64,000 nucleotides of DNA from NCBI RefSeq assembly GCF_003751085.1, contig NZ_RJJY01000002.1, positions 682,001 through 746,000 of the forward strand, given 5' to 3'. This DNA is from Micromonospora sp. Llam0. GTDB lineage: Bacteria; Actinomycetota; Actinomycetes; Mycobacteriales; Micromonosporaceae. The notes under the pieces are model-generated. The model ran no database searches, was not told the DNA's origin, and worked only from the letters and a program-made list of their open reading frames with translations. Positions 1 through 64,000 of this stretch are shown in pieces. Position numbers and translations under genes: made by a program. The stretch's first letter is position 1. Each line of letters opens with the position of its first letter.

Positions 1-866
1 TGTTCGGGCCCGGATCGGTCACCTGGCGGGTGCACGACGAGCCGATTCTCGTCGTCGCCGGGCTCCGCAGCCTGTACCTGCAGGCGCTGCACCCGAGGGC
101 GATCGCCGGGGTGGTGCAGAACTCGAGCTACCGCAGCGACCCGTTCGGCCGGCTGATGCGCACCTCCACCTACGTGGCGACGACGGTCTGGGGCACCACC
201 GCCGAGGCGGACGCCGCCGGCGCCCGGATCCGCCGGCTGCACGCCCGGCTGCGCGCCATCGACCCGTCCACCGGCACCGGGTTCCGCGTCGACGAACCCG
301 ACCTGCTGCGCTGGGTACACGTCGCCGAGGTCGAGTCGTTCCTGGACACCGCCACCCGCGCCGGCCTGCGGCTGACCCCGGCCGAGGTGGACCGCTACTA
401 CGCCGAGCAGCGGCGCAGCGCGGCGCTGGTCGGTCTCGACCCGGACAGCGTCCCCGGCAGCGCGGCCGACGTCGACGCGTACTACCGAGCGGTCCGACCG
501 GACCTGCGGATGACCCGCGAGGCGGCCGACACCGCGCTGTTCCTCACCGCCCCGCCGGTACCCGGTCAGCTCAGTCTGCCGTGGCGGCTCGGGTTGGGTT
601 TCGGCCCGCCCCGGCTGGCGTACCTCGGTGTAGCGGCCACCGCGATCGGCCTGCTGCCGGCCTGGGCCCGGCGCATGTACGGTGGCCTGGGCCTGCCGAC
701 CACCGACCGCTGCGCGGCGGTCGCCGCCCGTGGCCTGCGGTTGGCGTTGCGGGCGGTGCCGCGCAACCTGGTGGAGGGACCGATCCGCGCCGCCGCACGC
801 GACCGGGCGGAACGGGCCGCCGCCCCGGTCAATCCTGCGGCGTACGCGGCTGCGGTGGCGCCGTGA
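1..866 (+). CDS. DUF2236 / MpaB-like oxygenase family protein, 5' end cut by window
   Basis: The reading frame is open from base 3 and begins inside the family signature FGPGSVTWRVHDEPIL, so the real start lies before the window; the GTG at 30 is internal. DUF2236 proteins (MpaB and latex-clearing-protein relatives) are haem-dependent oxygenases, and this one keeps the 'LQALHPRAIAGV' segment with a His that serves as a haem ligand candidate in the family. About 287 residues are visible. The substrate is unknown. The 3' end overlaps the convergent nuclease gene by about 38 bases, a tail-to-tail overlap that leaves no room for a terminator. Family assignment is confident; enzymatic activity is inferred. 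Confidence 0.85.
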   Translation, partial: FGPGSVTWRVHDEPILVVAGLRSLYLQALHPRAIAGVVQNSSYRSDPFGRLMRTSTYVATTVWGTTAEADAAGARIRRLHARLRAIDPSTGTGFRVDEPDLLRWVHVAEVESFLDTATRAGLRLTPAEVDRYYAEQRRSAALVGLDPDSVPGSAADVDAYYRAVRPDLRMTREAADTALFLTAPPVPGQLSLPWRLGLGFGPPRLAYLGVAATAIGLLPAWARRMYGGLGLPTTDRCAAVAARGLRLALRAVPRNLVEGPIRAAARDRAERAAAPVNPAAYAAAVAP

Positions 867-1785
867 GCAGCCGGTCGACGGCGGCCCACTGCTGCTGCTC
901 CGGGTAGCCGTCGCCGGCCGGGCACACCCGCCGGTAGTCGCACCAGCCGCACAGCGTGCCCGGCGACGCCGGAAACGCGTCGTCCGGGTCTGCGCCGTCG
1001 GCGACGGCCCGCTCCGCACCGGTGATGTCCCGCGCCGTCGCCTCCGCCCGGGTGACCTGCCGGTCCAGCGACTCGCTGCTGTGTTCGAAGGAGCTCACCG
1101 TACCGGTCGGCAGATGGTGCAGCTCCACCCGCCGGCAGGGCCGGCGGAAGACCCGCTGCGCGGCGTACGCGTAGAGTGCGAGCGCCTGCGAGCCACGCGC
1201 GTCGTCGGACGTCAGCCCGGCCCGCCCGGTCTTGTAGTCGACGATCACCGCCTCCGGGCCGTCCGGGCCGGTCCGGGCGTCGATCCGGTCGGCTCGACCG
1301 TTGAAGGCCAGCACCGACGTCTTCGCCGCCACCACCCGTTCGACGCCGAGTGGCTCGACGGTCGGGTCGAGCTGGTCCAGGTACGCCTCCAGCCACTGCA
1401 GGGCCTGCCGGTACGCAGCGCGTTCCTGCTCCTCGTCGCGGTATCCGTCACGCACCCAGGTGCCCTTGAGCAGGGCTGCCGCCGCCTCCGGGCGGCGCTG
1501 CTCCACCGGGCGGGCGAACCAGGCCCGCAGCGCGGTGTGCACGCTGGCGCCGAGTGAGTTGTGCGCCCACGGCGGGCCTTTGGGCGGCGCCGGCCGGTCG
1601 ACGTAGCTGTAGCGGTAGCGACGGGGGCAGTCCGCGAACGCGGCCAGCTTGCTCGGCGTACAGACGAAGAGCCGCTCGGGCATGCCGTCGAAACCGAGCT
1701 GCTCGGCCCGGGCGGGACGGGCACCCTTGGCCGGACGGGCGGCACCGGAGGGCCGCCGGCCCGACGGGGAGGAAGGCCGAGACAC
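829..1785 (-). CDS. RecB-family PD-(D/E)XK nuclease with AddB-type Fe-S cysteines
   Basis: A 318-residue stand-alone nuclease domain of the PDDEXK_1 type. The active-site series is visible: His83 in GASVH, Asp169 in GRADRID and Asp183/Lys185 in VDYKTG. Cys53 before the domain and Cys279, Cys282 and Cys288 after it have the spacing of the iron-sulfur staple of AddB and Cas4-like nucleases. Such single-domain proteins probably cut or trim DNA ends; no helicase domain is present. The first about 35 residues are low-complexity Arg/Pro/Ala, so initiation could be internal, for example at the Met in GFDGMPERLF. It overlaps the end of the DUF2236 gene and is followed upstream by the TnpB relic. Confidence 0.85.
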   Translation of the reverse strand: MSRPSSPSGRRPSGAARPAKGARPARAEQLGFDGMPERLFVCTPSKLAAFADCPRRYRYSYVDRPAPPKGPPWAHNSLGASVHTALRAWFARPVEQRRPEAAAALLKGTWVRDGYRDEEQERAAYRQALQWLEAYLDQLDPTVEPLGVERVVAAKTSVLAFNGRADRIDARTGPDGPEAVIVDYKTGRAGLTSDDARGSQALALYAYAAQRVFRRPCRRVELHHLPTGTVSSFEHSSESLDRQVTRAEATARDITGAERAVADGADPDDAFPASPGTLCGWCDYRRVCPAGDGYPEQQQWAAVDRLLTAPPQPRTPQD

Positions 1786-1850
1786 GTCCCCGATCCTGCC
1801 ACGGGCCTGCCGACGGTCAGCCGGCGGCTACCGGAATGCGGGCCAGTGCT

Positions 1851-2405
1851 CCGGCCTTCAGGCCCGGGGGTGAAGGCCCGCGCTGGGAGGGCCGCCAGGG
1901 CCCGAGCAGTGCTCTAACCTGGCGGGACTGGCAGCACAAGCTGTCCACGACGATCATCCGCGAGAACCAAGCGGTGTACGTCGAGGACCTGTGCGTCGTC
2001 GGTCTCGGCCGGACGAGGCTCGCCAAGAGCGTCCACGACGCCGGATGGTCGTCGTTCGTCGGCATGCTGGAGGACAAGGCGGCGAGATACGGGCGTACGT
2101 TCGCCCGGGTGGACCGGTGGCTCCCGTCCACCCGGATGTGTTCGGACTGCGGGCGCGTCAACGGCCAGATGGCGCTGAACGTCCGATCGTGGGTCTGTCC
2201 GTGCGGCAGCCACCACGACCGGGACGTCAACGCCGCGATCAACATCAAGGCCGCCGGGCAGGCGGACTTCAACGACCGTGGAGCGCGGGTAGGACCGGGA
2301 CCCGTCCCGGCACCGCGCGGTGAAACGGTAACCCACCAGAACACCGCGCGTGTCACGCGCAGCGTGGCTGGAATCGCCGCCGTTTAGAGCGGCGAGGATG
2401 TCGAA
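1851..2405 (+). mobile_element. IS200/IS605-type element relic (TnpB only)
   Basis: The stretch holds a 5'-truncated tnpB and, just after it, an IS605-style right end. A 6-bp stem CGCCGC (2375-2380) pairs with GCGGCG (2389-2394) around an 8-base loop and is followed by GAGGATGTCGAAT, the usual form of actinobacterial IS605 right ends. An imperfect GGCCTTCAGGCC/GAAGGCC dyad at about 1853-1880 may be what is left of another end. No tnpA is present, so the copy is not autonomous. The exact left border is uncertain. Confidence 0.65.
1917..2387 (+). pseudogene. TnpB (OrfB) transposon-encoded nuclease, C-terminal fragment
   Basis: The frame encodes the C-terminal half of an IS605 OrfB/TnpB protein. 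Seen are the RuvC-II Glu in 'AVYVEDLCVVGL', the zinc-finger cysteines in 'RMCSDCGRVNG' and 'WVCPCGSHHDRD', and the RuvC-III Asp in 'DRDVNAAINIKAAG'. The N-terminal half, with the RuvC-I Asp and the RNA-binding domain, is missing, and the upstream reading frame has no family similarity. The protein therefore cannot be an active RNA-guided nuclease. It is about 157 residues against the usual about 400. The Arg/Gly/Pro-rich tail is typical of actinobacterial TnpB proteins. Confidence 0.8.
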
Positions 2406-3004
2406 TAGGAGTGGACGAACGCGGCGACGGCGTCGGCGATCAGCTGGACGGCGATCGCGGCGAGCAGCAGTCCGGCGATCCGGGTCAGCACCTCGATGCC
2501 GCCCGGCCGGAGCACCTTGACGATGCCGCCGGAGAACCGCAACGTCAGCCAGACCACCACCATCACCGCGACGATGCCGAGCGCGATCGCCAGATAGTCG
2601 GCGGCGGTCCCGGCACGCTGCACGAACAGCATGGTCGCCACGATCGCGCCCAGACCAGCCAGCAGCGGGGTACCCAGCGGGACCAACGCGATGTTGGACG
2701 TCGACTGCTGGCCCGGGTCGTCGGCCTTGCCGGTGAGCAACTCCAGCGCCACCAGGATGAGCAGCAGGCCGCCGGCGGCCTGCAGCGCCGGCAGCTCGAT
2801 GTGCAGATAGGCGAGCAGCGTCTGCCCGGCGACCGCGAAGACCACGATCACGCCGAGGGCCAGTGCCACCGCCTGCCAGGCGGCCCGGCGGCGTTCCCGG
2901 ACCGGCAACGCTCCGGTGAGGGCGAGGAAGATCGGCACCATACCGGGCGGATCGGTGATCACCAGCAGGGTTACGAAGACCTCGCCGAACAGCTTGAAAT
3001 CCAC
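2384..3004 (-). CDS. MarC/NAAT family inner membrane protein
   Basis: A 206-residue hydrophobic protein with about six transmembrane segments and the MarC-family start 'FVTLLVITDPPGMVPIFLAL'. MarC proteins are membrane proteins of uncertain substrate, once linked to antibiotic resistance and amino-acid transport. The last nine codons and the stop lie inside the right end of the IS605 relic: the TAA stop is formed by bases 2384-2386 in the loop of the element's terminal hairpin. The natural C-terminus may therefore have been replaced by element-derived residues (SYSTSSPL). The body of the protein looks intact. Confidence 0.88.
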   Translation of the reverse strand: MDFKLFGEVFVTLLVITDPPGMVPIFLALTGALPVRERRRAAWQAVALALGVIVVFAVAGQTLLAYLHIELPALQAAGGLLLILVALELLTGKADDPGQQSTSNIALVPLGTPLLAGLGAIVATMLFVQRAGTAADYLAIALGIVAVMVVVWLTLRFSGGIVKVLRPGGIEVLTRIAGLLLAAIAVQLIADAVAAFVHSYSTSSPL

Positions 3005-3091
3005 CAGGTCAACCTAGTGACCGACGGATCGCCGGCCCGGACGGGTCCGGACCGGGTCGTGGTCGGGGTCAGCACCGGGTCCGGGTCGGGG

Positions 3092-3949
3092 TCAGAGCGG
3101 CGGTACGCCGTGTGCCGCCGCGATCAGCCGTTCGTACGCCGCCGGTGCGGTGGTGTACTCGCCCAGCCGGACCGTCTTGTGGCTGCCGTGGTAGTCGGAG
3201 GAGCCGGTGGCGACCAGCCCGAGCTCGTCGGCGAGCCGGCGTACGTGTGCCCGCTGGTCCGGCCGGTGATCGGCGTGGTCGGCCTCCAGGCCGGTCAGCC
3301 CGGCCGCGGCCAGGTCGGCGATCATGCTGTCCGGCACGGTCCGTCCCCGCTTGGTCGCGGACGGGTGGGCGAAGACCGTGACCCCGCCCGCCTCGTGGAC
3401 CAGCCGGACGGCGGTGAAGACGTCGAGGTCGTCCTTGGGCAGCCGGTAACGTTGGCCGAGCCATTCCGGCCGGAACGCCTCGTCGGTGTCGGCGACCAGG
3501 CCGGCCCGGATCAGGGCCTGGGCGATGTGCGGCCGGCCGACGGTGCCGCCGGCGGCGTGGCCGAGCACCGCGTCCCAGCTGATGTCGTAGCCGTCGGCGC
3601 GCAGCCGGTCGACGATGCGCTCGCCGCGTACCGTCCGGGCCGCCCGGATCCGGTCCAGCTCGGCGGTCAACGGACCGTAGGTCGGATCGAACAGGTAGCC
3701 GAGCAGGTGCAGCGGGATGGACGGCTCGGTCCCGTACCACCGGCAGGAGATCTCGGCGCCGCGAATCAGGGTGAGCCCGACCGGGCGGGCCGCGGCCGCC
3801 AGCGCCCAGCCGGCGGTGGTGTCGTGGTCGGTGAGCGCCAGCACCGCCAGACCTGCGGCGGCGGCCTGCCGAACCAGGTCCGCCGGGTCGACCGTGCCAT
3901 CGCTGGCGGTGGAATGGGTGTGCAGGTCGATCCGGCTGTCGACGGTCAT
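3092..3949 (-). CDS. PHP-domain metal-dependent phosphoesterase
   Basis: A 285-residue PHP protein. N-terminal metal ligands are visible in 'RIDLHTHSTASDGT', a second set in 'LALTDHDTTAGW', then a Glu in 'LIRGAEIS', a His in 'TVFAHPS' and a terminal 'GSSDYHGSH'. This is the architecture of bacterial 3',5'-nucleotide phosphatases such as RnaAM/YciV-like enzymes, which use three divalent metals. The start ATG (3949) overlaps the stop of the upstream membrane protein as ATGA, so the two are likely translationally coupled. The exact substrate, pAp or short oligonucleotides, is inference from the family. Confidence 0.9.
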   Translation of the reverse strand: MTVDSRIDLHTHSTASDGTVDPADLVRQAAAAGLAVLALTDHDTTAGWALAAAARPVGLTLIRGAEISCRWYGTEPSIPLHLLGYLFDPTYGPLTAELDRIRAARTVRGERIVDRLRADGYDISWDAVLGHAAGGTVGRPHIAQALIRAGLVADTDEAFRPEWLGQRYRLPKDDLDVFTAVRLVHEAGGVTVFAHPSATKRGRTVPDSMIADLAAAGLTGLEADHADHRPDQRAHVRRLADELGLVATGSSDYHGSHKTVRLGEYTTAPAAYERLIAAAHGVPPL

Positions 3950-5319
3950 CGGCGGTCCGGGGCACCGGCGACCAGCACCGGTTCGACGTCGATGGCGGCC
4001 GAGGCCGGTACGGCGATGTGCTCCACCGCACCACCCTGGCCGGCGCTGATCCGGTCCACGTTGATCTGGACCAGCTGGTCGGCGCCGGCCGCGTGCACCA
4101 CGCTGTCATGATCCACCCAGACGGTGCTGCCGGCAAGCCGCTGCCCGGCTTCCCGCACCGCGCCGATCTGGTCGTCGAAGACCTGGTTCAGGTCGACGAG
4201 CAGGGCCAGCTCGGGCTCGCTGGCCACCCGCGCGTCCGCGACCCCGTTGGCCACCAGCCACCGGCCGTCCGCGGAGACCGCTCCCCGGCCGTCGCCGGTC
4301 AACGGCACCGCGCAGGCGGTCTTCACCGCGGTGAGGCCCTGTTCCACGTCCAGCAGGGCCAGGCAGGGGCCACCGGACGCGTCGTGTACCTGGGCGACGA
4401 CGGTCTGCCCGCCCGGCAACGCGCCGTACACGACGCTGGCGGTCTCACTCCAGCTGGTCCGGGACTCGCCCTGGCCGGGCCGCCAGACGCCGTAGCCGCG
4501 GCGCCGCTCGCCGCCTCCGTCGCGTTCCAGCAGTACGTCGTCGCCAGCGAAGCCGACCGGCCGGCTCTGCTCCGGTGCTCGACCGCGTCTGGTGCCGGCC
4601 AGCTCGCCGTGTACCACCGAGGCCACGGCCAGCTCGGCGCCGTGCCGCCAGGCGATCCGGGTGCCGACCGGATCGACCACGACCGCGTCGACACCGGTCA
4701 GCACCACCTGCGGGGCGGTGTCGGGTGCCACGAACCACACTCCGGCCGCACCGTCTGCCGATGTCTCGGTGACGACGAGCCAACCATCCGTCAACCGGCT
4801 GGCCTGGGCGACGCCACCGATCTCCGCGAGGTCCATCCGCTGACCGTCGACGGTGTGCAGTTCGCCGGCCACCACGAGGTCGACCGGGGGTGCCTGGGTG
4901 GCGGCCAGCGGTTGACTGCGCAGGTCCTCACTGAACGGCAGCGGGGCAGCCGGAGCGGCCGGAGTGCTGGCTGCGACGTCCCCACCGGTCACCGTCAGCG
5001 GTTCAGCCAGGGCCGGCGGTTGCGAGCTGTCAACGAGCAGCAGATGGCCACTGGCGACACCGGCCGTGGCGAACAGGCAGAGACCGACCGCCGCAGCAGC
5101 TCCGTTGCGGGCCCGGCGGGTCCGCCGGGCCCGACGCATCGCACGGTCGGCGAGATCGGCGACCGCAGGCGGGTCGACGGCCTGGTCGCTCAGACACTGC
5201 CGGAGCGCTCGCTCAAGGTCGTCGGTCGCCACGACAGATGGACGCCGCCGTGTCGGTGGAAGGTTGTCGCTGGGTGGCCTGGAGCAACCGTCGCTGGGCG
5301 GCCTGGAGAAGGGAGTCAC
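3946..5319 (-). CDS. membrane-anchored hypothetical protein downstream of a sigma factor
   Basis: Not recognised as a named family. A cytoplasmic N-terminus of about 70 residues with an Arg-rich patch (RRARRTRRARNG) precedes one transmembrane segment ('AAAAVGLCLFATAGVASG'), then about 350 extracytoplasmic residues with repeated Asp/Gly/Trp-rich blades resembling a beta-propeller. The gene begins 7 bases after the SigE-family sigma gene, so it is probably co-transcribed and might act as its membrane anti-sigma or sensor, but no zinc anti-sigma motif is seen. Two starts are possible: GTG at 5319, which includes a duplicated SRPPSD motif, or GTG at 5232, beginning VATDDLERAL, which fits similar proteins better. 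Confidence 0.75.
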   Translation of the reverse strand: MTPFSRPPSDGCSRPPSDNLPPTRRRPSVVATDDLERALRQCLSDQAVDPPAVADLADRAMRRARRTRRARNGAAAAVGLCLFATAGVASGHLLLVDSSQPPALAEPLTVTGGDVAASTPAAPAAPLPFSEDLRSQPLAATQAPPVDLVVAGELHTVDGQRMDLAEIGGVAQASRLTDGWLVVTETSADGAAGVWFVAPDTAPQVVLTGVDAVVVDPVGTRIAWRHGAELAVASVVHGELAGTRRGRAPEQSRPVGFAGDDVLLERDGGGERRRGYGVWRPGQGESRTSWSETASVVYGALPGGQTVVAQVHDASGGPCLALLDVEQGLTAVKTACAVPLTGDGRGAVSADGRWLVANGVADARVASEPELALLVDLNQVFDDQIGAVREAGQRLAGSTVWVDHDSVVHAAGADQLVQINVDRISAGQGGAVEHIAVPASAAIDVEPVLVAGAPDRR

Positions 5320-5326
5320 CGGTTCG

Positions 5327-5965
5327 CTACACCACTACTCTGGTGGATCGCACCGGTGCCGCCTGGGTCGGTGCCGGCAGCGGTCGGGCGGTGGTCGGCA
5401 CCGGCACGGCGGGCCGAGCGGAGCGGGGTGCGGCGACGGCCGGGGCGGCTGTGGCAGGGACGAGGTGTGGTTCCTCGGCGGCGAGCCGTTTGCGCAGCGT
5501 GCCGAGCGCCCGGGAGGTCTGACTCTTCACCGTGCCCGGTGAGATGTTCAACAGGGCGGCGGTCTGAGCCTCGGAGAGGTCTTCGTAGTAGCGCAGCACC
5601 AGCACCGCACGTTGCCGGGCGGGCAACGCCTTGACATGGCGCCAGAGCACGTCCCGGTCGAGCTGCTGTTGGATGAGGTCCGGGCCGGCCCGTTCCGGCA
5701 GCGTCTCCGTGGGACGTTCACCGTGCCAGCGCCGACGCCACCAGCTGGTCGCGGTGTTGACGAGCACCCGGCGGGCGTACGGCTCCACCGCCTCGATCTG
5801 GCCGAGCCGCTTCCAGGCCAGGTACGTCTTGGTCAGCGCGGTCTGCAGCAGGTCCTCGGCGGTCGCCCAGTCACCGGCGAGCAGATAGGCGGTGCGCAGC
5901 AGCGCACCGGAGCGGGATGCGACGAACTCGCGGAAGTCCTCCTCCACGGAGTCCCTGGGCATCAT
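5327..5965 (-). CDS. SigE-family (ECF) RNA polymerase sigma factor
   Basis: A 212-residue sigma-70 family protein. Region 2 is visible as 'FVASRSGALLRTAYLLAGD' and 'AEDLLQTALTKTYLAW'; region 4 as 'LPARQRAVLVLRYYEDLSEAQ' and 'LNISPGTVKSQTSRAL'. This is the 'SigE family' abundant in actinobacteria, usually paired with a membrane protein encoded next to it, as here. A Pro/Ala-rich tail of about 45 residues follows region 4. The start is preceded by a purine-rich Shine-Dalgarno (GGGGGAGG) on the minus strand. It is not the orthologue of the sigE gene that normally lies beside htrA. Confidence 0.9.
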   Translation of the reverse strand: MMPRDSVEEDFREFVASRSGALLRTAYLLAGDWATAEDLLQTALTKTYLAWKRLGQIEAVEPYARRVLVNTATSWWRRRWHGERPTETLPERAGPDLIQQQLDRDVLWRHVKALPARQRAVLVLRYYEDLSEAQTAALLNISPGTVKSQTSRALGTLRKRLAAEEPHLVPATAAPAVAAPRSARPAVPVPTTARPLPAPTQAAPVRSTRVVV

Positions 5966-6068
5966 CGGCTACCTCCCCCGTCACCGGACACGGTACGCCG
6001 GACGGGACACCGTCGGGGTCGGACCGACCGGTGGCGGGGCCGGGCGGAAGGAGACAACCGCGACGCCG

Positions 6069-6953
6069 TCACGCTCCGTCTTCCGCTTTGGCGGCGGCTT
6101 CGTCCTTGCTCAACCGTGCCTCGACGGCCTGCGGCTCGTACATCTCCTCGACCACCCGGAGGTAGAGCTCGTTCGGGTTCGGCAGGTGCTTGACCTCGCG
6201 CAGCGCCTGCTCCTGGCCGGCCGATTCGAGAATGAACGTGCCGTAGTTGAGGAAGCGGCCGAGCGGTGACTGCTCGTACTTCATGTCGGTCACCCGCAGC
6301 AGCGGCATCATCGCCACGTTACGGGTGACGATGCCGTTGACCACCATCACCCGCTTGTTGGTGAGGATGAAGCGGTCGAACCACCAGTCCGCGATCTTCC
6401 AGCCGACCCAGCCGAGCACACCGAGCCAGAGCAGCACCGCCACCGTGGTCAGGCCGCCGACGTCCTGACCGGCGAGGAAGCCGGAGAGGTAGCCGAGGAC
6501 GAAGGTCGCGACCACCCCGATCAGCAGTGGGGTGAGCAGGTGGATCCAGTGCCGTTTCCACTCGCCCCGGTAGCGTTCGGTGGGGAAGAGGTACCGCGCG
6601 ACCAGCGGGGTCGGCTCGTCCTCAAGCGGCAGCACCCGGCGCGGCTGCACCGGCATGCCGGAGGCGTCGACCTGGAGGCCGGCGAGCTCGTCCGCGGAGA
6701 TGTCCGGCGGCGAGTAACTGATGATCGGCTCGTCGGGAACCTGACGGGTGCCGCCGCCGGACCGGCCGCCGTAGCCGGCACTGCTGGCGTACGCCGGACC
6801 GTCCGAGTAGGCCGGACCATCCCCGTAGGACGGCCCCTCACCGAAGTGGGGGCCGTCCTCCGGACGGATCTGCGGAATCGGCTCGGTGTCGCGTTGACGG
6901 CGCCTACGTGCGGCCTCGTCGTCAGCGTCGGGGGGCTCGGAGGGGTTGCCCAT
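6069..6953 (-). CDS. PH-domain (bPH2/YdbT-like) membrane protein
   Basis: A 294-residue protein. The first about 110 residues are hydrophilic, with repeated G-P-x-Y units (GPSYGDGPAYSDGPAY). Two transmembrane segments follow ('LLTPLLIGVVATFVLGYL' and 'VAVLLWLGVLGWVGWKI'), then a bacterial PH domain with the hallmark 'RFILTNKRVMVVNGIVTRNV'. The function of bPH2 proteins is not established; several are membrane stress proteins. It shares orientation with the 52-residue membrane peptide 7 bases upstream, so the two are probably one operon. A Lys/Glu/Ala-rich C-terminus may form a short helix. Confidence 0.88.
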   Translation of the reverse strand: MGNPSEPPDADDEAARRRRQRDTEPIPQIRPEDGPHFGEGPSYGDGPAYSDGPAYASSAGYGGRSGGGTRQVPDEPIISYSPPDISADELAGLQVDASGMPVQPRRVLPLEDEPTPLVARYLFPTERYRGEWKRHWIHLLTPLLIGVVATFVLGYLSGFLAGQDVGGLTTVAVLLWLGVLGWVGWKIADWWFDRFILTNKRVMVVNGIVTRNVAMMPLLRVTDMKYEQSPLGRFLNYGTFILESAGQEQALREVKHLPNPNELYLRVVEEMYEPQAVEARLSKDEAAAKAEDGA

Positions 6954-6959
6954 GGGCGA

Positions 6960-7118
6960 CTAGGCCACGAGGCTAGTGAAGAAGTCGCCGAACCCTTGCG
7001 CTATGTCGACGATGCCGCCGCCCACCGACTTGAACACGTCGGCCGCCGAGTCGGGCCGGAACGCGACGAAGAAAATCAGGAACGCGATTCCGCCCCAGGT
7101 GAGGACCTTCTTGACCAT
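6960..7118 (-). CDS. small membrane protein, 52 residues, upstream of PH-domain gene
   Basis: The minus-strand frame from the ATG at 7116-7118 to the TAG at 6960-6962 encodes 52 residues beginning MVKKVLTWGGIAFLIFFVAF and ending GFGDFFTSLVA. A positive N-terminus, one transmembrane helix (about residues 5-20) and an amphipathic Gly/Phe-rich C-terminus are seen. The gene ends 7 bases before the PH-domain gene and has a purine-rich ribosome-binding region upstream (GGAGGGGGATGG at about 7122-7133). Similar short proteins sit beside PH-domain genes in other actinomycetes, as far as I recall. Function unknown; it could be a partner subunit of the PH-domain protein. Confidence 0.7.
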   Translation of the reverse strand: MVKKVLTWGGIAFLIFFVAFRPDSAADVFKSVGGGIVDIAQGFGDFFTSLVA

Positions 7119-7224
7119 TGCGGGCCATCCCCCTCCGTGTGGCGCGCCGCGACGCTCGTCCCGGCGTTACTAGAATATCAGCCCATCGTCCCGCGGTGGT
7201 GTAGTTGATCGTGGGAAAAGGTGT

Positions 7225-7941
7225 TCACGCTTTCCCGTGCAGGTACGGCGACGGCGCGCCGTACACCATCCCGGTCGGCACCTCCTCAGACAGGTCGTGC
7301 AGGACGATCTCCTCGGCCAGCAGGTAGCCGGCGTTCGCCGGCCAGGCCACTGCGTACAGCCACAGGCCACGCGCCTCGCCGACGTAGGCACAGCGGTCCG
7401 GCTCGGCCGGAATCGACCACAAGGGAGTTGGATGTCCACCAGCGCGCAGCTTGGCGTGCGGACCGCCACCGCCCGGACCGCCACCGACGGTCCGCCGGTC
7501 ACCGGCTGACGGCCGGTCACCGAGCGCTCCAGTCAGTAGCTGCCCGGGATCCGGGCCGGGCAGTCCGGCGAACCGGGTGCCCAGCCCCACCCCGGGCTCC
7601 TCGGCCACCAGCACCAGGTCGGCCGGCCCGCCGGAGACCGGAGCGGGGCCGCTGAACGCGGTGACCGTAGCCCGGACCGCCTCCCGGTCGTCGCCGACCC
7701 AGCCGACGCCGGTCAACGTCCAGCCCGCCAGCAGCGGCCAGATCGCCCACAGTGGCACCGGCGCGGCCTGGCCCGGGCCGGCGGTGGCCAGCAGCCGGTG
7801 CGCCACACTCGCGACGATCTCGGCCCCGATGTGCTCGGCGACGTGCAGCGGAGGCACCGGCCCGCAACCGTCACAGCGGGACTCGGTGTGCATCAGGTCG
7901 GGCGGCCGCACCGGGCCTCCGCAACGAGGACAGCTCACCAT
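7225..7941 (-). CDS. zinc-ribbon-headed conserved hypothetical protein (DUF6758-like)
   Basis: The protein opens with a rubredoxin-like zinc knuckle, C-P-R-C-G-G then C-D-G-C-G, followed by about 200 residues with little predicted disorder except a Gly-rich stretch near residue 155 ('TVGGGPGGGGPHAK'). I believe it is the actinobacterial DUF6758 family, but that name is from memory. Start choice: GTG at 7959 or ATG at 7941; the latter gives MVSCPRCGG, putting the zinc knuckle at the N-terminus as is usual for the family. No operon partner is obvious: 106 bases separate it from the 52-residue membrane protein. Function unknown. Confidence 0.7.
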   Translation of the reverse strand: MVSCPRCGGPVRPPDLMHTESRCDGCGPVPPLHVAEHIGAEIVASVAHRLLATAGPGQAAPVPLWAIWPLLAGWTLTGVGWVGDDREAVRATVTAFSGPAPVSGGPADLVLVAEEPGVGLGTRFAGLPGPDPGQLLTGALGDRPSAGDRRTVGGGPGGGGPHAKLRAGGHPTPLWSIPAEPDRCAYVGEARGLWLYAVAWPANAGYLLAEEIVLHDLSEEVPTGMVYGAPSPYLHGKA

Positions 7942-8125
7942 CACACCCACGCCACCCACGTTGCTCGCCGCGCCGCTCCCCCGTCAAGCGAACCGGCTTT
8001 TTCGGTCGTTCTTTCCCTCTGTCGCGGGTCGGTACGCCCCACCCGACCAGGACGTTCGCCACTACCGCCCAGGTCGGGCCACTACCGCCCAGGTCCGCGC
8101 CGCCTTAGCCCCGGTCCGTGCGCGG

Positions 8126-8842
8126 CTACCGCCGGGCCGGTGCCGGTGCCTTGGCGGGGTCCGGCGGCGGCCCGGCGTGCGCCTGGATCCACGCATGCAT
8201 CGCGATACCGCTCGCCACCCCGGCGTTGATCGACCGGGTGGAACCGTACTGGGCGATCGAGAACAGCAGCTCGCAGCCGGCCCGGGCGTCGTCGGACAGA
8301 CCGGGGCCCTCCTGTCCGAACAGCAGGACGCAGCGGCGCGGCAACCGTACGGTCTCGATCGGCCGGGAACCGGCCAGGTTGTCGATCCCGACGACCGGCA
8401 GTTGGAGCCGGCCTGCCCAGGCCAGCAGGCCGGCGATGTCGGCGTGGTGGCGAACGTGCTGGTACCGGTCGGTGACCATGGCACCCCGGCGGTTCCACCG
8501 ACGCCGCCCGACGATGTGCACCTCGGCGGCGAGAAAGGCGTTCGCGTTGCGGACCACCGTGCCGATGTTCAGGTCGTGCTGCCAGTTCTCGATCGCCACG
8601 TGGAACGAGTGGCGGCGCTGGTCGAGGTCGGCGACGATCGACTCGCGGCGCCAGTACCGGTAACGGTCGACGACGTTGCGGCGATCCCCGGCGGCGAGCA
8701 GTTCGGGGTCGTAACGCGGGTCCGAGGGCCAGTCACCGGGCCATGGGCCGACGCCGACCTGCGCCACGTCGACCCGGGCGTCGTCACTCGCCCCGTCGCC
8801 GACCGGCGGACCCGACCGCGCCGCGCTCTGCCACTGTTCCAC
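8126..8842 (-). CDS. TrmH/SpoU-family RNA 2'-O-methyltransferase
   Basis: A 238-residue SPOUT methyltransferase. The three SpoU motifs are present: motif 1 'NIGTVVRNANAF', motif 2 'VLLFGQEGPGLS' and motif 3 'SINAGVASGIAMHAWI', which together make the SAM-binding trefoil knot. About 60 extra residues precede the knot. The modified RNA and position cannot be read from the sequence; family members act on tRNA G18 or 23S rRNA. Upstream lies a 500-base gene-free region with strong hairpins, so a long leader is possible. Confidence 0.88.
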   Translation of the reverse strand: MEQWQSAARSGPPVGDGASDDARVDVAQVGVGPWPGDWPSDPRYDPELLAAGDRRNVVDRYRYWRRESIVADLDQRRHSFHVAIENWQHDLNIGTVVRNANAFLAAEVHIVGRRRWNRRGAMVTDRYQHVRHHADIAGLLAWAGRLQLPVVGIDNLAGSRPIETVRLPRRCVLLFGQEGPGLSDDARAGCELLFSIAQYGSTRSINAGVASGIAMHAWIQAHAGPPPDPAKAPAPARR

Positions 8843-8873
8843 GTTCTGCAGAGCCTACGGACCCGTCGCCGAT

Positions 8874-9005
8874 GCCGGGATGCGGGACATCCCGGCCCAG
8901 GGGCGGCCGGTGGGCCGCCGGCCGCGCGTCCCCGCGCTTGCTGGACGGGCCTGGTTTCCGGGCCTGGACGCAATGAACGGCGGGGCCCTCCCCGGCACCC
9001 GCCGT
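8874..9005. other. cluster of three strong hairpins in a 500-base gene-free region
   Basis: Between the divergent trmH-like and thioredoxin genes (8843-9345) no convincing coding frame is seen. Three dyads lie in a row: GCCGGGATG (8874-8882) with CATCCCGGC (8888-8896); GGCGGCC (8902-8908) with GGCCGCC (8913-8919); and ACGGCGGG (8977-8984) with CCCGCCGT (8998-9005), the last continued by GCC/GGC. They are not behind any gene reading in either direction, so they are not ordinary terminators. The rest of the region, from about 9070, is relatively AT-rich and holds the thioredoxin promoter. Confidence 0.5.
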
Positions 9006-9265
9006 CCACGCTCTGATGCCTAGAGATTCTGCCGGACCCACCCCGGCTCGGGAAGGGCACGAGCGGAGACGGAAGTCACAGTTACCGTTTTGTTACATTA
9101 CTTTGGGTAGTCGGATCGAAGATTCAACCGACCCATCGGCGGCGGCGTTTATCCTAGTCACCCCGGCACTTCTCGATGAAACCGCGCACCACCTGCGAAA
9201 ACTCCTGGAAACGCTCCCATCACGATGAGTGACCGCGAACGGACGCGTTTCGCGAGGTATCGATC

Positions 9266-9292
9266 GGGAATGCTGTGGCACGCAGAGCGGTT
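9266..9292 (+). promoter_or_regulatory. SigR-type (thiol-oxidative stress ECF) promoter for thioredoxin
   Basis: GGGAAT at 9266-9271 is separated by exactly 18 bases from GTT at 9290-9292, matching the GGGAAT-N18-GTT consensus of Streptomyces SigR and mycobacterial SigH promoters. It lies about 54 bases before the thioredoxin ATG, leaving room for a leader of about 45 bases. Thioredoxin genes are classic members of that regulon. Confidence 0.7.
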
Positions 9293-9345
9293 TCCCACGG
9301 TAGACCGGGGAATCACGGCCCCACATCTGGCGATCGGAGACATCG

Positions 9346-9708
9346 ATGGCAACCGCTGAGCTAACCGCCGAGAACTTCGACGAGGTAACCTCCGCCGACG
9401 GCATCGTCCTGGTGGATTTCTGGGCGAGTTGGTGCGGACCCTGCGTTCGGTTCGCCCCCGTCTACGAGCGCTCGTCCGAGAAGCACACCGACATCACCTT
9501 CGGCAAGGTGGACACCGAGGCGCAGCAGGCGCTCGCCGCCAAGTTCGACATCCGGTCGATCCCGACGATCATGGCCATCCGCGACGGCGTCGTCGTGTTC
9601 GCGCAGCCCGGCGCGCTCCCGGAGTCCGCATTGGAGTCGCTGATCGAGCAGGTCCGGGCGCTCGACATGGACGACGTTCGCAAGCAGCTGGCATCGCACA
9701 ACCACTGA
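9346..9708 (+). CDS. trxA: thioredoxin
   Basis: A 120-residue thioredoxin fold with the redox centre W-C-G-P-C (Cys30, Cys33), the preceding 'VLVDFWAS' strand and the cis-proline in 'RSIPTIM'. It reduces protein disulfides in the cytoplasm, itself kept reduced by thioredoxin reductase, which is not in this window. The residues after CGPC (VRFAPVYER) differ from canonical TrxA (K-x-x-P), as in several secondary actinobacterial thioredoxins. Monocistronic: a SigR-like promoter lies in front and a hairpin terminator follows at 9724-9761. Confidence 0.92.
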   Translation: MATAELTAENFDEVTSADGIVLVDFWASWCGPCVRFAPVYERSSEKHTDITFGKVDTEAQQALAAKFDIRSIPTIMAIRDGVVVFAQPGALPESALESLIEQVRALDMDDVRKQLASHNH

Positions 9709-9723
9709 CCGTGCACGGCCAGG

Positions 9724-9761
9724 GCGGGCTACCGGTCACCAACCGCTGAACGGTAGCCCGC
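9724..9761. terminator. hairpin terminator between thioredoxin and sugar isomerase
   Basis: GCGGGCTACCG (9724-9734) pairs perfectly with CGGTAGCCCGC (9751-9761), giving an 11-bp stem with a 16-base loop and no U tract, as is common in high-GC genomes. The convergent isomerase gene's TAG stop (9729-9731 on the minus strand) lies within the left arm, so one dyad can serve both genes. Confidence 0.6.
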
Positions 9762-10586
9762 GACCGTGGCCGCCAGCACCTGGGCTCCCGGTCGCTGCCA
9801 CACCAGCTCGTGGAACACCTCGACCTCGACCGGCCCGGTGTAGCCGGCCGCGTCCACCGCCGTGGCGAACCTGCCGAGGTCGATGCAGCCGGAGCCCGGC
9901 AGACCGCGCCCCAGCAGGACCCCCGCCGGCAGCGGAGTGATCCAGTCGGCGAGCTGGAAGCAGGCGATCCGACCGGCCCGACCGGCCCGCTCGATCTGCG
10001 CCCACACCTGGTCGTCCCACCACACGTGGTAGGTGTCGACCACCACGCCGACCGCCTCCGCCGGGTACGGCTCAGCGAGATCCAGCGCCTGGCCGAGTGT
10101 CGACACCACGCACCGGTCGGCGCAGAACATCGGATGCAACGGCTCGATCGCCAGGGTCACCCCGGCCTGCAACGCGTACGGAACCAGCCGGCCGACCGCA
10201 TCACCGACCCGGGCCCGGGCACCATCCAGATCCCGGCCGTCCTGGCCGCCGGAGACCAGCACCAGGACCGGGGCGCCGAGTTCGGCGGCCTCGTCGACGG
10301 CGCGCCGGTTGTCGTCGTACCAGTCGTCCGCGCCGAAGAAGCCGCCCCGGCACAGCGAGGTGACCGGCAGGCCGGCGTCGCGCAACAGCGCGGCCGTCCG
10401 GCGCAGGCCGTACGCGGCGGTCTCCTCGCGCCACAGGCCGACCCCGCGGACCCCGGCGGCGACACAGCCGGCGACCAGCTCCGGCATCGGCCAGCGTCGG
10501 GTGGTCGCCGCGTTGAGCGCGAACCGGGGCGGCACCGGCCCGACACCGGCGGCCGGTACCTCGATCCCGGCGAACGGGTCACTCAC
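9729..10586 (-). CDS. sugar phosphate isomerase/epimerase (xylose-isomerase-like TIM barrel)
   Basis: A 285-residue AP-endonuclease-2-family barrel. Candidate metal ligands are seen as the Glu in 'VTLAIEPLHP', the Asp/His in 'VVVDTYHVWW' and the Glu in 'PVEVEVFHELVW'. Such enzymes epimerise or isomerise keto-sugars, inositols or related polyols. The start overlaps the end of the dehydrogenase gene by 8 bases (10579-10586), implying translational coupling. Together with the dehydrogenase and divergent LacI gene it forms a small catabolic locus. The actual sugar is not determinable from sequence. Confidence 0.85.
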   Translation of the reverse strand: MSDPFAGIEVPAAGVGPVPPRFALNAATTRRWPMPELVAGCVAAGVRGVGLWREETAAYGLRRTAALLRDAGLPVTSLCRGGFFGADDWYDDNRRAVDEAAELGAPVLVLVSGGQDGRDLDGARARVGDAVGRLVPYALQAGVTLAIEPLHPMFCADRCVVSTLGQALDLAEPYPAEAVGVVVDTYHVWWDDQVWAQIERAGRAGRIACFQLADWITPLPAGVLLGRGLPGSGCIDLGRFATAVDAAGYTGPVEVEVFHELVWQRPGAQVLAATVAGYRSAVGDR

Positions 10587-11751
10587 CGGTCAGCTCCGGC
10601 ACCTCGATCCGCCGGCCCTCCCGCGCCGACCGCAGGCCCAGCTCGGCGAGCTGCACCCCGCGCGCGCCGGCCCACAGGTCCCAGCCGTACGGGGCGTCCT
10701 CGACGACATGCCGCAGGAACAGCTCCCACTGCGCCTTGAACCCGTTGTCGAACTCCTCGTTGTCGGGCACCGTCTGCCACTGCGCACGGAACTCCTCGGT
10801 GACCGGCAGGTCCGGGTTCCACACTGGTTTCGGCGTGGTCGAGCGGTGCTGGACGCGGCAGTTACGCAACCCGGCGACCGCGCTGCCCTCGGTGCCGTCC
10901 ACCTGGAACTCCACCAGTTCGTCGCGGTACACCCGGACCGCCCAGGACGAGTTGATCTGGGCGATGATCCGGCCGCCGTCGGGCCCCGGCCGGTCGATCT
11001 CGAAGATGCCGTACGCGGCGTCGTCCGCCGTGGCGTCGTACGGCTCGCCCGACTCGTCCCAGCGGCGGTCGACGTGGGTGGCCACCTGCGCGGTCACCGA
11101 GGTCACCCGGCCGAAGATCTGCTCCAGCACGTAGTGCCAGTGCGGGAACATGTCCACGGTGATCCCGCCGCCGTCCGCCGCCCGGTAGTTCCACGACGGC
11201 CGCTGCGCGGACTGCCAGTCCCCCTCGAACACCCAGTAGCCGAACTCGCCGCGTACCGACAGGATCCGGCCGAAAAATCCGCCCTTGACCAGCCGATCGA
11301 GCTTACGCAGGCCGGGCAGGAACAGCTTGTCCTGCACGACGCCGTGCTTGATCCCGGCCGCGTCGGCCAGCCGGGCCAGGTCGACCGCGCCGGCCAGATC
11401 CTCGGCAGTGGGCTTCTCGGTGTAGATGTGCTTGCCGGCCTCGATCGCCAGCCGCAGCGACTTCTCCCGCTGCGCGGTGACCTGCGCGTCGAAGTAGATC
11501 TGCAGGTCGGGGCGGGCCAGCGCGGCGGCGAGATCGGTGGTCCACTCGGTGAGGCCGTGCCGGTCGGCGAGTTCGCGCAGCTTGTGCTCGTTCCGCCCGA
11601 CCAGCACTGGTTCCGGCCACAGTCGGGTGCCGTCGGCCAGCGACAGTCCACCCTGGTCTCGGATGGCGAGCAGGGACCGGACCAGGTGCTGCCGGTATCC
11701 CATCCGACCGGTGACGCCGTTGAGGATGATCCCGATGGTGGTGCGGGCCAT
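10579..11751 (-). CDS. Gfo/Idh/MocA-family NAD(P)-dependent oxidoreductase
   Basis: A 390-residue protein with an N-terminal nucleotide-binding fold starting 'TIGIILNGVTGRMGYRQHLV', the family EKP motif in 'HIYTEKPTAEDL' and a C-terminal substrate domain with the catalytic-type 'DMFPHWHYVLE'. Family members oxidise sugars or inositols at a ring hydroxyl. First gene of the operon with the isomerase; the intergenic region to the divergent LacI gene holds two operator-like sites. It is slightly longer than usual (about 340), owing to insertions around residues 20-50 and 285-310. Confidence 0.87.
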   Translation of the reverse strand: MARTTIGIILNGVTGRMGYRQHLVRSLLAIRDQGGLSLADGTRLWPEPVLVGRNEHKLRELADRHGLTEWTTDLAAALARPDLQIYFDAQVTAQREKSLRLAIEAGKHIYTEKPTAEDLAGAVDLARLADAAGIKHGVVQDKLFLPGLRKLDRLVKGGFFGRILSVRGEFGYWVFEGDWQSAQRPSWNYRAADGGGITVDMFPHWHYVLEQIFGRVTSVTAQVATHVDRRWDESGEPYDATADDAAYGIFEIDRPGPDGGRIIAQINSSWAVRVYRDELVEFQVDGTEGSAVAGLRNCRVQHRSTTPKPVWNPDLPVTEEFRAQWQTVPDNEEFDNGFKAQWELFLRHVVEDAPYGWDLWAGARGVQLAELGLRSAREGRRIEVPELTGE

Positions 11752-11831
11752 GCCTCGCCTCCTTTGAAGTGGTGGTGGCGGGAAGTAACGGGTGTCTGTC
11801 GCAGGTCAGCGAGGTAGCGCGGGCCGGCTGA

Positions 11832-11845
11832 GGTAAGCGCTTTCC
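11832..11845. promoter_or_regulatory. LacI-family operator, site 1
   Basis: GGTAAGCGCTTTCC is a near-perfect palindrome centred on CG (its reverse complement is GGAAAGCGCTTACC), the form of LacI/GalR-family operators. It lies between the divergent dehydrogenase and LacI genes, 81 bases upstream of the dehydrogenase start. Confidence 0.7.
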
Positions 11846-11875
11846 GGCGTACGCTACTGCCTCTCCGCAGCGTTC

Positions 11876-11889
11876 GGCAAGGGCTTTCC
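11876..11889. promoter_or_regulatory. LacI-family operator, site 2
   Basis: GGCAAGGGCTTTCC matches site 1 at 12 of 14 positions and begins 44 bases further on, about four helical turns, so two dimers could bind the same face. One half-site is weaker. Confidence 0.55.
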
Positions 11890-12011
11890 CGGCTCGCCGC
11901 CGGCCAGTCACGCTATCCTCACCGCAAGCATTCCGGACCGCGCGCAGTGCCGCGAGCATCCGGCCTGGCCGGCTCCCACCGCGCTGCGGGAGCCCGGGAA
12001 AGGAGCGGGTC

Positions 12012-13037
12012 GTGGCCACACTGGCCGATGTCGCGAAACGCGCCGGCGTGTCCCCGGCCACCGCCTCGCGGATCATCAACGGCAGCAGCAAACCCGTCAC
12101 TGAAGCCCTGCGCGAGCGGGTGCTGGCCGCGGTCGAGGAGCTGCAGTACGTTCCGAACGCCCACGCGCAGTCGCTGGCCCGGTCGCACCGCAGCGCGATC
12201 GGCGTCATCGTGCACGACGTGTCCGACCCGTACTTCGCGGAGATCACCCGCGGCCTGCAGCGGGTGGCGACCGAACACGGCCGACTGGTGATCATCTGCA
12301 ACAGCTACCGGGATCCGGACAAGGAGTTGCAGTACGTCGAGCTGCTCCGCGCCCATCAGGTGGCGGCGATCGTCCTCGCCGGATCCGGCTACCACGACGA
12401 GGCGTTCACCGCGACGCTCGCCGGCAAGCTGCGGGTGTACGAGCGCACCGGCGGACGGGTGGCGGTGATCGGCCGGCACGAGCACGCCGGCGACGCGGTG
12501 GTGCCGGACAACGAGATGGGCGGCTACCTGCTCGGCGCCGAGCTCTACTCCCTCGGGCACACCGACTTCGGGGTCGTCGCCGGGCCGAAGGTGCTGACCA
12601 CCACCACCGACCGGCTCGCCGGGCTGCGTCGGGCCGCCCGCGAACACGGTCAGAAGCTGCCGGCGCGGCGGGTGGCGTACGCCGACTTCGACCGGGCCAG
12701 TGGCGCCGCGGCCGCGGCCAGCCTGCTGGACGCCGAGCCCGGATTGACCGCGATCGCGGCGTTGAACGACTCGATGGCGATCGGCGTGCTGGCGTTGCTG
12801 CGCTCCCGCGGCATCGTCGTGCCCGACCAGTTCAGCGTGGTCGGCTTCGACGACATGCCGGTCGCCCGGGACGTCACACCGGCGCTGACCACCGTACGGC
12901 TGCCGCTGGCCGAGATGGGCGCCCGGGCGATGACGCTGGCGCTGCGGTCGCCCGGCGGGGCACGCCCACCGCTCATCGAGGAGATCGGCGCCGAGCTCGT
13001 CCGCCGGGACAGCGCTGGGCCGCCCCGGACCGGGTGA
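12012..13037 (+). CDS. LacI-family transcriptional regulator of the adjacent sugar operon
   Basis: A 341-residue LacI/GalR regulator. The N-terminal helix-turn-helix ('TLADVAKRAGVSPATASRII') and hinge ('YVPNAHAQSLAR') are canonical, followed by a periplasmic-binding-protein-like effector domain with 'VVGFDDMPVARDVTPALTTV'. GTG start at 12012 is preceded by AGGAG with good spacing. It is divergent from the dehydrogenase-isomerase operon, and the intervening 260 bases hold two operator-like sites, which suggests local and probably autogenous repression relieved by a sugar. The ligand is unknown. Confidence 0.92.
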   Translation: MATLADVAKRAGVSPATASRIINGSSKPVTEALRERVLAAVEELQYVPNAHAQSLARSHRSAIGVIVHDVSDPYFAEITRGLQRVATEHGRLVIICNSYRDPDKELQYVELLRAHQVAAIVLAGSGYHDEAFTATLAGKLRVYERTGGRVAVIGRHEHAGDAVVPDNEMGGYLLGAELYSLGHTDFGVVAGPKVLTTTTDRLAGLRRAAREHGQKLPARRVAYADFDRASGAAAAASLLDAEPGLTAIAALNDSMAIGVLALLRSRGIVVPDQFSVVGFDDMPVARDVTPALTTVRLPLAEMGARAMTLALRSPGGARPPLIEEIGAELVRRDSAGPPRTG

Positions 13038-13066
13038 TCTGACCGGTCGGCCGACTTGCTTCGGAG

Positions 13067-13082
13067 TCGTACGTATGTTCGA
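13067..13082. promoter_or_regulatory. LexA (SOS) box
   Basis: TCGTACGTATGTTCGA matches the actinobacterial SOS box TCGAAC-N4-GTTCGA at 11 of 12 defined positions. It ends 9 bases before the ATG at 13092, a position where LexA would block transcription or initiation of the radical SAM gene. Confidence 0.75.
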
Positions 13083-13091
13083 ATGATGGCC

Positions 13092-14120
13092 ATGCGTTGG
13101 GACACCTTGTCGGCTCCCCCCGACCAGCAGGTCCCTCCCGGGGCAGCGCCGGCGGCTCCACCCCTGCCGCTGGCGCTGCCCGAGGCCGTGCAGCGCACCT
13201 TCGACACGCCCGGCTTCGCCGGGATGACCTTCTACGAGATTCACGCCCGGTCGATCATCAACCGGGTACGCGGCTCCGGCCGCGTCCCGTTCGAGTGGAC
13301 CGTCAACCCGTACCGCGGCTGCGGCCACGCCTGCACGTACTGCTTCGCCCGCAACACCCACACCTACCTGGACCTCGACGCCGGCCTCGACTTCGACACG
13401 AAGATCGTCGTGAAGGTCAACGCCGCGGCGCTGCTCCGCCGGGAGCTGGCCGCGCCCAGCTGGTCGGGCGAGCCGATCGCGATGGGCACCAACGTCGACT
13501 GCTACCAGCGCGCCGAGGGACGCTACCGGCTGATGCCCGGGATCATCGAGGCGCTGAGCGGTGCCGCCAATCCGTTCTCCATCCTCACCAAGGGCACGCT
13601 GATCCTGCGGGATCTGCCGCTGCTGCGCCGGGCCGCCCAGGTCACCCGGGTCAGCCTGGCCATGTCGGTCGGGTTCGTCGACGAGCCCCTGTGGCGGGCG
13701 GTCGAGCCCGGCGCGCCGAGCCCGGCCCGACGACTCGACACGGTCCGCGCGTTGACCGACGCCGGCTTCGACGTCGGGGTGCTGATGGCGCCGATCCTGC
13801 CCGGGCTGACCGACGACGCGGAGTCGATCGAGGCCACCGTCGGCGCGATCGCCCGGGCCGGCGCGATCAGCGTCACCCCACTGCCGCTGCATCTACGCCC
13901 CGGCGCCCGCGAGTGGTACGCCGCCTGGCTCGGCCGGACCCGCCCCGATCTCGTCCCGCGTTACCGGGCGCTGTTCCGCTCCGGGTCCTATCTGCCGCAG
14001 GCGTACCAACGGGAGGTCGTTGGCCGGGTGCGGATGGCCGCTCGCCGGCACGGCCTGTCCCCCACCGGGCCGGGTGCCGCTCGGCGGCTCGACGAGGCGG
14101 GCGGCGCCACCGGGAACTAG
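13092..14120 (+). CDS. Rv2578c-family radical SAM protein
   Basis: A radical SAM protein of about 342 residues. The cluster motif is C-x3-C-x2-C in 'GCGHACTYCFARNTH', followed by the conserved 'MGTNVDCYQRAEGRYRLMPG' block of the Rv2578c family (SPL-related SplB fold). Its reaction is unknown; relationship to spore photoproduct lyase suggests a DNA-repair role, which would fit the SOS box just in front. Start: the open frame extends up to 13056, but the LexA box would then be inside the gene; ATG at 13092, giving MRWDTLS, fits mycobacterial homologues beginning MRW. ATGs at 13083 and 13086 are alternatives. It ends 9 bases before the next gene. Confidence 0.87.
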   Translation: MRWDTLSAPPDQQVPPGAAPAAPPLPLALPEAVQRTFDTPGFAGMTFYEIHARSIINRVRGSGRVPFEWTVNPYRGCGHACTYCFARNTHTYLDLDAGLDFDTKIVVKVNAAALLRRELAAPSWSGEPIAMGTNVDCYQRAEGRYRLMPGIIEALSGAANPFSILTKGTLILRDLPLLRRAAQVTRVSLAMSVGFVDEPLWRAVEPGAPSPARRLDTVRALTDAGFDVGVLMAPILPGLTDDAESIEATVGAIARAGAISVTPLPLHLRPGAREWYAAWLGRTRPDLVPRYRALFRSGSYLPQAYQREVVGRVRMAARRHGLSPTGPGAARRLDEAGGATGN

Positions 14121-14129
14121 GCTCGACGG

Positions 14130-14537
14130 GTGAGGACTCCGCAACAGATCCTGGCCGACGCGCGGACCATCGCCGTCGTCGGCGCGTCACGTGACCCGGC
14201 GAAGTCGGCGCACAGCGTGCCGGCGCAGCTCATCCGGTACGGCTGGCGGGTCATCCCGGTCAACCCGCACGTCGCCGAGATCTTCGGCCAGCCGACCTAC
14301 CCGAGCCTCGCCGAGCTCGACGTACCGGTCGATCTGGTCAACGTCTTCCGGCCGGTGCCGGAGGCCGTCGAGGTGGTACGTGCCGCGGTACGGATCGGTG
14401 CCCCCGCTGTGTGGCTGCAGAGCGGGATCGCCTCGCCGGTCGCCCGTGAGATCGCCGCCACGGCCGGGATCGACTACGTCGAGGACCGGTGTACGGCCGT
14501 CGAACGGGCCCTCGGCGGCCTCACCCGGGCCGGCTGA
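14130..14537 (+). CDS. CoA-binding domain protein
   Basis: A 135-residue single-domain Rossmann protein of the CoA_binding_2 family ('TIAVVGASRDPAKSAHSVP', 'WRVIPVNP', 'VDLVNVFRP', 'VWLQSGI'). These small proteins bind CoA, possibly as redox or CoAlation sensors; no enzyme activity is known. It follows the radical SAM gene by 9 bases in the same direction and is probably co-transcribed with it under the LexA box. GTG start. Confidence 0.9.
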   Translation: MRTPQQILADARTIAVVGASRDPAKSAHSVPAQLIRYGWRVIPVNPHVAEIFGQPTYPSLAELDVPVDLVNVFRPVPEAVEVVRAAVRIGAPAVWLQSGIASPVAREIAATAGIDYVEDRCTAVERALGGLTRAG

Positions 14538-14623
14538 CCCGGCCTGCGGCCCGTGGCCCGCGACGCAGCCACCGACCCGGCATGCGGCCGGGCCGGACGG
14601 AGCGCAGCGGGCAGCGCGCCGAG

Positions 14624-15574
14624 TCAGCGGTACTCGGCCTCCCGGACACTGTTGCCACCGTCGACGACGAGCATCTGGCCGGTGATGTAGGAGGCGGCCG
14701 GCGAGCAGAAGAAGGCGATGGCGGCGGCCACCTCGTCCGGGGTGCCGGGACGGCCGATCGGCGTACCCATGCCCTGCTTGAGCTCGGTGACCGTCGACGC
14801 GGCCGTGTAGATCGTGCCCGGTGCGACCGCGTTGACGGTGACGCCGTCGGCGACCATCTCCATCGCCAGCGCCCGGGTGAGCCCGACGACGCCGGCCTTC
14901 GCGGCCGCGTACCCCGCCTCGGTAGGCAGGGCGTTGACCGGCCCGGCGGTGGCTGCCAGGTTGACGATCCGGCCCCAGCCACGCTCCGACATCCCACCGA
15001 TGAAGGCCCGGCTGCACAGGAACGCGGTGGTGAGGTTGCGGTCGATTTCCGCCCGCCACTCCTCGAAGGTGAGCTGGGCCACCGGCCGCAACACCTCCGG
15101 GCTGGCCCGACTGGCCAGTCCTGCGTTGTTGACCAGCACCTCCACGTCGCCCAACTGTTCGGCCACCGCGTCCGCCAACGCGCCGACCTCGGCCTCGTCG
15201 GTCAGGTCCGCGACGAACCCGGTCGCGCCGAGCTCCGCCGCCCGCTCGTGGATCCGCCGGGTGGTGGAGACGATCGCCACCCGGGCACCGAGCTCGCCGA
15301 GCCGCCGGGCCGTGGCATAGCCGATCCCGTCCGAGCTGCCGGCACCGGTCACCAGTGCGACCCGGCCGTCCAGACGCAACGTACCGAGCTCAGGTGCCGG
15401 CCCGGCCGCACCGTCCGGATCCGTCCGGTCCGGATCGGTACCGTCCCGGTCCGGACCCGACGGGACGGCGGCTGAGCTCTGGTCCGGTCCGGGGCGCAGG
15501 GTGGCGACCGGGGACGGGTGTGGGCCGGCGTCCAGTCCAGCGCGGCCGACCACGGCTCGTACGTCAGAAACCAT
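14624..15574 (-). CDS. short-chain dehydrogenase/reductase
   Basis: An SDR with the classical '[19 protein letters not shown]' cofactor loop, NNAG in '[11 protein letters not shown]', catalytic Ser region '[11 protein letters not shown]' and Y-x3-K in 'GYAAAKAG', then '[15 protein letters not shown]' and a C-terminal 'GQMLVVDGG'. The usual catalytic Tyr and Lys are both visible. About 65 extra N-terminal residues (rich in Pro, Asp, Arg) come from the open frame starting at ATG 15574 and include short repeats of [15 protein letters not shown]; translation could instead begin nearer the fold. Substrate unknown, FabG-like. Convergent with the CoA-binding gene. Confidence 0.85.
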
Positions 15575-15686
15575 GGGCTGATCCTGCCCGCTGGCGCCGT
15601 CGCGGGCAACGACGCTGCCCGTGAGCGGTTCGCCAGTACCGACTACTCTGATCGGGCGAACCCGCCCCGCAGAGAGACCATCGCCG

Positions 15687-16166
15687 ATGAGCCAACCCCA
15701 GCAGCCGGGCAACTGGAGCGATCCGTCCTGGCCGAGCCACCAGTCGCCGGCCGGCTACCCGGCGACCGGCCAGCAGCCAACCGGGTACGGCGTGCCCGGT
15801 CAGCCGCCGGCCGGCTACCCGGCGCCCGGCTACCCGCCGGCCGGGTACGCCGCGCCGGGCTACCTGTATCCGCCGCCCGCCCCGATGCCGATGAACGGCC
15901 GGGCGATCGCCGCGCTGGTCCTCGGCGTCCTCGGCGTCCTCGGGCTGTGCGGCTATCTGGTGCCCGGGTTGATCGGCATCATCGGCGCACTGCTCGGGCA
16001 CTCAGCCCGGCGTCAGATCCGCACCGCGGCCGAGCAGGGGCGTCCGGAGCAGGGCGACGGGATGGCACTGGCCGGGATGATCACCGGCTGGATCGCCTTC
16101 AGCCTCGGGATGGCCGGGGCGGTTGTCTTCACGGTCGCGATCGCGGCCAACATCAGTCAGGGCTAG
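15687..16166 (+). CDS. DUF4190 membrane protein, copy 1
   Basis: A 159-residue protein. Residues 1-65 are a Pro/Gly/Tyr-rich tail with GYPA and PAGY repeats; then two transmembrane segments ('[20 protein letters not shown]' and the final '[18 protein letters not shown]') flank the DUF4190 core with 'GHSARRQIR' and '[14 protein letters not shown]'. The family is common in actinobacteria and has no established role. ATG at 15687 is chosen because upstream residues are not protein-like. A second, related DUF4190 gene follows after 32 bases. Confidence 0.88.
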
Positions 16167-16198
16167 CAGCAGCCAGGCCGCCACAGAAGGAGATCCGG

Positions 16199-16678
16199 GT
16201 GAAGGAGCCAGACGCCGGCGGCCAGATCCGCCCGCCATCACCGCAGTCCCCGCAGACCGGCGCCGGGCCGGCACCAGCCGACGGGCAACCGCCGCGCGGC
16301 GAGCTACCGCCACCGGGCCAGTACCCGCCGCCGGGCCAGTACCCGCCGCCGGGCTATCCGGCCGGCGAGTATCCATACGGCGGGTACCCGTACGGCTACG
16401 CCGCGCCGCAGCCAATGAACAGCATGGCACTCGCGTCGTTCATCGTGTCGCTGGTCAGCCTGTTCAGCTGCCCGCTGCTCGGTGGGATCTCGGTCTACCT
16501 CGGGCGCCGGGCTCGCGACGAGATTCGCCGGACCGGCCAGCAGGGCGACGGGCTCGCCCAGGCCGGCGTGATCATCGGCTGGTGCGGGGTCGGCTTCGGG
16601 GTGCTGATAGCACTGTTCATGGTGGTCTACTTCGGATTCATTCTCGCCATGCTCAACAACACCACGGCCGGCTTCTGA
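16199..16678 (+). CDS. DUF4190 membrane protein, copy 2
   Basis: A 159-residue paralogue of the preceding gene. The N-terminal 72 residues are Pro/Tyr/Gly-rich with PPPGQY repeats; the DUF4190 core has 'SMALASFIVSLVSLFSCPLL', 'GRRARDEIRRTGQQGDGLAQAG' and a C-terminal membrane helix. GTG at 16199 is preceded at 7 bases by AGAAGGAG, a strong ribosome-binding site. Co-transcription with copy 1 is likely. The two copies share the core but have differently repeated N-termini, suggesting an old duplication. Confidence 0.85.
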   Translation: MKEPDAGGQIRPPSPQSPQTGAGPAPADGQPPRGELPPPGQYPPPGQYPPPGYPAGEYPYGGYPYGYAAPQPMNSMALASFIVSLVSLFSCPLLGGISVYLGRRARDEIRRTGQQGDGLAQAGVIIGWCGVGFGVLIALFMVVYFGFILAMLNNTTAGF

Positions 16679-16773
16679 GCTTGGCGGCCGCGCCGTCGGG
16701 CAGCGGTCCGGCCAGATGGCGGTCCGGCCGGGCAGCGGTCCGGCCGGGAGGGCGGTGCGCGGGCGAGGTCCGG

Positions 16774-17730
16774 TCAGGCCGGCGGCCCCGCCTCCGGCGG
16801 CAGCGGCGGCGACGTGCGGCTGCGGGTCCCGCCGAGCACGACCACCGCGACACCGACCAGCAACAACCCGAGCCCGGGCAACGCGGCGGTACGGGGCACC
16901 TGGCCCAGCCACAGCCAGGCGATCAGCGCGGCGCCGGGCACCTCCAGCAGGATGAGCACGCTGACCGTGGTCGCGGGAATCTTGTGCAGGGCGTAGCTGA
17001 ACATCGAATGACCGAGCAGCTGGGCACCGACCACCAGGCCGAGCACCGCCAACCAGGCCGAGCCGGGAAACCCGGTCAGTTGGATCCCGCCGGCCAGGCA
17101 GACGACGAGCAGCACGCCCGCGCAGACGCCGTAGCAGATCGTGGTGTACGTGGTGGTGCTGATCGTCTGCCGGGCCTGCTCGCCGAGCGCGGTGTAGCAG
17201 GCGGCGAAGACCGCCCCGGCCAGAGCCAGCAGGTCACCGAGGACAGCCTGCGCGTCGAACCCGACGTCGGCCCCGGTGGCGAGCACCGCGCCGAGCACCG
17301 CGAGACCGATCCCACCCCAGGTGACCAGCGGCAGTCGCCGGCCCTGAGCCAGCGCGATCAGGCCCTGCCAGACCGGCTGGGTGGCGACCAGCGCCGTGGC
17401 GGTCGCCACCGAGGTGAGCTGTGCGCTCGGCATCCAGGTACCGAAGTGCGCGGCGAGTGCGACACCGGCCAACGCGCTCCAGCCGGCCTGGCTGCGGCCG
17501 CCCGGTCGGGCCAGCAGCCGCAGCTCGGGCCGGCGCCGGGCCAGTACGAAGGGCGCGACCGCACCGGTGGCCAGCACATTGCGCCAGAAGGCCACAGCGA
17601 GGGCGGGCGCGGCGGCGAAGGCGATCAGCGGCGCCGAGGTGGACACGGCAAGTACGGCGATCGCGGTGGCACCGGTGGCGAGCAGCTCACCCCGGCCGCC
17701 CGGACCGGAGGGGTGGGCACCGGGGGACAC
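16774..17730 (-). CDS. EamA/DMT-family transporter
   Basis: A 318-residue protein with about ten transmembrane segments in two EamA repeats, the typical drug/metabolite exporter layout (e.g. 'FAAAPALAVAFWRNVLATGA', 'LLALAGAVFAACYTALGE', 'LLGHSMFSYALHKIPATTVS'). Substrate cannot be predicted. Convergent with the DUF4190 pair; the 95-base gap before its stop contains short GGTCCGGCC repeats but no clear terminator. Divergent from the hypothetical gene at 17855. Confidence 0.88.
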   Translation of the reverse strand: MSPGAHPSGPGGRGELLATGATAIAVLAVSTSAPLIAFAAAPALAVAFWRNVLATGAVAPFVLARRRPELRLLARPGGRSQAGWSALAGVALAAHFGTWMPSAQLTSVATATALVATQPVWQGLIALAQGRRLPLVTWGGIGLAVLGAVLATGADVGFDAQAVLGDLLALAGAVFAACYTALGEQARQTISTTTYTTICYGVCAGVLLVVCLAGGIQLTGFPGSAWLAVLGLVVGAQLLGHSMFSYALHKIPATTVSVLILLEVPGAALIAWLWLGQVPRTAALPGLGLLLVGVAVVVLGGTRSRTSPPLPPEAGPPA

Positions 17731-17854
17731 GGGATCTGATCCTCACAGACCACCGACCGGGTCCGTGCACCGGGACCGCGTCGACCGGCCACGGCGTCAC
17801 CTGCTGGCCGGCTCCGGCGCGACACCGCGCCGGGACTACGGCAGGATGGTCGAC

Positions 17855-18370
17855 ATGACCGACCCGACAGAAACCGGCGGGCCCGTCCCACTGGTGGATG
17901 AAGCCGGCAAGAAGGCTGCGGTCGCGTGGGTCTCGGTCGACGGCGCCCCCGCCCGGGCCCTGTGGTGCGTGCCGGCCGATGGCTCGCTGCACGTGGTGAC
18001 CGGGACCGGCGAGCAGTCCGCCGCCGGTCTGGCGGCCGGCGTACCGGCGACGGTGACGCTGCGGGGCGATCACGGCGGCCGGATCGTGTCCTGGCCCGCC
18101 GAGGTAACCCTGATCGAGCCGGCCGACCCCGACTGGGAGTCGGTCGCGGCCCAGGTGGCCGCCAAGCGGCTGAACGCCCCGGGCAGCCCGGCCGACCTGG
18201 TGCGACGGTGGGCCGACGAGTGCCAGCTGTACCGCCTGACCCCGGCCGGGCCGCCGGTGGCGGCCGGCGCGTCACTGCCGGACGGATCGCTCGCCGCGCC
18301 GCCCCGCCCCAGCACGGTCACCCGGCCGACCCGTCGTCCGTTCCGCCTGCACCGGGTCCGCCGACGCTGA
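17855..18370 (+). CDS. conserved hypothetical protein, FMN-binding split-barrel-like
   Basis: About 171 residues, no firm family recognition. The pattern 'ALWCVPADGSLHVVTGTGEQ', 'GVPATVTLRGDHGGRIVSWPAEV' and a C-terminal 'RLTPAG' resembles the pyridoxamine-phosphate-oxidase-like split barrel, as far as can be judged by eye. The basic C-terminal tail (RPTRRPFRLHRVRRR) is unusual. ATG at 17855, or the in-frame ATG 9 bases upstream, are equally possible. It is divergent from the EamA gene and convergent with phzF. Confidence 0.7.
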   Translation: MTDPTETGGPVPLVDEAGKKAAVAWVSVDGAPARALWCVPADGSLHVVTGTGEQSAAGLAAGVPATVTLRGDHGGRIVSWPAEVTLIEPADPDWESVAAQVAAKRLNAPGSPADLVRRWADECQLYRLTPAGPPVAAGASLPDGSLAAPPRPSTVTRPTRRPFRLHRVRRR

Positions 18371-18434
18371 ACCACGCCAGGGCCCACGCCGTGCCGCGGT
18401 CTGGACAACCGGGCGACCCACGCCGGATCGAAGG

Positions 18435-19331
18435 TCAGCCGACGAACGGCGGTACGGCGATCTGCCCGCTGGCGATCGGCACCACCTGGCCGGCGACGGT
18501 GGCGCTCCGCGCCCGTCCACCCAGCGCGGTCACCGTACAGTCCAACGTCGATGGACGGCCCAGCTCGACCCCCTGCCGGACGAGATACCGTGACTGGCCG
18601 TTGGCCGGCAGCAGACCGCTGCCCACCGCCCAGACGCCGAGGCCGAGGGCGGCGGACCCGGTAGCCGGGTCCTCGGTCACCCCGGCTCCCGGGCAGAAGA
18701 CCCGGCAGTGCGCCGTCGGCCGCTCCGGCTCCCCCGCCGGGGAGCCGGCCACCGCCCAGGTCAGCACGCTGACCATCCCGACGCCGGCCCGGGCGGCGGC
18801 CGCCGGGTCACAGGTCGCTCGGGCGAGCGCTTCGGGACGTACGCACAGGTAGTCGAACTCCAGACCACAGCCGGCCCGGCGGGGTGCCGGACCGGTGTGG
18901 TCGGCCGCGGTCAGACCGACCGCGGCCAGCAGCGGGGCCGGGTCCACCGGCGCCCCGAGAGTCGGCTCGCCGCCGCGCAGTGTGGCGTACCCGTGCTCGG
19001 TCAGCTCGACCGGCAGCAACCCGGCACCGCACTGCTGGGTCACCGTCCCGGCACTCACCAGGCCTCGCCGGCCGGCGGTGACCGCCGCACCGATGCTCGG
19101 ATGCCCGGCGAACGGAAGTTCCTTCTCCGGTGTGAAGATCCTCACCCGGTAGCTGGCGTCCCGGGTGCCGGGCGGTAGGACGAACACCGTCTCGGACAGG
19201 TTGAACTCCCGCGCGATCGCCTGCATCTGGTCGACGGCCAGCGCATCGGCACCGAACACCACGGCGAGCGGGTTCCCGGTGAACGGCCGGTCGGTGAAGA
19301 CGTCGACGATCTCGTACCGGAGGCTGGACAT
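18435..19331 (-). CDS. PhzF-family isomerase/epimerase-like protein
   Basis: A 298-residue protein with the diaminopimelate-epimerase-like PhzF fold. The N-terminal 'YEIVDVFTDRPFTGNPLAVV' and the family's catalytic Glu in 'NLSETVFVLPP' are visible, as are 'GHPSIGAA' and the C-terminal 'EDPATGSAALGLGVW'. PhzF itself isomerises dihydro-hydroxyanthranilate, but most actinobacterial homologues sit outside phenazine clusters, as here, and their substrates are unknown. It is divergent from the MgtE-N/CBS gene with only about 26 bases between starts. Confidence 0.9.
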   Translation of the reverse strand: MSSLRYEIVDVFTDRPFTGNPLAVVFGADALAVDQMQAIAREFNLSETVFVLPPGTRDASYRVRIFTPEKELPFAGHPSIGAAVTAGRRGLVSAGTVTQQCGAGLLPVELTEHGYATLRGGEPTLGAPVDPAPLLAAVGLTAADHTGPAPRRAGCGLEFDYLCVRPEALARATCDPAAAARAGVGMVSVLTWAVAGSPAGEPERPTAHCRVFCPGAGVTEDPATGSAALGLGVWAVGSGLLPANGQSRYLVRQGVELGRPSTLDCTVTALGGRARSATVAGQVVPIASGQIAVPPFVG

Positions 19332-19357
19332 GAAACAAACCCTACGGCCCGTACGCT

Positions 19358-20629
19358 GTGGCCGTGACTACGGCGACCAGGGTGTACGTCGCCCGGCTTG
19401 CCGGGCTCGCCGTCTTCGACCCCAACGGCGACCAGGTCGGGCGGGTCCGGGACGCGGTGGTACGGCTGCGGACCACCAACCGGCCACCTCAGGTGGTCGG
19501 ACTGGTGGCGGAGATGCCGATGCGTCGGCGGATCTTCCTGCCGATGGGCCGGGTTACCGCGATCGACCCGGAGTCGGTGCTGCTCAACACCGGCACCCTC
19601 AACCTGCGGCGGTTCGAGAAACGGCCGAACGAGTTGCTGGTGCTGGAGGACCTGCTGGACCGGCGGGTCCGGTTCGACCCTGAGGATCAGCCCGGTTCGG
19701 TGGTGGACGTCGCGATGGAGGCGAACCGGGTCGGCGAGTGGTCGCTGACCCGGGTCGCGGTCCGGGAGATCACCGGGCGGTTGACCCGACGCGGTCACCT
19801 GCACCAGCTCGACTGGCACCGGGTGCGCGGGCTGATCGGGCTACCGGACACCCAGGGCACGGCCGGGCTGCTCTCCGTACTCGATCAGATGCGCGCGGCG
19901 GACCTGGCGAACGCCCTGCAGGATCTCCCGGACAGCCGCCGGCACGAGATCGCCGCCGCGCTCGACGACGAACGCCTCGCCGACGTGCTGGAGGAGTTGC
20001 CCGAGCACGACCAGGTGGCGATCCTGACCGCGCTGGACCGGGAACGCGCCGCCGACGTACTGGAGGAGATGGATCCGGACGACGCGGCCGACCTGTTGGC
20101 CGAGTTGCCGCCGCCGGAGCAGGACGTGCTGCTGGATCTGATGGAGCCGGACGAAGCGGACTCGGTACGCCAGTTGCTGCAGTACCAGGCGGGGACCGCC
20201 GGTAGCGTGATGACCTCCGAGCCGGTGATCCTGACGCCGGACGCCACCGTCGCCGAGGCGTTGGCCCGGATCCGGGAGCCGCAGCTACCGCCGGCGATCG
20301 CCGCCCAGGTCTTCGTCGCGCGGGCGCCGATGGCCACCCCGACCGGTAAGTACCTGGGTGTGGTGCACTTCCAGCGGCTGCTGCGGGAGCCGCCGGCGGA
20401 ACTGCTCGGCGGGGTGGTGGACAGCGGCATCGACCCGTTGCAGCCGGAGACGCCGCTGCTGGAGATCACCCGACGGATGGCGACCTACGACCTGGTGGCG
20501 ATGCCGGTGGTCGACGCGACGAACCGGCTGGTCGGCGCGGTGACCGTGGACGACGTGCTGGACCATTCGCTGCCGGCGGACTGGCGGGACCGGGACACCC
20601 CGCTCGACGACGGGAGCGCAGATGGCTGA
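19358..20629 (+). CDS. PRC-barrel / MgtE-N / CBS-domain protein without transporter domain
   Basis: A 423-residue soluble protein. A PRC-barrel-like N-terminus ('LAVFDPNGDQVGRVRDAVV') precedes an MgtE_N superhelix of repeated 'RADVLEELPEHDQVAIL' units (about 180-290) and two CBS domains ending 'LVAMPVVDATNRLVGAVTVDDVLDH'. The MgtE channel membrane domain is absent, so it is probably a magnesium- or nucleotide-sensing regulator rather than a transporter. It matches the Rv1232c position and architecture. Starts at GTG 19358 or 19364. The 3' end overlaps the DUF1003 gene by 8 bases. Confidence 0.88.
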   Translation: MAVTTATRVYVARLAGLAVFDPNGDQVGRVRDAVVRLRTTNRPPQVVGLVAEMPMRRRIFLPMGRVTAIDPESVLLNTGTLNLRRFEKRPNELLVLEDLLDRRVRFDPEDQPGSVVDVAMEANRVGEWSLTRVAVREITGRLTRRGHLHQLDWHRVRGLIGLPDTQGTAGLLSVLDQMRAADLANALQDLPDSRRHEIAAALDDERLADVLEELPEHDQVAILTALDRERAADVLEEMDPDDAADLLAELPPPEQDVLLDLMEPDEADSVRQLLQYQAGTAGSVMTSEPVILTPDATVAEALARIREPQLPPAIAAQVFVARAPMATPTGKYLGVVHFQRLLREPPAELLGGVVDSGIDPLQPETPLLEITRRMATYDLVAMPVVDATNRLVGAVTVDDVLDHSLPADWRDRDTPLDDGSADG

Positions 20630-21200
20630 GCACCGCCGGACCGTACGTCTGGACCAGCCGCGCGATCCTGGCCGGCTGTCGCTGCCCCGCTACGACCCGG
20701 AGGCGTTCGGGCAGTGGGCCGAGGCGATCGCCCGGTTCATGGGCACCGCCCGGTTCCTGGTCTACATGACGGTCTTCGTCGTCGGCTGGATCGCCTGGAA
20801 CACCCTCGCCCCGGCGGACCTGCGCTTCGACCCGTACACCTTCACGTTCCTGACCCTGATGTTGTCGGTCCAGGCCTCGTACGCGGCGCCGCTGATCCTG
20901 CTGGCGCAGAACCGGCAGGCCGACCGGGACCGGGTCTCGCTGGAGGAGGACCGGCGGCGCGCGGCGATGCAGAAGGCCGACACCGAGTACCTGGCCCGGG
21001 AGATCGCCTCGCTGCGGGTGGCGGTGGGCGAGGTGGCGACCCGTGACTTCCTGCGGTCGGAGCTGAGCCGGCTGGCCGAGGAGCTCGACGAGCAGGCGTA
21101 CCGCCGGCACCGGCTGGACCGCCGCCCGGTGGAGGGGCCACAGCCGCCGGACAGCCGACCGGACCTGCCGCCGGACGGGACCGCGGCCGCCGGACAGTGA
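20622..21200 (+). CDS. DUF1003 membrane protein
   Basis: A 192-residue protein with two transmembrane segments ('FLVYMTVFVVGWIAWNTLA' and 'FLTLMLSVQASYAAPLILLA') joined by a short loop, the DUF1003 hallmark, followed by an acidic/basic helical stretch likely to form a coiled coil ('EEDRRRAAMQKADTEYLARE'). The family is unstudied. Its start lies inside the end of the MgtE-N/CBS gene, so the two are coupled; the pairing recurs in actinobacteria and hints at a common role in cation homeostasis. Confidence 0.88.
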   Translation: MAEHRRTVRLDQPRDPGRLSLPRYDPEAFGQWAEAIARFMGTARFLVYMTVFVVGWIAWNTLAPADLRFDPYTFTFLTLMLSVQASYAAPLILLAQNRQADRDRVSLEEDRRRAAMQKADTEYLAREIASLRVAVGEVATRDFLRSELSRLAEELDEQAYRRHRLDRRPVEGPQPPDSRPDLPPDGTAAAGQ

Positions 21201-21238
21201 CCGACGGCGACCTGCACACCCGACGTAGCATGGCGAGC

Positions 21239-22387
21239 ATGTCCGCACCGACCAGCACCGTCAACGACGCCATCAACGCCGCCCTGGCCACGGTCAACGA
21301 CCCGGAGATCCGCCGCCCCATCACCGAGCTCGGCATGGTGCGCTCCGCGACGATCGACGCCGCCGGCCGGGTACGGGTCGAGCTGCTGCTGACGGTCGCC
21401 GGCTGCCCGTTGAAGGACAAACTTCGCACCGACATCACCGAGGCGGTGACCCGGGTGCCCGGGGTCACCGGGGTGGACGTCGACTTCGGTGTGATGAGCC
21501 CGGAGCAGCGCAAGTCGCTGCAGGAGCAGCTGCGCGGCGGTTCCGCCGGCGCCGAACCGGTCATCCCGTTCGCCCAGCCCGGGTCCCGCACCCGGGTCTA
21601 CGCGGTGGCCAGCGGCAAGGGCGGGGTCGGCAAGTCCAGCGTGACGGTGAACCTGGCGGCCGCGCTCGCGACGCGCGGGCTGTCGGTCGGGGTGATCGAC
21701 GCCGACATCTACGGACATTCGGTGCCCCGGATGCTCGGCGCGGAGGGAAGGCCGACCCGGGTCGAGGAGATGATCATGCCGCCGCAGTCGCACGGCGTGA
21801 AGGTCATCTCGATCGGCATGTTCACCGCCGGCAACGCGGCGGTGGTCTGGCGTGGGCCGATGCTGCACCGGGCGCTGCAGCAGTTCCTCGCCGACGTCTA
21901 CTGGGGTGACCTGGACGTACTGCTGCTGGACCTGCCGCCGGGCACCGGGGACGTGGCGATCTCCCTGGCCCAGCTGCTGCCCAACGCCGAGATCCTGGTG
22001 GTGACCACGCCGCAGGCGGCCGCCGCCGAGGTGGCCGAACGGGCCGGTGCCATCGCGCTGCAGACCCACCAGCGGCTGGTCGGCGTGGTGGAGAACATGT
22101 CCTGGCTGGAGCTGCCCACCGGGGAACGGATGGAGATCTTCGGCAGCGGCGGCGGCGGCACTGTCGCCGAGTCGCTGACCCGCACCGTCGGCGCCCAGGT
22201 GCCGCTCCTCGGCCAGATTCCGCTGGACACCCGGGTACGGGAGACCGGTGACCGCGGCACCCCGATCGTGCTGGCCGATCCGCAGGCCCCGGCGGCCCGG
22301 GCGCTCGATGCGGTCGCCGACCGGCTCGCGGTCCGTCGCGAGTCGCTGCTGGGCAAACCCCTGGGCCTGCGGCCGTCCGCCGGCTGA
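21239..22387 (+). CDS. mrp: Mrp/NBP35-family iron-sulfur carrier ATPase
   Basis: About 382 residues. An N-terminal MIP18/DUF59 domain ('VNDPEIRRPITELGM') is fused to a ParA-like P-loop ATPase with 'VASGKGGVGKSSVTVNLAAAL', 'GVIDADIYGHSVPRML' and 'LLLDLPPGTGDVAI'. Such proteins assemble or carry Fe-S clusters, but the C-terminal C-x2-C motif of many homologues is not obvious here, as in other actinobacterial versions. The preferred start is ATG 21239 (MSAPTSTV); ATG 21230 and GTG 21197 are in frame. It sits in the same cluster as tatB and htrA, convergent with them. Confidence 0.92.
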   Translation: MSAPTSTVNDAINAALATVNDPEIRRPITELGMVRSATIDAAGRVRVELLLTVAGCPLKDKLRTDITEAVTRVPGVTGVDVDFGVMSPEQRKSLQEQLRGGSAGAEPVIPFAQPGSRTRVYAVASGKGGVGKSSVTVNLAAALATRGLSVGVIDADIYGHSVPRMLGAEGRPTRVEEMIMPPQSHGVKVISIGMFTAGNAAVVWRGPMLHRALQQFLADVYWGDLDVLLLDLPPGTGDVAISLAQLLPNAEILVVTTPQAAAAEVAERAGAIALQTHQRLVGVVENMSWLELPTGERMEIFGSGGGGTVAESLTRTVGAQVPLLGQIPLDTRVRETGDRGTPIVLADPQAPAARALDAVADRLAVRRESLLGKPLGLRPSAG

Positions 22388-22400
22388 CCGTCAGAGGGCG

Positions 22401-22901
22401 TCAGGTGGCGTCGGCGTCCAACGTCCTGGCCGGGACGGCGGCTGGATTGGTCCCGGCGGCCGGGCTGGTCCCGGCGGCCAGGCCGGTATCGGCGGCCGGG
22501 CTGGTCGTGGCAGCCGACCTGCTGGCACCACCGGTCACCGTCGTCGGCTTCGCGGCGGACTTCAGATCGGCCGCTTCGGCGACCTCACGCAGCTCGTCGC
22601 GGACCCCGCTGACGTCGGAACGCAGGTCGTCGTAGACGCCCTGCAACGGCTTGCGCAGCGCGGCCTCGTCCTCCTCGCTGAGCAGGTGCTTGCGGATGAA
22701 CGCCTTGGGGTGCAGGTCCTCGAGCTGGATGTCGGTGCCCAGTTCACGGCCGAGGTCCGAGGTGGCGTTACGGGCCATGTTGCGCAGATTGCGCAGCATC
22801 CGCAGGCCGTCGGAGATGACCTGCGGCAACCGGTCACCGAAGATCAACAAAGCGAGCAGCAGGAGCAGACCGATCTCCCACCAGTTCAGGTTGTCGAACA
22901 T
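22401..22901 (-). CDS. tatB: Sec-independent translocase subunit TatB
   Basis: A 166-residue protein with one short N-terminal transmembrane helix ('WWEIGLLLLLALLIFGDRLP'), a Pro/Gly hinge and an amphipathic helix ('VISDGLRMLRNLRNMARNA'), then a long Ala/Thr-rich tail containing repeated 'AAGTSPAAGT' units. This is the TatA/B layout; the length and genomic position beside htrA identify TatB, as for Rv1224. It recruits twin-arginine precursors together with TatC, which is not in this window. Confidence 0.88.
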   Translation of the reverse strand: MFDNLNWWEIGLLLLLALLIFGDRLPQVISDGLRMLRNLRNMARNATSDLGRELGTDIQLEDLHPKAFIRKHLLSEEDEAALRKPLQGVYDDLRSDVSGVRDELREVAEAADLKSAAKPTTVTGGASRSAATTSPAADTGLAAGTSPAAGTNPAAVPARTLDADAT

Positions 22902-22978
22902 GCTCCGGGCCTCCCTGTGCCGCCGTCGAAGGCAAGGGTACGCACGTCACCAGCCGGTCCGGGAGGGCCGACCGGGTG

Positions 22979-24406
22979 TTACTTGGCGTCGGCGGCCAAG
23001 GTCACCGAGGCCGACCGGGCCTCGCTGCCCCGGCGGTAGTCGACCGTCACGACCGACCCGGGGGCGTACTTGCGCACCAGCGCGATCAGGTCGGTCGCCT
23101 GGTCCAGGGGCCGACCGTCGATCCGCAGCACCACGTCGCCGGCCTGCAGGCCGGCGGCGTCCGCCGGCCCGCCGTCGACCACCTCACTGAGCCGGACACC
23201 GGCACCGGGGGTACGGGCGGCGTCGGTCACCTGAGCACCGAAGATCGTCCGCCGGGCCGTGCCAGTGTCGATGATCTCCTGGGTGATCCGCTTCGCGTGG
23301 TTGATCGGGATGGCGAAGGCGAGACCGATGTTGCCGGCCGTCTCCTCGTCGGCGGCCAGCGACTTGATCACCGAGTTGACACCGATCACCCGGCCGGCGG
23401 CGTCCACCAGCGGGCCGCCCGAGTTGCCCTGGTTCACCGCCGCGTCGGTCTGGATCGCCGCGTAGTAGCGCACCTGGCCGCCGGGCTCCCCAGCCTGGAT
23501 GGTGCGGTCGAGGGCGCTGACGATCCCCGAGGTGACCGTGTTGGTCAGCGCGAGCGGCGAGCCGAAGGCGAGCACCGGATCGCCGACCGCGATCGCCTCG
23601 GAGTCGCCGAACTCGACCGGCGTCAGCCCGGTCCGGTCGACCTTGATCACCGCCACATCCGATTCCGGCTCCTGGCCGACGATCGAGGCCCGCGCGGTCG
23701 AGCCGTCGTTGAACAGCACCATCGCCTCCTCGGCCCCCACCCCGACCACGTGGTCGTTGGTGATCACGTAGCCGTCGGCGGTGGCGACGAAGCCGGAGCC
23801 GACGCTCTGCCCGCCCGGCCCGCTCACCTGCACGGTCACCACGCTCGGCAGGACCCGTTGGGCCACCCCGGCCAGCGAGTCGGCCGGCCGCTGCGCCGCC
23901 CCGGGCGGATCGGCCGGCGAGCCGCCGAGCACCGTCCCGGCACCGGCGACACCACCCCGGACCGCGAAGGCGAACCCGAGGGCACCGCCGAGGCTTCCGG
24001 CGAGCAGCGCGGCGATCACCGACACGACCACGTACGGCGTGAACCCACGGCGTACCGCCGGCTCCGGTTCGACGACCGGTTCCGGACCCTCGCCGGTGCC
24101 GGCAGCACCCGGCGGGACGTCGACCACCACCGCAGCCGGCGCGTACGGATCACGCCAGGGATCCCGCAACGCGTCCGACCACCACGGCGACGGCTGCGCC
24201 GACGGGCCGTACGACGGCGAACCGGCCGCCGGTCGGTGCACCGGTACCGATGCGCCGTACGACGGCGGGTAGGGCGGCGGACCGGCCACCGGCGGGTACG
24301 GCGGAGTCGGTGCGGGACCGTACGGCCCAGCCCACCCGCCGACCGGCGGCTGGTGCCCCGGCGGTGCGATCCCGTCGGCCTGGCGCCAGTTTCCGCCGTC
24401 GGTCAC
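22979..24406 (-). CDS. htrA: HtrA/DegP-like S1C serine protease with PDZ domain
   Basis: A membrane-anchored protease of about 475 residues. The cytoplasmic N-terminus is Pro/Tyr-rich; one transmembrane helix ('VVVSVIAALLAGSLGGALGF') precedes a trypsin-like domain with His in 'ITNDHVVGV', Asp in 'ESDVAVIKV' and Ser in 'GNSGGPL', then a C-terminal PDZ domain ('AGLQAGDVVLRIDGRPL'). Degrades or refolds damaged extracytoplasmic proteins. Start GTG at 24406 follows GGGAGG with ideal spacing; longer readings to 24424 or 24499 are possible. In relatives it is downstream of sigE-rseA; here IS elements lie 160 bases upstream, so its usual promoter may be lost. Confidence 0.92.
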   Translation of the reverse strand: MTDGGNWRQADGIAPPGHQPPVGGWAGPYGPAPTPPYPPVAGPPPYPPSYGASVPVHRPAAGSPSYGPSAQPSPWWSDALRDPWRDPYAPAAVVVDVPPGAAGTGEGPEPVVEPEPAVRRGFTPYVVVSVIAALLAGSLGGALGFAFAVRGGVAGAGTVLGGSPADPPGAAQRPADSLAGVAQRVLPSVVTVQVSGPGGQSVGSGFVATADGYVITNDHVVGVGAEEAMVLFNDGSTARASIVGQEPESDVAVIKVDRTGLTPVEFGDSEAIAVGDPVLAFGSPLALTNTVTSGIVSALDRTIQAGEPGGQVRYYAAIQTDAAVNQGNSGGPLVDAAGRVIGVNSVIKSLAADEETAGNIGLAFAIPINHAKRITQEIIDTGTARRTIFGAQVTDAARTPGAGVRLSEVVDGGPADAAGLQAGDVVLRIDGRPLDQATDLIALVRKYAPGSVVTVDYRRGSEARSASVTLAADAK

Positions 24407-24499
24407 GGTTGCCTCCCAGTCCATCCCCCAGCGCGACGGCACCGGTCCGATCGGTGACATCGCTCCGCGTCCAGGATTGCACGGATAATCGAAGAACAT

Positions 24500-24560
24500 T
24501 CAGTGGTCGCCGAACAGCGGTGTGCCCCGGTGCCCGCCCAGCCGGTCGACCAGCGGCGCT
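24500..24560 (-). pseudogene. possible 3' remnant of an anti-sigma (rseA-like) gene
   Basis: The minus strand between the IS border and htrA reads as an open frame of 19 codons, A-P-L-V-D-R-L-G-G-H-R-G-T-P-L-F-G-D-H then TGA, with 18 of 19 third positions G or C. Its place directly upstream of htrA is where the anti-sigma gene ends in relatives. The alternative frames are also GC-rich at third positions, so this is a suggestion, not a proof. Confidence 0.3.
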
Positions 24561-24564
24561 CTAG
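24561..24564. repeat. CTAG target-site duplication, left copy
   Basis: One of three CTAG tetranucleotides flanking the IS pair (24561, 26234, 27270). CTAG fits the YTAR target preference known for IS701- and IS5-type elements. Confidence 0.55.
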
Positions 24565-26233
24565 CTTGATTTTTAACCCGTCGGTGGCGGGCGCCGGTTG
24601 CTCCTGTGAGGATTCCGGCGTGTCGGGCTGACGTGGGAACGGCCACCGTTGATGATCTTCGGGTTCCCTGGCAAGGACGCGAGATCAAGGCGGTGGCCGT
24701 GGCCACGATTTTGGACCATCTGAGTGGGCTGGTGTTACCCGGCTCTGTCTCGACCGGGCCGGTGAGGGATCCGGCGGAGGTGTTGGCCGGGTTTCGGCGG
24801 GACTTCCACCAGGCCCTGTCACGGCGGTCGGATGCGTTGTTCGAGTTGACCGACGCGGTGTTGTGCGCGGATGGGCCGGTGCGGTCGTTGCCCGGGTTGT
24901 CGCTGGTAGCGGAGTACCGCCGTGGGCACGGCGCGTTGTACGACGCCTTGGCCGCCGGGCGGGTTGACGTGCAACGGCTGCGTACGGCGGTGGCGGCGGT
25001 GCCGCCGCCGCGGGCGGCTGACGGGCGGCTCGTCCTGGCCGTGGATGTGACGTGCTGGCTGCGGCCGGAGGCGCACACGTCGCCGGAGCGGATCCTGTGT
25101 CACACCTACGGCCGTGGCAGGGACCAGCACATCGGAGTTCCGGGCTGGCCGTATGCGTTCGTTGTGGCGTTGGAGACCGGCCGCACCTCGTGGACCGCAC
25201 CGCTGGACGCGGTCCGCTTGGCTCCGGGTGCGGATCTGGCGGCGGTGACCGCCGCCCAGTTGCGGGACGTGGTCGGCCGGTTGATCGCCGCCGGCCATTG
25301 GCGGCCCGGCGATCCGCAGGTCTGGGTGGTGATGGACGCAGGCTACGACGCGGCCCGCCTGGCCTGGCTGCTGCGGGACCTGCCGGTGCGCGTCCTGGCC
25401 AGGCTGCGCTCGGACAGGGTCCTGCGCCGACCCGCGCCACCACCGCTGCCCGGCCGGCGGGGCCGGCTGCCCCGCCACGGCGCCGAGTTCATCTTCGGCG
25501 ACCCCCGCAGTTGGGGTGCCCCGGATGTGACCACGGTGACCGATACCCGCCTCTACGGCACCGTCACCGCCCGAGCCTGGCACCGCTTGCATCCGAGACT
25601 GACCCGCCGCGCGGCCTGGACCGACTGCCCTGCACTGCCGATCCTGGAAGGCACCGTGATCCGTCTCGACGTCGGGCGGCTGCCGTCGGGCGCGACCGCG
25701 AAACCGGTATGGTTGTGGTGGTCCACCGGTATCGACCACGAGCCGGGCCACGATCCCAGCCCGGATCCGGCGATGATCGACCTGTTGTGGCAGGCGTTCC
25801 TACGCCGCTTCGACATCGAGCACACGTTCCGGCTGTTCAAGCAGACCCTCGGCTGGACAGTGCCGAAACTGCGCGACCCGCACGCCGCCGACCGGTGGAC
25901 CTGGCTGATCATCGCCGCCTACACGCAGCTGAGGCTGGCCCGGCCACTGGCCGCCGACCTGCGTCACCCATGGGAACGACCAGCGCCACCCGAACGGCTC
26001 ACCCCATCCCGGGTCCGCCGCGGATTTCGGCACCTACGTCCGACAAGCACCTGCCCCGCCAGCGCGCCGAAACCCACCCGGCCAGGCCCCGGACGACCAC
26101 CCGGCACACCCAACCGTCACCCCACCCGCCGCTACGACGTCCACACCGTCACCAGCAGCCAAACCGGGAAGACGACCTCCAGAAAGAAAAAATCGGCCAA
26201 TCCCAGACCACGCCGCACAGGTTAAAGATCAAG
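24565..26233 (+). mobile_element. insertion sequence A (about 1.67 kb, single DDE transposase)
   Basis: Terminal inverted repeats CTTGATTTTTAACC (24565-24578) and GGTTAAAGATCAAG (26220-26233) match at 13 of 14 positions, and CTAG follows on both sides. The single plus-strand gene fills the element. If CTAG belongs to the ends instead of the duplication, the flanks GCT/GCT would be a 3-base duplication once element B is removed. Confidence 0.8.
24606..26225 (+). CDS. DDE transposase of insertion sequence A
   Basis: A 539-residue DDE-superfamily transposase of the type annotated as NF041680-like in actinomycetes. The probable catalytic residues are Asp in 'LVLAVDVTCWLRPEA', Asp in 'VWVVMDAGYDAARL' and Glu in 'RRFDIEHTFRLFKQTLGW'; the last also shows the Y-(2)-R/K-like 'FRLFKQ'. 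The C-terminal tail is strongly basic (TSSQTGKTTSRKKK). The frame is intact from GTG 24606 to the right inverted repeat, so it may be active. Codon use is GC-rich like its host, hence probably acquired from another actinomycete. Confidence 0.85.
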   Translation: MRIPACRADVGTATVDDLRVPWQGREIKAVAVATILDHLSGLVLPGSVSTGPVRDPAEVLAGFRRDFHQALSRRSDALFELTDAVLCADGPVRSLPGLSLVAEYRRGHGALYDALAAGRVDVQRLRTAVAAVPPPRAADGRLVLAVDVTCWLRPEAHTSPERILCHTYGRGRDQHIGVPGWPYAFVVALETGRTSWTAPLDAVRLAPGADLAAVTAAQLRDVVGRLIAAGHWRPGDPQVWVVMDAGYDAARLAWLLRDLPVRVLARLRSDRVLRRPAPPPLPGRRGRLPRHGAEFIFGDPRSWGAPDVTTVTDTRLYGTVTARAWHRLHPRLTRRAAWTDCPALPILEGTVIRLDVGRLPSGATAKPVWLWWSTGIDHEPGHDPSPDPAMIDLLWQAFLRRFDIEHTFRLFKQTLGWTVPKLRDPHAADRWTWLIIAAYTQLRLARPLAADLRHPWERPAPPERLTPSRVRRGFRHLRPTSTCPASAPKPTRPGPGRPPGTPNRHPTRRYDVHTVTSSQTGKTTSRKKKSANPRPRRTG

Positions 26234-26237
26234 CTAG

Positions 26238-27269
26238 GGCGTGTATCAAAGTCGGCCGTGGGCGGGTGACGAACTTCCGGCGTGTCGCTGCCCGGTAAAC
26301 AGCGAGGCCTCCGGTAGATGGCTTATCGACCAAGACGAACCATCAACACGGAGACCTCGTGACCAGCGTAGCGGTGACGAGGCGGCACGACCTGACGGAC
26401 GCGCAGTGGGCAGTCCTGGAGCCTCTCCTGCCCACCGCACGCCGACCGGGCCGACCGCCCGCATCAACGAAACGGCAGCTCATCGACGCGATCCGGTGGC
26501 GCACACGGGCCGGCGCCCCGTGGCGGGACATCCCCGACCACTACGGCTCCTGGGCGGCGGCGTACGCCCTGTTCCGCCGGTGGCAGCGCGACGGGACCTG
26601 GGCCAGGATCCTGACCGCGTTGCAGGCCCTGGCCGACGCGGCGGGACGGATCGTCTGGGACGTGTCCGTGGACTCCACGATCAGCCGAGCGCACCAGCAC
26701 GCCGCCGGAGCGCGTAAAAGGGGGATCTGCAGGCCGAACCACCCGGCGGTACCGGGTCGGAACCCGACGACCACGCGTTGGGGCGTTCCCGTGGCGGACG
26801 GACCACGAAACTGCACCTGGGCTGTGAACAGGGACAGAAACCGCTGTCGATCGTGCTGACCGGCGGGCAGCGTGGCGACAGCCCGCAGTTCACGACGGTC
26901 CTCGACGGTGTGCGGGTGCCCCGGGTCGGGGCCGGTCGGCCCCGGACCCGTCCGGACCGGGTGCTGGCGGACAAGGCGTACACGTCGAAGGCGAACCGTG
27001 CCTACCTGCGTCGACGGGGTGTCGCCGCGACGATCCCGTCGAAGGCCGACCAGGACGCCAACCGGCGGAAGAAGGGGTCGAAGGGCGGCAGGCCGCCGGC
27101 CTTCGACCCCGAGATCTACAAGCAGCGCCACGCGGTCGAGTGCGGGATCAACCGGCTCAAGCGCAACCGTGCCGTCGCGACCCGCTACGACAAGCTCGCG
27201 GTCCGGTACGAGGCGACCGTGCAGGTCGCGGCGATCAACGAGTGGCTGTGACCGACTTTGATACACGCC
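26238..27269 (+). mobile_element. insertion sequence B (IS5 family, about 1.03 kb)
   Basis: Perfect 18-base terminal inverted repeats, GGCGTGTATCAAAGTCGG at 26238-26255 and its complement at 27252-27269, enclose an IS5-type transposase split over two frames. CTAG flanks the element at 26234-26237 and 27270-27273, the latter duplicating the CTAG already at the edge of element A. Element B therefore entered after element A, exactly at its border. Confidence 0.88.
26359..27251 (+). CDS. IS5-family transposase, expressed by -1 frameshift
   Basis: Frame 1 (26359 onwards) gives the family N-terminus '[18 protein letters not shown]' through '[18 protein letters not shown]'; it then loses homology. 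Frame -1 continues the family from '[19 protein letters not shown]' to a C-terminal '[25 protein letters not shown]', ending 'AAINEWL' one base before the inverted repeat. The switch is at TAAAAGGGGG (26715-26724), a slippery A4-G5 run, so a full product of about 297 residues needs a -1 shift there. DDE residues are Asp in 'VDSTISRA', Asp in 'LADKAYTSK' and Glu in 'VECGINRLK'. Programmed shifting is known in this family; a simple frameshift mutation cannot be excluded. Confidence 0.8.
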
Positions 27270-27273
27270 CTAG
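27270..27273. repeat. CTAG target-site duplication, right copy
   Basis: Third copy of CTAG, bordering element B on its right; the middle copy is at 26234-26237. Removal of both elements and two copies restores one CTAG between AGCGGCGCT and GCTCGTACC. Confidence 0.6.
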
Positions 27274-27318
27274 GCTCGTACCGGCAACCGCCGCCCGACC
27301 CCCCGCTGGAGGTGCGCC

Positions 27319-27972
27319 ATCCACCCGGTCACCCGACCCCCTGCCTGGACGGCGCCCCAGGCCCTCCAGTTCGTCACCGGGTACGCCGCCGAGGACCTGG
27401 TGCTGCGTACCGCCCGTAGCCTGGCCGAGGAGGTCGGGCTGCGCCCGGTCTCGCCGGACGCCGGCGCGACGCTGCGGCTGCTCGCCGCCGCCGGCAACGC
27501 ACGCGCCGTCGTCGAGATCGGCACCGGGACCGGGGTGAGTGGCGTCTGGCTGCTGCGCGGGATGCGCCCCGACGGGGTGCTGACCACGATCGACGTGGAG
27601 AACGAGCACCAGCGGATGGCCCGGCGGATCTTCATCGAGGCCGGCTACCCGACGTCGCGGACCCGGATCATCACCGGCCGGGCGCTCGATGTGCTCCCCC
27701 GGCTGGCCGACTCGGTGTACGACATGGTCTTCGTCGACGGTGACAGCGCCGAGTTCGGCGCGATCGTCGACGCGGCGCTGCGGCTGCTGCGCCCCGGCGG
27801 CATCCTGGCGGTGCACGGGGCGCTGGCCGGTGGCCGGATCGGCGACCCGGCGGCGCGCGACCCCGACACGGTCGCCATCCGCGAACTGGTCAAGTCGATC
27901 CGGGAAGCCGAGGAATGGGTGCCGGCGCTGCTGCCGGCCGGCGACGGGCTGCTGGCGGCGGTACGGCGCTGA
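27319..27972 (+). CDS. class I O-methyltransferase (Rv1220c-like), start uncertain
   Basis: A SAM-dependent methyltransferase with motif I 'VVEIGTGTGVSGVWLLRGM', 'LTTIDVENEHQRMAR', 'DMVFVDGDSAEFG' and a C-terminal 'DGLLAAVRR', closely resembling Rv1220c. Homology-like sequence ('PPAWTAPQALQFVTGYAAED') runs upstream of the first standard in-frame start, GTG 27400. A good Shine-Dalgarno, GGAGG at 27308-27312, is 6 bases before an in-frame ATC at 27319. The gene may initiate at ATC, or be a mutated start with weak initiation at 27400 (190 residues against about 215 usual). IS element B ends 46 bases upstream of 27319. Substrate unknown. Confidence 0.75.
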   Translation: MHPVTRPPAWTAPQALQFVTGYAAEDLVLRTARSLAEEVGLRPVSPDAGATLRLLAAAGNARAVVEIGTGTGVSGVWLLRGMRPDGVLTTIDVENEHQRMARRIFIEAGYPTSRTRIITGRALDVLPRLADSVYDMVFVDGDSAEFGAIVDAALRLLRPGGILAVHGALAGGRIGDPAARDPDTVAIRELVKSIREAEEWVPALLPAGDGLLAAVRR

Positions 27973-27973
27973 C

Positions 27974-28045
27974 CTGAGGAACGGTGCCGCGCTGAGGAAC
28001 GGTGCCGCGCTGAGGAACGGCACCGCGCTGAGGAACGGAGCCGAC
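27974..28045. repeat. four tandem 18-bp repeats between convergent genes
   Basis: CTGAGGAACGGTGCCGCG occurs at 27974 and 27992 perfectly, at 28010 with two changes and at 28028 with three, directly after the methyltransferase stop and 13 bases before the end of the aminopeptidase gene. The unit length of 18 leaves frames open both ways, but no gene reads through it. Confidence 0.9.
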
Positions 28046-28058
28046 CCTCGGCCGGCCG

Positions 28059-29585
28059 TCATGCCGCCGGGTCGAGCGCGGTCAGCCAGCGCACCAGCGT
28101 CCGTACCCCCCAGCCGGTGGCGCCCCGGGTCAGCTCGGCGTGGTCGTCGTCGGACCAGGCCGGGGCGGACATGTCGTAGTGTGCCCAGCGGTCGCGCAAC
28201 GGCCCGGTGAACTCGCGCAGGTAGAGCGCGGCCACCACCGAGCCGGCCCCCCGGTCCGGGGCACTGAACAGGTCGGCGATCTCGCTGCCCAGGTACTCGA
28301 CGTAGTCGGCGTGCAGCGGCATCCGCCACGCCCCCTCCCCGGCCGCCACCGAGGCGTCGAGCAGCGCTCCGGCCAGGTCGTCGTCCTCGCTGTACAGCGC
28401 GGCGGTACGCCGGCCCAGGGCGATCGCGTTCGCCCCGGTGAGGGTGGCGAGGTCGACCAGATAGTCCGGGGTGAACCTGCTGACCGCATAGCTGATCGCG
28501 TCGGCCAGCACCAGCCGGCCCTCGGCGTCGGAGTTGGTGGTCTCGCTGGTCCGCCCGCCGTAGTGCCGCACCACGTCACCGGGGCGGAACGCCGCCCCGC
28601 TGACCATGTTCTCGGCGAGCGGAACCAGCACGGTCAGCCGTACCGGCAGCGCCAGGTCGGCGACGGCGACGGCGGTGGCGACCACCGCGGCGGCCCCGCC
28701 CATGTCCTTGCGCATCAGCTTCATCCCGTCCACCGGCTTGATCGAGATGCCGCCGGTGTCGAACGTGATGCCCTTGCCGGCGAGCACCACGTGCCGCCCG
28801 GCGTGCGGCGGGGACCAGTCGATCTCCACCAGGCGGGGACCAGCCACCGAACCGCCGCCGACCGCCAGCAGCGCGCCGAACCCCTCGGCGGCCAGCTCCG
28901 CCGGCCCGCGTACCGAGACGGTCAACCCGGGCCGGTCGGCCGCCGCGGCGGCGACCTGCTCGGCGAACCAGGCCGGGTTCTTGACCGAGGACGGCATGTT
29001 GGTCAGGTCCCGGGCCAGGTAGGTGGCGGCGGCGGTGGCCCGGGCGTACCGCAACGCCTGTTCGGCCGCCCCGGTGGGCGGATGGGCGAGCAGCACCACC
29101 GGCAGCCGGTCGTGCGCCCGATCGGCGTCCGCCGCCGGTCGGGGCTCGCCCGGCGCGGTGAACCGGTAGCCGGCCAGCCAGCAACCTTCGGCGAACCCGC
29201 GGACCGCCGCCGGGCCCGCCTGCGGTGGTACGGCGACCAGACACGGCCCGGCGGCCGGTTGGGCATCCCGGCGCAGCAGCCCGCCGACGGCCGCGCCCGC
29301 CGCCCGCCAGCCGGCCTCGTCGGCCGCGCCGACCCCGGCCAGAATCACCTGGTACGGCGAGTGCCGGGGCCGGTGCAGCACTTGCATCTCGCCGGCGCTG
29401 CCATCGTGCCCGGTGCGGCTGAGCAACGCGGCGGCCGACGCGGCGAGCTCCGCGCGGTCGCCGTCGATCGTCAACTGGTCGGGCAGTGGTCCGAGCCGCG
29501 CGCCGGCCGGCCCGGGGTCCGGCTCGACGGGCAGGACGATGGTGCCGGCGGCGGTGGTCTCCGCCAGCAGACGGATGGCGAACAC
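28059..29585 (-). CDS. pepA: leucyl aminopeptidase (M17)
   Basis: A 508-residue M17 cytosolic aminopeptidase. Two-metal site residues are seen in 'LAGKGITFDTGGISIKP', 'MKLMRKDMGGAAAV' and 'NSDAEGRLVLADAISYA', the last the family signature (usually NTDAEGR). It cleaves N-terminal residues from peptides and forms hexamers in relatives. The N-terminal half is diverse, as is typical. GC-rich codon use like neighbours. Convergent with the methyltransferase gene across the 18-bp tandem repeats. Confidence 0.93.
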   Translation of the reverse strand: MFAIRLLAETTAAGTIVLPVEPDPGPAGARLGPLPDQLTIDGDRAELAASAAALLSRTGHDGSAGEMQVLHRPRHSPYQVILAGVGAADEAGWRAAGAAVGGLLRRDAQPAAGPCLVAVPPQAGPAAVRGFAEGCWLAGYRFTAPGEPRPAADADRAHDRLPVVLLAHPPTGAAEQALRYARATAAATYLARDLTNMPSSVKNPAWFAEQVAAAAADRPGLTVSVRGPAELAAEGFGALLAVGGGSVAGPRLVEIDWSPPHAGRHVVLAGKGITFDTGGISIKPVDGMKLMRKDMGGAAAVVATAVAVADLALPVRLTVLVPLAENMVSGAAFRPGDVVRHYGGRTSETTNSDAEGRLVLADAISYAVSRFTPDYLVDLATLTGANAIALGRRTAALYSEDDDLAGALLDASVAAGEGAWRMPLHADYVEYLGSEIADLFSAPDRGAGSVVAALYLREFTGPLRDRWAHYDMSAPAWSDDDHAELTRGATGWGVRTLVRWLTALDPAA

Positions 29586-29726
29586 GCCGGGGTTACCTCC
29601 AGGTACGAGATTGGGTGCTGCCCACGGCGTACCGAGTCCGCCGACCCGGCGGGGGCCGGATCGGCGGACTCGTCAACCGTCGCTATGTCGACCCGTGGGC
29701 CAGCGTCGCCCCCGGGTCCGGCTCGA

Positions 29727-29894
29727 TCAGCCTGCGGCGGCCTTCAGCGCATCACCGAGCGCGTTGGCCTCGTCCGGTGTCATCTCGACGACGAGTCGAC
29801 CCCCACCCTCCAGCGGAACCCGCATGACGATGCCCCGGCCCTCCTTGGTGACCTCCAGCGGACCGTCGCCCGTCCGCGGCTTCATCGCCGCCAT
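29727..29894 (-). CDS. DUF3117 small conserved protein
   Basis: A 55-residue protein starting MAAMKPRTGDGPLEVTKEGR and ending DEANALGDALKAAAG, almost identical in form to Rv1211 of mycobacteria. ATG at 29894 is chosen because this family is consistently about 55 residues and the upstream frame lacks similarity. Its function is unknown despite near-universal conservation in actinobacteria. A purine-rich region upstream on the minus strand (GGGGAGAC) could be the ribosome-binding site. Confidence 0.9.
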   Translation of the reverse strand: MAAMKPRTGDGPLEVTKEGRGIVMRVPLEGGGRLVVEMTPDEANALGDALKAAAG

Positions 29895-30084
29895 GTTGTC
29901 TCCCCTCAGACTTGCCCCAGGGCCGCTGGGGAGCACCCCAGCCACCTCGTAAGTCTCACCGCATCCCACTGCCACGGTGCCGACCAACGATTTTCCCTGA
30001 TGAACACCGCCGGACCCAAACCGAGGCCACAATGCTGTGACAGCGTCTAGCTTATCTTGAAGTGGGCTGTCACAATGTGCGGTC

Positions 30085-30897
30085 ATGCAGGCACGGTCGG
30101 CGCTCTTCGACCTGTTCGGTGACCATCTTCGGCCACGAGGTGGTCGCGCGCCCGTCGCTGCCCTGGTCAAGCTGCTGGCCCCGCTCGGGATCGCGCCGCC
30201 CGCCGTGCGCACCGCCGTCTCCCGGATGGTGCGGCAGGGATGGCTGCAACCGTCCCGGCTGGCCGCCGGCCCGGGCTATCTGCTGACCCCGAAAGCCGCC
30301 CGGCGGCTGGACGAGGCGGCCGCCCGGATCTACCGCACCGGCAGGATCAGCTGGGACGGCAAGTTCGACCTGCTGGTACTCGACCCACCCGGCGGTCGGC
30401 GGGACCGGCAACGGCTGTGCGCCAACCTGAGCTACCTCGGCTACGGGATGCTGGACGAGCACACCTGGGTGGCGACCCGGGCCGCCGGCGAGGTGGACGG
30501 CATGCTGGCCGAGGCCGGCGTACGGTTCGAGCGGTTCACCGCCGCCCACGCCGCCGGCACCACCGGGGCCGCCGCGCTGGTCCGCCGCGCCTGGGACCTG
30601 GCCCAGATCGGACAGGCCTACGAGCGGTTCGTCGCCGCGCAGCGACCGCTGCTGGCCAAGGTGACCGTACGCAGCGACGACGAGGAGGCGTACGCCGCCC
30701 GGTTCCAGCTGGTCCACGCCTGGCGCGGGTTCCTGTTCCGGGATCCGCAGCTCCCCCCGGCGCTGCTGCCCGAACGCTGGCCCGGGACGAGTGCGGCGAC
30801 CTTCTTCGACCGGCACGCCACCCGGCTTCGCCCGGCCGCCGACCGGTACGTCGACAAGTGCCTGGAGCTCGGCCAGCGCGACGGCGGACCGCGCTGA
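30085..30897 (+). CDS. PaaX-family transcriptional regulator
   Basis: A 270-residue PaaX-like protein: N-terminal winged helix ('PVAALVKLLAPLGIAPPAVRTAVSRMVRQG'), the PaaX central domain with 'WDGKFDLLVLD' and 'LSYLGYGMLDEHTWV' and a C-terminal 'AWRGFLFRDPQLPPALLPERWPG'. PaaX represses phenylacetate catabolism and is released by phenylacetyl-CoA. An enoyl-CoA hydratase/isomerase gene follows after 48 bases in the same direction, in keeping with this, but no paaABCDE genes are in the window. Confidence 0.9.
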   Translation: MQARSALFDLFGDHLRPRGGRAPVAALVKLLAPLGIAPPAVRTAVSRMVRQGWLQPSRLAAGPGYLLTPKAARRLDEAAARIYRTGRISWDGKFDLLVLDPPGGRRDRQRLCANLSYLGYGMLDEHTWVATRAAGEVDGMLAEAGVRFERFTAAHAAGTTGAAALVRRAWDLAQIGQAYERFVAAQRPLLAKVTVRSDDEEAYAARFQLVHAWRGFLFRDPQLPPALLPERWPGTSAATFFDRHATRLRPAADRYVDKCLELGQRDGGPR

Positions 30898-30945
30898 GCC
30901 GCACCCGCGCAAACTCCCGCCAGCCTATCGAAAGGGGCATCCGAG

Positions 30946-31737
30946 GTGACCGAGGCGCTGATCGTCGACCGTCGTGGTGCGGTCGTCACGTTGACCCTGA
31001 ACCGACCCGACTCGCTGAACTCGCTGAACGTCGAGCTCAAAGAGGCGCTGCGTGACGCGCTGGCCGAGGTGGAGACCGACCCCGGCTGCCGGGCGGTGGT
31101 GCTGACCGGTGCCGGGCGGGCCTTCTGCGTGGGGCAGGACCTGCGCGAACACGTCGAGACGCTGGAATCCGGGACGGCCGAGCCGCTGGACACCGTCCGG
31201 GAGCACTACAACCCGATCGCCACCCGGCTGGCCGGACTGTCCAAGCCGGTGGTCGCCGCGGTCCGCGGCGCGGCGGCCGGCGCCGGCGCCTCGCTGGCCA
31301 TGCTGGCCGATCTGCGGATCGGTGGGCCACGGACCAGCTTCCTGATGGCGTTCGCCAACGTCGGGCTGGCGATGGACACCGGCGCCTCGTGGGCGTTGCC
31401 CCGGCTGGTCGGCTACCCGAAGGCGACCGAGCTACTGCTGCTGGCACAGCCGGTGCCAGCCGCCGAGGCACACCGGATCGGGCTGCTCAACCAACTGGTC
31501 GACGACGACGAGCAGATCCTGCCGGTAGCCCACGAACTCGCCGAACGGTTGGCGGCCGGGCCGACCGTCGCGTACGGGGCGATCAAGCGCGCGCTGTCCA
31601 TCGGCGCCTCGGGTTCGCTGGCCGACGCGCTGGCCGCGGAGACGCAGGCCCAGTCGATCTGTGGTGCCACCACCGACCACCGGCAGGCGACAGCTGCGTT
31701 CGTCGCCAAGCAGCGGCCGGTGTTCGACGGGCGCTGA
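30946..31737 (+). CDS. enoyl-CoA hydratase/isomerase (PaaG-like)
   Basis: A 263-residue crotonase-fold protein with the oxyanion-hole segments 'LTGAGRAFCVGQDLREH' and 'AAVRGAAAGAGASLAML'. The motif and the adjacent PaaX regulator favour a phenylacetate-pathway isomerase (PaaG/PaaB type) over a fatty-acid beta-oxidation hydratase, but the assignment is by context. GTG start is preceded by AAAGGGG. A 22-bp direct repeat follows the stop. Confidence 0.85.
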   Translation: MTEALIVDRRGAVVTLTLNRPDSLNSLNVELKEALRDALAEVETDPGCRAVVLTGAGRAFCVGQDLREHVETLESGTAEPLDTVREHYNPIATRLAGLSKPVVAAVRGAAAGAGASLAMLADLRIGGPRTSFLMAFANVGLAMDTGASWALPRLVGYPKATELLLLAQPVPAAEAHRIGLLNQLVDDDEQILPVAHELAERLAAGPTVAYGAIKRALSIGASGSLADALAAETQAQSICGATTDHRQATAAFVAKQRPVFDGR

Positions 31738-31756
31738 AGCCGCCGGCACCCGGCCT

Positions 31757-31800
31757 GACCGGGAGCCACGTCGGGGCCGACCGGGAGCCATGTCGGGGCC
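31757..31800. repeat. two tandem 22-bp repeats after the hydratase gene
   Basis: GACCGGGAGCCACGTCGGGGCC at 31757-31778 is repeated at 31779-31800 with one change (CACGT to CATGT), in the gap before the convergent hypothetical gene. No coding or terminator role is evident. Confidence 0.8.
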
Positions 31801-31824
31801 GCTGACCGGGCCGCAGCCGTCCCG

Positions 31825-32451
31825 TCAGTCGTCCTCCTCCGGGTCCTGGTTGGCCTCGGCACCGAGCACGAACGCCTGCATGGCCAGCTCGTCGCCGCTC
31901 GGGTAGACGAAGGCCGGCAGTTCGCGGGGGCCGAGCTCGCGCACGTACGACCAGAACAGCCGGACCGCCTCCGCCGCCGTCGGTGCCTCGATCGGCAGGT
32001 CAAGGCTGACCAGCCAGGCGCGACGGTCACCGGCCGGGGCGAGCCGGCCGGCCAACGACCGGTAGGTGGCCCCGTCCACCGGGGTCACCGCCCCGGTCAG
32101 CCGCAGGGCGGCCGCCGGCACCGGCTCGTCGAAGGCCCGGCAGGTGTAGTGCACCACCAGCGGTTCGGGCTCGGCCGCCCGGGTCTCCCCGCCCTCGACG
32201 CCGCCGCCGGCGCCGCCGATCCGGCCAAGCGCGACGACGAACCGGGGGTCGCCGTCGGTGACGACCAGCACCGGCGCGCCGTACGGCGGCCGGGGGTCAC
32301 CGTCGAGGCCGGTCACCTCCAGCGTGTCGTGGTGGAACAGCCGCTCCGCCTCGTAACGCTGGGCCGGGATGACCACCGCCCAGGCACCGGTGCCGGACCG
32401 GACCGGGCCGGGCGTCGCGGGCTGATCGTCGAGCTGGCTGATCTCGCGCAT
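31825..32451 (-). CDS. conserved hypothetical protein
   Basis: A 208-residue soluble protein, not recognised. Visible features are 'LVVTDGDPRFVVALGRIGG', a central 'PLVVHYTCRAFDEPVPAAALRLTG' and the C-terminal 'SGDELAMQAFVLGAEANQDPEEDD', which is acidic. There is no signal peptide or membrane segment. It precedes tagA by 32 bases in the same direction and may be in its operon. GC-rich third positions support that it is translated. Confidence 0.65.
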   Translation of the reverse strand: MREISQLDDQPATPGPVRSGTGAWAVVIPAQRYEAERLFHHDTLEVTGLDGDPRPPYGAPVLVVTDGDPRFVVALGRIGGAGGGVEGGETRAAEPEPLVVHYTCRAFDEPVPAAALRLTGAVTPVDGATYRSLAGRLAPAGDRRAWLVSLDLPIEAPTAAEAVRLFWSYVRELGPRELPAFVYPSGDELAMQAFVLGAEANQDPEEDD

Positions 32452-32483
32452 GCTCCTATCTCATCACGACGCGGGGCGGCGGA

Positions 32484-33086
32484 TCACCGGACCACGACCG
32501 GGCCGCCGGACCGCGTCGGCGGCGGCACGTGGCAGCCGGCGACATGGTCGTCGACCATCCCCGTCGCCTGCATCAACGCGTACGCGGTGGTGGGTCCGAC
32601 GAACCGGAGGCCGTGCCGTTTGAGCTCCCGGGCCAGCGCGGTCGACTCGGCGGTGACCGCCGGCACCTGGTCCACCGAGGCGAGCCGGGCGGACCGGGGC
32701 GCCGGGGCGTGTCGCCAGAGCAGCTCGGACAGGCCGGTGGGCAGGTCGAGTACGGCCCGCGCGTTCGACACGGCGGCCTCGATCTTCGCCCGGTTGCGGA
32801 CGATGCCCGCGTCGGCGAGCAGCCGCTCGACGTCGGCCGGGCCGTACCCGGCGACCTTCTCGATCCGGAAACCGTCGAAGGCAGCCCGGAACGCCTCCCG
32901 CTTGCGCAGGATCGTCAGCCAGGACAGGCCGGACTGGAAGGCTTCCAGGGTCAGCCGTTCGTACAGCGCGTCGTCGTCGCGGACCGGTCGACCCCACTCC
33001 TGGTCGTGGTACCGGCGGTAGTCCGCCGAACCGGCGCTCCAGCCGCACCGGGCCAGGCCGTCCGCCCCGACGCTCAGCCCGGTCAC
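32484..33086 (-). CDS. tagA: DNA-3-methyladenine glycosylase I
   Basis: A 200-residue TagA/AlkA-unrelated glycosylase: 'RCGWSAGSADYRRYHDQEWG' opening, 'AGIVRNRAKIEAAVSNARA' and the C-terminal 'VDDHVAGCH'. The metal-binding residues of TagA (an N-terminal Cys and His, a C-terminal His and Cys) are plausible at 'RCGW', 'YHDQ' and 'DHVAGCH'. It removes 3-methyladenine from DNA. GTG start at 33086 overlaps the stop of the SRPBCC gene (GTGA). Same neighbourhood as Rv1210. Confidence 0.92.
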   Translation of the reverse strand: MTGLSVGADGLARCGWSAGSADYRRYHDQEWGRPVRDDDALYERLTLEAFQSGLSWLTILRKREAFRAAFDGFRIEKVAGYGPADVERLLADAGIVRNRAKIEAAVSNARAVLDLPTGLSELLWRHAPAPRSARLASVDQVPAVTAESTALARELKRHGLRFVGPTTAYALMQATGMVDDHVAGCHVPPPTRSGGPVVVR

Positions 33087-33568
33087 GGCAGCGCCCCGGT
33101 CTCGACCAGCCGGCCGAACTTCTTCAACGCCTGGGTCAGGCTCACCTTGGAACCGGGCCAGAGCAGCGGCCAGGCCATCCGGCCGGCGACGCCACCGGGC
33201 AGGTGGAACCACTCGTGCCAGACGACCTGGGTGCGGTCGTGGTCCATCTGGGTGCAGCGCAGCACCCCCGGGCCACGCAGCAGGGTGCCGCAGTGCACCA
33301 CCCGGACCTCGTACGGAGCGTCGACCCGGACCACCCGCATCTCGTCGCGCAACGCCACCGGACCGACCGCGGTGACCGCCGCGATCAGGCTGCCCTCGCC
33401 GCCGTCGCCCGAGACCACCTTCACGTCGGTGAAGGGAATCCACTCGGACTGCCGTTCCCAGGCGGTGAAGGCGGCGAACACCTGTTCGGCGGGGGCCCGG
33501 ATGATGACCGTCGCGGTCACCTCACCGGCGCCGGGGGTGCCGGCGGCGGCCTCGTTCGGACCGCTCAC
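33083..33568 (-). CDS. SRPBCC-fold (polyketide cyclase-like) protein
   Basis: A 161-residue START/SRPBCC domain: 'ATVIIRAPAEQVFAAFTAWERQSEWIPFTDV' start and the helix 'MAWPLLWPGSKVSLTQALKKFGRLVE' closing the fold. The fold binds hydrophobic ligands; no catalytic residue can be assigned. It overlaps both neighbours by 4 bases, so it is in one translationally coupled operon, DivIVA-SRPBCC-tagA. Confidence 0.87.
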   Translation of the reverse strand: MSGPNEAAAGTPGAGEVTATVIIRAPAEQVFAAFTAWERQSEWIPFTDVKVVSGDGGEGSLIAAVTAVGPVALRDEMRVVRVDAPYEVRVVHCGTLLRGPGVLRCTQMDHDRTQVVWHEWFHLPGGVAGRMAWPLLWPGSKVSLTQALKKFGRLVETGALP

Positions 33569-34128
33569 CTGGCAGCACCGTCCGCCGGGCGGGCCTCCGG
33601 CCCGGCCCCGGCGGCTGCGTCGACCGTGGGTGACGGGGCGGACTCCGGCTTGTCGGCGGTGGCCGACTCCGGCTCGGCGGCGGGGCTAGCGGCCCCGTCC
33701 GGCTCCGCCGTCGCGGTGATGTCGATCGGCGCACCGTCCCCGGCAGGCGCCGGCAGGTCGACGGCCGGCACGAGGGCCGCGTTCCGGGCCAGCCGCAACT
33801 GGTCGGCGTCCTCGGTACGCCCCTCCCGCAGCGCCGCCACCTCGGCCTGCAGCACCTCGATCAACTCGTCCTTGTACCCGATGTCGTACGCCGCCCGGCG
33901 CAGCGCCTGGTCGACCTGCGCCATCCGGTACCCGCGCAGCGCGGTGTCGAACCGGACCTGGCTGACGTCGTGCTCCAGCAGCGGTCGGGTGCCGGGCAGC
34001 GGGACCGCCCGCCCGTCCGGCTCGACCGGGACCAGCCCCGGGTCGTTGCCGGTGACGAGCACGGTGACCCCGAAGACGACCGCGGCGACGGTCAACGCGG
34101 CGACCAGAACGAGGAGAAACTGATCCAT
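33565..34128 (-). CDS. membrane DivIVA-domain protein
   Basis: A 187-residue protein with one N-terminal transmembrane helix ('FLLVLVAALTVAAVVFGVTVLV') and a DivIVA-like motif 'FDTALRGYRMAQVDQALRRAAYDIG', then a short coiled-coil segment and a Pro/Ala/Glu-rich tail. DivIVA-domain proteins often mark curved or polar membranes and organise cell-wall growth. First gene of the operon with SRPBCC and tagA; in mycobacteria the corresponding position is Rv1209, next to folP2. Confidence 0.85.
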   Translation of the reverse strand: MDQFLLVLVAALTVAAVVFGVTVLVTGNDPGLVPVEPDGRAVPLPGTRPLLEHDVSQVRFDTALRGYRMAQVDQALRRAAYDIGYKDELIEVLQAEVAALREGRTEDADQLRLARNAALVPAVDLPAPAGDGAPIDITATAEPDGAASPAAEPESATADKPESAPSPTVDAAAGAGPEARPADGAAR

Positions 34129-34294
34129 GACCGAATCGTGGCATGCCGGCGCGGCGAGGGCGACCCCCGGCGGCGCGTCGTCGGTCGGCGGCGGGCTCTC
34201 CCGCCCCGGTGAGCGCCGCTCCCGGCGACCGCCGGCAGTCGGCATCCCGCAGCCGGTTAGCCTCCTGGCAGGCGGGACGGGATCGGAGGCACGG

Positions 34295-35164
34295 ATGGGG
34301 CGTACGCTGCGGCTCGGCCGACGGTCCCTGGCACCCGGGGATCTCGCGGTGATGGCGATCGTCAACCGTACGCCCGATTCGTTCTTCGACCGCGGCGCGA
34401 CCTTCGCCGCGGACGCCGCGCTGCACGCGGTCGCCGCCGCGGTCGCCGCCGGCGCGGACATCGTCGACATCGGCGGGGTGAAGGCCGGGCCCGGGACCGC
34501 CGTCGACGTGGCCGAGGAGATCGACCGTACGGTCGACACGATCGCGGCGGTCCGGGCCGCCTTCCCGGACCTGGTCATCTCGATCGACACCTGGCGGGCC
34601 GAGGTGGCCAGGGAGGCGGTCGGAGCCGGCGCCGACCTGCTCAACGACACCTGGGCCGGCGCGGATCCCCGGCTCGCCGAGGTCGCGGCGGCGACCGGGG
34701 CTGGGCTGATCTGCTCGCACACCGGTGGGACCACGCCACGGACCCGACCGCACCGGGCCGCGTTCGACGACGTGGTGGCCGACGTGGTGGGTACCGTGAC
34801 CGGCCTCGCCGAGCGCGCGGTCGGTCTCGGGGTACGGCCGGACGGCATCCTGATCGACCCGGCACACGATTTCGGCAAGAACACCCGGCATTCGCTGGAG
34901 GTCACCCGGCGGCTCACCGAACTGGTCGACACCGGGTGGCCGGTCCTGGTTGCCCTCTCCAACAAGGATTTCATCGGAGAGACCCTGGATCTGCCGGTCG
35001 ACCAGCGGCTGGAGGGCACCTTGGCGGCCACGGCGGTCTCCGCCTGGCTGGGTGCCCGGGTGTTCCGGGCGCACCAGGTCGCGGCGACCCGGCGGGCGCT
35101 GGACATGGTGGCGTCGATCCGGGGCGACCGCCCGCCGGCGGTGTCCCGCCGGGCGTTGGCCTGA
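34295..35164 (+). CDS. folP2: dihydropteroate-synthase-like protein, FolP2 type
   Basis: A 289-residue TIM barrel with 'VMAIVNRTPDSFFDRGATF', 'DIVDIGGVKAGPG', 'ISIDTWRAEVAREAV', 'LLNDTWAG' and 'LIDPAHDFGKN'. The catalytic enzyme has a S-T-R-P-G loop where this protein has V-K-A-G-P-G, the FolP2 sequence of mycobacteria; FolP2 of M. leprae is reported to lack dihydropteroate synthase activity, so the true reaction is unclear. ATG at 34295 follows GGAGG (34285-34289). gpgS, which is beside folP2 in mycobacteria, is not in the gap here. Confidence 0.85.
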   Translation: MGRTLRLGRRSLAPGDLAVMAIVNRTPDSFFDRGATFAADAALHAVAAAVAAGADIVDIGGVKAGPGTAVDVAEEIDRTVDTIAAVRAAFPDLVISIDTWRAEVAREAVGAGADLLNDTWAGADPRLAEVAAATGAGLICSHTGGTTPRTRPHRAAFDDVVADVVGTVTGLAERAVGLGVRPDGILIDPAHDFGKNTRHSLEVTRRLTELVDTGWPVLVALSNKDFIGETLDLPVDQRLEGTLAATAVSAWLGARVFRAHQVAATRRALDMVASIRGDRPPAVSRRALA

Positions 35165-35184
35165 CCGGGTCCGGTCGCGGTCAG
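35161..35184. terminator. stop-codon hairpin between folP2 and nuoA
   Basis: CTGACCG (35161-35167) pairs with CGGTCAG (35178-35184) around a 10-base loop. Each arm contains the stop codon of one of the two convergent genes (TGA at 35162 on plus, TGA at 35181-35183 on minus), giving a bidirectional terminator candidate. Confidence 0.5.
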
Positions 35185-35558
35185 GTCCAGCGGAGCACGT
35201 TCTTTCGCCAGGCGTAGAGGATGCCCAGCGCCAGGACGGCCACGAAGACGCCCATCTCGGCGACGGTGACCAGGCCGAACCCCGGCCGGTCGAAGATCAC
35301 CGCCCAGGGGAAGAGGAAGACCGCCTCCACCGCGAAGAGCACGTACAGGAACGCGTACACGTAGTAGCGGATCTGCGCCTGGGCCCAGTCGCCGCCCACC
35401 GGGTCGAGGCCGCACTCGTAGCTGGCCCGTTTACCGACCGGGTCGGCCGGGTGACCCGGCCGCAGCAACCGGTTGGCGCCGTAGCCGACGGTGAAGAAGG
35501 CGACGCCGACCAGCAGCAACAGCCCCAACGTCGCGTACGAGCCGAGGTAGCCCTGCAT
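35181..35558 (-). CDS. nuoA: NADH-quinone oxidoreductase subunit A, orphan copy
   Basis: A 125-residue three-helix protein. The motif 'ECGLDPVGGDW' (loop with the conserved Cys), 'AQAQIRYYVYAFLYVLFAVEAVFLFPW' and the C-terminal 'ALGILYAWRKNVLRW' identify NuoA. No other nuo gene is near, so it is not part of a complete complex I operon. In Streptomyces a second, partial nuo cluster lies near korAB, so this is probably the surviving part. It is divergent from korA. Whether it serves in the main complex I or another complex is unknown. Confidence 0.92.
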   Translation of the reverse strand: MQGYLGSYATLGLLLLVGVAFFTVGYGANRLLRPGHPADPVGKRASYECGLDPVGGDWAQAQIRYYVYAFLYVLFAVEAVFLFPWAVIFDRPGFGLVTVAEMGVFVAVLALGILYAWRKNVLRWT

Positions 35559-35861
35559 GTCCGACAGCCTACCGTCCGGTCGTCCGGGCCGGCCTGGGCC
35601 GAGCGGCCGAGACCGGCGTCACCGCCCCGTGACCGTAGGGTGATTCCAGTCCCACCGGGCGGACCCGAGCCGGGTATCCGACCCGATCCGACGTAGGCTT
35701 TCCTCAGAGTGTCACCATGGTTAGGACGCCCTTACCGGGACACCCATCGTGGCACCGGGCAACGGCAGCGCCACGGCCGGCAACAGCCGCAGGACGCCGG
35801 CAACCGCCCCAGCACGGCCGGCGATCCACGCCACCGGCAGGAAACGAGGAGGTCAGCTCAC
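35559..35861. other. gene-free 303-base divergent region between nuoA and korA
   Basis: The left half holds a TTCCTCAGAGTGTC segment of unclear role; the right half is rich in CGGCAACAGCCG-like motifs. The korA ribosome-binding site GAGGAGGT is at 35846-35853. No other coding frame, RNA structure or recognisable operator could be supported. Confidence 0.4.
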
Positions 35862-37709
35862 GTGACCAAGCAGGTCCGTCAACTGGATCGGGTGGTCATC
35901 CGTTTCGCTGGCGACTCCGGTGACGGTATGCAGCTGACCGGTGACCGGTTCACCTCGGAGACCGCACAGCTCGGCAACGACATCTCCACGTTGCCGAACT
36001 TCCCGGCCGAGATCCGGGCTCCCGCCGGCACCCTGCCCGGGGTGTCCAGCTTCCAGGTGCACTTCGCCGACTACGACATCCTCACCCCCGGTGACTCACC
36101 GAACGTCCTGGTCGCCATGAATCCGGCGGCGCTGAAGGCGAACCTCGGCGATCTGCCGCGCGGCGCGGACATCATCGTCAACACCGACGAGTTCACCCGG
36201 CGCAACCTCGCGAAGGTCGGATACGCCGCCAGCCCGCTGGAGGATGGCTCGCTCGACGGGTACGCCGTACATCCGGTGGCGCTGACCTCGATGACCATCG
36301 GCGCGCTCGCCGAGCTGTCCGTATCGAAGAAGGACGCCGAGCGGGCGAAGAACATGTTCGCGCTGGGTCTGCTCTCCTGGATGTACTCCCGGCCGTACGA
36401 GTCCACCATCCGGTTCCTGGAGCGCAAGTTCGCCAAGCGCCCGGACCTGGTAGCGGCGAACATCGCCGCGTTCAAGGCCGGCTGGAACTTCGGCGAGACC
36501 ACCGAGGACTTCTCGGTACGCTACGAGGTCAACCCGGCCCGGATGCGCCCGGGCACGTACCGCAACATCACCGGCAACGCGGCGCTGTCGCTCGGGCTGG
36601 TGGCCGCCGGGGTCCGGGCCAAGCTGCCGATCTTCCTCGGTGCCTACCCGATCACGCCGGCCTCGGACATCCTGCACGAGTTGAGCAAGCACAAGCGGTT
36701 CGGTGTGGTCACTATGCAGGCCGAGGACGAGATCGCCGCGGTCGGCGCGGCGCTCGGCGCGGCGTACGGCGGTGCTCTCGGCATCACCACCACCTCCGGG
36801 CCGGGCGTGGCGCTCAAGGGCGAGACCATCTCGCTCGCCGTCGCGTTGGAGCTGCCGCTGGTGATCGTCGACGTGCAGCGGGCCGGTCCGTCCACCGGCA
36901 TGCCGACCAAGACCGAGCAGGCCGACCTGAACATGGCGCTGTTCGGCCGGCACGGCGAGGCACCGGTGGCGGTGATCGCACCGCGCTCGCCGTCGGACTG
37001 CTTCCACGCCGCCATCGAGGCGGCCCGGATCGCGCTCACCTATCGCACCCCGGTGCTGCTGCTGTCCGACAACTACGTGGCCAACGGTTCCGAGCCGTGG
37101 CTGCTGCCCGACGTCGACTCCCTGCCCGACCTGCAGGTCGAGTTCGCCACCGAGGCCAACGACGACGACGGCAAGACCTTCCTGCCGTACCTGCGCGACC
37201 CGCAGACGCTGGCCCGGCCGTGGGCGATCCCCGGCACTCCCGGTCTGGAGCACCGCATCGGTGGTCTGGAGAAGGCCGACCGCACCGGCGACATCTCCTA
37301 CGACCCGGCGAACCACGACTTCATGGTGCGGACCCGGCAGGCCCGGATCGACGCGATCCCGGTGCCGGACGTCGAGGTGGAGGATCCGGACGGCGACGCC
37401 CGTACGCTGGTGCTGGGCTGGGGGTCGACGTACGGGCCGATCGGTGCCGCCTGCCGGGCGTTGCGCCAGCGCGGCCTTTCGGTGGCGCAGGCGCATCTGC
37501 GGCACCTGGCACCGCTGCCGGCCAACCTCGGCGAGGTGCTGCGCAACTACGACCGGGTGGTGATCCCGGAGATGAACCTCGGTCAACTGGCCCACGTGAT
37601 CCGGGGCCGCTACCTGGTCGACGCGATCGGTTACAACCAGGTCCGGGGCCTGCCGTTCACCGCCACGGAGCTGGAGACCATGCTGGAAGAGGTCGTGAAG
37701 AATGTCTGA
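35862..37709 (+). CDS. korA: 2-oxoglutarate:ferredoxin oxidoreductase subunit alpha
   Basis: A 615-residue fused gamma-alpha subunit. The N-terminal gamma-like domain begins 'VIRFAGDSGDGMQLTG'; the alpha part carries 'GAYPITPASDILHELSK' and 'MQAEDEIAAVGAALGA' of the pyrimidine-binding region and 'GPSTGMPTKTEQADLN'. Oxidises 2-oxoacids with CoA, passing electrons to ferredoxin, as an oxygen-tolerant alternative to the dehydrogenase complex in actinobacteria. GTG start with a strong upstream GAGGAGGT. It overlaps korB by 8 bases, so the two are coupled. Confidence 0.95.
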   Translation: MTKQVRQLDRVVIRFAGDSGDGMQLTGDRFTSETAQLGNDISTLPNFPAEIRAPAGTLPGVSSFQVHFADYDILTPGDSPNVLVAMNPAALKANLGDLPRGADIIVNTDEFTRRNLAKVGYAASPLEDGSLDGYAVHPVALTSMTIGALAELSVSKKDAERAKNMFALGLLSWMYSRPYESTIRFLERKFAKRPDLVAANIAAFKAGWNFGETTEDFSVRYEVNPARMRPGTYRNITGNAALSLGLVAAGVRAKLPIFLGAYPITPASDILHELSKHKRFGVVTMQAEDEIAAVGAALGAAYGGALGITTTSGPGVALKGETISLAVALELPLVIVDVQRAGPSTGMPTKTEQADLNMALFGRHGEAPVAVIAPRSPSDCFHAAIEAARIALTYRTPVLLLSDNYVANGSEPWLLPDVDSLPDLQVEFATEANDDDGKTFLPYLRDPQTLARPWAIPGTPGLEHRIGGLEKADRTGDISYDPANHDFMVRTRQARIDAIPVPDVEVEDPDGDARTLVLGWGSTYGPIGAACRALRQRGLSVAQAHLRHLAPLPANLGEVLRNYDRVVIPEMNLGQLAHVIRGRYLVDAIGYNQVRGLPFTATELETMLEEVVKNV

Positions 37710-38766
37710 GCCCGCCCGCAACGGACGCCCCGGCGGTACGCCGGTGGCGGTCAAGCTCACCGCCAAGGACTTCAAGTCCGACCAGGAGGTGCGCTGGTGC
37801 CCCGGGTGCGGTGACTACGCGATCCTCGCCGCCGTGCAGTCGTTCATGCCGGAGCTGAACATGCCCCGGGAGCGGATCGTCTTCGTCTCCGGCATCGGCT
37901 GCTCGTCACGCTTCCCGTACTACATGAACACGTACGGCATGCACTCCATCCACGGCCGGGCGCCGGCGATCGCCACCGGCCTGTCGGTATCCCGCCCGGA
38001 CCTGTCGGTCTGGGTGGTGACCGGGGACGGCGACGCGCTGTCGATCGGCGGCAACCACCTGATCCACGCGCTGCGCCGTAACGTCAACCTCAAGATCCTG
38101 CTGTTCAACAACCGGATCTACGGGTTGACCAAGGGGCAGTACTCGCCGACCTCCGAGCTGGGCAAGATCACCAAGTCGACGCCGGTCGGCTCGGCCGACT
38201 CGCCGTTCAACCCGCTGTCGCTGGCCCTCGGCGCCGAGGCGACCTTCGTCGCCCGGACCATCGACTCCGACCGTAAGCATCTGCAGTCGGTGCTGCGTGC
38301 CGCCGCCGAGCACCAGGGTTCGGCCTTCGTGGAGATCTACCAGAACTGCAACATCTTCAACGACGGCGCGTTCGAGCAGTTGAAGGAGCCGGCGACCCGG
38401 GACGACTACCTGATCCGGCTGGAGCACGGCCAGCCGATCACGTTCGGGGCCGACGGGCAGTTCTGCGTGGTCCACCCACCCGGCGGCTTCGGGCTGGAGG
38501 TCCGCGAGACCGCGTCGGTGCCGGCCGAGCAGATCGTGGTGCACGACGCCACGATCGCCGAGCCCGCCTACGCGTTCGCGCTGTCCCGGCTGCCCGCCGC
38601 CGACCTGCGCAACACGCCCATCGGGGTGTTCCGCAGCGTGTCCCGGCCCAGCTACGACAACCTGATCCAGACCCAGGTCGAGCAGGCCCGGGCGGCCGCC
38701 GAGGGCACCCCTGAGGAGCAGTTGGCCGGGCTGCTGCGCAGCGGCGACACCTGGTCGATCAACTGA
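37702..38766 (+). CDS. korB: 2-oxoglutarate:ferredoxin oxidoreductase subunit beta
   Basis: A 354-residue TPP-binding subunit. The C-x2-C motif 'WCPGCGDYAILAAVQ' and Fe-S Cys in 'SGIGCSSRFPYYMN' and the TPP/Mg motif 'VVTGDGDALSIGGNHLIHAL', with 'LFNNRIYGLTKGQYSPTS', are clear. The C-terminal about 60 residues are a KorB extension. ATG at 37702 lies inside the end of korA, giving an equimolar pair. A strong hairpin follows the stop, so korAB is probably a two-gene operon. Confidence 0.95.
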   Translation: MSEPARNGRPGGTPVAVKLTAKDFKSDQEVRWCPGCGDYAILAAVQSFMPELNMPRERIVFVSGIGCSSRFPYYMNTYGMHSIHGRAPAIATGLSVSRPDLSVWVVTGDGDALSIGGNHLIHALRRNVNLKILLFNNRIYGLTKGQYSPTSELGKITKSTPVGSADSPFNPLSLALGAEATFVARTIDSDRKHLQSVLRAAAEHQGSAFVEIYQNCNIFNDGAFEQLKEPATRDDYLIRLEHGQPITFGADGQFCVVHPPGGFGLEVRETASVPAEQIVVHDATIAEPAYAFALSRLPAADLRNTPIGVFRSVSRPSYDNLIQTQVEQARAAAEGTPEEQLAGLLRSGDTWSIN

Positions 38767-38772
38767 CTGGCC

Positions 38773-38804
38773 GGTTTCCGGACCGACCTGGTCGGTCCGG
38801 AACC
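38773..38804. terminator. hairpin terminator after korB
   Basis: GGTTTCCGGACCGAC (38773-38787) pairs with GTCGGTCCGGAACC (38791-38804) through a 3-base loop with one bulged T; the stem has 14 pairs. It lies between korB and the convergent K+ channel gene and can act both ways. Confidence 0.75.
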
Positions 38805-38840
38805 GATTTCCTGGCCGACCAGCGGCCGTTCGGGGTGGCG

Positions 38841-39860
38841 TCAGCCGATCGACGGCGTGCTGGCCGAGGTCCGGTCGTCGCGGACGTAGACCAGCAGGTC
38901 ACCTGTCTCGATCTTGACGCTGTCCGGGTCGGCGAGCGACACCACCCGGCCGCGCCGGATCAGCGCGATCACCAGGTTGGCCAGTTGCCGCGGTGAGGTG
39001 CCCACCTCGTCGCGGTTCGCCGAACGCATCGCCAGCGCCATCCCCTGCCCCGGGGTGAGCAGGTCCTCGACCACGTCGATCAGCGGCGGCGCCGACGTGG
39101 ACAGGCCGAGCAGCCGGCCCGCGGTGGCGGACGAGACGATGACATGGTGCGCACCGCTCTGCCGCAGCAGTGCCGCGTTCTCCGCCTCCCGGGCGGCGGC
39201 GATGATCCGTACCTTCCCGGCGGTCAACTGCCGGACGGTCAGCGTGACCAGGACCGAGGCGTCGTCGCTGTCGGTCGCGATGATCACCGCCTTGGCGTGC
39301 TTGACGTGCGCCTCGTTGAGCACCGACGACCGGGTGGCCGATCCTTCGATGGCCACCAGCCCGGCGGAGGTCGCCTGCCGCAGCGCGATCCCGCTGCTCT
39401 CCACGACGACGATGTGCTGCTTGTCGAAGCCGTTCTCCAGCAGCGCGGAGACGGCGCTACGGCCCTTGGTGCCGTAGCCGCAGATGATGACGTGGTCCTT
39501 CACGTTCTTTCTCCACCGGGTCAGTCGAAGGTTCGTCCGGTACTGCTCGGTGAGCACCTCCAGGGTGGTGCCGACCAGGATGATCAGGAAGACCACCCGG
39601 GCGGGCGTGATGATCAGGACGTTGACCAGCCGCGCCGACTCGGTGACCGGGGCGATGTCGCCGTACCCGGTGGTGGAGAGGCTGACCACCGCGTAGTAGA
39701 AGCTGTCGAGCAGCGAGACGCCGTCGCCGTTGGCGTCCCGGTAGCCGTCGCGGTCGGCGTACACCACGGCCACCACGCCGAGCACCAGGCCGATCGCCGC
39801 CATCAGCCGCAGGCTCAGTGCCCGCAGCGGCCCCTGCCGTACTGCGGGAAAGTGAATCAC
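38841..39860 (-). CDS. potassium channel with RCK (TrkA-N) domain
   Basis: About 339 residues. Two transmembrane segments ('LRLMAAIGLVLGVVAVVY' and 'VVFLIILVGTTLEVLTEQY') flank the pore loop with selectivity filter T-T-G-Y-G-D, followed by a cytoplasmic RCK domain ('HVIICGYGTKGRSAVSALLE') and a TrkA-C-like C-terminus. This is the MthK/Kch type of K+ channel, gated by ligand binding to the RCK ring. GTG at 39860 (VIHFPAV) is preferred; the frame is open to 39947 but the added residues are not family-like. Confidence 0.92.
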   Translation of the reverse strand: MIHFPAVRQGPLRALSLRLMAAIGLVLGVVAVVYADRDGYRDANGDGVSLLDSFYYAVVSLSTTGYGDIAPVTESARLVNVLIITPARVVFLIILVGTTLEVLTEQYRTNLRLTRWRKNVKDHVIICGYGTKGRSAVSALLENGFDKQHIVVVESSGIALRQATSAGLVAIEGSATRSSVLNEAHVKHAKAVIIATDSDDASVLVTLTVRQLTAGKVRIIAAAREAENAALLRQSGAHHVIVSSATAGRLLGLSTSAPPLIDVVEDLLTPGQGMALAMRSANRDEVGTSPRQLANLVIALIRRGRVVSLADPDSVKIETGDLLVYVRDDRTSASTPSIG

Positions 39861-40082
39861 CGCCGGCCCGCCTCCGCCTTCTTGTCCCCGTACACGCCCA
39901 CAACATAGCTGTTCCGTGCCGTCTGATCTTGATCGCCTGGACAACACCTTGCGCCAGGTGCGTCCGGGACGGAAGCGGTGGTATCCCGCCGCCTCAAATC
40001 TTGCTTAGAGACATTGCATCGGGACGCAGTGTTGTCGATGCTCACCCAGCAAGCCATCCATCCGTGAGTTTCGGAGCAGCCT

Positions 40083-40355
40083 GTGAACCCGCCACGACCG
40101 ACCGCCATTCCTGCGATCACCCCAGGGACGGTATTGCGACTCGGCAAGGACGATTGGCGGTACGGCGGACACAATCTCATCCTTCAGGTGGAGCAGATGC
40201 GACCCGATCTGTCGGTCTATTACGACAATCGGTGGGTGTGGATCGTCGGACGTTCCCTCGGAACGGATGGCGGCGGGCTCGGCCGAGTGGTCGCCCTGGT
40301 CCGGGTCGCCGCGTTGCCCGGTGCGACCCAGGCCGACGCCACCGACGTCGGCTGA
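40083..40355 (+). CDS. conserved hypothetical small protein
   Basis: A 90-residue protein, 'TPGTVLRLGKDDWRYGG' ... 'QVEQMRPDLSVYYDNRWVWIVG', apparently a small beta-rich domain. No family recognised; the last third is rich in Gly, Ala and Val. GTG start; the preceding 222 bases are non-coding and form no clear terminator. An imperfect hairpin GGGCCGGTC/GACCGGTCC follows the stop at about 40363-40390. Confidence 0.6.
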   Translation: MNPPRPTAIPAITPGTVLRLGKDDWRYGGHNLILQVEQMRPDLSVYYDNRWVWIVGRSLGTDGGGLGRVVALVRVAALPGATQADATDVG

Positions 40356-40540
40356 CCACGGGCCGGTCGGCCGATGTGACCGGTCCGGCCGACTCGTCTG
40401 TTTACACACTGGTCGACAAACAATCAGGCCAACTAAAGATCGACTCTAGCTGATACCACGAGACTGTGGACACGCTTGTGACCCATCGGTAACAAGCGCG
40501 CCGACGCCGCCCCCACGGACCGTCCACCGGAGGTATCGCG

Positions 40541-41071
40541 ATGACCCGACGCCTGACCACCCTGCTCACCGCCGCACTGCTCGGCCTCACCGCCGCCCTC
40601 GGCTCGGCCAGCCCGGCCGCCGCCGTGCCCGCCGACAAGCCTGCGGTCCTGTCCAGCTGGACCCAGACCAGCGCGAGCAGCTACAGCGCCTGGAACTTGG
40701 CTCGGCTCAACCAGGGGGGCTGGGCCGCGTACCAGTTCGACTGGTCGACCGACTACTGCTCGTCCAGCCCGGACAACCCGCTCGGCTTCGACTTCCGGCT
40801 CTCCTGCCACCGGCACGACTTCGGCTACCGCAACTACAAGGCGATCGGCCAGTTCTCCGCCAACAAGGCACGGGTGGACAGCGCCTTCTACGAGGACCTC
40901 AAGCGGGTGTGTGCCCGGTACAGCAGCTTCGTCCGGCCGGCCTGTCTGAGCCTCGCCTGGACGTACTACCAGGCGGTGCGCATCTTCGGCGCGCCGGTCG
41001 TGAATGCCGCCGACCTGGAGCGGGCCCGGCAGCTGCAGGCCGCCGGGCCGCGGCTGGTTGGCACCGACTGA
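40541..41071 (+). CDS. secreted prokaryotic phospholipase A2
   Basis: A 176-residue exported protein with a signal peptide ('LTTLLTAALLGLTAALGSAS', A-x-A cleavage site near residue 28) and the catalytic His-Asp pair in 'SCHRHDFGYRNYKAIG', the hallmark of bacterial PLA2 (Streptomyces type). Cys residues at 'DYCSS', 'SCHRH', 'VCARY' and 'PACLS' would form two disulfides. It hydrolyses the sn-2 ester of phospholipids outside the cell, with Ca2+. ATG start with AGGTATCG upstream. A GC hairpin at 41085-41124 follows. Confidence 0.92.
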   Translation: MTRRLTTLLTAALLGLTAALGSASPAAAVPADKPAVLSSWTQTSASSYSAWNLARLNQGGWAAYQFDWSTDYCSSSPDNPLGFDFRLSCHRHDFGYRNYKAIGQFSANKARVDSAFYEDLKRVCARYSSFVRPACLSLAWTYYQAVRIFGAPVVNAADLERARQLQAAGPRLVGTD

Positions 41072-41084
41072 CCGCACCGCACCC

Positions 41085-41124
41085 GGCCGGCCCGTCCTCT
41101 CCCCCCGGGGGGGCCGGGCCGGCC
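41085..41124. terminator. GC-rich hairpin between phospholipase and cyclase genes
   Basis: GGCCGGCCC (41085-41093) pairs with GGGCCGGCC (41116-41124); inside, CCCCCC and GGGGGG (about 41101-41112) add an inner stem. Convergent genes end on either side. Confidence 0.6.
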
Positions 41125-41214
41125 GCCGGCCACCACGGCCGCCGAGCGGGTCGCCAGTCACCACGGCCGGGCCGGCCGTCGGCCACCACGGCCGCCGAGC
41201 GGGTCGCCGTCACC
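41116..41214. repeat. two direct repeats of about 46 bp, period 51
   Basis: GGCCACCACGGCCGCCGAGC followed by GGGTCGCC occurs at about 41128 and 41179 within repeats beginning GGGCCGGCCG. The second copy encodes the C-terminus of the cyclase-ATPase (DPLGGRGGRRPARPW), and the first lies just after its stop codon, so an end duplication occurred. Confidence 0.75.
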
Positions 41215-43941
41215 GACCGCGTCAGCGGACTCGTCGGCGAACCACCGGGCGCCGGTCGTCAGGTCCGGATGCTCCACCGCGAGCGCCAACGCCGCCGCCT
41301 CGACCAGACCCATCCGGCTACCCTGCGCGTACCCGGCGTCGAACGCCCTGTCGCCGATCGCCGACCGCACCTTGGCCTGCTCCTGCGCCCAGTAGCCGCC
41401 GAACATGCCGGCCGTGCTGCGCAGCGCCGAGCGGGTCGCCTGAGCGGCACCGAACAGGCGGGCAGCGGTCGACGGATCGCCGCCCAACGCGCACCGGACC
41501 GCCATCGCGTTCAGCGTGTCGCAGGCCCGCCGGTGGAACCCGTACCGCATCCGGGACCGTAGCGCCACCACCAGGTGGTCGTGCGCGGCGACCAGGTCCC
41601 GGCGGCCCAACGCCACCAGCCCGAGCAGCATGTCCACGGTCCGCCGGCCGCGTTCCGCCGGCCGGGCGGCCTCCGCCGGGCGGGCGGTGGCCAGCACCTC
41701 GGCGGCCTCGTCCAACGCCCCCCGCCGGCAGAGCAGTTCGGCCAGGCTGTAGACGGCGAACAGCGCGTCGCCGACCGCGCCGTTCGCCGCCGCCCAGTCG
41801 ATCACCCGCCGGCACACCTGCTCGGCCTCGACGAACTGCCCGAGATCGATGAGCGAGGCACCCCGACCGGCCAGCACCCGGGCCAGCAGGCCCGCGTCGC
41901 CGGCCTGCCGGGCGGCGGCCTCCGCCCGGTGCGAAAACCGCATCTCCTCGCCGAACTCGCCGTCCGCGCCCGCGTGCTGCGAATGCATGTGGTACGCGGC
42001 CGCCAGCTCCGCCTCGGGGATCGCCTCGCCGGTCTCGGCGATCCGCCCGTACAGCCGGAACAGCCACAGCCGGCCTTCCCGGGCCAGGCCGCGTTCGCGC
42101 CACCACTGGTCGAGCCCGCTGGCGAGCTGCAGGCCACGCCGGGCGCTGCCACCGGTGGTGCTCCACCGCAGCGCGGCCCGGAGTTCGTCGGCCAACGGAT
42201 CGAGGGTGTACAGCGAAAGGGTGACCGGCTTGCCGTCCGGGCCCAGGTAGGCACGCTGCAACGCGTGCAGGGCCCAGGCCACGTGCCGGTCCCGGGCAGC
42301 CTGCTCCTCACCCGCTTCGACCAGCCGCCGTGCCGCGTACGCCCGGATCGGGTCGAGCATCCGGTAGCTGGTGCCGCCGGCGGCCGGCTCGGCCTGGATC
42401 ATCGACTTGTCGACCAGCACCGCCAACGGCCCCAGCGGATCGTCGTCGAGCAGCCACTCCACGGTGGCCAGATCGATCGGTCCGGCGAAGACCGACATCC
42501 AGCGCAGCAGGCGGGCCGCCCGGGGGGCCAGCGTCCGGTAGGACCAGGTGACCGTCGCCTGCAGCGTGCCGTGCCGCCGCCCGGCGGAGCGCTGCGCGTC
42601 GACCGGCTCCTCGTGCCCCGCGTCCAGCACCCCCAGGACATCGTCGAGGCGATCCACGAGCTGCCCGACGGAGAGCACCCGAAGTCGGGCGGCGGCGAGC
42701 TCGATCGCCAGCGGCAACCCGTCCAGCCGGGCCGCCACCCGATGCAGCTGGGCGGTTTCGGTCGGACCCGGCGGGTGACCGCCACGGGCCGCCGCCGTGC
42801 GGTCCAGCAACAGCGCCACGGCATCGCTGGGGCCGCCGGCCGGCCCCGGTTCGGCCGACATCGGCGGAATCCGCCACACCACCTCGCCGGGCACCCCCAG
42901 CGGCTCCCGGCTGGTCGTCAACACCCGGACCTGCCGGCCACCACCGAGCAGCCGGGCAATCACCTCGGCACACGCCGCCGGCTGGGCGTCGCAGGTGTCG
43001 AGCACCAGCAGCAGCCGGCGGGCGGCCGCGTACTCCACGACGGTGTCCAGGATCGGCCGGCCCGGCTCCGGCCGCAGGCCGAACACCGCGGCGACGGCGA
43101 AGGCGACCAGGCCGGGATCGGTCACCGTCGCGACGTCGACGAACCACACCCCGTCCGGGTGGCCGGCCGTGGCCGGGTCCACCGCCGGTGATTCGGCAGC
43201 ATCACCGCCGCTGGCGTCAACCGCGACCTCGATCGCCAGCCGAGTCTTGCCGGCACCGCCGGCACCCACCACGGTGACCAGCCGGTGTTCGGCGACCAGC
43301 TGGCGCAGCTCGTGGCGTTCGGTCCGGCGACCGACAAAGGAGCTGATCTGATTGGGCAGGTTGTGGCTGGCCGAGTCGGCCGTACGCGGTCTGGGAAACT
43401 GGCGCTCCAGCCCGGCGGCGACCAACTGGAACAGCCGCTCCCGGTCGTCGAATCCGCGCAGCCGGTGCAGGCCGAGATCGAGCAGCGAGACGCCGACCGG
43501 CAACGGGTCGGCGGCCCGGGCGGTCGCAGCGGAACAGAGGACCTGGCCACCGTGCGCCGCCGCCGCGACCCGCGCCGCGCGGTGCACCTCCGGGCTGGCG
43601 TACTCGCCCCCGACCGGCTCGGCGTGCCCGGTGTGCAGCCCCATTCGCACCCGGGGTGCGACATCCGGGGTAGGCCACTCGTGCGCGGCCAGGGCCCACT
43701 GCGCGCGCCGGCAGGCGTCCAGTGCGGCGGACGCGTCAGCGAACGCCACGAAGAACGAATCCCCTTCGGTGAACAGCTCGGTGCCGTCGCTGGCCGACAA
43801 GGTACGCCGCACCAACCGTCGGTGTTCGCTGAGCACCGGGCGGTAGTCGCGGCCGAGCAGTCGGGCCAGCCTCGTCGATCCTTCGATGTCGGTGAACATG
43901 AAGGTGACCAGTCCGCTCGGCAGTGCGATCGGTGCCGACAC
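41158..43941 (-). CDS. adenylate/guanylate cyclase domain - NB-ARC-like ATPase - TPR regulator
   Basis: A 927-residue signalling protein. Residues 10-180 form a class III cyclase domain with the metal Asp pair at 18 (FTDIEGS) and 61 (EGDSFF) and 'RMGLHTGHAEPVGGEY'. A P-loop ATPase follows, with GAGGAGKT at 226-233, 'LLLVLDTCDAQPAACAEVI' and 'LTTSREPLGVPGEVVWRIPP'. The rest is TPR-like helical repeats. Such AfsR/NB-ARC proteins integrate a signal through nucleotide hydrolysis; whether the cyclase domain is active is not certain, as the substrate Lys is not evident. An FmdB zinc-ribbon gene lies upstream in the same direction. Confidence 0.88.
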   Translation of the reverse strand: MSAPIALPSGLVTFMFTDIEGSTRLARLLGRDYRPVLSEHRRLVRRTLSASDGTELFTEGDSFFVAFADASAALDACRRAQWALAAHEWPTPDVAPRVRMGLHTGHAEPVGGEYASPEVHRAARVAAAAHGGQVLCSAATARAADPLPVGVSLLDLGLHRLRGFDDRERLFQLVAAGLERQFPRPRTADSASHNLPNQISSFVGRRTERHELRQLVAEHRLVTVVGAGGAGKTRLAIEVAVDASGGDAAESPAVDPATAGHPDGVWFVDVATVTDPGLVAFAVAAVFGLRPEPGRPILDTVVEYAAARRLLLVLDTCDAQPAACAEVIARLLGGGRQVRVLTTSREPLGVPGEVVWRIPPMSAEPGPAGGPSDAVALLLDRTAAARGGHPPGPTETAQLHRVAARLDGLPLAIELAAARLRVLSVGQLVDRLDDVLGVLDAGHEEPVDAQRSAGRRHGTLQATVTWSYRTLAPRAARLLRWMSVFAGPIDLATVEWLLDDDPLGPLAVLVDKSMIQAEPAAGGTSYRMLDPIRAYAARRLVEAGEEQAARDRHVAWALHALQRAYLGPDGKPVTLSLYTLDPLADELRAALRWSTTGGSARRGLQLASGLDQWWRERGLAREGRLWLFRLYGRIAETGEAIPEAELAAAYHMHSQHAGADGEFGEEMRFSHRAEAAARQAGDAGLLARVLAGRGASLIDLGQFVEAEQVCRRVIDWAAANGAVGDALFAVYSLAELLCRRGALDEAAEVLATARPAEAARPAERGRRTVDMLLGLVALGRRDLVAAHDHLVVALRSRMRYGFHRRACDTLNAMAVRCALGGDPSTAARLFGAAQATRSALRSTAGMFGGYWAQEQAKVRSAIGDRAFDAGYAQGSRMGLVEAAALALAVEHPDLTTGARWFADESADAVGDGDPLGGRGGRRPARPW

Positions 43942-44034
43942 CCGTGGAACCTCCGCCCCGCTGGGAAGTCGCGTTTCATGCTGCCGCAGTCAGGCAACCC
44001 AGCTCATCGCGAACCGGTCAGCGCTGCGGGTCAA

Positions 44035-44271
44035 CTAGCATCCGCACCCGCCACCGCAGCAGCCGCCACCTCCGCCGGCCGGGGCTGGCGGCATGGCCGG
44101 CAGCCCACCGGAGGCCCCGGCACCACGGCCGGTGATCGCGACGGTGGACAGCAGCTTGACCGTGTCGGAATGTCCCTGCGGGCAGGCCGCCGGATCTCCT
44201 GCCTGGGTCATCGGACGGTTGACCTCGAAGGTGTCGCCGCACGCGCGACAACGGAACTCGTACCGGGGCAT
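44035..44271 (-). CDS. FmdB-family zinc ribbon protein with Cys/Gly-rich tail
   Basis: A 78-residue protein: the zinc ribbon 'MPRYEFRCRACGDTFEV' with a second Cys pair diverged to one Cys and one His ('AACPQGHSDT'), then a linker and a C-terminus ending C-C-G-G-G-C-G-C. FmdB-type proteins are small putative regulators; the Cys-rich C-terminus is found in many actinobacterial copies and might bind metal or Fe-S. ATG at 44271. It is divergent from the transglycosylase gene, with only 57 bases between starts, and 93 bases upstream of the cyclase-ATPase gene. Confidence 0.85.
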   Translation of the reverse strand: MPRYEFRCRACGDTFEVNRPMTQAGDPAACPQGHSDTVKLLSTVAITGRGAGASGGLPAMPPAPAGGGGGCCGGGCGC

Positions 44272-44328
44272 GTGGATAGGGTACGGCGGGAACTGACGCT
44301 TCCGGCCGGATGGGTGATACTCGACGGC

Positions 44329-45654
44329 ATGGTCGAGGACGGGTCGGGCACGCCAGCACCACACCGGTTGCGTCCGGCGGTGCCGGCGCCTGCCCGGCCG
44401 CCGCGGCAGGAAAGCACCCCGGACCCGGACCTCGTCTCGTCGACCGACGCCGCGTCGACCGGCGATTCCGGACCAGGCAGCGACACCCGACCGACCGGCG
44501 ATTCCGGACCACGCGGCGACACCGGACCCGCCGCGGGTGACGGCACCCGGCCGACCGCCGCCAGCGACCCCGGCGGCAGCAAACCCACCGACAGCGACCC
44601 CGGCGGCAGCAAATCCGGTGGCGACGGCGGCACCCGGCCGATCGGTGCTTCCGCAGACGAGCAGGCCCGGCCGGCGACCGACCCACCCGTACCGGCACCG
44701 GCCACCACGCTGGCCGTGGTCGGCCGACACCGCCGGGAGGACGCGCCGTTCGGCACCCGGATCGGCTGGCTGCACCCGGCGCGGCTGCGACCGGTCCGGC
44801 GCGGCCTGCGTCGAGCGGCCCGGGCGGCCGGCGCGTGGAGTCGCCGACCGGCCGGCCGGTTGGCCCTGCCAGGTCTGCTCCTGCTGGCTCTGGTCGCCGG
44901 CAGCGGTGCCGCCGGTGCCGTGCTGGTCCCAGCGGCCGCCGGCGACCGGCAACCGGCCCCCTCGCCCACGGCACTCGGCACCACCGCCGTACCGCAGTTG
45001 CCTGAGACCACGGACCCCGACCTGCTCGAGCCACCGGCGGATCCCCCGCTCGACGGCGGGCTGAACCCGGGTGCCCCGACCCGGCCGGCCACGGTCCTCG
45101 CCGCCTGGGCGACCCGCACGGCCAGCCGGGTCGACATACCGGTAGTGGCGATGGAGGCGTACGGCTACGCCGAGTTGGTGCTGGCCACCACCACGCCGGA
45201 CTGCCGGCTGTCGTGGACCACGCTGGCCGCGATCGGCATGATCGAGTCGACTCACGGCCGGGCGAACGGGTCGCGGTTGGACGCCGACGGCCGCGCCGTA
45301 CCGCCGATCACCGGGCTGCCGTTGGACGGTGCCGGCGGACGTCAGCGGATCACCGACACCGACAACGGCGAGTTGGACAACGACCCGGTGTACGACCGGG
45401 CGGTCGGCCCGATGCAGTTCATCCCGACCACCTGGGCGGAATTCGCTGTGGACGCGGACAACGACGGTGTCATCGATCCGCAGGATATCGACGACGCCAG
45501 CCTCGCTGCCGCTAACTACTTGTGCCGGAACGGGCGCGATCTGTCCACACCTTCCGATTGGTGGAGTGCGATCCTGTCGTACAACAACGTGCAGCCGTAC
45601 GCCCAGGCGGTCTTCGACACCGCCAACGACTACGGCGTACGTAGCCGTACTTAG
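44329..45654 (+). CDS. membrane-anchored lytic murein transglycosylase (SLT2/MltB-like)
   Basis: About 441 residues. A long N-terminal cytoplasmic part, rich in Pro, Thr, Gly and Asp, includes repeated 'STGDSGPGSDTRP' and 'DSDPGGSK' units; one transmembrane segment ('LALPGLLLLALVAGSGAAGA') precedes the catalytic domain with Glu in 'IGMIESTHGR' and 'YDRAVGPMQFIPTTWAEF', an MltB/SLT2-type fold. It cleaves peptidoglycan glycan strands outside the membrane. ATG at 44329 shares a short divergent promoter with fmdB. C-terminus 'YNNVQPYAQAVFDTANDYG' is typical of this group in mycelial actinomycetes. Confidence 0.87.
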   Translation: MVEDGSGTPAPHRLRPAVPAPARPPRQESTPDPDLVSSTDAASTGDSGPGSDTRPTGDSGPRGDTGPAAGDGTRPTAASDPGGSKPTDSDPGGSKSGGDGGTRPIGASADEQARPATDPPVPAPATTLAVVGRHRREDAPFGTRIGWLHPARLRPVRRGLRRAARAAGAWSRRPAGRLALPGLLLLALVAGSGAAGAVLVPAAAGDRQPAPSPTALGTTAVPQLPETTDPDLLEPPADPPLDGGLNPGAPTRPATVLAAWATRTASRVDIPVVAMEAYGYAELVLATTTPDCRLSWTTLAAIGMIESTHGRANGSRLDADGRAVPPITGLPLDGAGGRQRITDTDNGELDNDPVYDRAVGPMQFIPTTWAEFAVDADNDGVIDPQDIDDASLAAANYLCRNGRDLSTPSDWWSAILSYNNVQPYAQAVFDTANDYGVRSRT

Positions 45655-45724
45655 TGCAATCAGATAGCCACAATTTCCGGCCCGGCCACTTTCGCAACCG
45701 GCGACTTGGCGGCAAGCTAGACGC

Positions 45725-46750
45725 GTGATGGTACGCGAGTGGGACCCCCGAACCGCGTCGTCCGCCGAGATCTCATCTCTGCTGGACTGTCTCAACCGGG
45801 TATTCGAGACTGACCTGCCAGGCGATCCGCGCTGGCGGCCAGACTTCCTGCGGGAGTACCTGACCGAGACGATGCCCGGGGTCCGACGGATCTGCTGGCT
45901 GGCCGAGGAGGCCGCTGGCGACGACGGCCGGCCAGGTCCGGTCAACGGGCACGTGAACGTGCTGCTCCTCGGCGACATCGGAGTGCTCGAGATCCTGGTC
46001 CGGCCCGACGCCCGGCGCAACGGCCTGGGCCGGGAACTGTTGGCGCTCGCCGTACGCCGCGCCTACCACGAGGGGTTCAGCTCGGTCGGTGTCGAGGTCA
46101 TCGGGGGCACCTGCGCCGTCGACTTCTACGAGTCACTGGGGTTCGCCCGCCAGTTCCGGGAAATCCGCAGCGTGCTCCGGCTGCCGGCGGTCGACTGGAC
46201 CGCGATCGAGAAGACGGCACAGGACCCGGTCCCCGGATATCAGATCGAGTTCCATCCGGGCGGGCCGCCGGAGGGTCTGGTCGAGGCGTACGCCCGGACC
46301 AAGGCCGAGCAGAGCGTGCCGGAGGCCGGCGACCTGGACCTGCGGCCCAGCTCCTACGACCCGGACCGGCTCCGGGACAGCCTCGGCTGTCTGCGTCGCC
46401 GCGGCATGACGCCGTACATCGTGCTGGCCCGGCACCTGGCCAGCGGCGCGGTGGCCGGGCTGACCGAGGTGGTGGTGCCGGCGCAGCACCCGACCCGGGC
46501 CGACCAGTACGACACCATCGTCGCCCAAGCCCACCTGGGGCACGGCATCGACCGGGCGATCAAGGCCCGGATGCTGCTGGAGCTGCGTAGCGTCGAGCCG
46601 AGGCTGGCCGAGGTGCAGACCTGGAACGCCGAGGGCGACGAGGATCTGATCGCGATCAACGCCGAGCTCGGCTACCAGCCCGACCGGGACTGGTGGGACT
46701 ACGGAGCCGACATCGCCACCCTGATGCACAGGCTCGGCGTGCGCAGCTGA
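45725..46750 (+). CDS. GNAT-family N-acetyltransferase, two-domain
   Basis: A 341-residue protein with two GNAT-like halves. The first has the acetyl-CoA-binding 'ILVRPDARRNGLGRELLALAVR' and 'VEVIGGTCAVDFYESLGF'; the second ('VVVPAQHPTRADQYDTIVAQAHLGHGIDRAIKARML' region) is degenerate, with 'IVAQAHLGHGIDRAIK' resembling motif A. Acceptor unknown. The frame opens at 45725 or at the ATG at 45728; the ribosome-binding site is weak. Convergent with hemB. Mycothiol synthase also has two GNAT halves, but this one is not that enzyme by its motifs. Confidence 0.85.
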   Translation: MMVREWDPRTASSAEISSLLDCLNRVFETDLPGDPRWRPDFLREYLTETMPGVRRICWLAEEAAGDDGRPGPVNGHVNVLLLGDIGVLEILVRPDARRNGLGRELLALAVRRAYHEGFSSVGVEVIGGTCAVDFYESLGFARQFREIRSVLRLPAVDWTAIEKTAQDPVPGYQIEFHPGGPPEGLVEAYARTKAEQSVPEAGDLDLRPSSYDPDRLRDSLGCLRRRGMTPYIVLARHLASGAVAGLTEVVVPAQHPTRADQYDTIVAQAHLGHGIDRAIKARMLLELRSVEPRLAEVQTWNAEGDEDLIAINAELGYQPDRDWWDYGADIATLMHRLGVRS

Positions 46751-46811
46751 ACGACCCGGGTCGGCGGGTGTGCCATCGACCTGGGCCGGTGGGTGCCGTC
46801 GGCTCCCCCGG

Positions 46812-47783
46812 TCAGAGGGCGTTCGCGACCTCCGTCGCCCAGTAGGTGAGGATGATCTGCGCGCCGGCCCGCCGGATCGACGTCAACGTCTCCAGGATCA
46901 CCCGGTCCCGGTCGATCCAGCCGTTCGCGGCAGCCGCCTCGACCATCGCGTACTCGCCGGAGACCTGGTAAGCGGCGACCGGGACGTGCACCCGCTGGCG
47001 GACCGCCGCGATCACGTCCAGGTACGGCAGCGCCGGCTTGACCATCACCAGGTCGGCACCTTCGGCGACGTCCAGCTCGACCTCGCGCAGCGACTCCCGC
47101 AGATTCGCCGGATCCTGCTGGTAGGTCCGCCGGTCGCCGACCAGCGCCGACTCCACCGCGTCGCGGAACGGCCCGTAGAACGCCGAGGCGTACTTCGCCG
47201 CGTACGCGAGCAGTGCGGTGTCGGTGTACCCGGCCGTGTCCAACGCCCGGCGCACCACCCCGACCTGGCCGTCCATCATCCCGGACGGACCGAGCATGTC
47301 CGCGCCGGCTTCGGCCTGCGCGACGGCCAGCTGCGCGTACGCGGCGAGCGTCGCGTCGTTGTCCACCGTCCCGTCGGCGGCGAGCAGGCCGCAGTGCCCG
47401 TGCGAGGTGAACTCGTCGAGGCAGAGGTCGCTCATCACCACGGTGGCGTCACCGACCTCGGCGACCACGTCCCGGATGGCGACGTTCAGCACGCCGGCCG
47501 GGTCGACACCGGCGGAACCGGTTTCGTCCCGGCGCTGCGGCACGCCGAACAGCATGATCCCGCCGACCCCGGCCGCCACCGCCTCGGCTGCGGCCTTGCG
47601 CAACGAGTCCCGGCTGTGCTGGACCACCCCGGGCAGCGACGGGACCGGGCGCGGCTCGGTGAGCCCTTCCTTGACGAACATCGGCAGCACCAGCTCGGCC
47701 GGGGACAGCCGGGTCTCCTCGACCAGCCGCCGCACCGCGGCGGTACGGCGCAGCCGGCGTGGCCGGCTCTGCGGATACGTCAT
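46812..47783 (-). CDS. hemB: delta-aminolevulinic acid dehydratase (porphobilinogen synthase)
   Basis: A 323-residue enzyme of haem synthesis. Active-site lysines are in '[16 protein letters not shown]' and '[14 protein letters not shown]'. The metal-site region reads [14 protein letters not shown], with two Cys and an Asp, as in other actinobacterial enzymes. It condenses two 5-aminolevulinate to porphobilinogen in the cytosol. Last gene of the rex-hemA-hemC-hemD-hemB cluster, 10 bases after hemD. Confidence 0.96.
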
Positions 47784-47792
47784 CGCGCCGAC

Positions 47793-49373
47793 TCAGCGGA
47801 ACCGCAGCGCGGTCGGCCCCTGCACCTTGGACCCGCGCCGCTGCTTGGCCGGCATCGCCACCAGCTTCTCCCGCAGCTCGACCGCGTAGCCGGCCAGCGC
47901 CTCCACCAGCTCCGGGACCGACGCGTGCGGCGGCTGCACGTCCACCCGCAGACCGAACTCGGTGGCGGTCTCGGCGGTCTTCGGGCCGATCACCGCGACC
48001 ACCGTCCGGGCGTGCGGCTTGCCGGCGATGCCGACCAGGTTGCGCACGGTGGACGAGGAGGTGAACAGCACCGCGTCGAAGCCGCCGGACTTGATCGCGT
48101 CGCGGATCTCGGCCGGTGGCGGCGCGGCCCGCACCGTCCGGTACGCGGTGACGTCGTCGACCTCCCAGCCGCGCTCGGTCAGCCCGGCGGCCAGGGTCTC
48201 GGTGGCGATGTCCGCCCGGGGCAGCAGCACCCGGCCGACCGGGTCGAGGATCTCGTCGTGCGGCGAGAACTCGGCCAGCAGCCCTTCGGAGGACTGCTCA
48301 CCGGCCGGCACCAGCTCGGGCTGGATCCCGAAGGCGCGGACCGCGTCGGCGGTCGCCTCGCCGATACAGGCGATCTTGACCCCGCCGAAGTGCCGGGCGT
48401 CCAGCCCGTGCTCGGCGAACTTCTCCCACACCGCCCGTACGGCGTTGACCGAGGTGAAGACGACCCAGGCGTACCTGCCGTCGACCAGGCCCTTGACCGC
48501 CCGCTCCATCTGCGCCGGGGTACGCGGCGGCTCGACCGCGATGGTCGGCACCTCGCACGGGATGGCACCGTAGGCGCGCAGCTGGGCGCTCATCACGCCG
48601 GCCTGCTCCTTGGTCCGCGGCACGAGCACCTTCCAGCCGTACAGCGGCCGGTTCTCCCACCAGCTCAGCTTGTCCCGCTCGGCGACCCCGGCACCGAGGG
48701 TGAGCACCACCCGGCCGGTGAAGCCGAGCGCGGCGGCGACGAAGCTGTCCACCGTCGAGGTGGTGGTGTACTGGGTCTCGCCGGTCCCGTCCCCGGTCAC
48801 CGCGACCGAGGTGGCACCGTCGACACCGGCGGCGAGCAGTCCGTCGCGGACCGCGGCGAGCTCCCCGGCGTCCACCGCCAGGGCGAGCGAACCCCGGCCG
48901 ACCGCCGCGGCGAGCGCGTCGAAGTCAAGGCCGGCGGTGTCGTCGACGTCGGCCACCGTACGGATGCCGGGCAGCGGGACCCCGGCGTAGCCGGCCACCC
49001 CTTCGGCCTGGCTTACCCCGGGGACCACCTCGAACGGCACCGCGGTACGCGCGACGGCCTGTACCTCGGTCACCACCGCGTGGTGGCCGAACGGGTCGCC
49101 GCAGACCAGCCGCACCGCGGCCTGCCCGGACCGGGCGGCGGAGATCAGCACCTTGGCCACGTCACCTGGCGCGCCCTCGGCCGGGCTGAGCTGGGTGTCC
49201 GCCTTGGCGCCGGCGCGGACCGCGGCGAGCAGGGTCTCCGGGACGCCCCGGTCGTAGACGACCTGGTCCGCTTCGACCAGGGCGTCGTGCGCCCGGCGGG
49301 TCAGCAGGCCCGGGTCGCCGGGGCCGGCGCCCACGAACGCGATGTGGCCGGCGAGCTTACGGGTGCGGGTCAT
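47793..49373 (-). CDS. hemD: uroporphyrinogen-III synthase fused to a degenerate CobA-like domain
   Basis: A 526-residue fusion. The N-terminal half resembles SAM-dependent uroporphyrinogen methyltransferases ('HIAFVGAGPGDPGLLTRRA') but the KGGDP motif is V-C-G-D-P-F ('RLVCGDPFGHHAVV') and the TGTQ-type motif is lost. The C-terminal half ('WKVLVPRTKEQAGVMSAQLRAYGA' to 'AVIGPKTAETATEFGL') is a complete HemD. The HemD activity is confident; methyltransferase activity is doubtful, as in Streptomyces homologues. The start overlaps hemC by 17 bases, suggesting coupling. Confidence 0.93.
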   Translation of the reverse strand: MTRTRKLAGHIAFVGAGPGDPGLLTRRAHDALVEADQVVYDRGVPETLLAAVRAGAKADTQLSPAEGAPGDVAKVLISAARSGQAAVRLVCGDPFGHHAVVTEVQAVARTAVPFEVVPGVSQAEGVAGYAGVPLPGIRTVADVDDTAGLDFDALAAAVGRGSLALAVDAGELAAVRDGLLAAGVDGATSVAVTGDGTGETQYTTTSTVDSFVAAALGFTGRVVLTLGAGVAERDKLSWWENRPLYGWKVLVPRTKEQAGVMSAQLRAYGAIPCEVPTIAVEPPRTPAQMERAVKGLVDGRYAWVVFTSVNAVRAVWEKFAEHGLDARHFGGVKIACIGEATADAVRAFGIQPELVPAGEQSSEGLLAEFSPHDEILDPVGRVLLPRADIATETLAAGLTERGWEVDDVTAYRTVRAAPPPAEIRDAIKSGGFDAVLFTSSSTVRNLVGIAGKPHARTVVAVIGPKTAETATEFGLRVDVQPPHASVPELVEALAGYAVELREKLVAMPAKQRRGSKVQGPTALRFR

Positions 49374-50400
49374 TTATGCTCCCCATGTTCTGGGTCGTCG
49401 CGCCGGACGGATTGGGCGCTGAAGGTCGCTGGGGTACCACGCCGTCGCCATCCGCGGCCCTGGACGGACCGCCGGGCGTGGCCCCCGGAAGGATCGTGTC
49501 GGCTCCGGCGTCGAGCAGCTCGGCGGCGAGCGCCGCGCCGATCTCGACGGCGGTGGCCGGGGGACCGGTGCGCGACAGTCTGATCTCCCGGAGTCCGTCC
49601 GGGCTGATCACCGCCCCGCGCAGGTAGATCTCGTCGCCGTCATCCCCCTCGGCGACTTCCGCGTACGCCGCGACCGGTGCGCTGCAGCCGGCCTCCAGCG
49701 TCGCGAGCAACGACCGTTCCGCGGCGACCGCGGCCCGGGTCGGTGCATGGTCGAGCGTGCCGAGCAGCTCGACCAGGTCGGTGTCGTCGGCCCGGCATTC
49801 GACGGCCAGGGCGCCCTGGGCGGGCGCCGGCAGCATCAGCATCGGGTCGAGAGTCTCGGTGATCTCGGCGGTCCGGCCGAGCCGGGCCAGGCCGGCCCGG
49901 GCCAGCACGATCGCGTCGAGATCGGGCTGCGGGCCGCGTACCCGGCCGATCCGGGTGTCCACGTTGCCACGGATCGGGGTGACCACGAGCTGACGGCCGA
50001 GGGCGTTCAGCTGGGCGATCCGGCGCAGTGCCCCGGTGCCGACGGTGGCCCCCGGCGCAAGCTCGGCGAGCATTCGGCCGTCCCGGCTGATCAGCGCGTC
50101 ACGCGGATCCTCCCGGGGCGGCACCGCCGCGACCAGCAGCTCCGCCTGGCCGGCGGTGGGCAGGTCCTTGTACGAGTGGACCGCGAAGTCGATGTCCTTG
50201 GCCAGCAGCGCGTCGCGCAGCGCGGATACGAACACGCCGACGCCGAGCGCGGCGACCGGCGCGGTGGACCGGTCCCCGGCGGTGACGATCTCCACCAGTT
50301 CGACGTCGCGGCCGGTGGCGGAGCGCAGCGCGGCGGCGACCCGACCGGACTGGGCGGTGGCCAGGGCGCTGCCCCGGGTACCCAAACGCAACACACTCAT
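49357..50400 (-). CDS. hemC: hydroxymethylbilane synthase (porphobilinogen deaminase)
   Basis: A 347-residue enzyme. 'LRLGTRGSALATAQSGRVA' at the start, 'VEIVTAGDRS', 'DFAVHSYKDLPT' and the dipyrromethane-cofactor Cys in 'LLATLEAGCSAPVAAYAEV' are present. Joins four porphobilinogen units into preuroporphyrinogen. A Ser/Pro/Asn-rich extension of about 35 residues follows the normal end. It overlaps hemA by 4 bases (ATGA) and hemD by 17, so it is inside the Rex-controlled operon. Confidence 0.96.
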   Translation of the reverse strand: MSVLRLGTRGSALATAQSGRVAAALRSATGRDVELVEIVTAGDRSTAPVAALGVGVFVSALRDALLAKDIDFAVHSYKDLPTAGQAELLVAAVPPREDPRDALISRDGRMLAELAPGATVGTGALRRIAQLNALGRQLVVTPIRGNVDTRIGRVRGPQPDLDAIVLARAGLARLGRTAEITETLDPMLMLPAPAQGALAVECRADDTDLVELLGTLDHAPTRAAVAAERSLLATLEAGCSAPVAAYAEVAEGDDGDEIYLRGAVISPDGLREIRLSRTGPPATAVEIGAALAAELLDAGADTILPGATPGGPSRAADGDGVVPQRPSAPNPSGATTQNMGSINDPHP

Positions 50401-51716
50401 CGGTCGGCCTCCAGGTCCGGCACGTCGCCGGCGGTGGAGGTGCCCGGCACCTCCAGGTCGAACAGCTGGCGCAGCAGCGCGGCGTACTGGTCACCGCCGG
50501 GCTCGGCGGCGAGCTGACGCACCCGTACGGTCGGCGAGTGCAGCAGCCGCTGGACCACCCGGTGCACGGTGTGCGCGACCTCGGCGCGCTGGTCGTCGGT
50601 GAGGTCCGGCCGACGCTGCGCGAGTCGGCGCAGCTCGGCGCCGACCACGTCGTCGGCGCGGCCGCGCAGCGCCGCCACGGTGGGCGCCACGTCCGCACCG
50701 CGCATCCAGCTGAGGAAGGACTCCACCTCGGTGTCGACGATCCGGGTGACGGCCGCCGTGTCGGTCGCGGCGGGCGCGTCGGTGAGCGAACCGGCCAGGC
50801 CGTCGATGTCGATCACCGCGACGCCGGGCAGCGCCGCGGCGGCCGGCTCCACGTCCCGGGGTACGGCGAGGTCGAGCAGGACCAGCGGACCGGTCCGGTC
50901 GGCCGGGCGGGCGGCCAGCACCCCGGCGACGGCGTCGCGGGTGAGTACCGGCTCGGCCGAGGCGGTGGCGCTGATCACCAGGTCGACCTGGCTGAGCGCG
51001 GCCGGCAACTGGTCGTACGGCACCGCGGTGGCGCCGTACGCTCCGGCCAGCCGGACCGCCCGGTCGTCCCGGCGGTTGACCACCCGGATCGACTCGACGC
51101 CCAGCCGGGCCAGGGTGGCGACCGCCAGGGCGCCCATCGCGCCCGCGCCGAGGACCAGCACCGGCCGGCCGGTCAGCCCACCGGGCAGCAGTTCGCCGCC
51201 GACCCGCAGGGCCGCGCTGACCACGCTCTGGCCGGCCCGGTCGATCCCGGTCTCGGCGTGCGCCCGCTTGCCGACCCGCAGCGCCTGCTGCATGAGCTCG
51301 TGCAGCAGCCGGCCGGTGGCGTCGGCCTCGTTGGCGACGTGGTAGGCGTCGCGCAACTGGCCGAGGATCTGCGCCTCGCCGACCACCATCGAGTCGAGCC
51401 CGGCCGCGACCCGGAACGCGTGTTCGACGGCGGCCTGGCCGTAGTGCACGTACAGGTGGTCGGCCAGCTCACCGGGGGCGCTGCCGACCCGCTCGCCCAG
51501 TACGCCGCAGATGTCGGCGAGACCGCCGTGGAATCCGGTGACCGCCGCGTACACCTCGACCCGGTTGCAGGTGGAGAGCACCACGGCGGCGTCGACGTAC
51601 GGCTGGGCGAGCAGCCGGCGCAGCGTCTCGGGCACGTCGGTGGGGGCGACGGCCAACCGCTCCAGGGTGGCGACCGGCGTGGTCCGGTAGGACGCGCCGA
51701 CGACGAGAAGGTTCAT
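50397..51716 (-). CDS. hemA: glutamyl-tRNA reductase
   Basis: A 439-residue enzyme of the C5 pathway. The nucleophilic Cys is in 'VVLSTCNRVEVYAAV' (about residue 50), the substrate region in 'MVVGEAQILGQLRDAYHVA' and the NADPH fold in 'VLVLGAGAMGALAVATLARLG'. It reduces glutamyl-tRNA to glutamate-1-semialdehyde. ATG at 51716 overlaps the stop of rex as ATGA. Co-transcription with rex, as in Streptomyces, puts the first step of haem synthesis under redox control. Confidence 0.96.
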   Translation of the reverse strand: MNLLVVGASYRTTPVATLERLAVAPTDVPETLRRLLAQPYVDAAVVLSTCNRVEVYAAVTGFHGGLADICGVLGERVGSAPGELADHLYVHYGQAAVEHAFRVAAGLDSMVVGEAQILGQLRDAYHVANEADATGRLLHELMQQALRVGKRAHAETGIDRAGQSVVSAALRVGGELLPGGLTGRPVLVLGAGAMGALAVATLARLGVESIRVVNRRDDRAVRLAGAYGATAVPYDQLPAALSQVDLVISATASAEPVLTRDAVAGVLAARPADRTGPLVLLDLAVPRDVEPAAAALPGVAVIDIDGLAGSLTDAPAATDTAAVTRIVDTEVESFLSWMRGADVAPTVAALRGRADDVVGAELRRLAQRRPDLTDDQRAEVAHTVHRVVQRLLHSPTVRVRQLAAEPGGDQYAALLRQLFDLEVPGTSTAGDVPDLEADR

Positions 51717-52549
51717 GAGCCGACCGCCTCCGCCGGGCCGGACGCGTCGAAGCTGGCACCGGACACGTCGAAGCTGGCCGCTGTGGCGTCGAAGGTCGCC
51801 GCGGCGGCGGGCCCGCCGCCCAGCCCGCCCGGCAACGCGGTCAGCCCCGGTACGCCGTGGTCGTGACCGGAGGCCGACTTGCGGTGCTCGTGGAAGGAGA
51901 GGATCTGTAGCTCGATCGCCAGGTCGACCTTGCGCACGTCCACTCCGGCGGGCACCACCAGTACGCACGGCGCGAAGTTGAGGATGCTGGTGACCCCGGC
52001 GGCCACCAACTGGTCGGCGACCTGCTGCGCGGCGGCGGCCGGGGTGGCGATCACCCCGATGGCGATCGACTCCTCGGCGGCGACCGCCGGCAGGTCGTCG
52101 ATGTGCCGGACCACCAGCCCGTTGATCTGTTCACCGACCCGGTCGGTGTCGGCGTCGAAGAGCGCGGCGATGCGGAACCCCCGGCTGGCGAAGCCGGCGT
52201 AGCCGGCCAGCGCGTGGCCGAGGTTGCCGACCCCGACCAGCGCGACGGCCCGCCGGTGGGTGAGCCCGAGCACGTACTCGATCTGCTCGATCAGCAGCGC
52301 GATGTCGTAGCCGACGCCGCGGGTGCCGTACGAGCCGAGTTGGGACAGGTCCTTGCGGAGCTTGGCGGAGTTGACCCCGGCCGCGCTGGCCAGCCCTTCG
52401 CTGGAAACGGTCTCGTGGCCGGCGTCGGCGAGGGTGTGCAGGGCACGGAGATACTCCGGGAGTCGCGCGACCGTCGCCTCGGGGAGGTCCGGCAGCGCCG
52501 GAACGGCGTCGACCCGGCCGGACGCGCCTGGCTGGCGGTGCTGACTCAT
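51713..52549 (-). CDS. rex: redox-sensing transcriptional repressor Rex
   Basis: A 278-residue Rex. The winged-helix part ('LPEYLRALHTLADAGHETVSSEGLASAAGV', 'LRKDLSQLGSYGTRGVGYD') precedes an NAD(H)-binding Rossmann fold ('VALVGVGNLGHALAGYAGF') and a swapped C-terminal helix ('VRKVDLAIELQILSFHEHRK'). It binds ROP operators and dissociates when NADH/NAD+ is high. The C-terminal tail contains three near-repeats of 7 residues (FDATAAS, FDVSGAS, FDASGPA) not needed for the fold. ATG at 52549 is family-consistent. A Rex operator is 120 bases upstream. Confidence 0.95.
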   Translation of the reverse strand: MSQHRQPGASGRVDAVPALPDLPEATVARLPEYLRALHTLADAGHETVSSEGLASAAGVNSAKLRKDLSQLGSYGTRGVGYDIALLIEQIEYVLGLTHRRAVALVGVGNLGHALAGYAGFASRGFRIAALFDADTDRVGEQINGLVVRHIDDLPAVAAEESIAIGVIATPAAAAQQVADQLVAAGVTSILNFAPCVLVVPAGVDVRKVDLAIELQILSFHEHRKSASGHDHGVPGLTALPGGLGGGPAAAATFDATAASFDVSGASFDASGPAEAVGS

Positions 52550-52656
52550 GTGTCTCCGTGCGATGCGATCATTGACCCGCCGGCCCGGCCGGTCAGTCCG
52601 GTGCCCCTGTGGCAACCGCCGTCACCTGTTGTGCTATCAGGGCTCGTCAGGATTAC

Positions 52657-52685
52657 AGCGTAGGCGCTTGTGAACGCGTGCACAA
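52657..52685 (-). promoter_or_regulatory. Rex operator overlapping the rex-hem promoter
   Basis: TTGTGAACGCGTGCACAA (52668-52685) contains TGTGAACGCGTGCACA, one base from the ROP consensus TGTGAACGCGTTCACA of Streptomyces. On the minus strand a -35 TTGTGC (in the operator) and a -10 TACGCT (52657-52662) are 17 bases apart, so Rex binding would block RNA polymerase. The autoregulated operon rex-hemACDB would follow. Confidence 0.85.
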
Positions 52686-52887
52686 ATCGCGATCTTGATC
52701 GACGGTGATGGACGAGCCACTGGATCCACGCTACCGGTCACACCGGTTTCATCCGGCGACAGCAGCACCATTATTACCAATTTCCGGCTTTTTGCCATGC
52801 GCCGCTCCGACAGGGGGGACAACCCCACCGCGATCGGCGGGCCGGCGGGAGTGACCCGCCCGCCACCTGGCACCTAACGTCACTGCC

Positions 52888-54186
52888 ATGACCGCAGTCG
52901 GCATTCCGCCCGCTCTCGCACCGGCCAACCGGCCGGCGACGTTGCGCCGGCTCGCCAGTGACTCCCTGTACGTGCTCACCAGCCTGCCACTCGCGCTGGC
53001 GAACTTCGTCGTCGGCGTCGTCGGCTTCGCACTCGGCATCGGCCTGGTGGTCACCGTCGTCGGCCTACCGGTGCTCAGCGGCACGCTGGCCACCGCCCGC
53101 GCATTCGCCCAGCTCGAACGGCACCGGATGGCCGGGGTCCTGGCCGCCGCCCGGGTGCAGCCGCGATACGTGACACCGGGGCCGGATGCCGGCACCTGGC
53201 GACGGGTCCTCGCCCCGCTCACCGACCCCCAGTCCTGGCTCGACCTGGGCTTCGGCGTGCTGCGCCTGCCGGTGACCCTGATCGCCGTACCGGTCACCGT
53301 CGCCTGGTGGACCGGGGCGCTGGCCGGCTCGCTCTACTGGACGTACGACTGGCTGCTGCCCGCCGACCCGGACGGCGGTCTGGCGCCACTGCTCGGCCTC
53401 GGCGACGCACCGGGCACCCGGATCGCGTTGTACACCGCGATCGGACTGTTCTTCCTGGTCACCCTGCCGATCGTGGTACGCGGTTGCGCGTTGCTGCAGG
53501 CCGGACTCGCCCGCGGCCTGCTCACCGGGGTGGCCCAGATGCGTGACCGGATCACCGACCTGGAGGAGCAGCGGCAGGCCGCGGTCAGCGCGGAGGCGAC
53601 CGCGCTTCGCCGGTTGGAACGCGACATCCACGACGGGCCGCAGCAGCGACTGGTCCGCCTCGCGATGGACCTGGGGCGGGCCCGCGAGCAGTTGGCAGCC
53701 GACCCGGACGCCGCCCGACGCACCCTGGACGAAGCGCTGGACCAGACCCGGGAGACGCTGGCCGAGCTACGCGCCCTGTCCCGTGGTATCGCACCGCCGA
53801 TCCTGGTCGACCGGGGGCTGCCCAGCGCGCTCGCCGCCCTGGCCGGACGCGGCGTGATACCAGTCGACTTGTCGGTCGACCCCCGGCTCGGCACGGCCGC
53901 GACGCGGCCCGACCCGGCGGTGGAGAGCAGCGTCTACTTCGTGGTGGCCGAGGCGCTGACCAACATCGCCAAGCACAGCGGGGCGACCGCCTGCAGTGTC
54001 GGTGTGCACCGCCACGACGGCGGGTTGACGATCGTGGTCGCCGACGACGGGACCGGCGGCGCCCACCTCGCCAAAGGGCACGGACTGGCCGGACTCGCCG
54101 ACCGGGTGCGAGCGCACGGCGGCACCCTCGCGGTGCACAGCCCGCCGGGCGGGCCCACCGAGGTCCGTGCCGAACTTCCCGGCTGA
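52888..54186 (+). CDS. sensor histidine kinase (NarL/HisKA_3 type)
   Basis: A 432-residue kinase. Four hydrophobic segments between residues 25 and 200 form a DUF-type membrane sensor; the HisKA_3 phospho-acceptor is His248 in 'LERDIHDGPQQRLV', and the ATPase domain has 'VVAEALTNIAKHSG' and 'GLAGLADRVRAHGG'. It probably senses a membrane or envelope signal and phosphorylates the adjacent regulator, whose start is less than 30 bases away. ATG at 52888 follows a 339-base non-coding stretch from the rex start that contains only the Rex operator and this gene's own promoter. Confidence 0.92.
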   Translation: MTAVGIPPALAPANRPATLRRLASDSLYVLTSLPLALANFVVGVVGFALGIGLVVTVVGLPVLSGTLATARAFAQLERHRMAGVLAAARVQPRYVTPGPDAGTWRRVLAPLTDPQSWLDLGFGVLRLPVTLIAVPVTVAWWTGALAGSLYWTYDWLLPADPDGGLAPLLGLGDAPGTRIALYTAIGLFFLVTLPIVVRGCALLQAGLARGLLTGVAQMRDRITDLEEQRQAAVSAEATALRRLERDIHDGPQQRLVRLAMDLGRAREQLAADPDAARRTLDEALDQTRETLAELRALSRGIAPPILVDRGLPSALAALAGRGVIPVDLSVDPRLGTAATRPDPAVESSVYFVVAEALTNIAKHSGATACSVGVHRHDGGLTIVVADDGTGGAHLAKGHGLAGLADRVRAHGGTLAVHSPPGGPTEVRAELPG

Positions 54187-54210
54187 GCCGCGATGGTAGA
54201 CATGGCACCC

Positions 54211-54855
54211 ATGCGAGTAGTGATCGCCGACGACGCCGTACTGCTGCGGGAGGGCCTGGTCCGACTGCTGAGCGAGCACGGCCACCAGGTGGTGGCCGCG
54301 GTCGGCGACGGCCCGGCCCTGGTCGAGGCGGTCACCGAACACCGTCCGGACGTCTCGATCGTCGACGTACGGATGCCGCCGACGCACACCGACGAAGGGT
54401 TGCGGGCGGCGGTACGGATCCGCGAACTGGTCCCGGGAGCGCCGGTGCTGGTGCTGTCCCAGTACGTCGAGGTGTCGTACGCCGACGATCTGCTCGCCGA
54501 CCGCGCCGGCGCCGTCGGCTACCTGCTCAAGGACCGGGTCGCCGCGATCGCCGAGTTCCTCGACGCCCTGGCCCGAGTGGCCGGCGGCGGTACGGTGCTC
54601 GACCCGGAGGTGGTCGGTCAACTGCTGGTCCGGCGCCGCCGCGACGACCCGCTGCGCCAGCTCACCCCGCGGGAACGGGAGGTGCTCGGGCTGATGGCCG
54701 AGGGGCGTTCGAACACCGCCATCGCCCGGCTGCTGGTGGTCACCGACGGGGCCGTCGAGAAGCACATCCACAACATCTTCAACAAGCTCCAGCTGGCGCC
54801 GGACACCGAACAGCACCGTCGGGTGCTCGCCGTACTGACCTACCTGCGCGGCTGA
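54211..54855 (+). CDS. response regulator, NarL/LuxR type
   Basis: A 214-residue regulator beginning MRVVIADDAVLLREG: receiver with acidic residues Asp7/Asp8, phospho-acceptor Asp52 ('SIVDVRM') and Lys107 ('YLLKDRV'), then a LuxR helix-turn-helix ('LTPREREVLGLMAEGRSNTAIARLL'). ATGs at 54202 and 54193 are possible earlier starts. Pairs with the upstream kinase. The target genes are unknown. Confidence 0.92.
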   Translation: MRVVIADDAVLLREGLVRLLSEHGHQVVAAVGDGPALVEAVTEHRPDVSIVDVRMPPTHTDEGLRAAVRIRELVPGAPVLVLSQYVEVSYADDLLADRAGAVGYLLKDRVAAIAEFLDALARVAGGGTVLDPEVVGQLLVRRRRDDPLRQLTPREREVLGLMAEGRSNTAIARLLVVTDGAVEKHIHNIFNKLQLAPDTEQHRRVLAVLTYLRG

Positions 54856-54887
54856 CCGGGCCGGGCCGGCTTTCCGGCAGCGGTCAG
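54852..54887. terminator. stop-codon hairpin between response regulator and HAD gene
   Basis: CTGACCG (54852-54858) pairs with CGGTCAG (54881-54887), enclosing GCCGG (54865-54869)/CCGGC (54874-54878). Both arms carry the stop codons of the two convergent genes. Confidence 0.55.
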
Positions 54888-55531
54888 TGGTCGGCCGCCA
54901 GCCGGACCGCCTCGGTGAGGGACTCCGCGACCGGCACGCCGCAGGCCCGGAGCCGGTCCGGGTCGGTGAAGCCGCCGGTGTACAGGATGCAACTTGCACC
55001 GACCGCCTCGGCGGCGTCCGCGTCGTCGATCGAGTCGCCGATCAGCACGGTCCGGGCCGGGTCCACCCCCAGCGCGGTCAGGTGCCGGTCGAGATGCCCG
55101 GCCTTGCGGTCGCCGCCGACCGTCGTCCGCAGCCCGTCGATGCGCCGGAAGGTCCGGGTCAGGCCGTACGTGTCGACCAGCGGGACCAGCTCGTCGTGGA
55201 ACCACATCGAGAGCAGCGACTGGCTGCCCGACCAGCTGAGCAGCGCCCGTTCGGCATCCTCGGCGAGTCCGCAGGTGGTCAGACCGGCCCGGTACGCGGC
55301 GTGGAAGATCTGGTCCAGCCGGCCGAACTCCTCAGCGCCGACCGCCCGGCCGAGAACGTCTGCGTAGTAGTCCGCGACCGGCCGACGGAAGGCCACCCGG
55401 TGCTGCTCGGGGGTGAGCACCGGGCCGTCGACGGTGGCGATCGCGTGGTTGGTCGAGGTGACGACCAGCGCCAGGTCGTTGAGCAGGGTGCCGTTCCAGT
55501 CCCAGACCAGATGGGTGTCAAGCGGGGCCAC
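54884..55531 (-). CDS. HAD-superfamily hydrolase
   Basis: A 215-residue HAD with motif I 'LVWDWNGTLLNDLALVV', motif III region 'DGLRTTVGGDRKAGHLD' and motif IV 'TVLIGDSIDDADAAEAVGA'. Likely a phosphatase such as phosphoglycolate phosphatase-like enzymes; substrate not predictable. The motif I reads DWNGT rather than DxDGT, as in several actinobacterial members. The gene is convergent with the response regulator, and a glutaredoxin gene lies 69 bases upstream of its start in the same direction. Confidence 0.87.
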   Translation of the reverse strand: MAPLDTHLVWDWNGTLLNDLALVVTSTNHAIATVDGPVLTPEQHRVAFRRPVADYYADVLGRAVGAEEFGRLDQIFHAAYRAGLTTCGLAEDAERALLSWSGSQSLLSMWFHDELVPLVDTYGLTRTFRRIDGLRTTVGGDRKAGHLDRHLTALGVDPARTVLIGDSIDDADAAEAVGASCILYTGGFTDPDRLRACGVPVAESLTEAVRLAADH

Positions 55532-55600
55532 GGCGGCACAATACCGGGCACCGGCACCGCCGGACCAGCAGCTCAGCCGGCCGCTCGGCCGGTCACCAGG

Positions 55601-55858
55601 TCAGCCGGCCGCTCGGCGCAGGTCGTCGAGCAGCCGCTGCTCCTCGACCCGCCAGTACCCGTGCTCCCGCCCGTCGAGCAGCACCACCGGGAGCCGTTCG
55701 CCGTAGTCGCGCTCCAGCTCGATGTCAGCGGTGACGTCCCGCTCCACCCATTCGTCGCCGGTCTGCCCCGCCACCCGGGCGATCGCCGTACGCGCGTTGT
55801 CGCAGAGGTGACAGCCGGGGCGGGTGATCAAGGTGATTCTGGGCTGGCGGTGCGACAC
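55601..55858 (-). CDS. glutaredoxin-like protein
   Basis: About 85 residues with the redox motif C-x2-C in 'ITLITRPGCHLCDNARTAI' and 'LPVVLLDGREHGYW', the glutaredoxin fold of the Rv0508 type. In mycobacteria it sits beside the hem genes, as here (HAD and two-component genes intervene). Start GTG at 55858 (VSHRQPRITL) is preferred over 55885. Electron donor, mycothiol or thioredoxin, is unknown. Confidence 0.88.
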   Translation of the reverse strand: MSHRQPRITLITRPGCHLCDNARTAIARVAGQTGDEWVERDVTADIELERDYGERLPVVLLDGREHGYWRVEEQRLLDDLRRAAG

Positions 55859-56014
55859 GCCGGGGAGCTTACCGCTTCCCGACAACCAATGCGTCGGGTA
55901 ACCGACAGCGGACAGCTAGTGCGACATGGGCACGCCGTCCTGCGGAAATACTTCGTCGTTGTGTAACGGACTCCACACGCGTGGGTGACGTTGGCCCTAT
56001 CATCGCCTTGGGTC

Positions 56015-56038
56015 GACTCACCCGTTTTGCCGTGAGTC
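56015..56038. promoter_or_regulatory. inverted repeat upstream of the bldN small ORF
   Basis: GACTCAC (56015-56021) and GTGAGTC (56032-56038), perfect arms with a 10-base spacer, lie 28 bases before the GTG at 56066. It could be an operator for a developmental regulator or a leader hairpin. I do not recognise the cognate protein. Confidence 0.45.
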
Positions 56039-56065
56039 GCCACCCCTCAGCCCGAGGAGGCCGCC

Positions 56066-56245
56066 GTGCCCGTTGTCGCACCGCACCAGCACCTCAGGAG
56101 GGTGCGCCGGTCCATGGCGCTCACCACCGACCTGTCGGACCGCGCCGGCATCAGCACCGGTATCAGCATCCAGCTCACCGACCCAGGTGCCCGGGCCCAG
56201 CAACGAGCCGGGTCGCCGCAGGCACGAACGGAGGACGCCAAATGA
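56066..56245 (+). CDS. small ORF translationally coupled to bldN
   Basis: A 59-codon frame from GTG 56066 to TGA 56243-56245; its stop overlaps the bldN start as ATGA. GAGGAGG (56054-56060) sits 5 bases before the GTG, one of the best ribosome-binding sites in this window. The product starts MPVVAPHQHLRRVRRSMALT and ends RAGSPQARTEDAK, hydrophilic, without a membrane segment. Also possible: initiation at ATG 56114. No family recognised; it may be a regulatory leader whose translation sets BldN output. Confidence 0.5.
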   Translation: MPVVAPHQHLRRVRRSMALTTDLSDRAGISTGISIQLTDPGARAQQRAGSPQARTEDAK

Positions 56246-57180
56246 GTGTCTACTCCCCGCAGATCGTTCTCCCGTCGGCCAGCCGCGAGGTAATTGCCGC
56301 CCGGATCGCCCTCGCCGAAGGGTTGTCACTGCTACGTGCGTCGATGCACGAGATGCTCAGCATCACGATGCGCGGCGACGGCGGCACCCGAGGGACCAGG
56401 CCGCGCACCCAGCCCAACGAGGGGCCGGGCCGACGCCAGCCCGGCGCCAACACCAAGCCGATGGGCGGCGCGGTGGCCACCCCGGCCCGGCCGACCATGC
56501 CGACCCAGCCGGACGGCAACGAGGCGGAGACCACCGTTCTGCCGGTCATCCCCGACCAGGGCAGCCGGTCCGGCGCACCGCCAGGCGGGTACCCGGACCG
56601 GCCGGACCCGTCCGATCCCGCCCGCGAGGTCTGGGCGCTGGTGGAACGGGCCCAAGCTGGCGAGACCGAGGCGTTCGGTCTGATCTACGACCGGTACGTG
56701 GACACCGTTTTCCGGTTCGTCTATTTCCGGGTGGGCAACCGGCAACTCGCCGAGGACCTCACCTCGGACACCTTCCTGCGCGCCCTGAAGCGGATCGGCA
56801 GCTTCACCTGGCAGGGCCGCGACCTCGGGGCCTGGCTGGTGACCATCGCCCGCAACCTGGTCGCGGACCACTTCAAGTCGGGGCGGTACCGGCTGGAAGT
56901 TACTACGGGTGACGTAATGGATGCAGAGCGCGAGGATCGTGGCCCGGAGGGGAGCCCCGAAGCGGCGGTCGTCGACCACATCACCAACGTCGCCCTGCTG
57001 ACCGCCGTCAAACAGCTCAACCCGGAACAGCAGGAGTGCATCGTTCTCCGCTTCCTGCAAGGCTTCTCGGTCGCCGAGACCGCCCGGGCGATGGGCAAGA
57101 ACGAGGGGGCGATCAAGGCCCTGCAGTACCGGGCAGTACGGGCGCTGGCCCGGCTCCTGCCCGACGGTTTCCAACCGTGA
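56242..57180 (+). CDS. bldN: BldN-type ECF sigma factor with N-terminal extension
   Basis: A 312-residue sigma factor. Residues 1-128 are a long, mostly disordered Pro/Gly/Thr-rich extension; regions 2 and 4 follow: 'LVERAQAGETEAFGLIYDRY', 'TSDTFLRALKRIGSFTWQGR', 'RNLVADHFKSGRYRLEVTTG' and 'RFLQGFSVAETARAMGKNEG'. The high identity to Streptomyces BldN (from memory) is convincing; there the extension is processed and the sigma controls chaplin and sporulation genes. The ribosome-binding site GGAGG at 56230-56234 lies inside the upstream small ORF. rsbN follows. Confidence 0.92.
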   Translation: MSVYSPQIVLPSASREVIAARIALAEGLSLLRASMHEMLSITMRGDGGTRGTRPRTQPNEGPGRRQPGANTKPMGGAVATPARPTMPTQPDGNEAETTVLPVIPDQGSRSGAPPGGYPDRPDPSDPAREVWALVERAQAGETEAFGLIYDRYVDTVFRFVYFRVGNRQLAEDLTSDTFLRALKRIGSFTWQGRDLGAWLVTIARNLVADHFKSGRYRLEVTTGDVMDAEREDRGPEGSPEAAVVDHITNVALLTAVKQLNPEQQECIVLRFLQGFSVAETARAMGKNEGAIKALQYRAVRALARLLPDGFQP

Positions 57181-57267
57181 CGACACCCACACAGAAAGCA
57201 ACCACAGTCACGCGTAGTGATGAATCTCGCCACCGGCCCGTAACCCAACTGACCGCTCAGGCGTTTC

Positions 57268-57370
57268 TTGGGGTGCGACCGATGGTGCCAGCACCTCGCC
57301 AGCCACCAGGCAGCGTGCCAGGACCCGCAACGGGTCACCTCCCCAGCGACCCTGGCCGTGGTCGCACCGG
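57268..57370 (+). other. structured intergenic region between bldN and rsbN
   Basis: In the 243-base gap, GGTGCGACC (57272-57280) can pair perfectly with GGTCGCACC (57360-57368), enclosing GCCAGG (57317-57322)/CCTGGC (57351-57356) and ACCCG/CGGGT around CAA (about 57323-57335). The nested stems suggest a folded RNA element. No coding frame is seen. Confidence 0.4.
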
Positions 57371-57423
57371 ATAGTGGCGACACCCGCCGCTGAAGCCGTG
57401 ACCTGCGAAGGGAGGTGTCCGCG

Positions 57424-58578
57424 ATGAGCAAGCTCAATCTCTTCCGCCGACGCGCCGAACGATTCGCACAACTTCTCGACCGCGCCGAGGGCGGAGGGCG
57501 GCACCATGTCCGCGATCCGCTGGACGACGAGCTGGCCGGGCTCACGGCACTCGGGCGCCGGATGTCCGAGATGCCGAAGTCACCGGACAGCGGCGTGGAC
57601 CCGGACTACCGGGCGCACCTGCGCGCCGTGCTGATCGCCACCGCCGAACGCGAAGGCATCGGCGCCGGCGCACCGACGGCTCCGTACCGTCGCCTTCCCG
57701 AACGGCCCCGGTCCCGCTGGTTCGCCGCCCGGGCGGCGGGGGCCCGCGCGGCGACGACCGCCGGCCGGGCCCGGACCCGCGCGGTCATCATCGCCACCGT
57801 CGCATTCGGGGCGATCACCGTCTCCGGCATGTCCGCCGCCACCGAGCAGGCGGTGCCGGGCGACACCCTGTACGGAATGAAACGGTCCACCGAGCGTGCC
57901 CAGCTCGCCCTGGCCCAGTCCGACTCCTCCCGCGGACAGCTGTTCCTCAGCTTCGCGGAAGTACGGATGGGCGAAGCACTCATCGTGTACGACGAGCCCA
58001 CCGCGTTCAGCGCGGTGCTGGACGACATGGACGGCCAGACCCGGGAAGGCGTCCGGCTGCTCACCTCCGCCGCCGCTGTCGGCGGTGACGGGGCCCCGCT
58101 GGACGTGATCGACTCGTTCGTGTCCACGCAACGTCCCACGTTGCGGCAACTCGCCGACGGGTCGGCGGCGAACCGGGACCGCGTCGGCGAGTCACTCACC
58201 CTCCTCGACCGGGTCCGTGCCCGGACCACGGCGCTGCGCGACGAGCTGACCTGTTCGGCTCCGGCCACCAGCGACAGCGACGAACTCGGCCCGCTGCCGG
58301 CCAGCTGCGTATCGGCCGAGCCGGCCGGTAGCATTCGTGTCCCGGGCGGCCTGGTCGGGCCGCCCGCCGGTGAGTCGTCGGTCGACGAGGGGCGCGCCGA
58401 CGTAGCACCCGCCCCCGCCGCAGGTGCCGACTCGTCGGTCGGCCCGGAGCCCGACGACCGGCCGTCGACCAGTCCGCAGCAGTCGAACCTCGCTGAGCCA
58501 CAGGTCGGCGAGGCCACCGAGACGGATCTGCCGGGCCCGCGCCCGGCGGTCAAGGACAACCCGGCCACTGACCGGTGA
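57424..58578 (+). CDS. rsbN: DUF5667 membrane anti-sigma factor, RsbN-like
   Basis: A 384-residue membrane protein. A cytoplasmic N-terminus of about 110 residues ('MSKLNLFRRRAERFAQLLDR'), one transmembrane segment ('AVIIATVAFGAITVSGMSAA'), then the DUF5667 domain ('AVPGDTLYGMKRSTERAQLALA') and a Pro/Ser/Asp-rich exposed tail. Position directly behind bldN and domain match RsbN of Streptomyces, which holds BldN at the membrane. ATG at 57424 follows a GGGAGG ribosome-binding site. The tail is longer and more acidic than usual. Confidence 0.88.
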   Translation: MSKLNLFRRRAERFAQLLDRAEGGGRHHVRDPLDDELAGLTALGRRMSEMPKSPDSGVDPDYRAHLRAVLIATAEREGIGAGAPTAPYRRLPERPRSRWFAARAAGARAATTAGRARTRAVIIATVAFGAITVSGMSAATEQAVPGDTLYGMKRSTERAQLALAQSDSSRGQLFLSFAEVRMGEALIVYDEPTAFSAVLDDMDGQTREGVRLLTSAAAVGGDGAPLDVIDSFVSTQRPTLRQLADGSAANRDRVGESLTLLDRVRARTTALRDELTCSAPATSDSDELGPLPASCVSAEPAGSIRVPGGLVGPPAGESSVDEGRADVAPAPAAGADSSVGPEPDDRPSTSPQQSNLAEPQVGEATETDLPGPRPAVKDNPATDR

Positions 58579-58625
58579 CCTGACCGGGCCGGTGGCGCCG
58601 CCCGACGGGAGAGAGTGATGCCGGC

Positions 58626-59534
58626 GTGCCCCGCACCCGCAAGGTGACCATCAGTACGGACGCTGCCGGTCACACCACGGGTTGGGCGACCACCGGGCTG
58701 GCAGCCGCGACACCGGTGGCCCCCGACCACCGGGCAGCGGCGACACCGGTGGCCCCCGACCACCGGGCAGCGGCGTTCTTCGACGTCGACAACACCATGC
58801 TGCGTGGTGCGTCGATCTACTGGCTGGCGCGTGGCCTGGCCGCCCGCAACTACTTCACCACCGCCGACCTCGCCCAGTTCGCCTGGCGGCAGGCGCGGTT
58901 CCGGCTGCTCGCCGCAGAACACGCCGGGGACATGTCGCACGCCCGGGAGGCGGCCTTGGCGTTCGTCGCCGGCTGGCGGGTCAGCGACGTGGAACGCCTC
59001 ACCGAGGAGATCTTCGACGAATTGATGGCGTCGCGGATCTGGCCCGGCAGCCGGGCCCTGGCGCAGTTGCACCTCGGCGCCGGACAACGGGTGTGGCTGG
59101 TCAGCGCGACTCCGGTCGAGGTCGGCCGGGTGATCGCCCAGCGTCTCGGGTTGACCGGTGCGCTCGGTACCGTCGCCGAGGTCGTCGACGGTGCGTACAC
59201 CGGTCGGCTGGCCGGCGAACTGATGCACGGCCCGGCGAAGGCCGAGGCGATCGTGCAGCTTGCCGCAGTCGAAGGGCTCGAGCTCGCCCGCTGCAGCGCG
59301 TACAGCGACTCCGCCAACGACCTGCCGATGCTCACCGCCGTCGGACACCCGGTCGCGGTCAACCCGGACACCGCGCTGCGCCGCCAGGCGCGGGACCGGG
59401 GCTGGCAGGTCCGGGACTTCCGGACCGGTCGCAAGGCGGCGCGGATCGCGGTACCGTCGACGGTCGCCGCCGGTTTCCTGGCCGGCGCGGTGACGGCTGG
59501 CCTGGCCATCCGCCGCCGCCGGGCAACCGGCTGA
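58626..59534 (+). CDS. HAD-IB family phosphatase (SerB-like), membrane-tethered
   Basis: A 302-residue protein. The HAD motifs are D-V-D-N-T in 'AAFFDVDNTMLRGASIY', 'WLVSATP', 'HGPAKAEAIV' and 'CSAYSDSANDLPMLTAVG'; the C-terminus ends in a probable transmembrane helix ('VAAGFLAGAVTAGLAI') and RRRR. SerB1/Rv0505c-like; in vivo substrate uncertain, phosphoserine or phospholipid-linked. The N-terminus has an in-frame duplication of 11 residues (ATPVAPDHRAA) before motif I, so translation may also begin later. Possible start GTG 58626. Confidence 0.87.
   Translation: MPRTRKVTISTDAAGHTTGWATTGLAAATPVAPDHRAAATPVAPDHRAAAFFDVDNTMLRGASIYWLARGLAARNYFTTADLAQFAWRQARFRLLAAEHAGDMSHAREAALAFVAGWRVSDVERLTEEIFDELMASRIWPGSRALAQLHLGAGQRVWLVSATPVEVGRVIAQRLGLTGALGTVAEVVDGAYTGRLAGELMHGPAKAEAIVQLAAVEGLELARCSAYSDSANDLPMLTAVGHPVAVNPDTALRRQARDRGWQVRDFRTGRKAARIAVPSTVAAGFLAGAVTAGLAIRRRRATG
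58707..58772 (+). repeat. perfect tandem 33-bp duplication inside the HAD-IB gene
   Basis: The unit starting GCGACACCGGTGGCCCCCGA occupies 58707-58739 and recurs at 58740-58772 without change, adding 11 codons just before the catalytic DVDNT motif. Confidence 0.9.
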
Positions 59535-59598
59535 CCAGGACAGCGGCATCCGGCCCACCCGGGTCGCGACGCCGGCATCGGATCAGGAAGGCATCGGT

Positions 59599-60768
59599 GT
59601 GACGGTCACCGCACGCCCGGTCGAGTCGACCGGGGCGCCCAGCCACCCGCCGGGTCGGCACCGCCGCCACCGTCCATGGCACCTGGCCGGGCTGGCCGGG
59701 GCGCTGGCAGCCACGGTCCTGCTGGTCGTGTTACCGCAGGCTGGCCCGACGACCAGCGCGGACGAGCCGGGCCGGCTGCGTACCGTCGCCGAGGTCTGGC
59801 CGGCGGCCGAGATCACCGAGGTATCCGCCAACCTCGCCGACGGGCCGGCGTACAGCCCGGTGCTCTTCCTCGACGGCGCCACCTCGGTCGGCACCGCGCC
59901 GAGCCCGGACGGCACCGCCCTGCGGCTCGTCGTGCGGGCAGCCGACGGGTCGGTACGGGAACTGCGCCGGCTCCCACTCGGCGCTACCCCGCAGTTCGGT
60001 GGGTTCACCACCGACGGGGGCACGTTGGCCTGGTCCGAGTCGGTCGCGGACGAGGACGGCCGAGGGCGGACCGAGATGTGGGCCGCCGGCCTGGCCGACG
60101 ACGCCGAGCCACGCCGGCTCACCACCGACACCGGCGACGTGGTCTTCTTCAACTCGCAGTACGACATGGTGATCAACGAAGGCAGCCTGTACTGGGTCGC
60201 CGTGGCGCCCGGCACCGAACCGGCGACCGAACTGCGGTCGGTTCCGCTGGCCGGTGGCGAGGTGACCGTACGCACCGATCCGGGAGCCTGGGCGTTGTCC
60301 AGATGGCCGACGATGGTCAGCGCCGGCAGCGGCGAGACCGGCCCGATCCGGATCCGGGACCTGGTCGAACGCCGGATCACCGACGTCCCCGCCGGTCCGA
60401 CCGAGCTGGTCACCTGCGGTCCCACCTGGTGCCGGGTACTGGTGCTGGCCGCGGACGGCCCGGGCCGCATCGACCTGATGCGCCCGGACGGTACGGACCG
60501 TCGGCGCATCGGCGACGGCACGGTGACCGCCAGCACCATCGACGTCGCCGTGCTGGACCGGTTCGAGGTGCTGTCGCTGTCGTCTGCGCCCACCTCACTG
60601 GCCAACTCGCAGCAGCTGATCGTTTACGATCTGCAACGCGACGAGGCGGTCGTGGTCAGCGACGACGTGGGCATGGTGCTCTGCCGGGGCGGTGTGCTGT
60701 GGTGGTCGGTCGGCGACGACAGCTCCGCGTCCTGGCAGGTGCTGGATCTGCGAAGCTTGACGGACTGA
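59599..60768 (+). CDS. membrane-anchored propeller-like hypothetical protein
   Basis: A 389-residue protein. A short basic N-terminus, one transmembrane segment ('LAGLAGALAATVLLVVLP') and a 330-residue exported domain made of repeated 4-strand units ('GTAPSPDGTALRLVVRAADGSVREL', 'MRPDGTDRRRIGDG'), resembling TolB/WD40-like propellers. Family not recognised. GTG at 59599 gives the basic N-terminus; it follows the HAD-IB gene by 64 bases. It may sense or bind an envelope ligand; no enzymatic residue is seen. Confidence 0.7.
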   Translation: MTVTARPVESTGAPSHPPGRHRRHRPWHLAGLAGALAATVLLVVLPQAGPTTSADEPGRLRTVAEVWPAAEITEVSANLADGPAYSPVLFLDGATSVGTAPSPDGTALRLVVRAADGSVRELRRLPLGATPQFGGFTTDGGTLAWSESVADEDGRGRTEMWAAGLADDAEPRRLTTDTGDVVFFNSQYDMVINEGSLYWVAVAPGTEPATELRSVPLAGGEVTVRTDPGAWALSRWPTMVSAGSGETGPIRIRDLVERRITDVPAGPTELVTCGPTWCRVLVLAADGPGRIDLMRPDGTDRRRIGDGTVTASTIDVAVLDRFEVLSLSSAPTSLANSQQLIVYDLQRDEAVVVSDDVGMVLCRGGVLWWSVGDDSSASWQVLDLRSLTD

Positions 60769-60774
60769 CCGCTT

Positions 60775-60798
60775 GCCGGCCGGGCGGGCCCGGCCGGC
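60775..60798. terminator. hairpin between the propeller-like gene and the acyltransferase gene
   Basis: GCCGGCCGGG (60775-60784) and CCCGGCCGGC (60789-60798) form a perfect 10-bp stem with a 4-base CGGG loop in the gap of two convergent genes. Confidence 0.75.
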
Positions 60799-60802
60799 CG
60801 GC

Positions 60803-61666
60803 TCACCGGCCGAACGGGTCCGGCCGGCGGTCCAGCAGCCGGTGCAGGGCCTGCTGGATCGTCTCCCGCACCTGGTCGGCCAGGTTGAACACGACCAGCG
60901 GGTCATCGGCGTGGTCGGCGAACTGGGTGGTCGGGATCGGCGGGCAGAACTCGATCAGCCACTTGCTCGGCAACGGCACCAGGCCGAGCGGCCCCAGCCA
61001 CGGAAACGTCGGCGTCACCGGGAAGTACGGCAGGCCGAGCATCCGGGCGAGCGGGGCGATGTTCGCCAGCATCGGATAGGTCTCCTCAGCGCCGACGATC
61101 GCCACCGGAACGATCGGCGATCCGGTCCGGATGGCCGCCGAGACGAACCCACCCCGACCGAACCGCTGCAGCTTGTAGCGCTGCGAGTACGGCTTTCCGA
61201 CTCCCTTGAAGCCCTCCGGGAAGACCCCGACCAGTTCCCCGCCACCGAGCAACCGCTCGGCGTCCGGGTTGCAGGCCACGGTGCCGCCGAACTTGCGGGT
61301 CAGTTCGGACAAAAACGGCAACCGGAAGACCAGGTCGGCGCTGAGCAGCCGCAGGTGCCGGTGCCGCGGATGCTCGTCGTGCAGGATCGCGGTGAGCACG
61401 GCGGCGTCCAGCGCGACCGTGCCGGAGTGGTTGCCGACCACGAGCCCGGCACCGTCCACCGGCAGGTGTTCGACCCCGGACACCTCGGTGCGGAACCACT
61501 CGCGGTAGAGCGCCCGCAGCACCGGCAGGAACACCCCTTCGGTGAGATCGGGATCGAAGCCGAACTCGTCCACCTCGTACTCGCCGGCCAACCGGCGGCG
61601 CAGGAACGCCAGGCCGGCGGCCACCCGCTGATCCCAGACGTCGCCGGGTCGGTCCGGCACGGTCAT
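60803..61666 (-). CDS. PlsC-type acyltransferase (lysophospholipid acyltransferase-like)
   Basis: A 287-residue cytoplasmic-membrane-associated acyltransferase. The N-H-x4-D block is in 'VVGNHSGTVALDAAVL' (an H-S-G-T-V-A-L-D form), and 'LVGVFPEGFKGVGK' is motif III. It probably acylates a glycerophospholipid or lipoprotein precursor, as for Rv0502. Start ATG at 61666 overlaps the epimerase gene by 4 bases, so the two are coupled. No transmembrane segment is obvious. Confidence 0.9.
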   Translation of the reverse strand: MTVPDRPGDVWDQRVAAGLAFLRRRLAGEYEVDEFGFDPDLTEGVFLPVLRALYREWFRTEVSGVEHLPVDGAGLVVGNHSGTVALDAAVLTAILHDEHPRHRHLRLLSADLVFRLPFLSELTRKFGGTVACNPDAERLLGGGELVGVFPEGFKGVGKPYSQRYKLQRFGRGGFVSAAIRTGSPIVPVAIVGAEETYPMLANIAPLARMLGLPYFPVTPTFPWLGPLGLVPLPSKWLIEFCPPIPTTQFADHADDPLVVFNLADQVRETIQQALHRLLDRRPDPFGR

Positions 61667-62730
61667 GCCAGTTCCCGCTGGTCACCGGCGTGGCCGGCGC
61701 GGACCCGGCGGATGCCGTCCAGGATCGCCTGCTCGGCGGCGGCCAGCCGGTCGCTGGCGAGCAGCGCCCCGTCCGAGTGGGCGCGCAGAAAATCGTCGAA
61801 GGCGGCCTGCGTCGACCGCGGTTCGAACCCGAACTCGCGGATCAACCGGGAGGTGTCGACCACCCGGCCGTGGACGAACAGGTCGATCTGGTCGAACCCG
61901 TAGCGCCCGACACCGAAGGCCCGGGTGACCCCGGCGGCACCGGACAGCCCCGGCTCCAGCACCGGTACGGCGACCCGGCCGGCCCGCCGGATCGCCTGGG
62001 AGAGGGTGAGCACGCCCGGACCGGCAACGTTGAAGGTGCCGGGACGATCCTCCACCACGGCCCGGTGCAGCACCTCGAGCGCGTCGTCGACGTGCACGAA
62101 CTGCAGCCGGGGGTCCCGGCCGAAGACGGTCGGCACCAGCGGCTGGGCGAAGTAGCGGGTCAGACTGGTCTCGGCGGTGGAGCCGATGAACGGAGCGAAC
62201 CGCAGCACGGTGGCGGTGACGTCGGGCCGACGGCGGCGGAAGCCGCGCACGTACGCCTCGATGTCCAGGATGTCGCGGGCGAACCCGCCGCGCGGCACCT
62301 CACGGGGCTCGGTGTCCTCGGTGAAGACCGCCGGATCGCGGAACGAGGCGCCGTACGCCGCCGTCGACGAACGCACCACCAGCTTGCGCAGACCGGACGC
62401 CCGCTGGCAGGCGGCGAGCAGCTGCATGGTGCCGATGACGTTCTGTTCCTTCATCGCGGCGCGGCCGCCGTACTGCTGGTCCGGTCCACTGACCACGGCC
62501 AGGTGCACGACGGCTGACGCGTCGAGGTCCGCGATGATGCCGCTGGCCGCGCCAGCGTCGGCGCGGACCTGGTCGACGTCGCGCAACAGATCCGCGAAGT
62601 CCGGCGCCGGTGTGGCGGTGTCCAGCCCGACGACCCGGCCGACCCGGGGGTCGGCGGCGAGTCGACCGGCGACCCGGGCACCGATGAATCGGCTCGTCCC
62701 GGTTACCACCACGGTCGGGGACCTCACCAT
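61663..62730 (-). CDS. NAD-dependent epimerase/dehydratase (GalE2-like)
   Basis: A 355-residue extended SDR: 'VVVTGTSRFIGARVAGRLAA' at the start (G-x2-x-F-I-G), 'VVHLAVVSGPDQQ', 'LVVRSSTAAYGAS' and 'FAPFIGSTAETSLTRYF'. The catalytic Tyr-x3-Lys of most SDRs is not apparent, as in other GalE2/Rv0501-type proteins, so activity is uncertain. ATG at 62730 (MVRSPTV) is preferred to the open frame extending to 62976. Operon with the acyltransferase; bS22 is just upstream in the same direction. Confidence 0.87.
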   Translation of the reverse strand: MVRSPTVVVTGTSRFIGARVAGRLAADPRVGRVVGLDTATPAPDFADLLRDVDQVRADAGAASGIIADLDASAVVHLAVVSGPDQQYGGRAAMKEQNVIGTMQLLAACQRASGLRKLVVRSSTAAYGASFRDPAVFTEDTEPREVPRGGFARDILDIEAYVRGFRRRRPDVTATVLRFAPFIGSTAETSLTRYFAQPLVPTVFGRDPRLQFVHVDDALEVLHRAVVEDRPGTFNVAGPGVLTLSQAIRRAGRVAVPVLEPGLSGAAGVTRAFGVGRYGFDQIDLFVHGRVVDTSRLIREFGFEPRSTQAAFDDFLRAHSDGALLASDRLAAAEQAILDGIRRVRAGHAGDQRELA

Positions 62731-62794
62731 GCGGCCCTCCAAGTGCCGGCGGGTGACCGGAGCGTTGCTGAGCCGGGCCTGGGCCCGGCCACGG

Positions 62795-62896
62795 TCACTT
62801 GCCGAGACGTCGACGCTGGACGCGGGTCTTGCGCAGCAGCTTGCGGTGCTTCTTCTTGGCCATACGCTTGCGGCGCTTCTTGACCACCGAGCCCAT
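62795..62896 (-). CDS. small basic ribosomal protein bS22 (AURKAIP1/COX24 domain)
   Basis: A 33-residue very basic protein, [19 protein letters not shown]... ending RRRLGK, matching the actinobacterial 30S protein bS22 described in mycobacteria (Rv0500B). Lys and Arg make up well over half the residues. ATG at 62896 with GGAAAGG upstream. Short distance to the epimerase gene (64 bases). It binds in the decoding region of the small subunit in mycobacterial structures. Confidence 0.92.
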
Positions 62897-63118
62897 ACGA
62901 AAGCCTTTCCAACGAACGTTCGGGTCGGCCCGTGCGCAGCGTGCGGTGTGGCTGACGCGTGGGCCGAACTGGACAACCGGCCGGGCCGGCGGGCGGACTC
63001 ACCCGCGCATGCGACGGCACGGCCGGCGTCAAGCCTAGCCCGCGCGTGTCATCAGCACCAACGCGGCCCCGGCGCCAGCCGGGGGGACGCGTCGGTGCCG
63101 GGCGTCTCCGGATACCCG

Positions 63119-63331
63119 CTAGGCGGTCTCCCGGAAAGCCCCTCGCAGGTACTCGTGCACCGCGTGTTCCGGCACCCGGAACGACCGGCCGACCCGTACC
63201 GCGGAGAGTTCACCGGAGTGCACGAGTCGATAGACGGTCATCTTGGATACCCGCATCACCCTCGCCACCTCGGCGACGGTAAGGAACTTGACCTCCGACA
63301 GCCTGTCCTCGGACTGTGGTGATCCTGCCAT
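63119..63331 (-). CDS. excisionase/MerR-type helix-turn-helix protein (Rv0500A-like)
   Basis: A 70-residue winged-helix DNA-binding protein: 'FLTVAEVARVMRVSKMTVYRLVHSGELSAVRVGRSFRV'. Such single-domain excisionase-like proteins are conserved next to bS22 in actinobacteria and are not phage-derived here. Function unknown; related in fold to BldC but not that protein. ATG at 63331. A 6-bp dyad GTTACC-N5-GGTAAC lies 78 bases upstream and may be its own operator. Confidence 0.9.
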   Translation of the reverse strand: MAGSPQSEDRLSEVKFLTVAEVARVMRVSKMTVYRLVHSGELSAVRVGRSFRVPEHAVHEYLRGAFRETA

Positions 63332-63408
63332 GGTTCACCAATCCATCCCATTTCCCCGGCGCGTGCCGCCCGGCGGGACCCTTCCGCGCCGCGACGGGCA
63401 ACGCACGT

Positions 63409-63425
63409 GTTACCAGTACGGTAAC
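63409..63425. promoter_or_regulatory. perfect dyad upstream of the helix-turn-helix gene
   Basis: GTTACC (63409-63414), AGTAC, GGTAAC (63420-63425) is a perfect inverted repeat in the 194-base gap between the partial peptidase gene and the small HTH gene, both read leftwards. Confidence 0.5.
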
Positions 63426-63525
63426 GGGGTCGCTGTGACCGGCGCGATCCGTTCCGTCATTTGATCCCTACGGCGGGGGGCCGACACCCGTACGGGCTAC
63501 CGGCACGACGGCGGCGGGTGACGGC

Positions 63526-64000
63526 TCAGCCGACCGCCCGCCGGACGTAGTCGACGCACGCCTCCTGCAGGCCCTCCCAGGCTTCACCGAACTGCGTCCG
63601 GGCGGCCTCGTCGAGACCCACGCCGTCGTGCACCACGGCACGGAAGAACGCCAGCGTCCGCTCCTCACCGAACCGGTCGACCAGGTGCCGGACCGCCAGG
63701 TAGCCCACCCCGTACCCGGCACCGACCTGCCAGTCCTCGGCGTCCGCGGTCGGCTCGACGCTGCTCAGCGGCCCCTGCCAGTCCTGTTCCAGGACCAGCC
63801 GGCGGACGTCGTCCAGCCCTTCGTAGCGGACCACTGGCCGGCCGCCGGCCGCCGCGTGCTCCGCCAGTCCTTCGATCAGCCACCAGGCGGCCCGCTCCCG
63901 GTTCCCGCCGTCCGGCAGGGACGCGGCGTGGGTCAACTCGTGACGCAGCAGGTCCGGCCGGAGCACGTCGCGCAGGTTCGTGCCGTTGAGCACGATCTCG
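63526..64000 (-). CDS. HExxH-type metallopeptidase-like protein, N-terminal end beyond window
   Basis: The reading frame is open from the window's end to the stop at 63526 and encodes at least 158 residues. Visible is the zinc signature 'LRHELTHAASLPDG' (H-E-x2-H) and, about 30 residues on, Glu in 'WLIEGLAEHAAAG', the gluzincin pattern of peptidase MA/DUF4157-like families. The C-terminus 'GLQEACVDYVRRAVG' is complete. The N-terminus and any signal peptide are missing, so localisation is unknown. Confidence 0.75.
   Translation of the reverse strand, partial: EIVLNGTNLRDVLRPDLLRHELTHAASLPDGGNRERAAWWLIEGLAEHAAAGGRPVVRYEGLDDVRRLVLEQDWQGPLSSVEPTADAEDWQVGAGYGVGYLAVRHLVDRFGEERTLAFFRAVVHDGVGLDEAARTQFGEAWEGLQEACVDYVRRAVG

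Follow-up and report, generated by a model that had tools for sequence, protein, structure and literature searches.

In Mycobacterium tuberculosis, rseA, htrA and tatB are described as one operon (PMC10027907). In Streptomyces coelicolor, the O-methyltransferase gene SCO5146 is described as divergent from the ECF gene SCO5147 (PMC10433416), for which a relationship to M. tuberculosis SigE is reported (PMC6295645). Few envelope-stress regulators of the class are as widespread as SigE.

We analyzed a 64,000-nt stretch of Micromonospora sp. Llam0 (the window; GCF_003751085.1, NZ_RJJY01000002.1, positions 682,001-746,000). Here, htrA and the O-methyltransferase gene (OMT) lie back to back with a pair of IS elements between them, in a gap of 2,912 bp. 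The features are as follows:

22979..24406, minus strand: htrA, HtrA/DegP-type serine protease with PDZ (Pfam and NCBIfam)
24470..24484, minus strand: conserved 15-bp core CCGTG[CT]AATCCTGGA upstream of htrA, part of the putative htrA promoter
24476..24503, minus strand: putative htrA promoter, CTGAAT, 16 nt, TGCAAT, proposed from genus comparison
24561..24564: CTAG, target copy on the left flank of the first IS (from comparing the ends and flanks of the copies)
24565..26233, plus strand: first IS, IS701-like, 1,669 bp, NF041680 transposase at 24606-26225
26234..26237: CTAG common to both IS
26238..27269, plus strand: second IS, IS5 family, 1,032 bp, overlapping transposase frames at 26359-26859 and 26778-27251
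27270..27273: CTAG, target copy on the right flank of the second IS
27271..27276, plus strand: TAGGCT, possible OMT -10 at the insertion edge, suggestive only
27319..27972, plus strand: OMT, apparent ATC start, Methyltransf_3

The gene order proposed by the first-pass annotation holds for the genes scanned: htrA (Trypsin_2 and PDZ), an mrp-type ATPase, DUF1003 and OMT are all matched by Pfam in the order given, and OMT and mrp are neighbors of htrA, as in a sigE-rseA-htrA locus. The two IS elements are borne out by Pfam and NCBIfam matches, and neither a sigma nor an anti-sigma gene occurs between htrA and OMT in the window. For tatB, a frame (22401-22901) is indeed kept beside htrA and is named for this position and conservation; it has no Pfam match at 1e-3. 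The htrA start is a GTG preceded by GGGAGG, picked by eye and conserved in the genus.

The absence of sigE-rseA extends to the whole family as sampled. The NCBI SigE model detected the protein in none of 354 Micromonosporaceae genomes from 44 genera (best 8-11 first-look candidates scored per genome; a Corynebacterium control was detected), compared with 126 of 150 genomes drawn from the order. SigE is present in 80 of 118 class genomes sampled. By identity search, 14 of 16 genomes from other families of the order encode SigE at 60% identity or more (it is also missing in the other two, G034 and G035) versus none of 25 family genomes, and RseA was detected in 13 of the 16 versus none of the 25. 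At the locus itself, sigE adjoins OMT on the htrA side in all 13 other-family loci fetched, and htrA is on the far side of sigE in all 11 of these where htrA was found. No SigE-type ECF gene adjoins OMT in the window or its sisters, and no RseA-type gene stands between OMT and htrA. Six family genomes without a close OMT match (G010, G011, G013, G017, G019 and G020, of the 25) were left out of the locus comparison. The claim that sigE-rseA was lost from this locus is thus supported by comparison with other families of the order. We consider it very probable that the loss of the pair is ancient and dates back to the ancestor of the Micromonosporaceae, and that the IS elements are later, unrelated insertions that deleted nothing. 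On this reading, sigE and rseA would have vanished from between OMT and htrA, so that these genes came to point away from each other with a short spacer between them (roughly 0.2 kb in Micromonospora). Much later, the IS701-like and IS5-family elements would have entered the same spacer CTAG successively, in either order, each copying the target. In the literature, subscription papers being outside the scope, we found no report of a family-wide SigE-RseA loss.

SigE could instead have moved, or diverged past recognition, elsewhere in the genome, which has 44 Sigma70_r2 matches. The best candidate (C2:75446) is 43% identical to SigE; however, it reaches only 122.7 bits against the cut-off of 265 of the SigE model NF007229, and is SigH_actino by the NCBIfam cut-off (347.2 versus 251.55 bits). 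In a tree, 13 SigE sequences form one branch (support 100/99) that includes none of the 33 sigma factors taken from this genome; the other 11 of the 44 were too distant to be placed (nine without a phmmer match to SigE and two under 20 bits). Of the other-family genomes represented in the tree, seven have this same protein alongside a true SigE, and no RseA match was detected in this genome. The search for a SigE orthologue elsewhere in the genome, proposed by the first-pass annotation, therefore found none. Given the identity search, the tree of 33 of the 44 matches, the NCBIfam scores and the survey of the family (best 8-11 candidates scored per genome), we reject a relocated SigE as very unlikely.

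Even less probable is a gain of sigE-rseA at this position in other lineages, with the family retaining the ancestral state. Absence alone does not distinguish gain from loss, but SigE is widely spread in the class and order, which points to loss as the direction. The divergent arrangement of SCO5146 and the SigE-related SCO5147, as described for Streptomyces (PMC10433416, PMC6295645), also argues against gain, and one loss in a nested family requires fewer events than repeated gains at the same position.

The IS elements are ordinary in kind. Like known IS701-like and IS5-family elements, they have DDE transposases, terminal inverted repeats and CTAG at each end, and they differ from the usual ones only in standing on each other's target copies. 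The first is present in nine full-length copies in the genome, all compared at their ends and flanks. Its transposase exceeds the cut-off of NF041680 (553.6 versus 440 bits) and falls short of the IS701 cut-offs (63.7 versus 170 and 31.8 versus 150 bits), so the element is called IS701-like only. The second IS has five full-length copies, and both of its transposase frames pass the NCBIfam IS5 cut-off (NF033580, 119.3 and 130.1 versus 110 bits). Three of the five abut a copy of the first IS (in the window, at C1:359537-363922 and at C1:5347740-5352121), in three different relative orientations. We therefore reject a composite transposon; serial insertion into a regenerated CTAG fits better than one mobile unit.

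The first-pass annotation had placed the loss of sigE-rseA at this IS pair. Comparison with sister species, set beforehand as the test against that claim, contradicts it: all six same-genus genomes fetched are empty of IS and also lack sigE-rseA. The empty site is CTAG in four of them (G005, G001, G002 and G004), and the IS pair was found in the window genome alone among the genomes compared. Taking the htrA-OMT gap of the two closest sisters (203 bp) as reference, the arithmetic is exact to the base (203 + 1,669 + 1,032 + 8 for two 4-bp target copies = 2,912 bp); every extra base is accounted for, and the insertions thus deleted nothing. The least probable explanation, which can practically be dismissed, is that the IS elements inserted here and then mediated a deletion that took sigE-rseA out of this strain: the IS pair does occupy the position that sigE-rseA takes in other families of the order, but the IS-free sisters, the exact gap, the target copies retained by both IS and the 0 of 354 family genomes with SigE (best 8-11 candidates scored in each) all stand against it. 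IS elements at a breakpoint need not be the cause of a loss.

A remnant of rseA had also been proposed, with its 3' end at 24500-24560. This DNA is noncoding, is intergenic in the IS-free sisters, overlaps the putative htrA -35 and adjoins the conserved element upstream of htrA. The 21-amino acid piece translated from it gave nothing better than E 8.0 in SigE/RseA-bearing loci, and the remnant was rejected, as all peptide matches have E-values of 1.8 or worse.

The absence of SigE raises the question of what took over htrA, and the suggestion that the gene is under other control is supported, given the loss of sigE-rseA. An element upstream of htrA is present with at most two mismatches in 93 of 97 family loci; the set comprises 98 loci, 95 of them distinct (three pairs are identical), and one of the 98 (L247) lacks htrA in its stretch. 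The exact 15-bp core is found in 12 of 41 genomes, once in each and always in the htrA-OMT spacer. At the same tolerance, the element is absent at htrA from 13 outgroup loci and from the family genome G015, with one off-target match (L069); within the window, one further two-mismatch match occurs at 46905. From its conservation, we infer that the element is htrA's own promoter region. Sigma-70 consensus scans of the spacer gave no match, the putative htrA promoter included, and some genera do not preserve the -35 half of this promoter. The IS pair lies 57 bp upstream of this putative -35, a distance that would leave the htrA core promoter intact. After the loss of SigE, htrA would run from its own promoter at an element confined to this locus.

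OMT is more likely than htrA to have been changed by the IS pair, which touches its possible -10; TA[CG]GCT is found upstream of OMT in 61 of 96 family loci scored (three of 99 were left out without a usable start). The OMT start appears to be ATC throughout the family, and among the papers listed on ATC/AUC start codons, none evidently deals with this gene. CutR was considered as a new regulator of htrA. Its site is published as TAWATAAA (PMC12802291), and this motif is absent within 450 nt upstream of OMT in all 98 family loci, so CutR was rejected.

A broader proposal, which we hold tentatively and at slightly less than even odds, is that the family discarded SigE-RseA and rewired htrA to a once-per-genome element unseen in the SigE-bearing loci compared, with OMT perhaps started by ATC. 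If true, this would be a natural experiment in developmentally complex actinobacteria on handling envelope stress without SigE. The family, including Micromonospora and Actinoplanes, kept the neighboring genes without SigE and forms a large natural knock-out group.

Compared with the sigE-rseA-htrA-tatB locus of M. tuberculosis, the window likewise has a tatB-like frame after htrA and has mrp and OMT in the vicinity, but it lacks sigE and rseA, and htrA directly faces OMT. As described for SCO5146/SCO5147 of S. coelicolor, OMT is divergent from its neighbor (PMC10433416). In S. coelicolor, that neighbor is described as a SigE-like ECF gene bound by CutR, whereas in the window the neighbor is htrA, and none of the 98 family loci has the CutR motif (PMC12802291) in the 450 nt upstream of OMT.

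The gene order described in the first-pass annotation is present in the window: a tatB-like frame, mrp and DUF1003 come after htrA, the O-methyltransferase gene (OMT) lies on the opposite strand, and two insertion sequences (IS) stand between htrA and OMT. The tatB-like frame is named from its position, as Pfam gave no match to it at 1e-3. The features of the interval are as follows, with IS ends set by comparing the IS copies inside this genome.

22979..24406, minus strand: htrA, start at 24406
24484-24470: core CCGTG[CT]AATCCTGGA of the conserved block upstream of htrA
24561, 26234 and 27270: CTAG, at the flanks and junction of the IS pair
24565-26233: first IS (IS701-like element), 1,669 bp
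26238-27269: second IS (IS5-family element), 1,032 bp
27308-27321: OMT start region, with GGAGG at 27308-27312 and ATC at 27319
27319..27972, plus strand: OMT

The same annotation tied the loss of the envelope-stress sigma and anti-sigma genes, sigE-rseA, to the IS pair. This does not hold, as six of six same-genus genomes compared have an OMT-htrA spacer of about 0.2 kb (199-206 bp) containing no IS, sigma or anti-sigma gene. By the annotation's own criterion one such sister would have refuted the link, and there are six. The empty site is CTAG in the closest sisters G005 and G001 (gap 203 bp) as well as in G002 and G004, and CTAC in G003 and G006. The 2,912 bp between the two genes in the window are fully accounted for by 203 + 1,669 + 1,032 + 8; the IS pair took away no DNA.

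Judged from sequence searches, the loss of sigE-rseA appears to extend over the whole family Micromonosporaceae. The family is assigned from the named close matches of OMT, which are Micromonospora, Actinoplanes, Phytohabitans, Catenuloplanes and relatives. The SigE query, from a genome of the same order (G028), scores 328.9 bits on NF007229 (cut-off 265) and matches solved SigE chains at E 6.7e-74; its group is named ECF14. A protein at at least 60% identity is found in 14 of 16 other-family genomes of the order, in 13 cases at coordinates no more than 2 kb from OMT (the exception, in G037, has no close OMT on that contig), and in none of 25 family genomes, where the best matches reach 104.0 bits (all first-look candidates scored in the window genome, up to 72 in the others). 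RseA is detected in 13 of the 16 other-family genomes versus none of the 25, and an RseB-like gene in four versus none. In two wider searches that scored the 8-11 best first-look candidates of each genome, SigE is found in none of 250 family genomes at E 1e-32, and the curated NCBI SigE model finds it in none of 354 from 44 genera (335 of good quality); in the latter search the positive control Corynebacterium glutamicum matched. This model matches 126 of 150 genomes of the order (123 above cut-off); among the 20 listed of the 24 misses, 19 are Micromonosporaceae and one is G034. In the class, 80 of 118 genomes match. No SigE orthologue was found in G034 and G035 (same order, families f11 and f12; 2.4 and 3.0 Mb), and another f12 genome, G491, does carry SigE; these absences would be separate losses or incomplete assemblies.

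No hidden SigE was found among the alignable sigma matches of the window genome. A tree was built from the 33 of its 44 sigma matches that could be aligned, 16 further sigma factors, and 13 SigE taken from OMT loci. All of these SigE fall on a single branch (100/99) that holds none of the 33. The best candidate is SigH_actino by model cut-off, and clusters with proteins from seven genomes of other families in which SigE is present as well. Two nearly identical ECF sigma genes (L150, C2:2665000; L151, C1:6226400) each sit some 4 kb from a contig end, one on each of the two contigs, and are identical over 200 bases, a likeness that hints at common contig ends.

An open frame ending before htrA had been proposed as the 3' end of rseA; this DNA is instead the upstream part of the conserved block. 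Of 97 family loci, 93 carry the core with at most two mismatches, and no locus does so in 20 shuffling rounds or with four control patterns. Of 41 genomes, 12 have the exact core, a single time each and always in the OMT-htrA spacer; the backward control gave no match in the 41. In G015 and 13 outgroup loci, no such core was seen at htrA. We infer that the core is part of a putative htrA promoter (CTGAAT, 16 nt, TGCAAT in the window), which a consensus promoter scan did not flag and whose -35 half differs between genera. The IS pair is located upstream of it, and the right IS end touches TAGGCT, upstream of OMT.

From its sequence, OMT itself appears to begin with ATC, preceded by GGAGG at a normal spacing, and there is no in-frame ATG, GTG or TTG between the upstream TAG and ATC 27319. 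Among 99 sequences (98 family loci, including L039-L055, L070 and L204-L283, plus the window; three pairs identical), a Shine-Dalgarno rule picks ATC in 92, ATG in five, and ATC and TTG with a weak site in one each. A nearby in-frame ATG is a possible start in several (L047, L053, L070, L238, L279). Conservation rises at the ATC codon: across 39 distinct sequences whose start lies exactly 27 codons upstream, pairwise differences per site drop from about 0.6 on the upstream side to about 0.3 on the downstream side. Outside the family, the rule picks ATC in 4 of 13 order loci, two of them having a 7-nt match, and in 6 of 10 loci of the class, with one more tied. Conservation of a non-standard start codon would be out of the ordinary.

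The window genome has nine full-length copies of the first IS and five of the second at identities of at least 99.8%, and therefore both probably spread recently. The target is CTAG at all five copies of the second IS and at eight of nine of the first; since the ninth (L122, C1:2723843-2725516) lies in TTAA, the true duplicated target of the first IS may be TA only. Its transposase passes NF041680 (553.6 bits, cut-off 440) and is below the cut-offs of the IS701 models; both transposase frames of the second pass an IS5-family model (119.3 and 130.1 bits, cut-off 110). The two types abut at three places (C1:359537-363922, C1:5347740-5352121 and window 24561-27273) in three different relative orientations, with CTAG at each junction, which we read as an IS island grown by insertion into regenerated target copies.

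Six family genomes have no close OMT match; in all 18 whose OMT locus was fetched, htrA adjoins OMT with no SigE between. Over the 97 family loci in which htrA was located, the gap, once corrected, is at most 518 bp. Unlike the divergent order, OMT and htrA have the same direction in G015; G018 has a 30%-identical ECF-like match between mrp and tatB. In the 13 other-family OMT loci fetched, the gene detected beside OMT is always SigE, with htrA on its far side in 11 (none found in L060, where the contig ends, or L063), RseA in 10 and an RseB-like gene in three. In L057, L058 and L063, an RseB/MucB-like gene lies beside rseA on the htrA side, a three-gene sigE-rseA-rseB arrangement in some families. 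For Mycobacterium tuberculosis, PMC10027907 describes sigE followed by rseA, whose operon then continues with htrA and tatB. In Streptomyces, SCO5146 is described as divergent from SCO5147 and bound by CutR (PMC10433416), and SCO5147 as a relative of M. tuberculosis SigE (PMC6295645).
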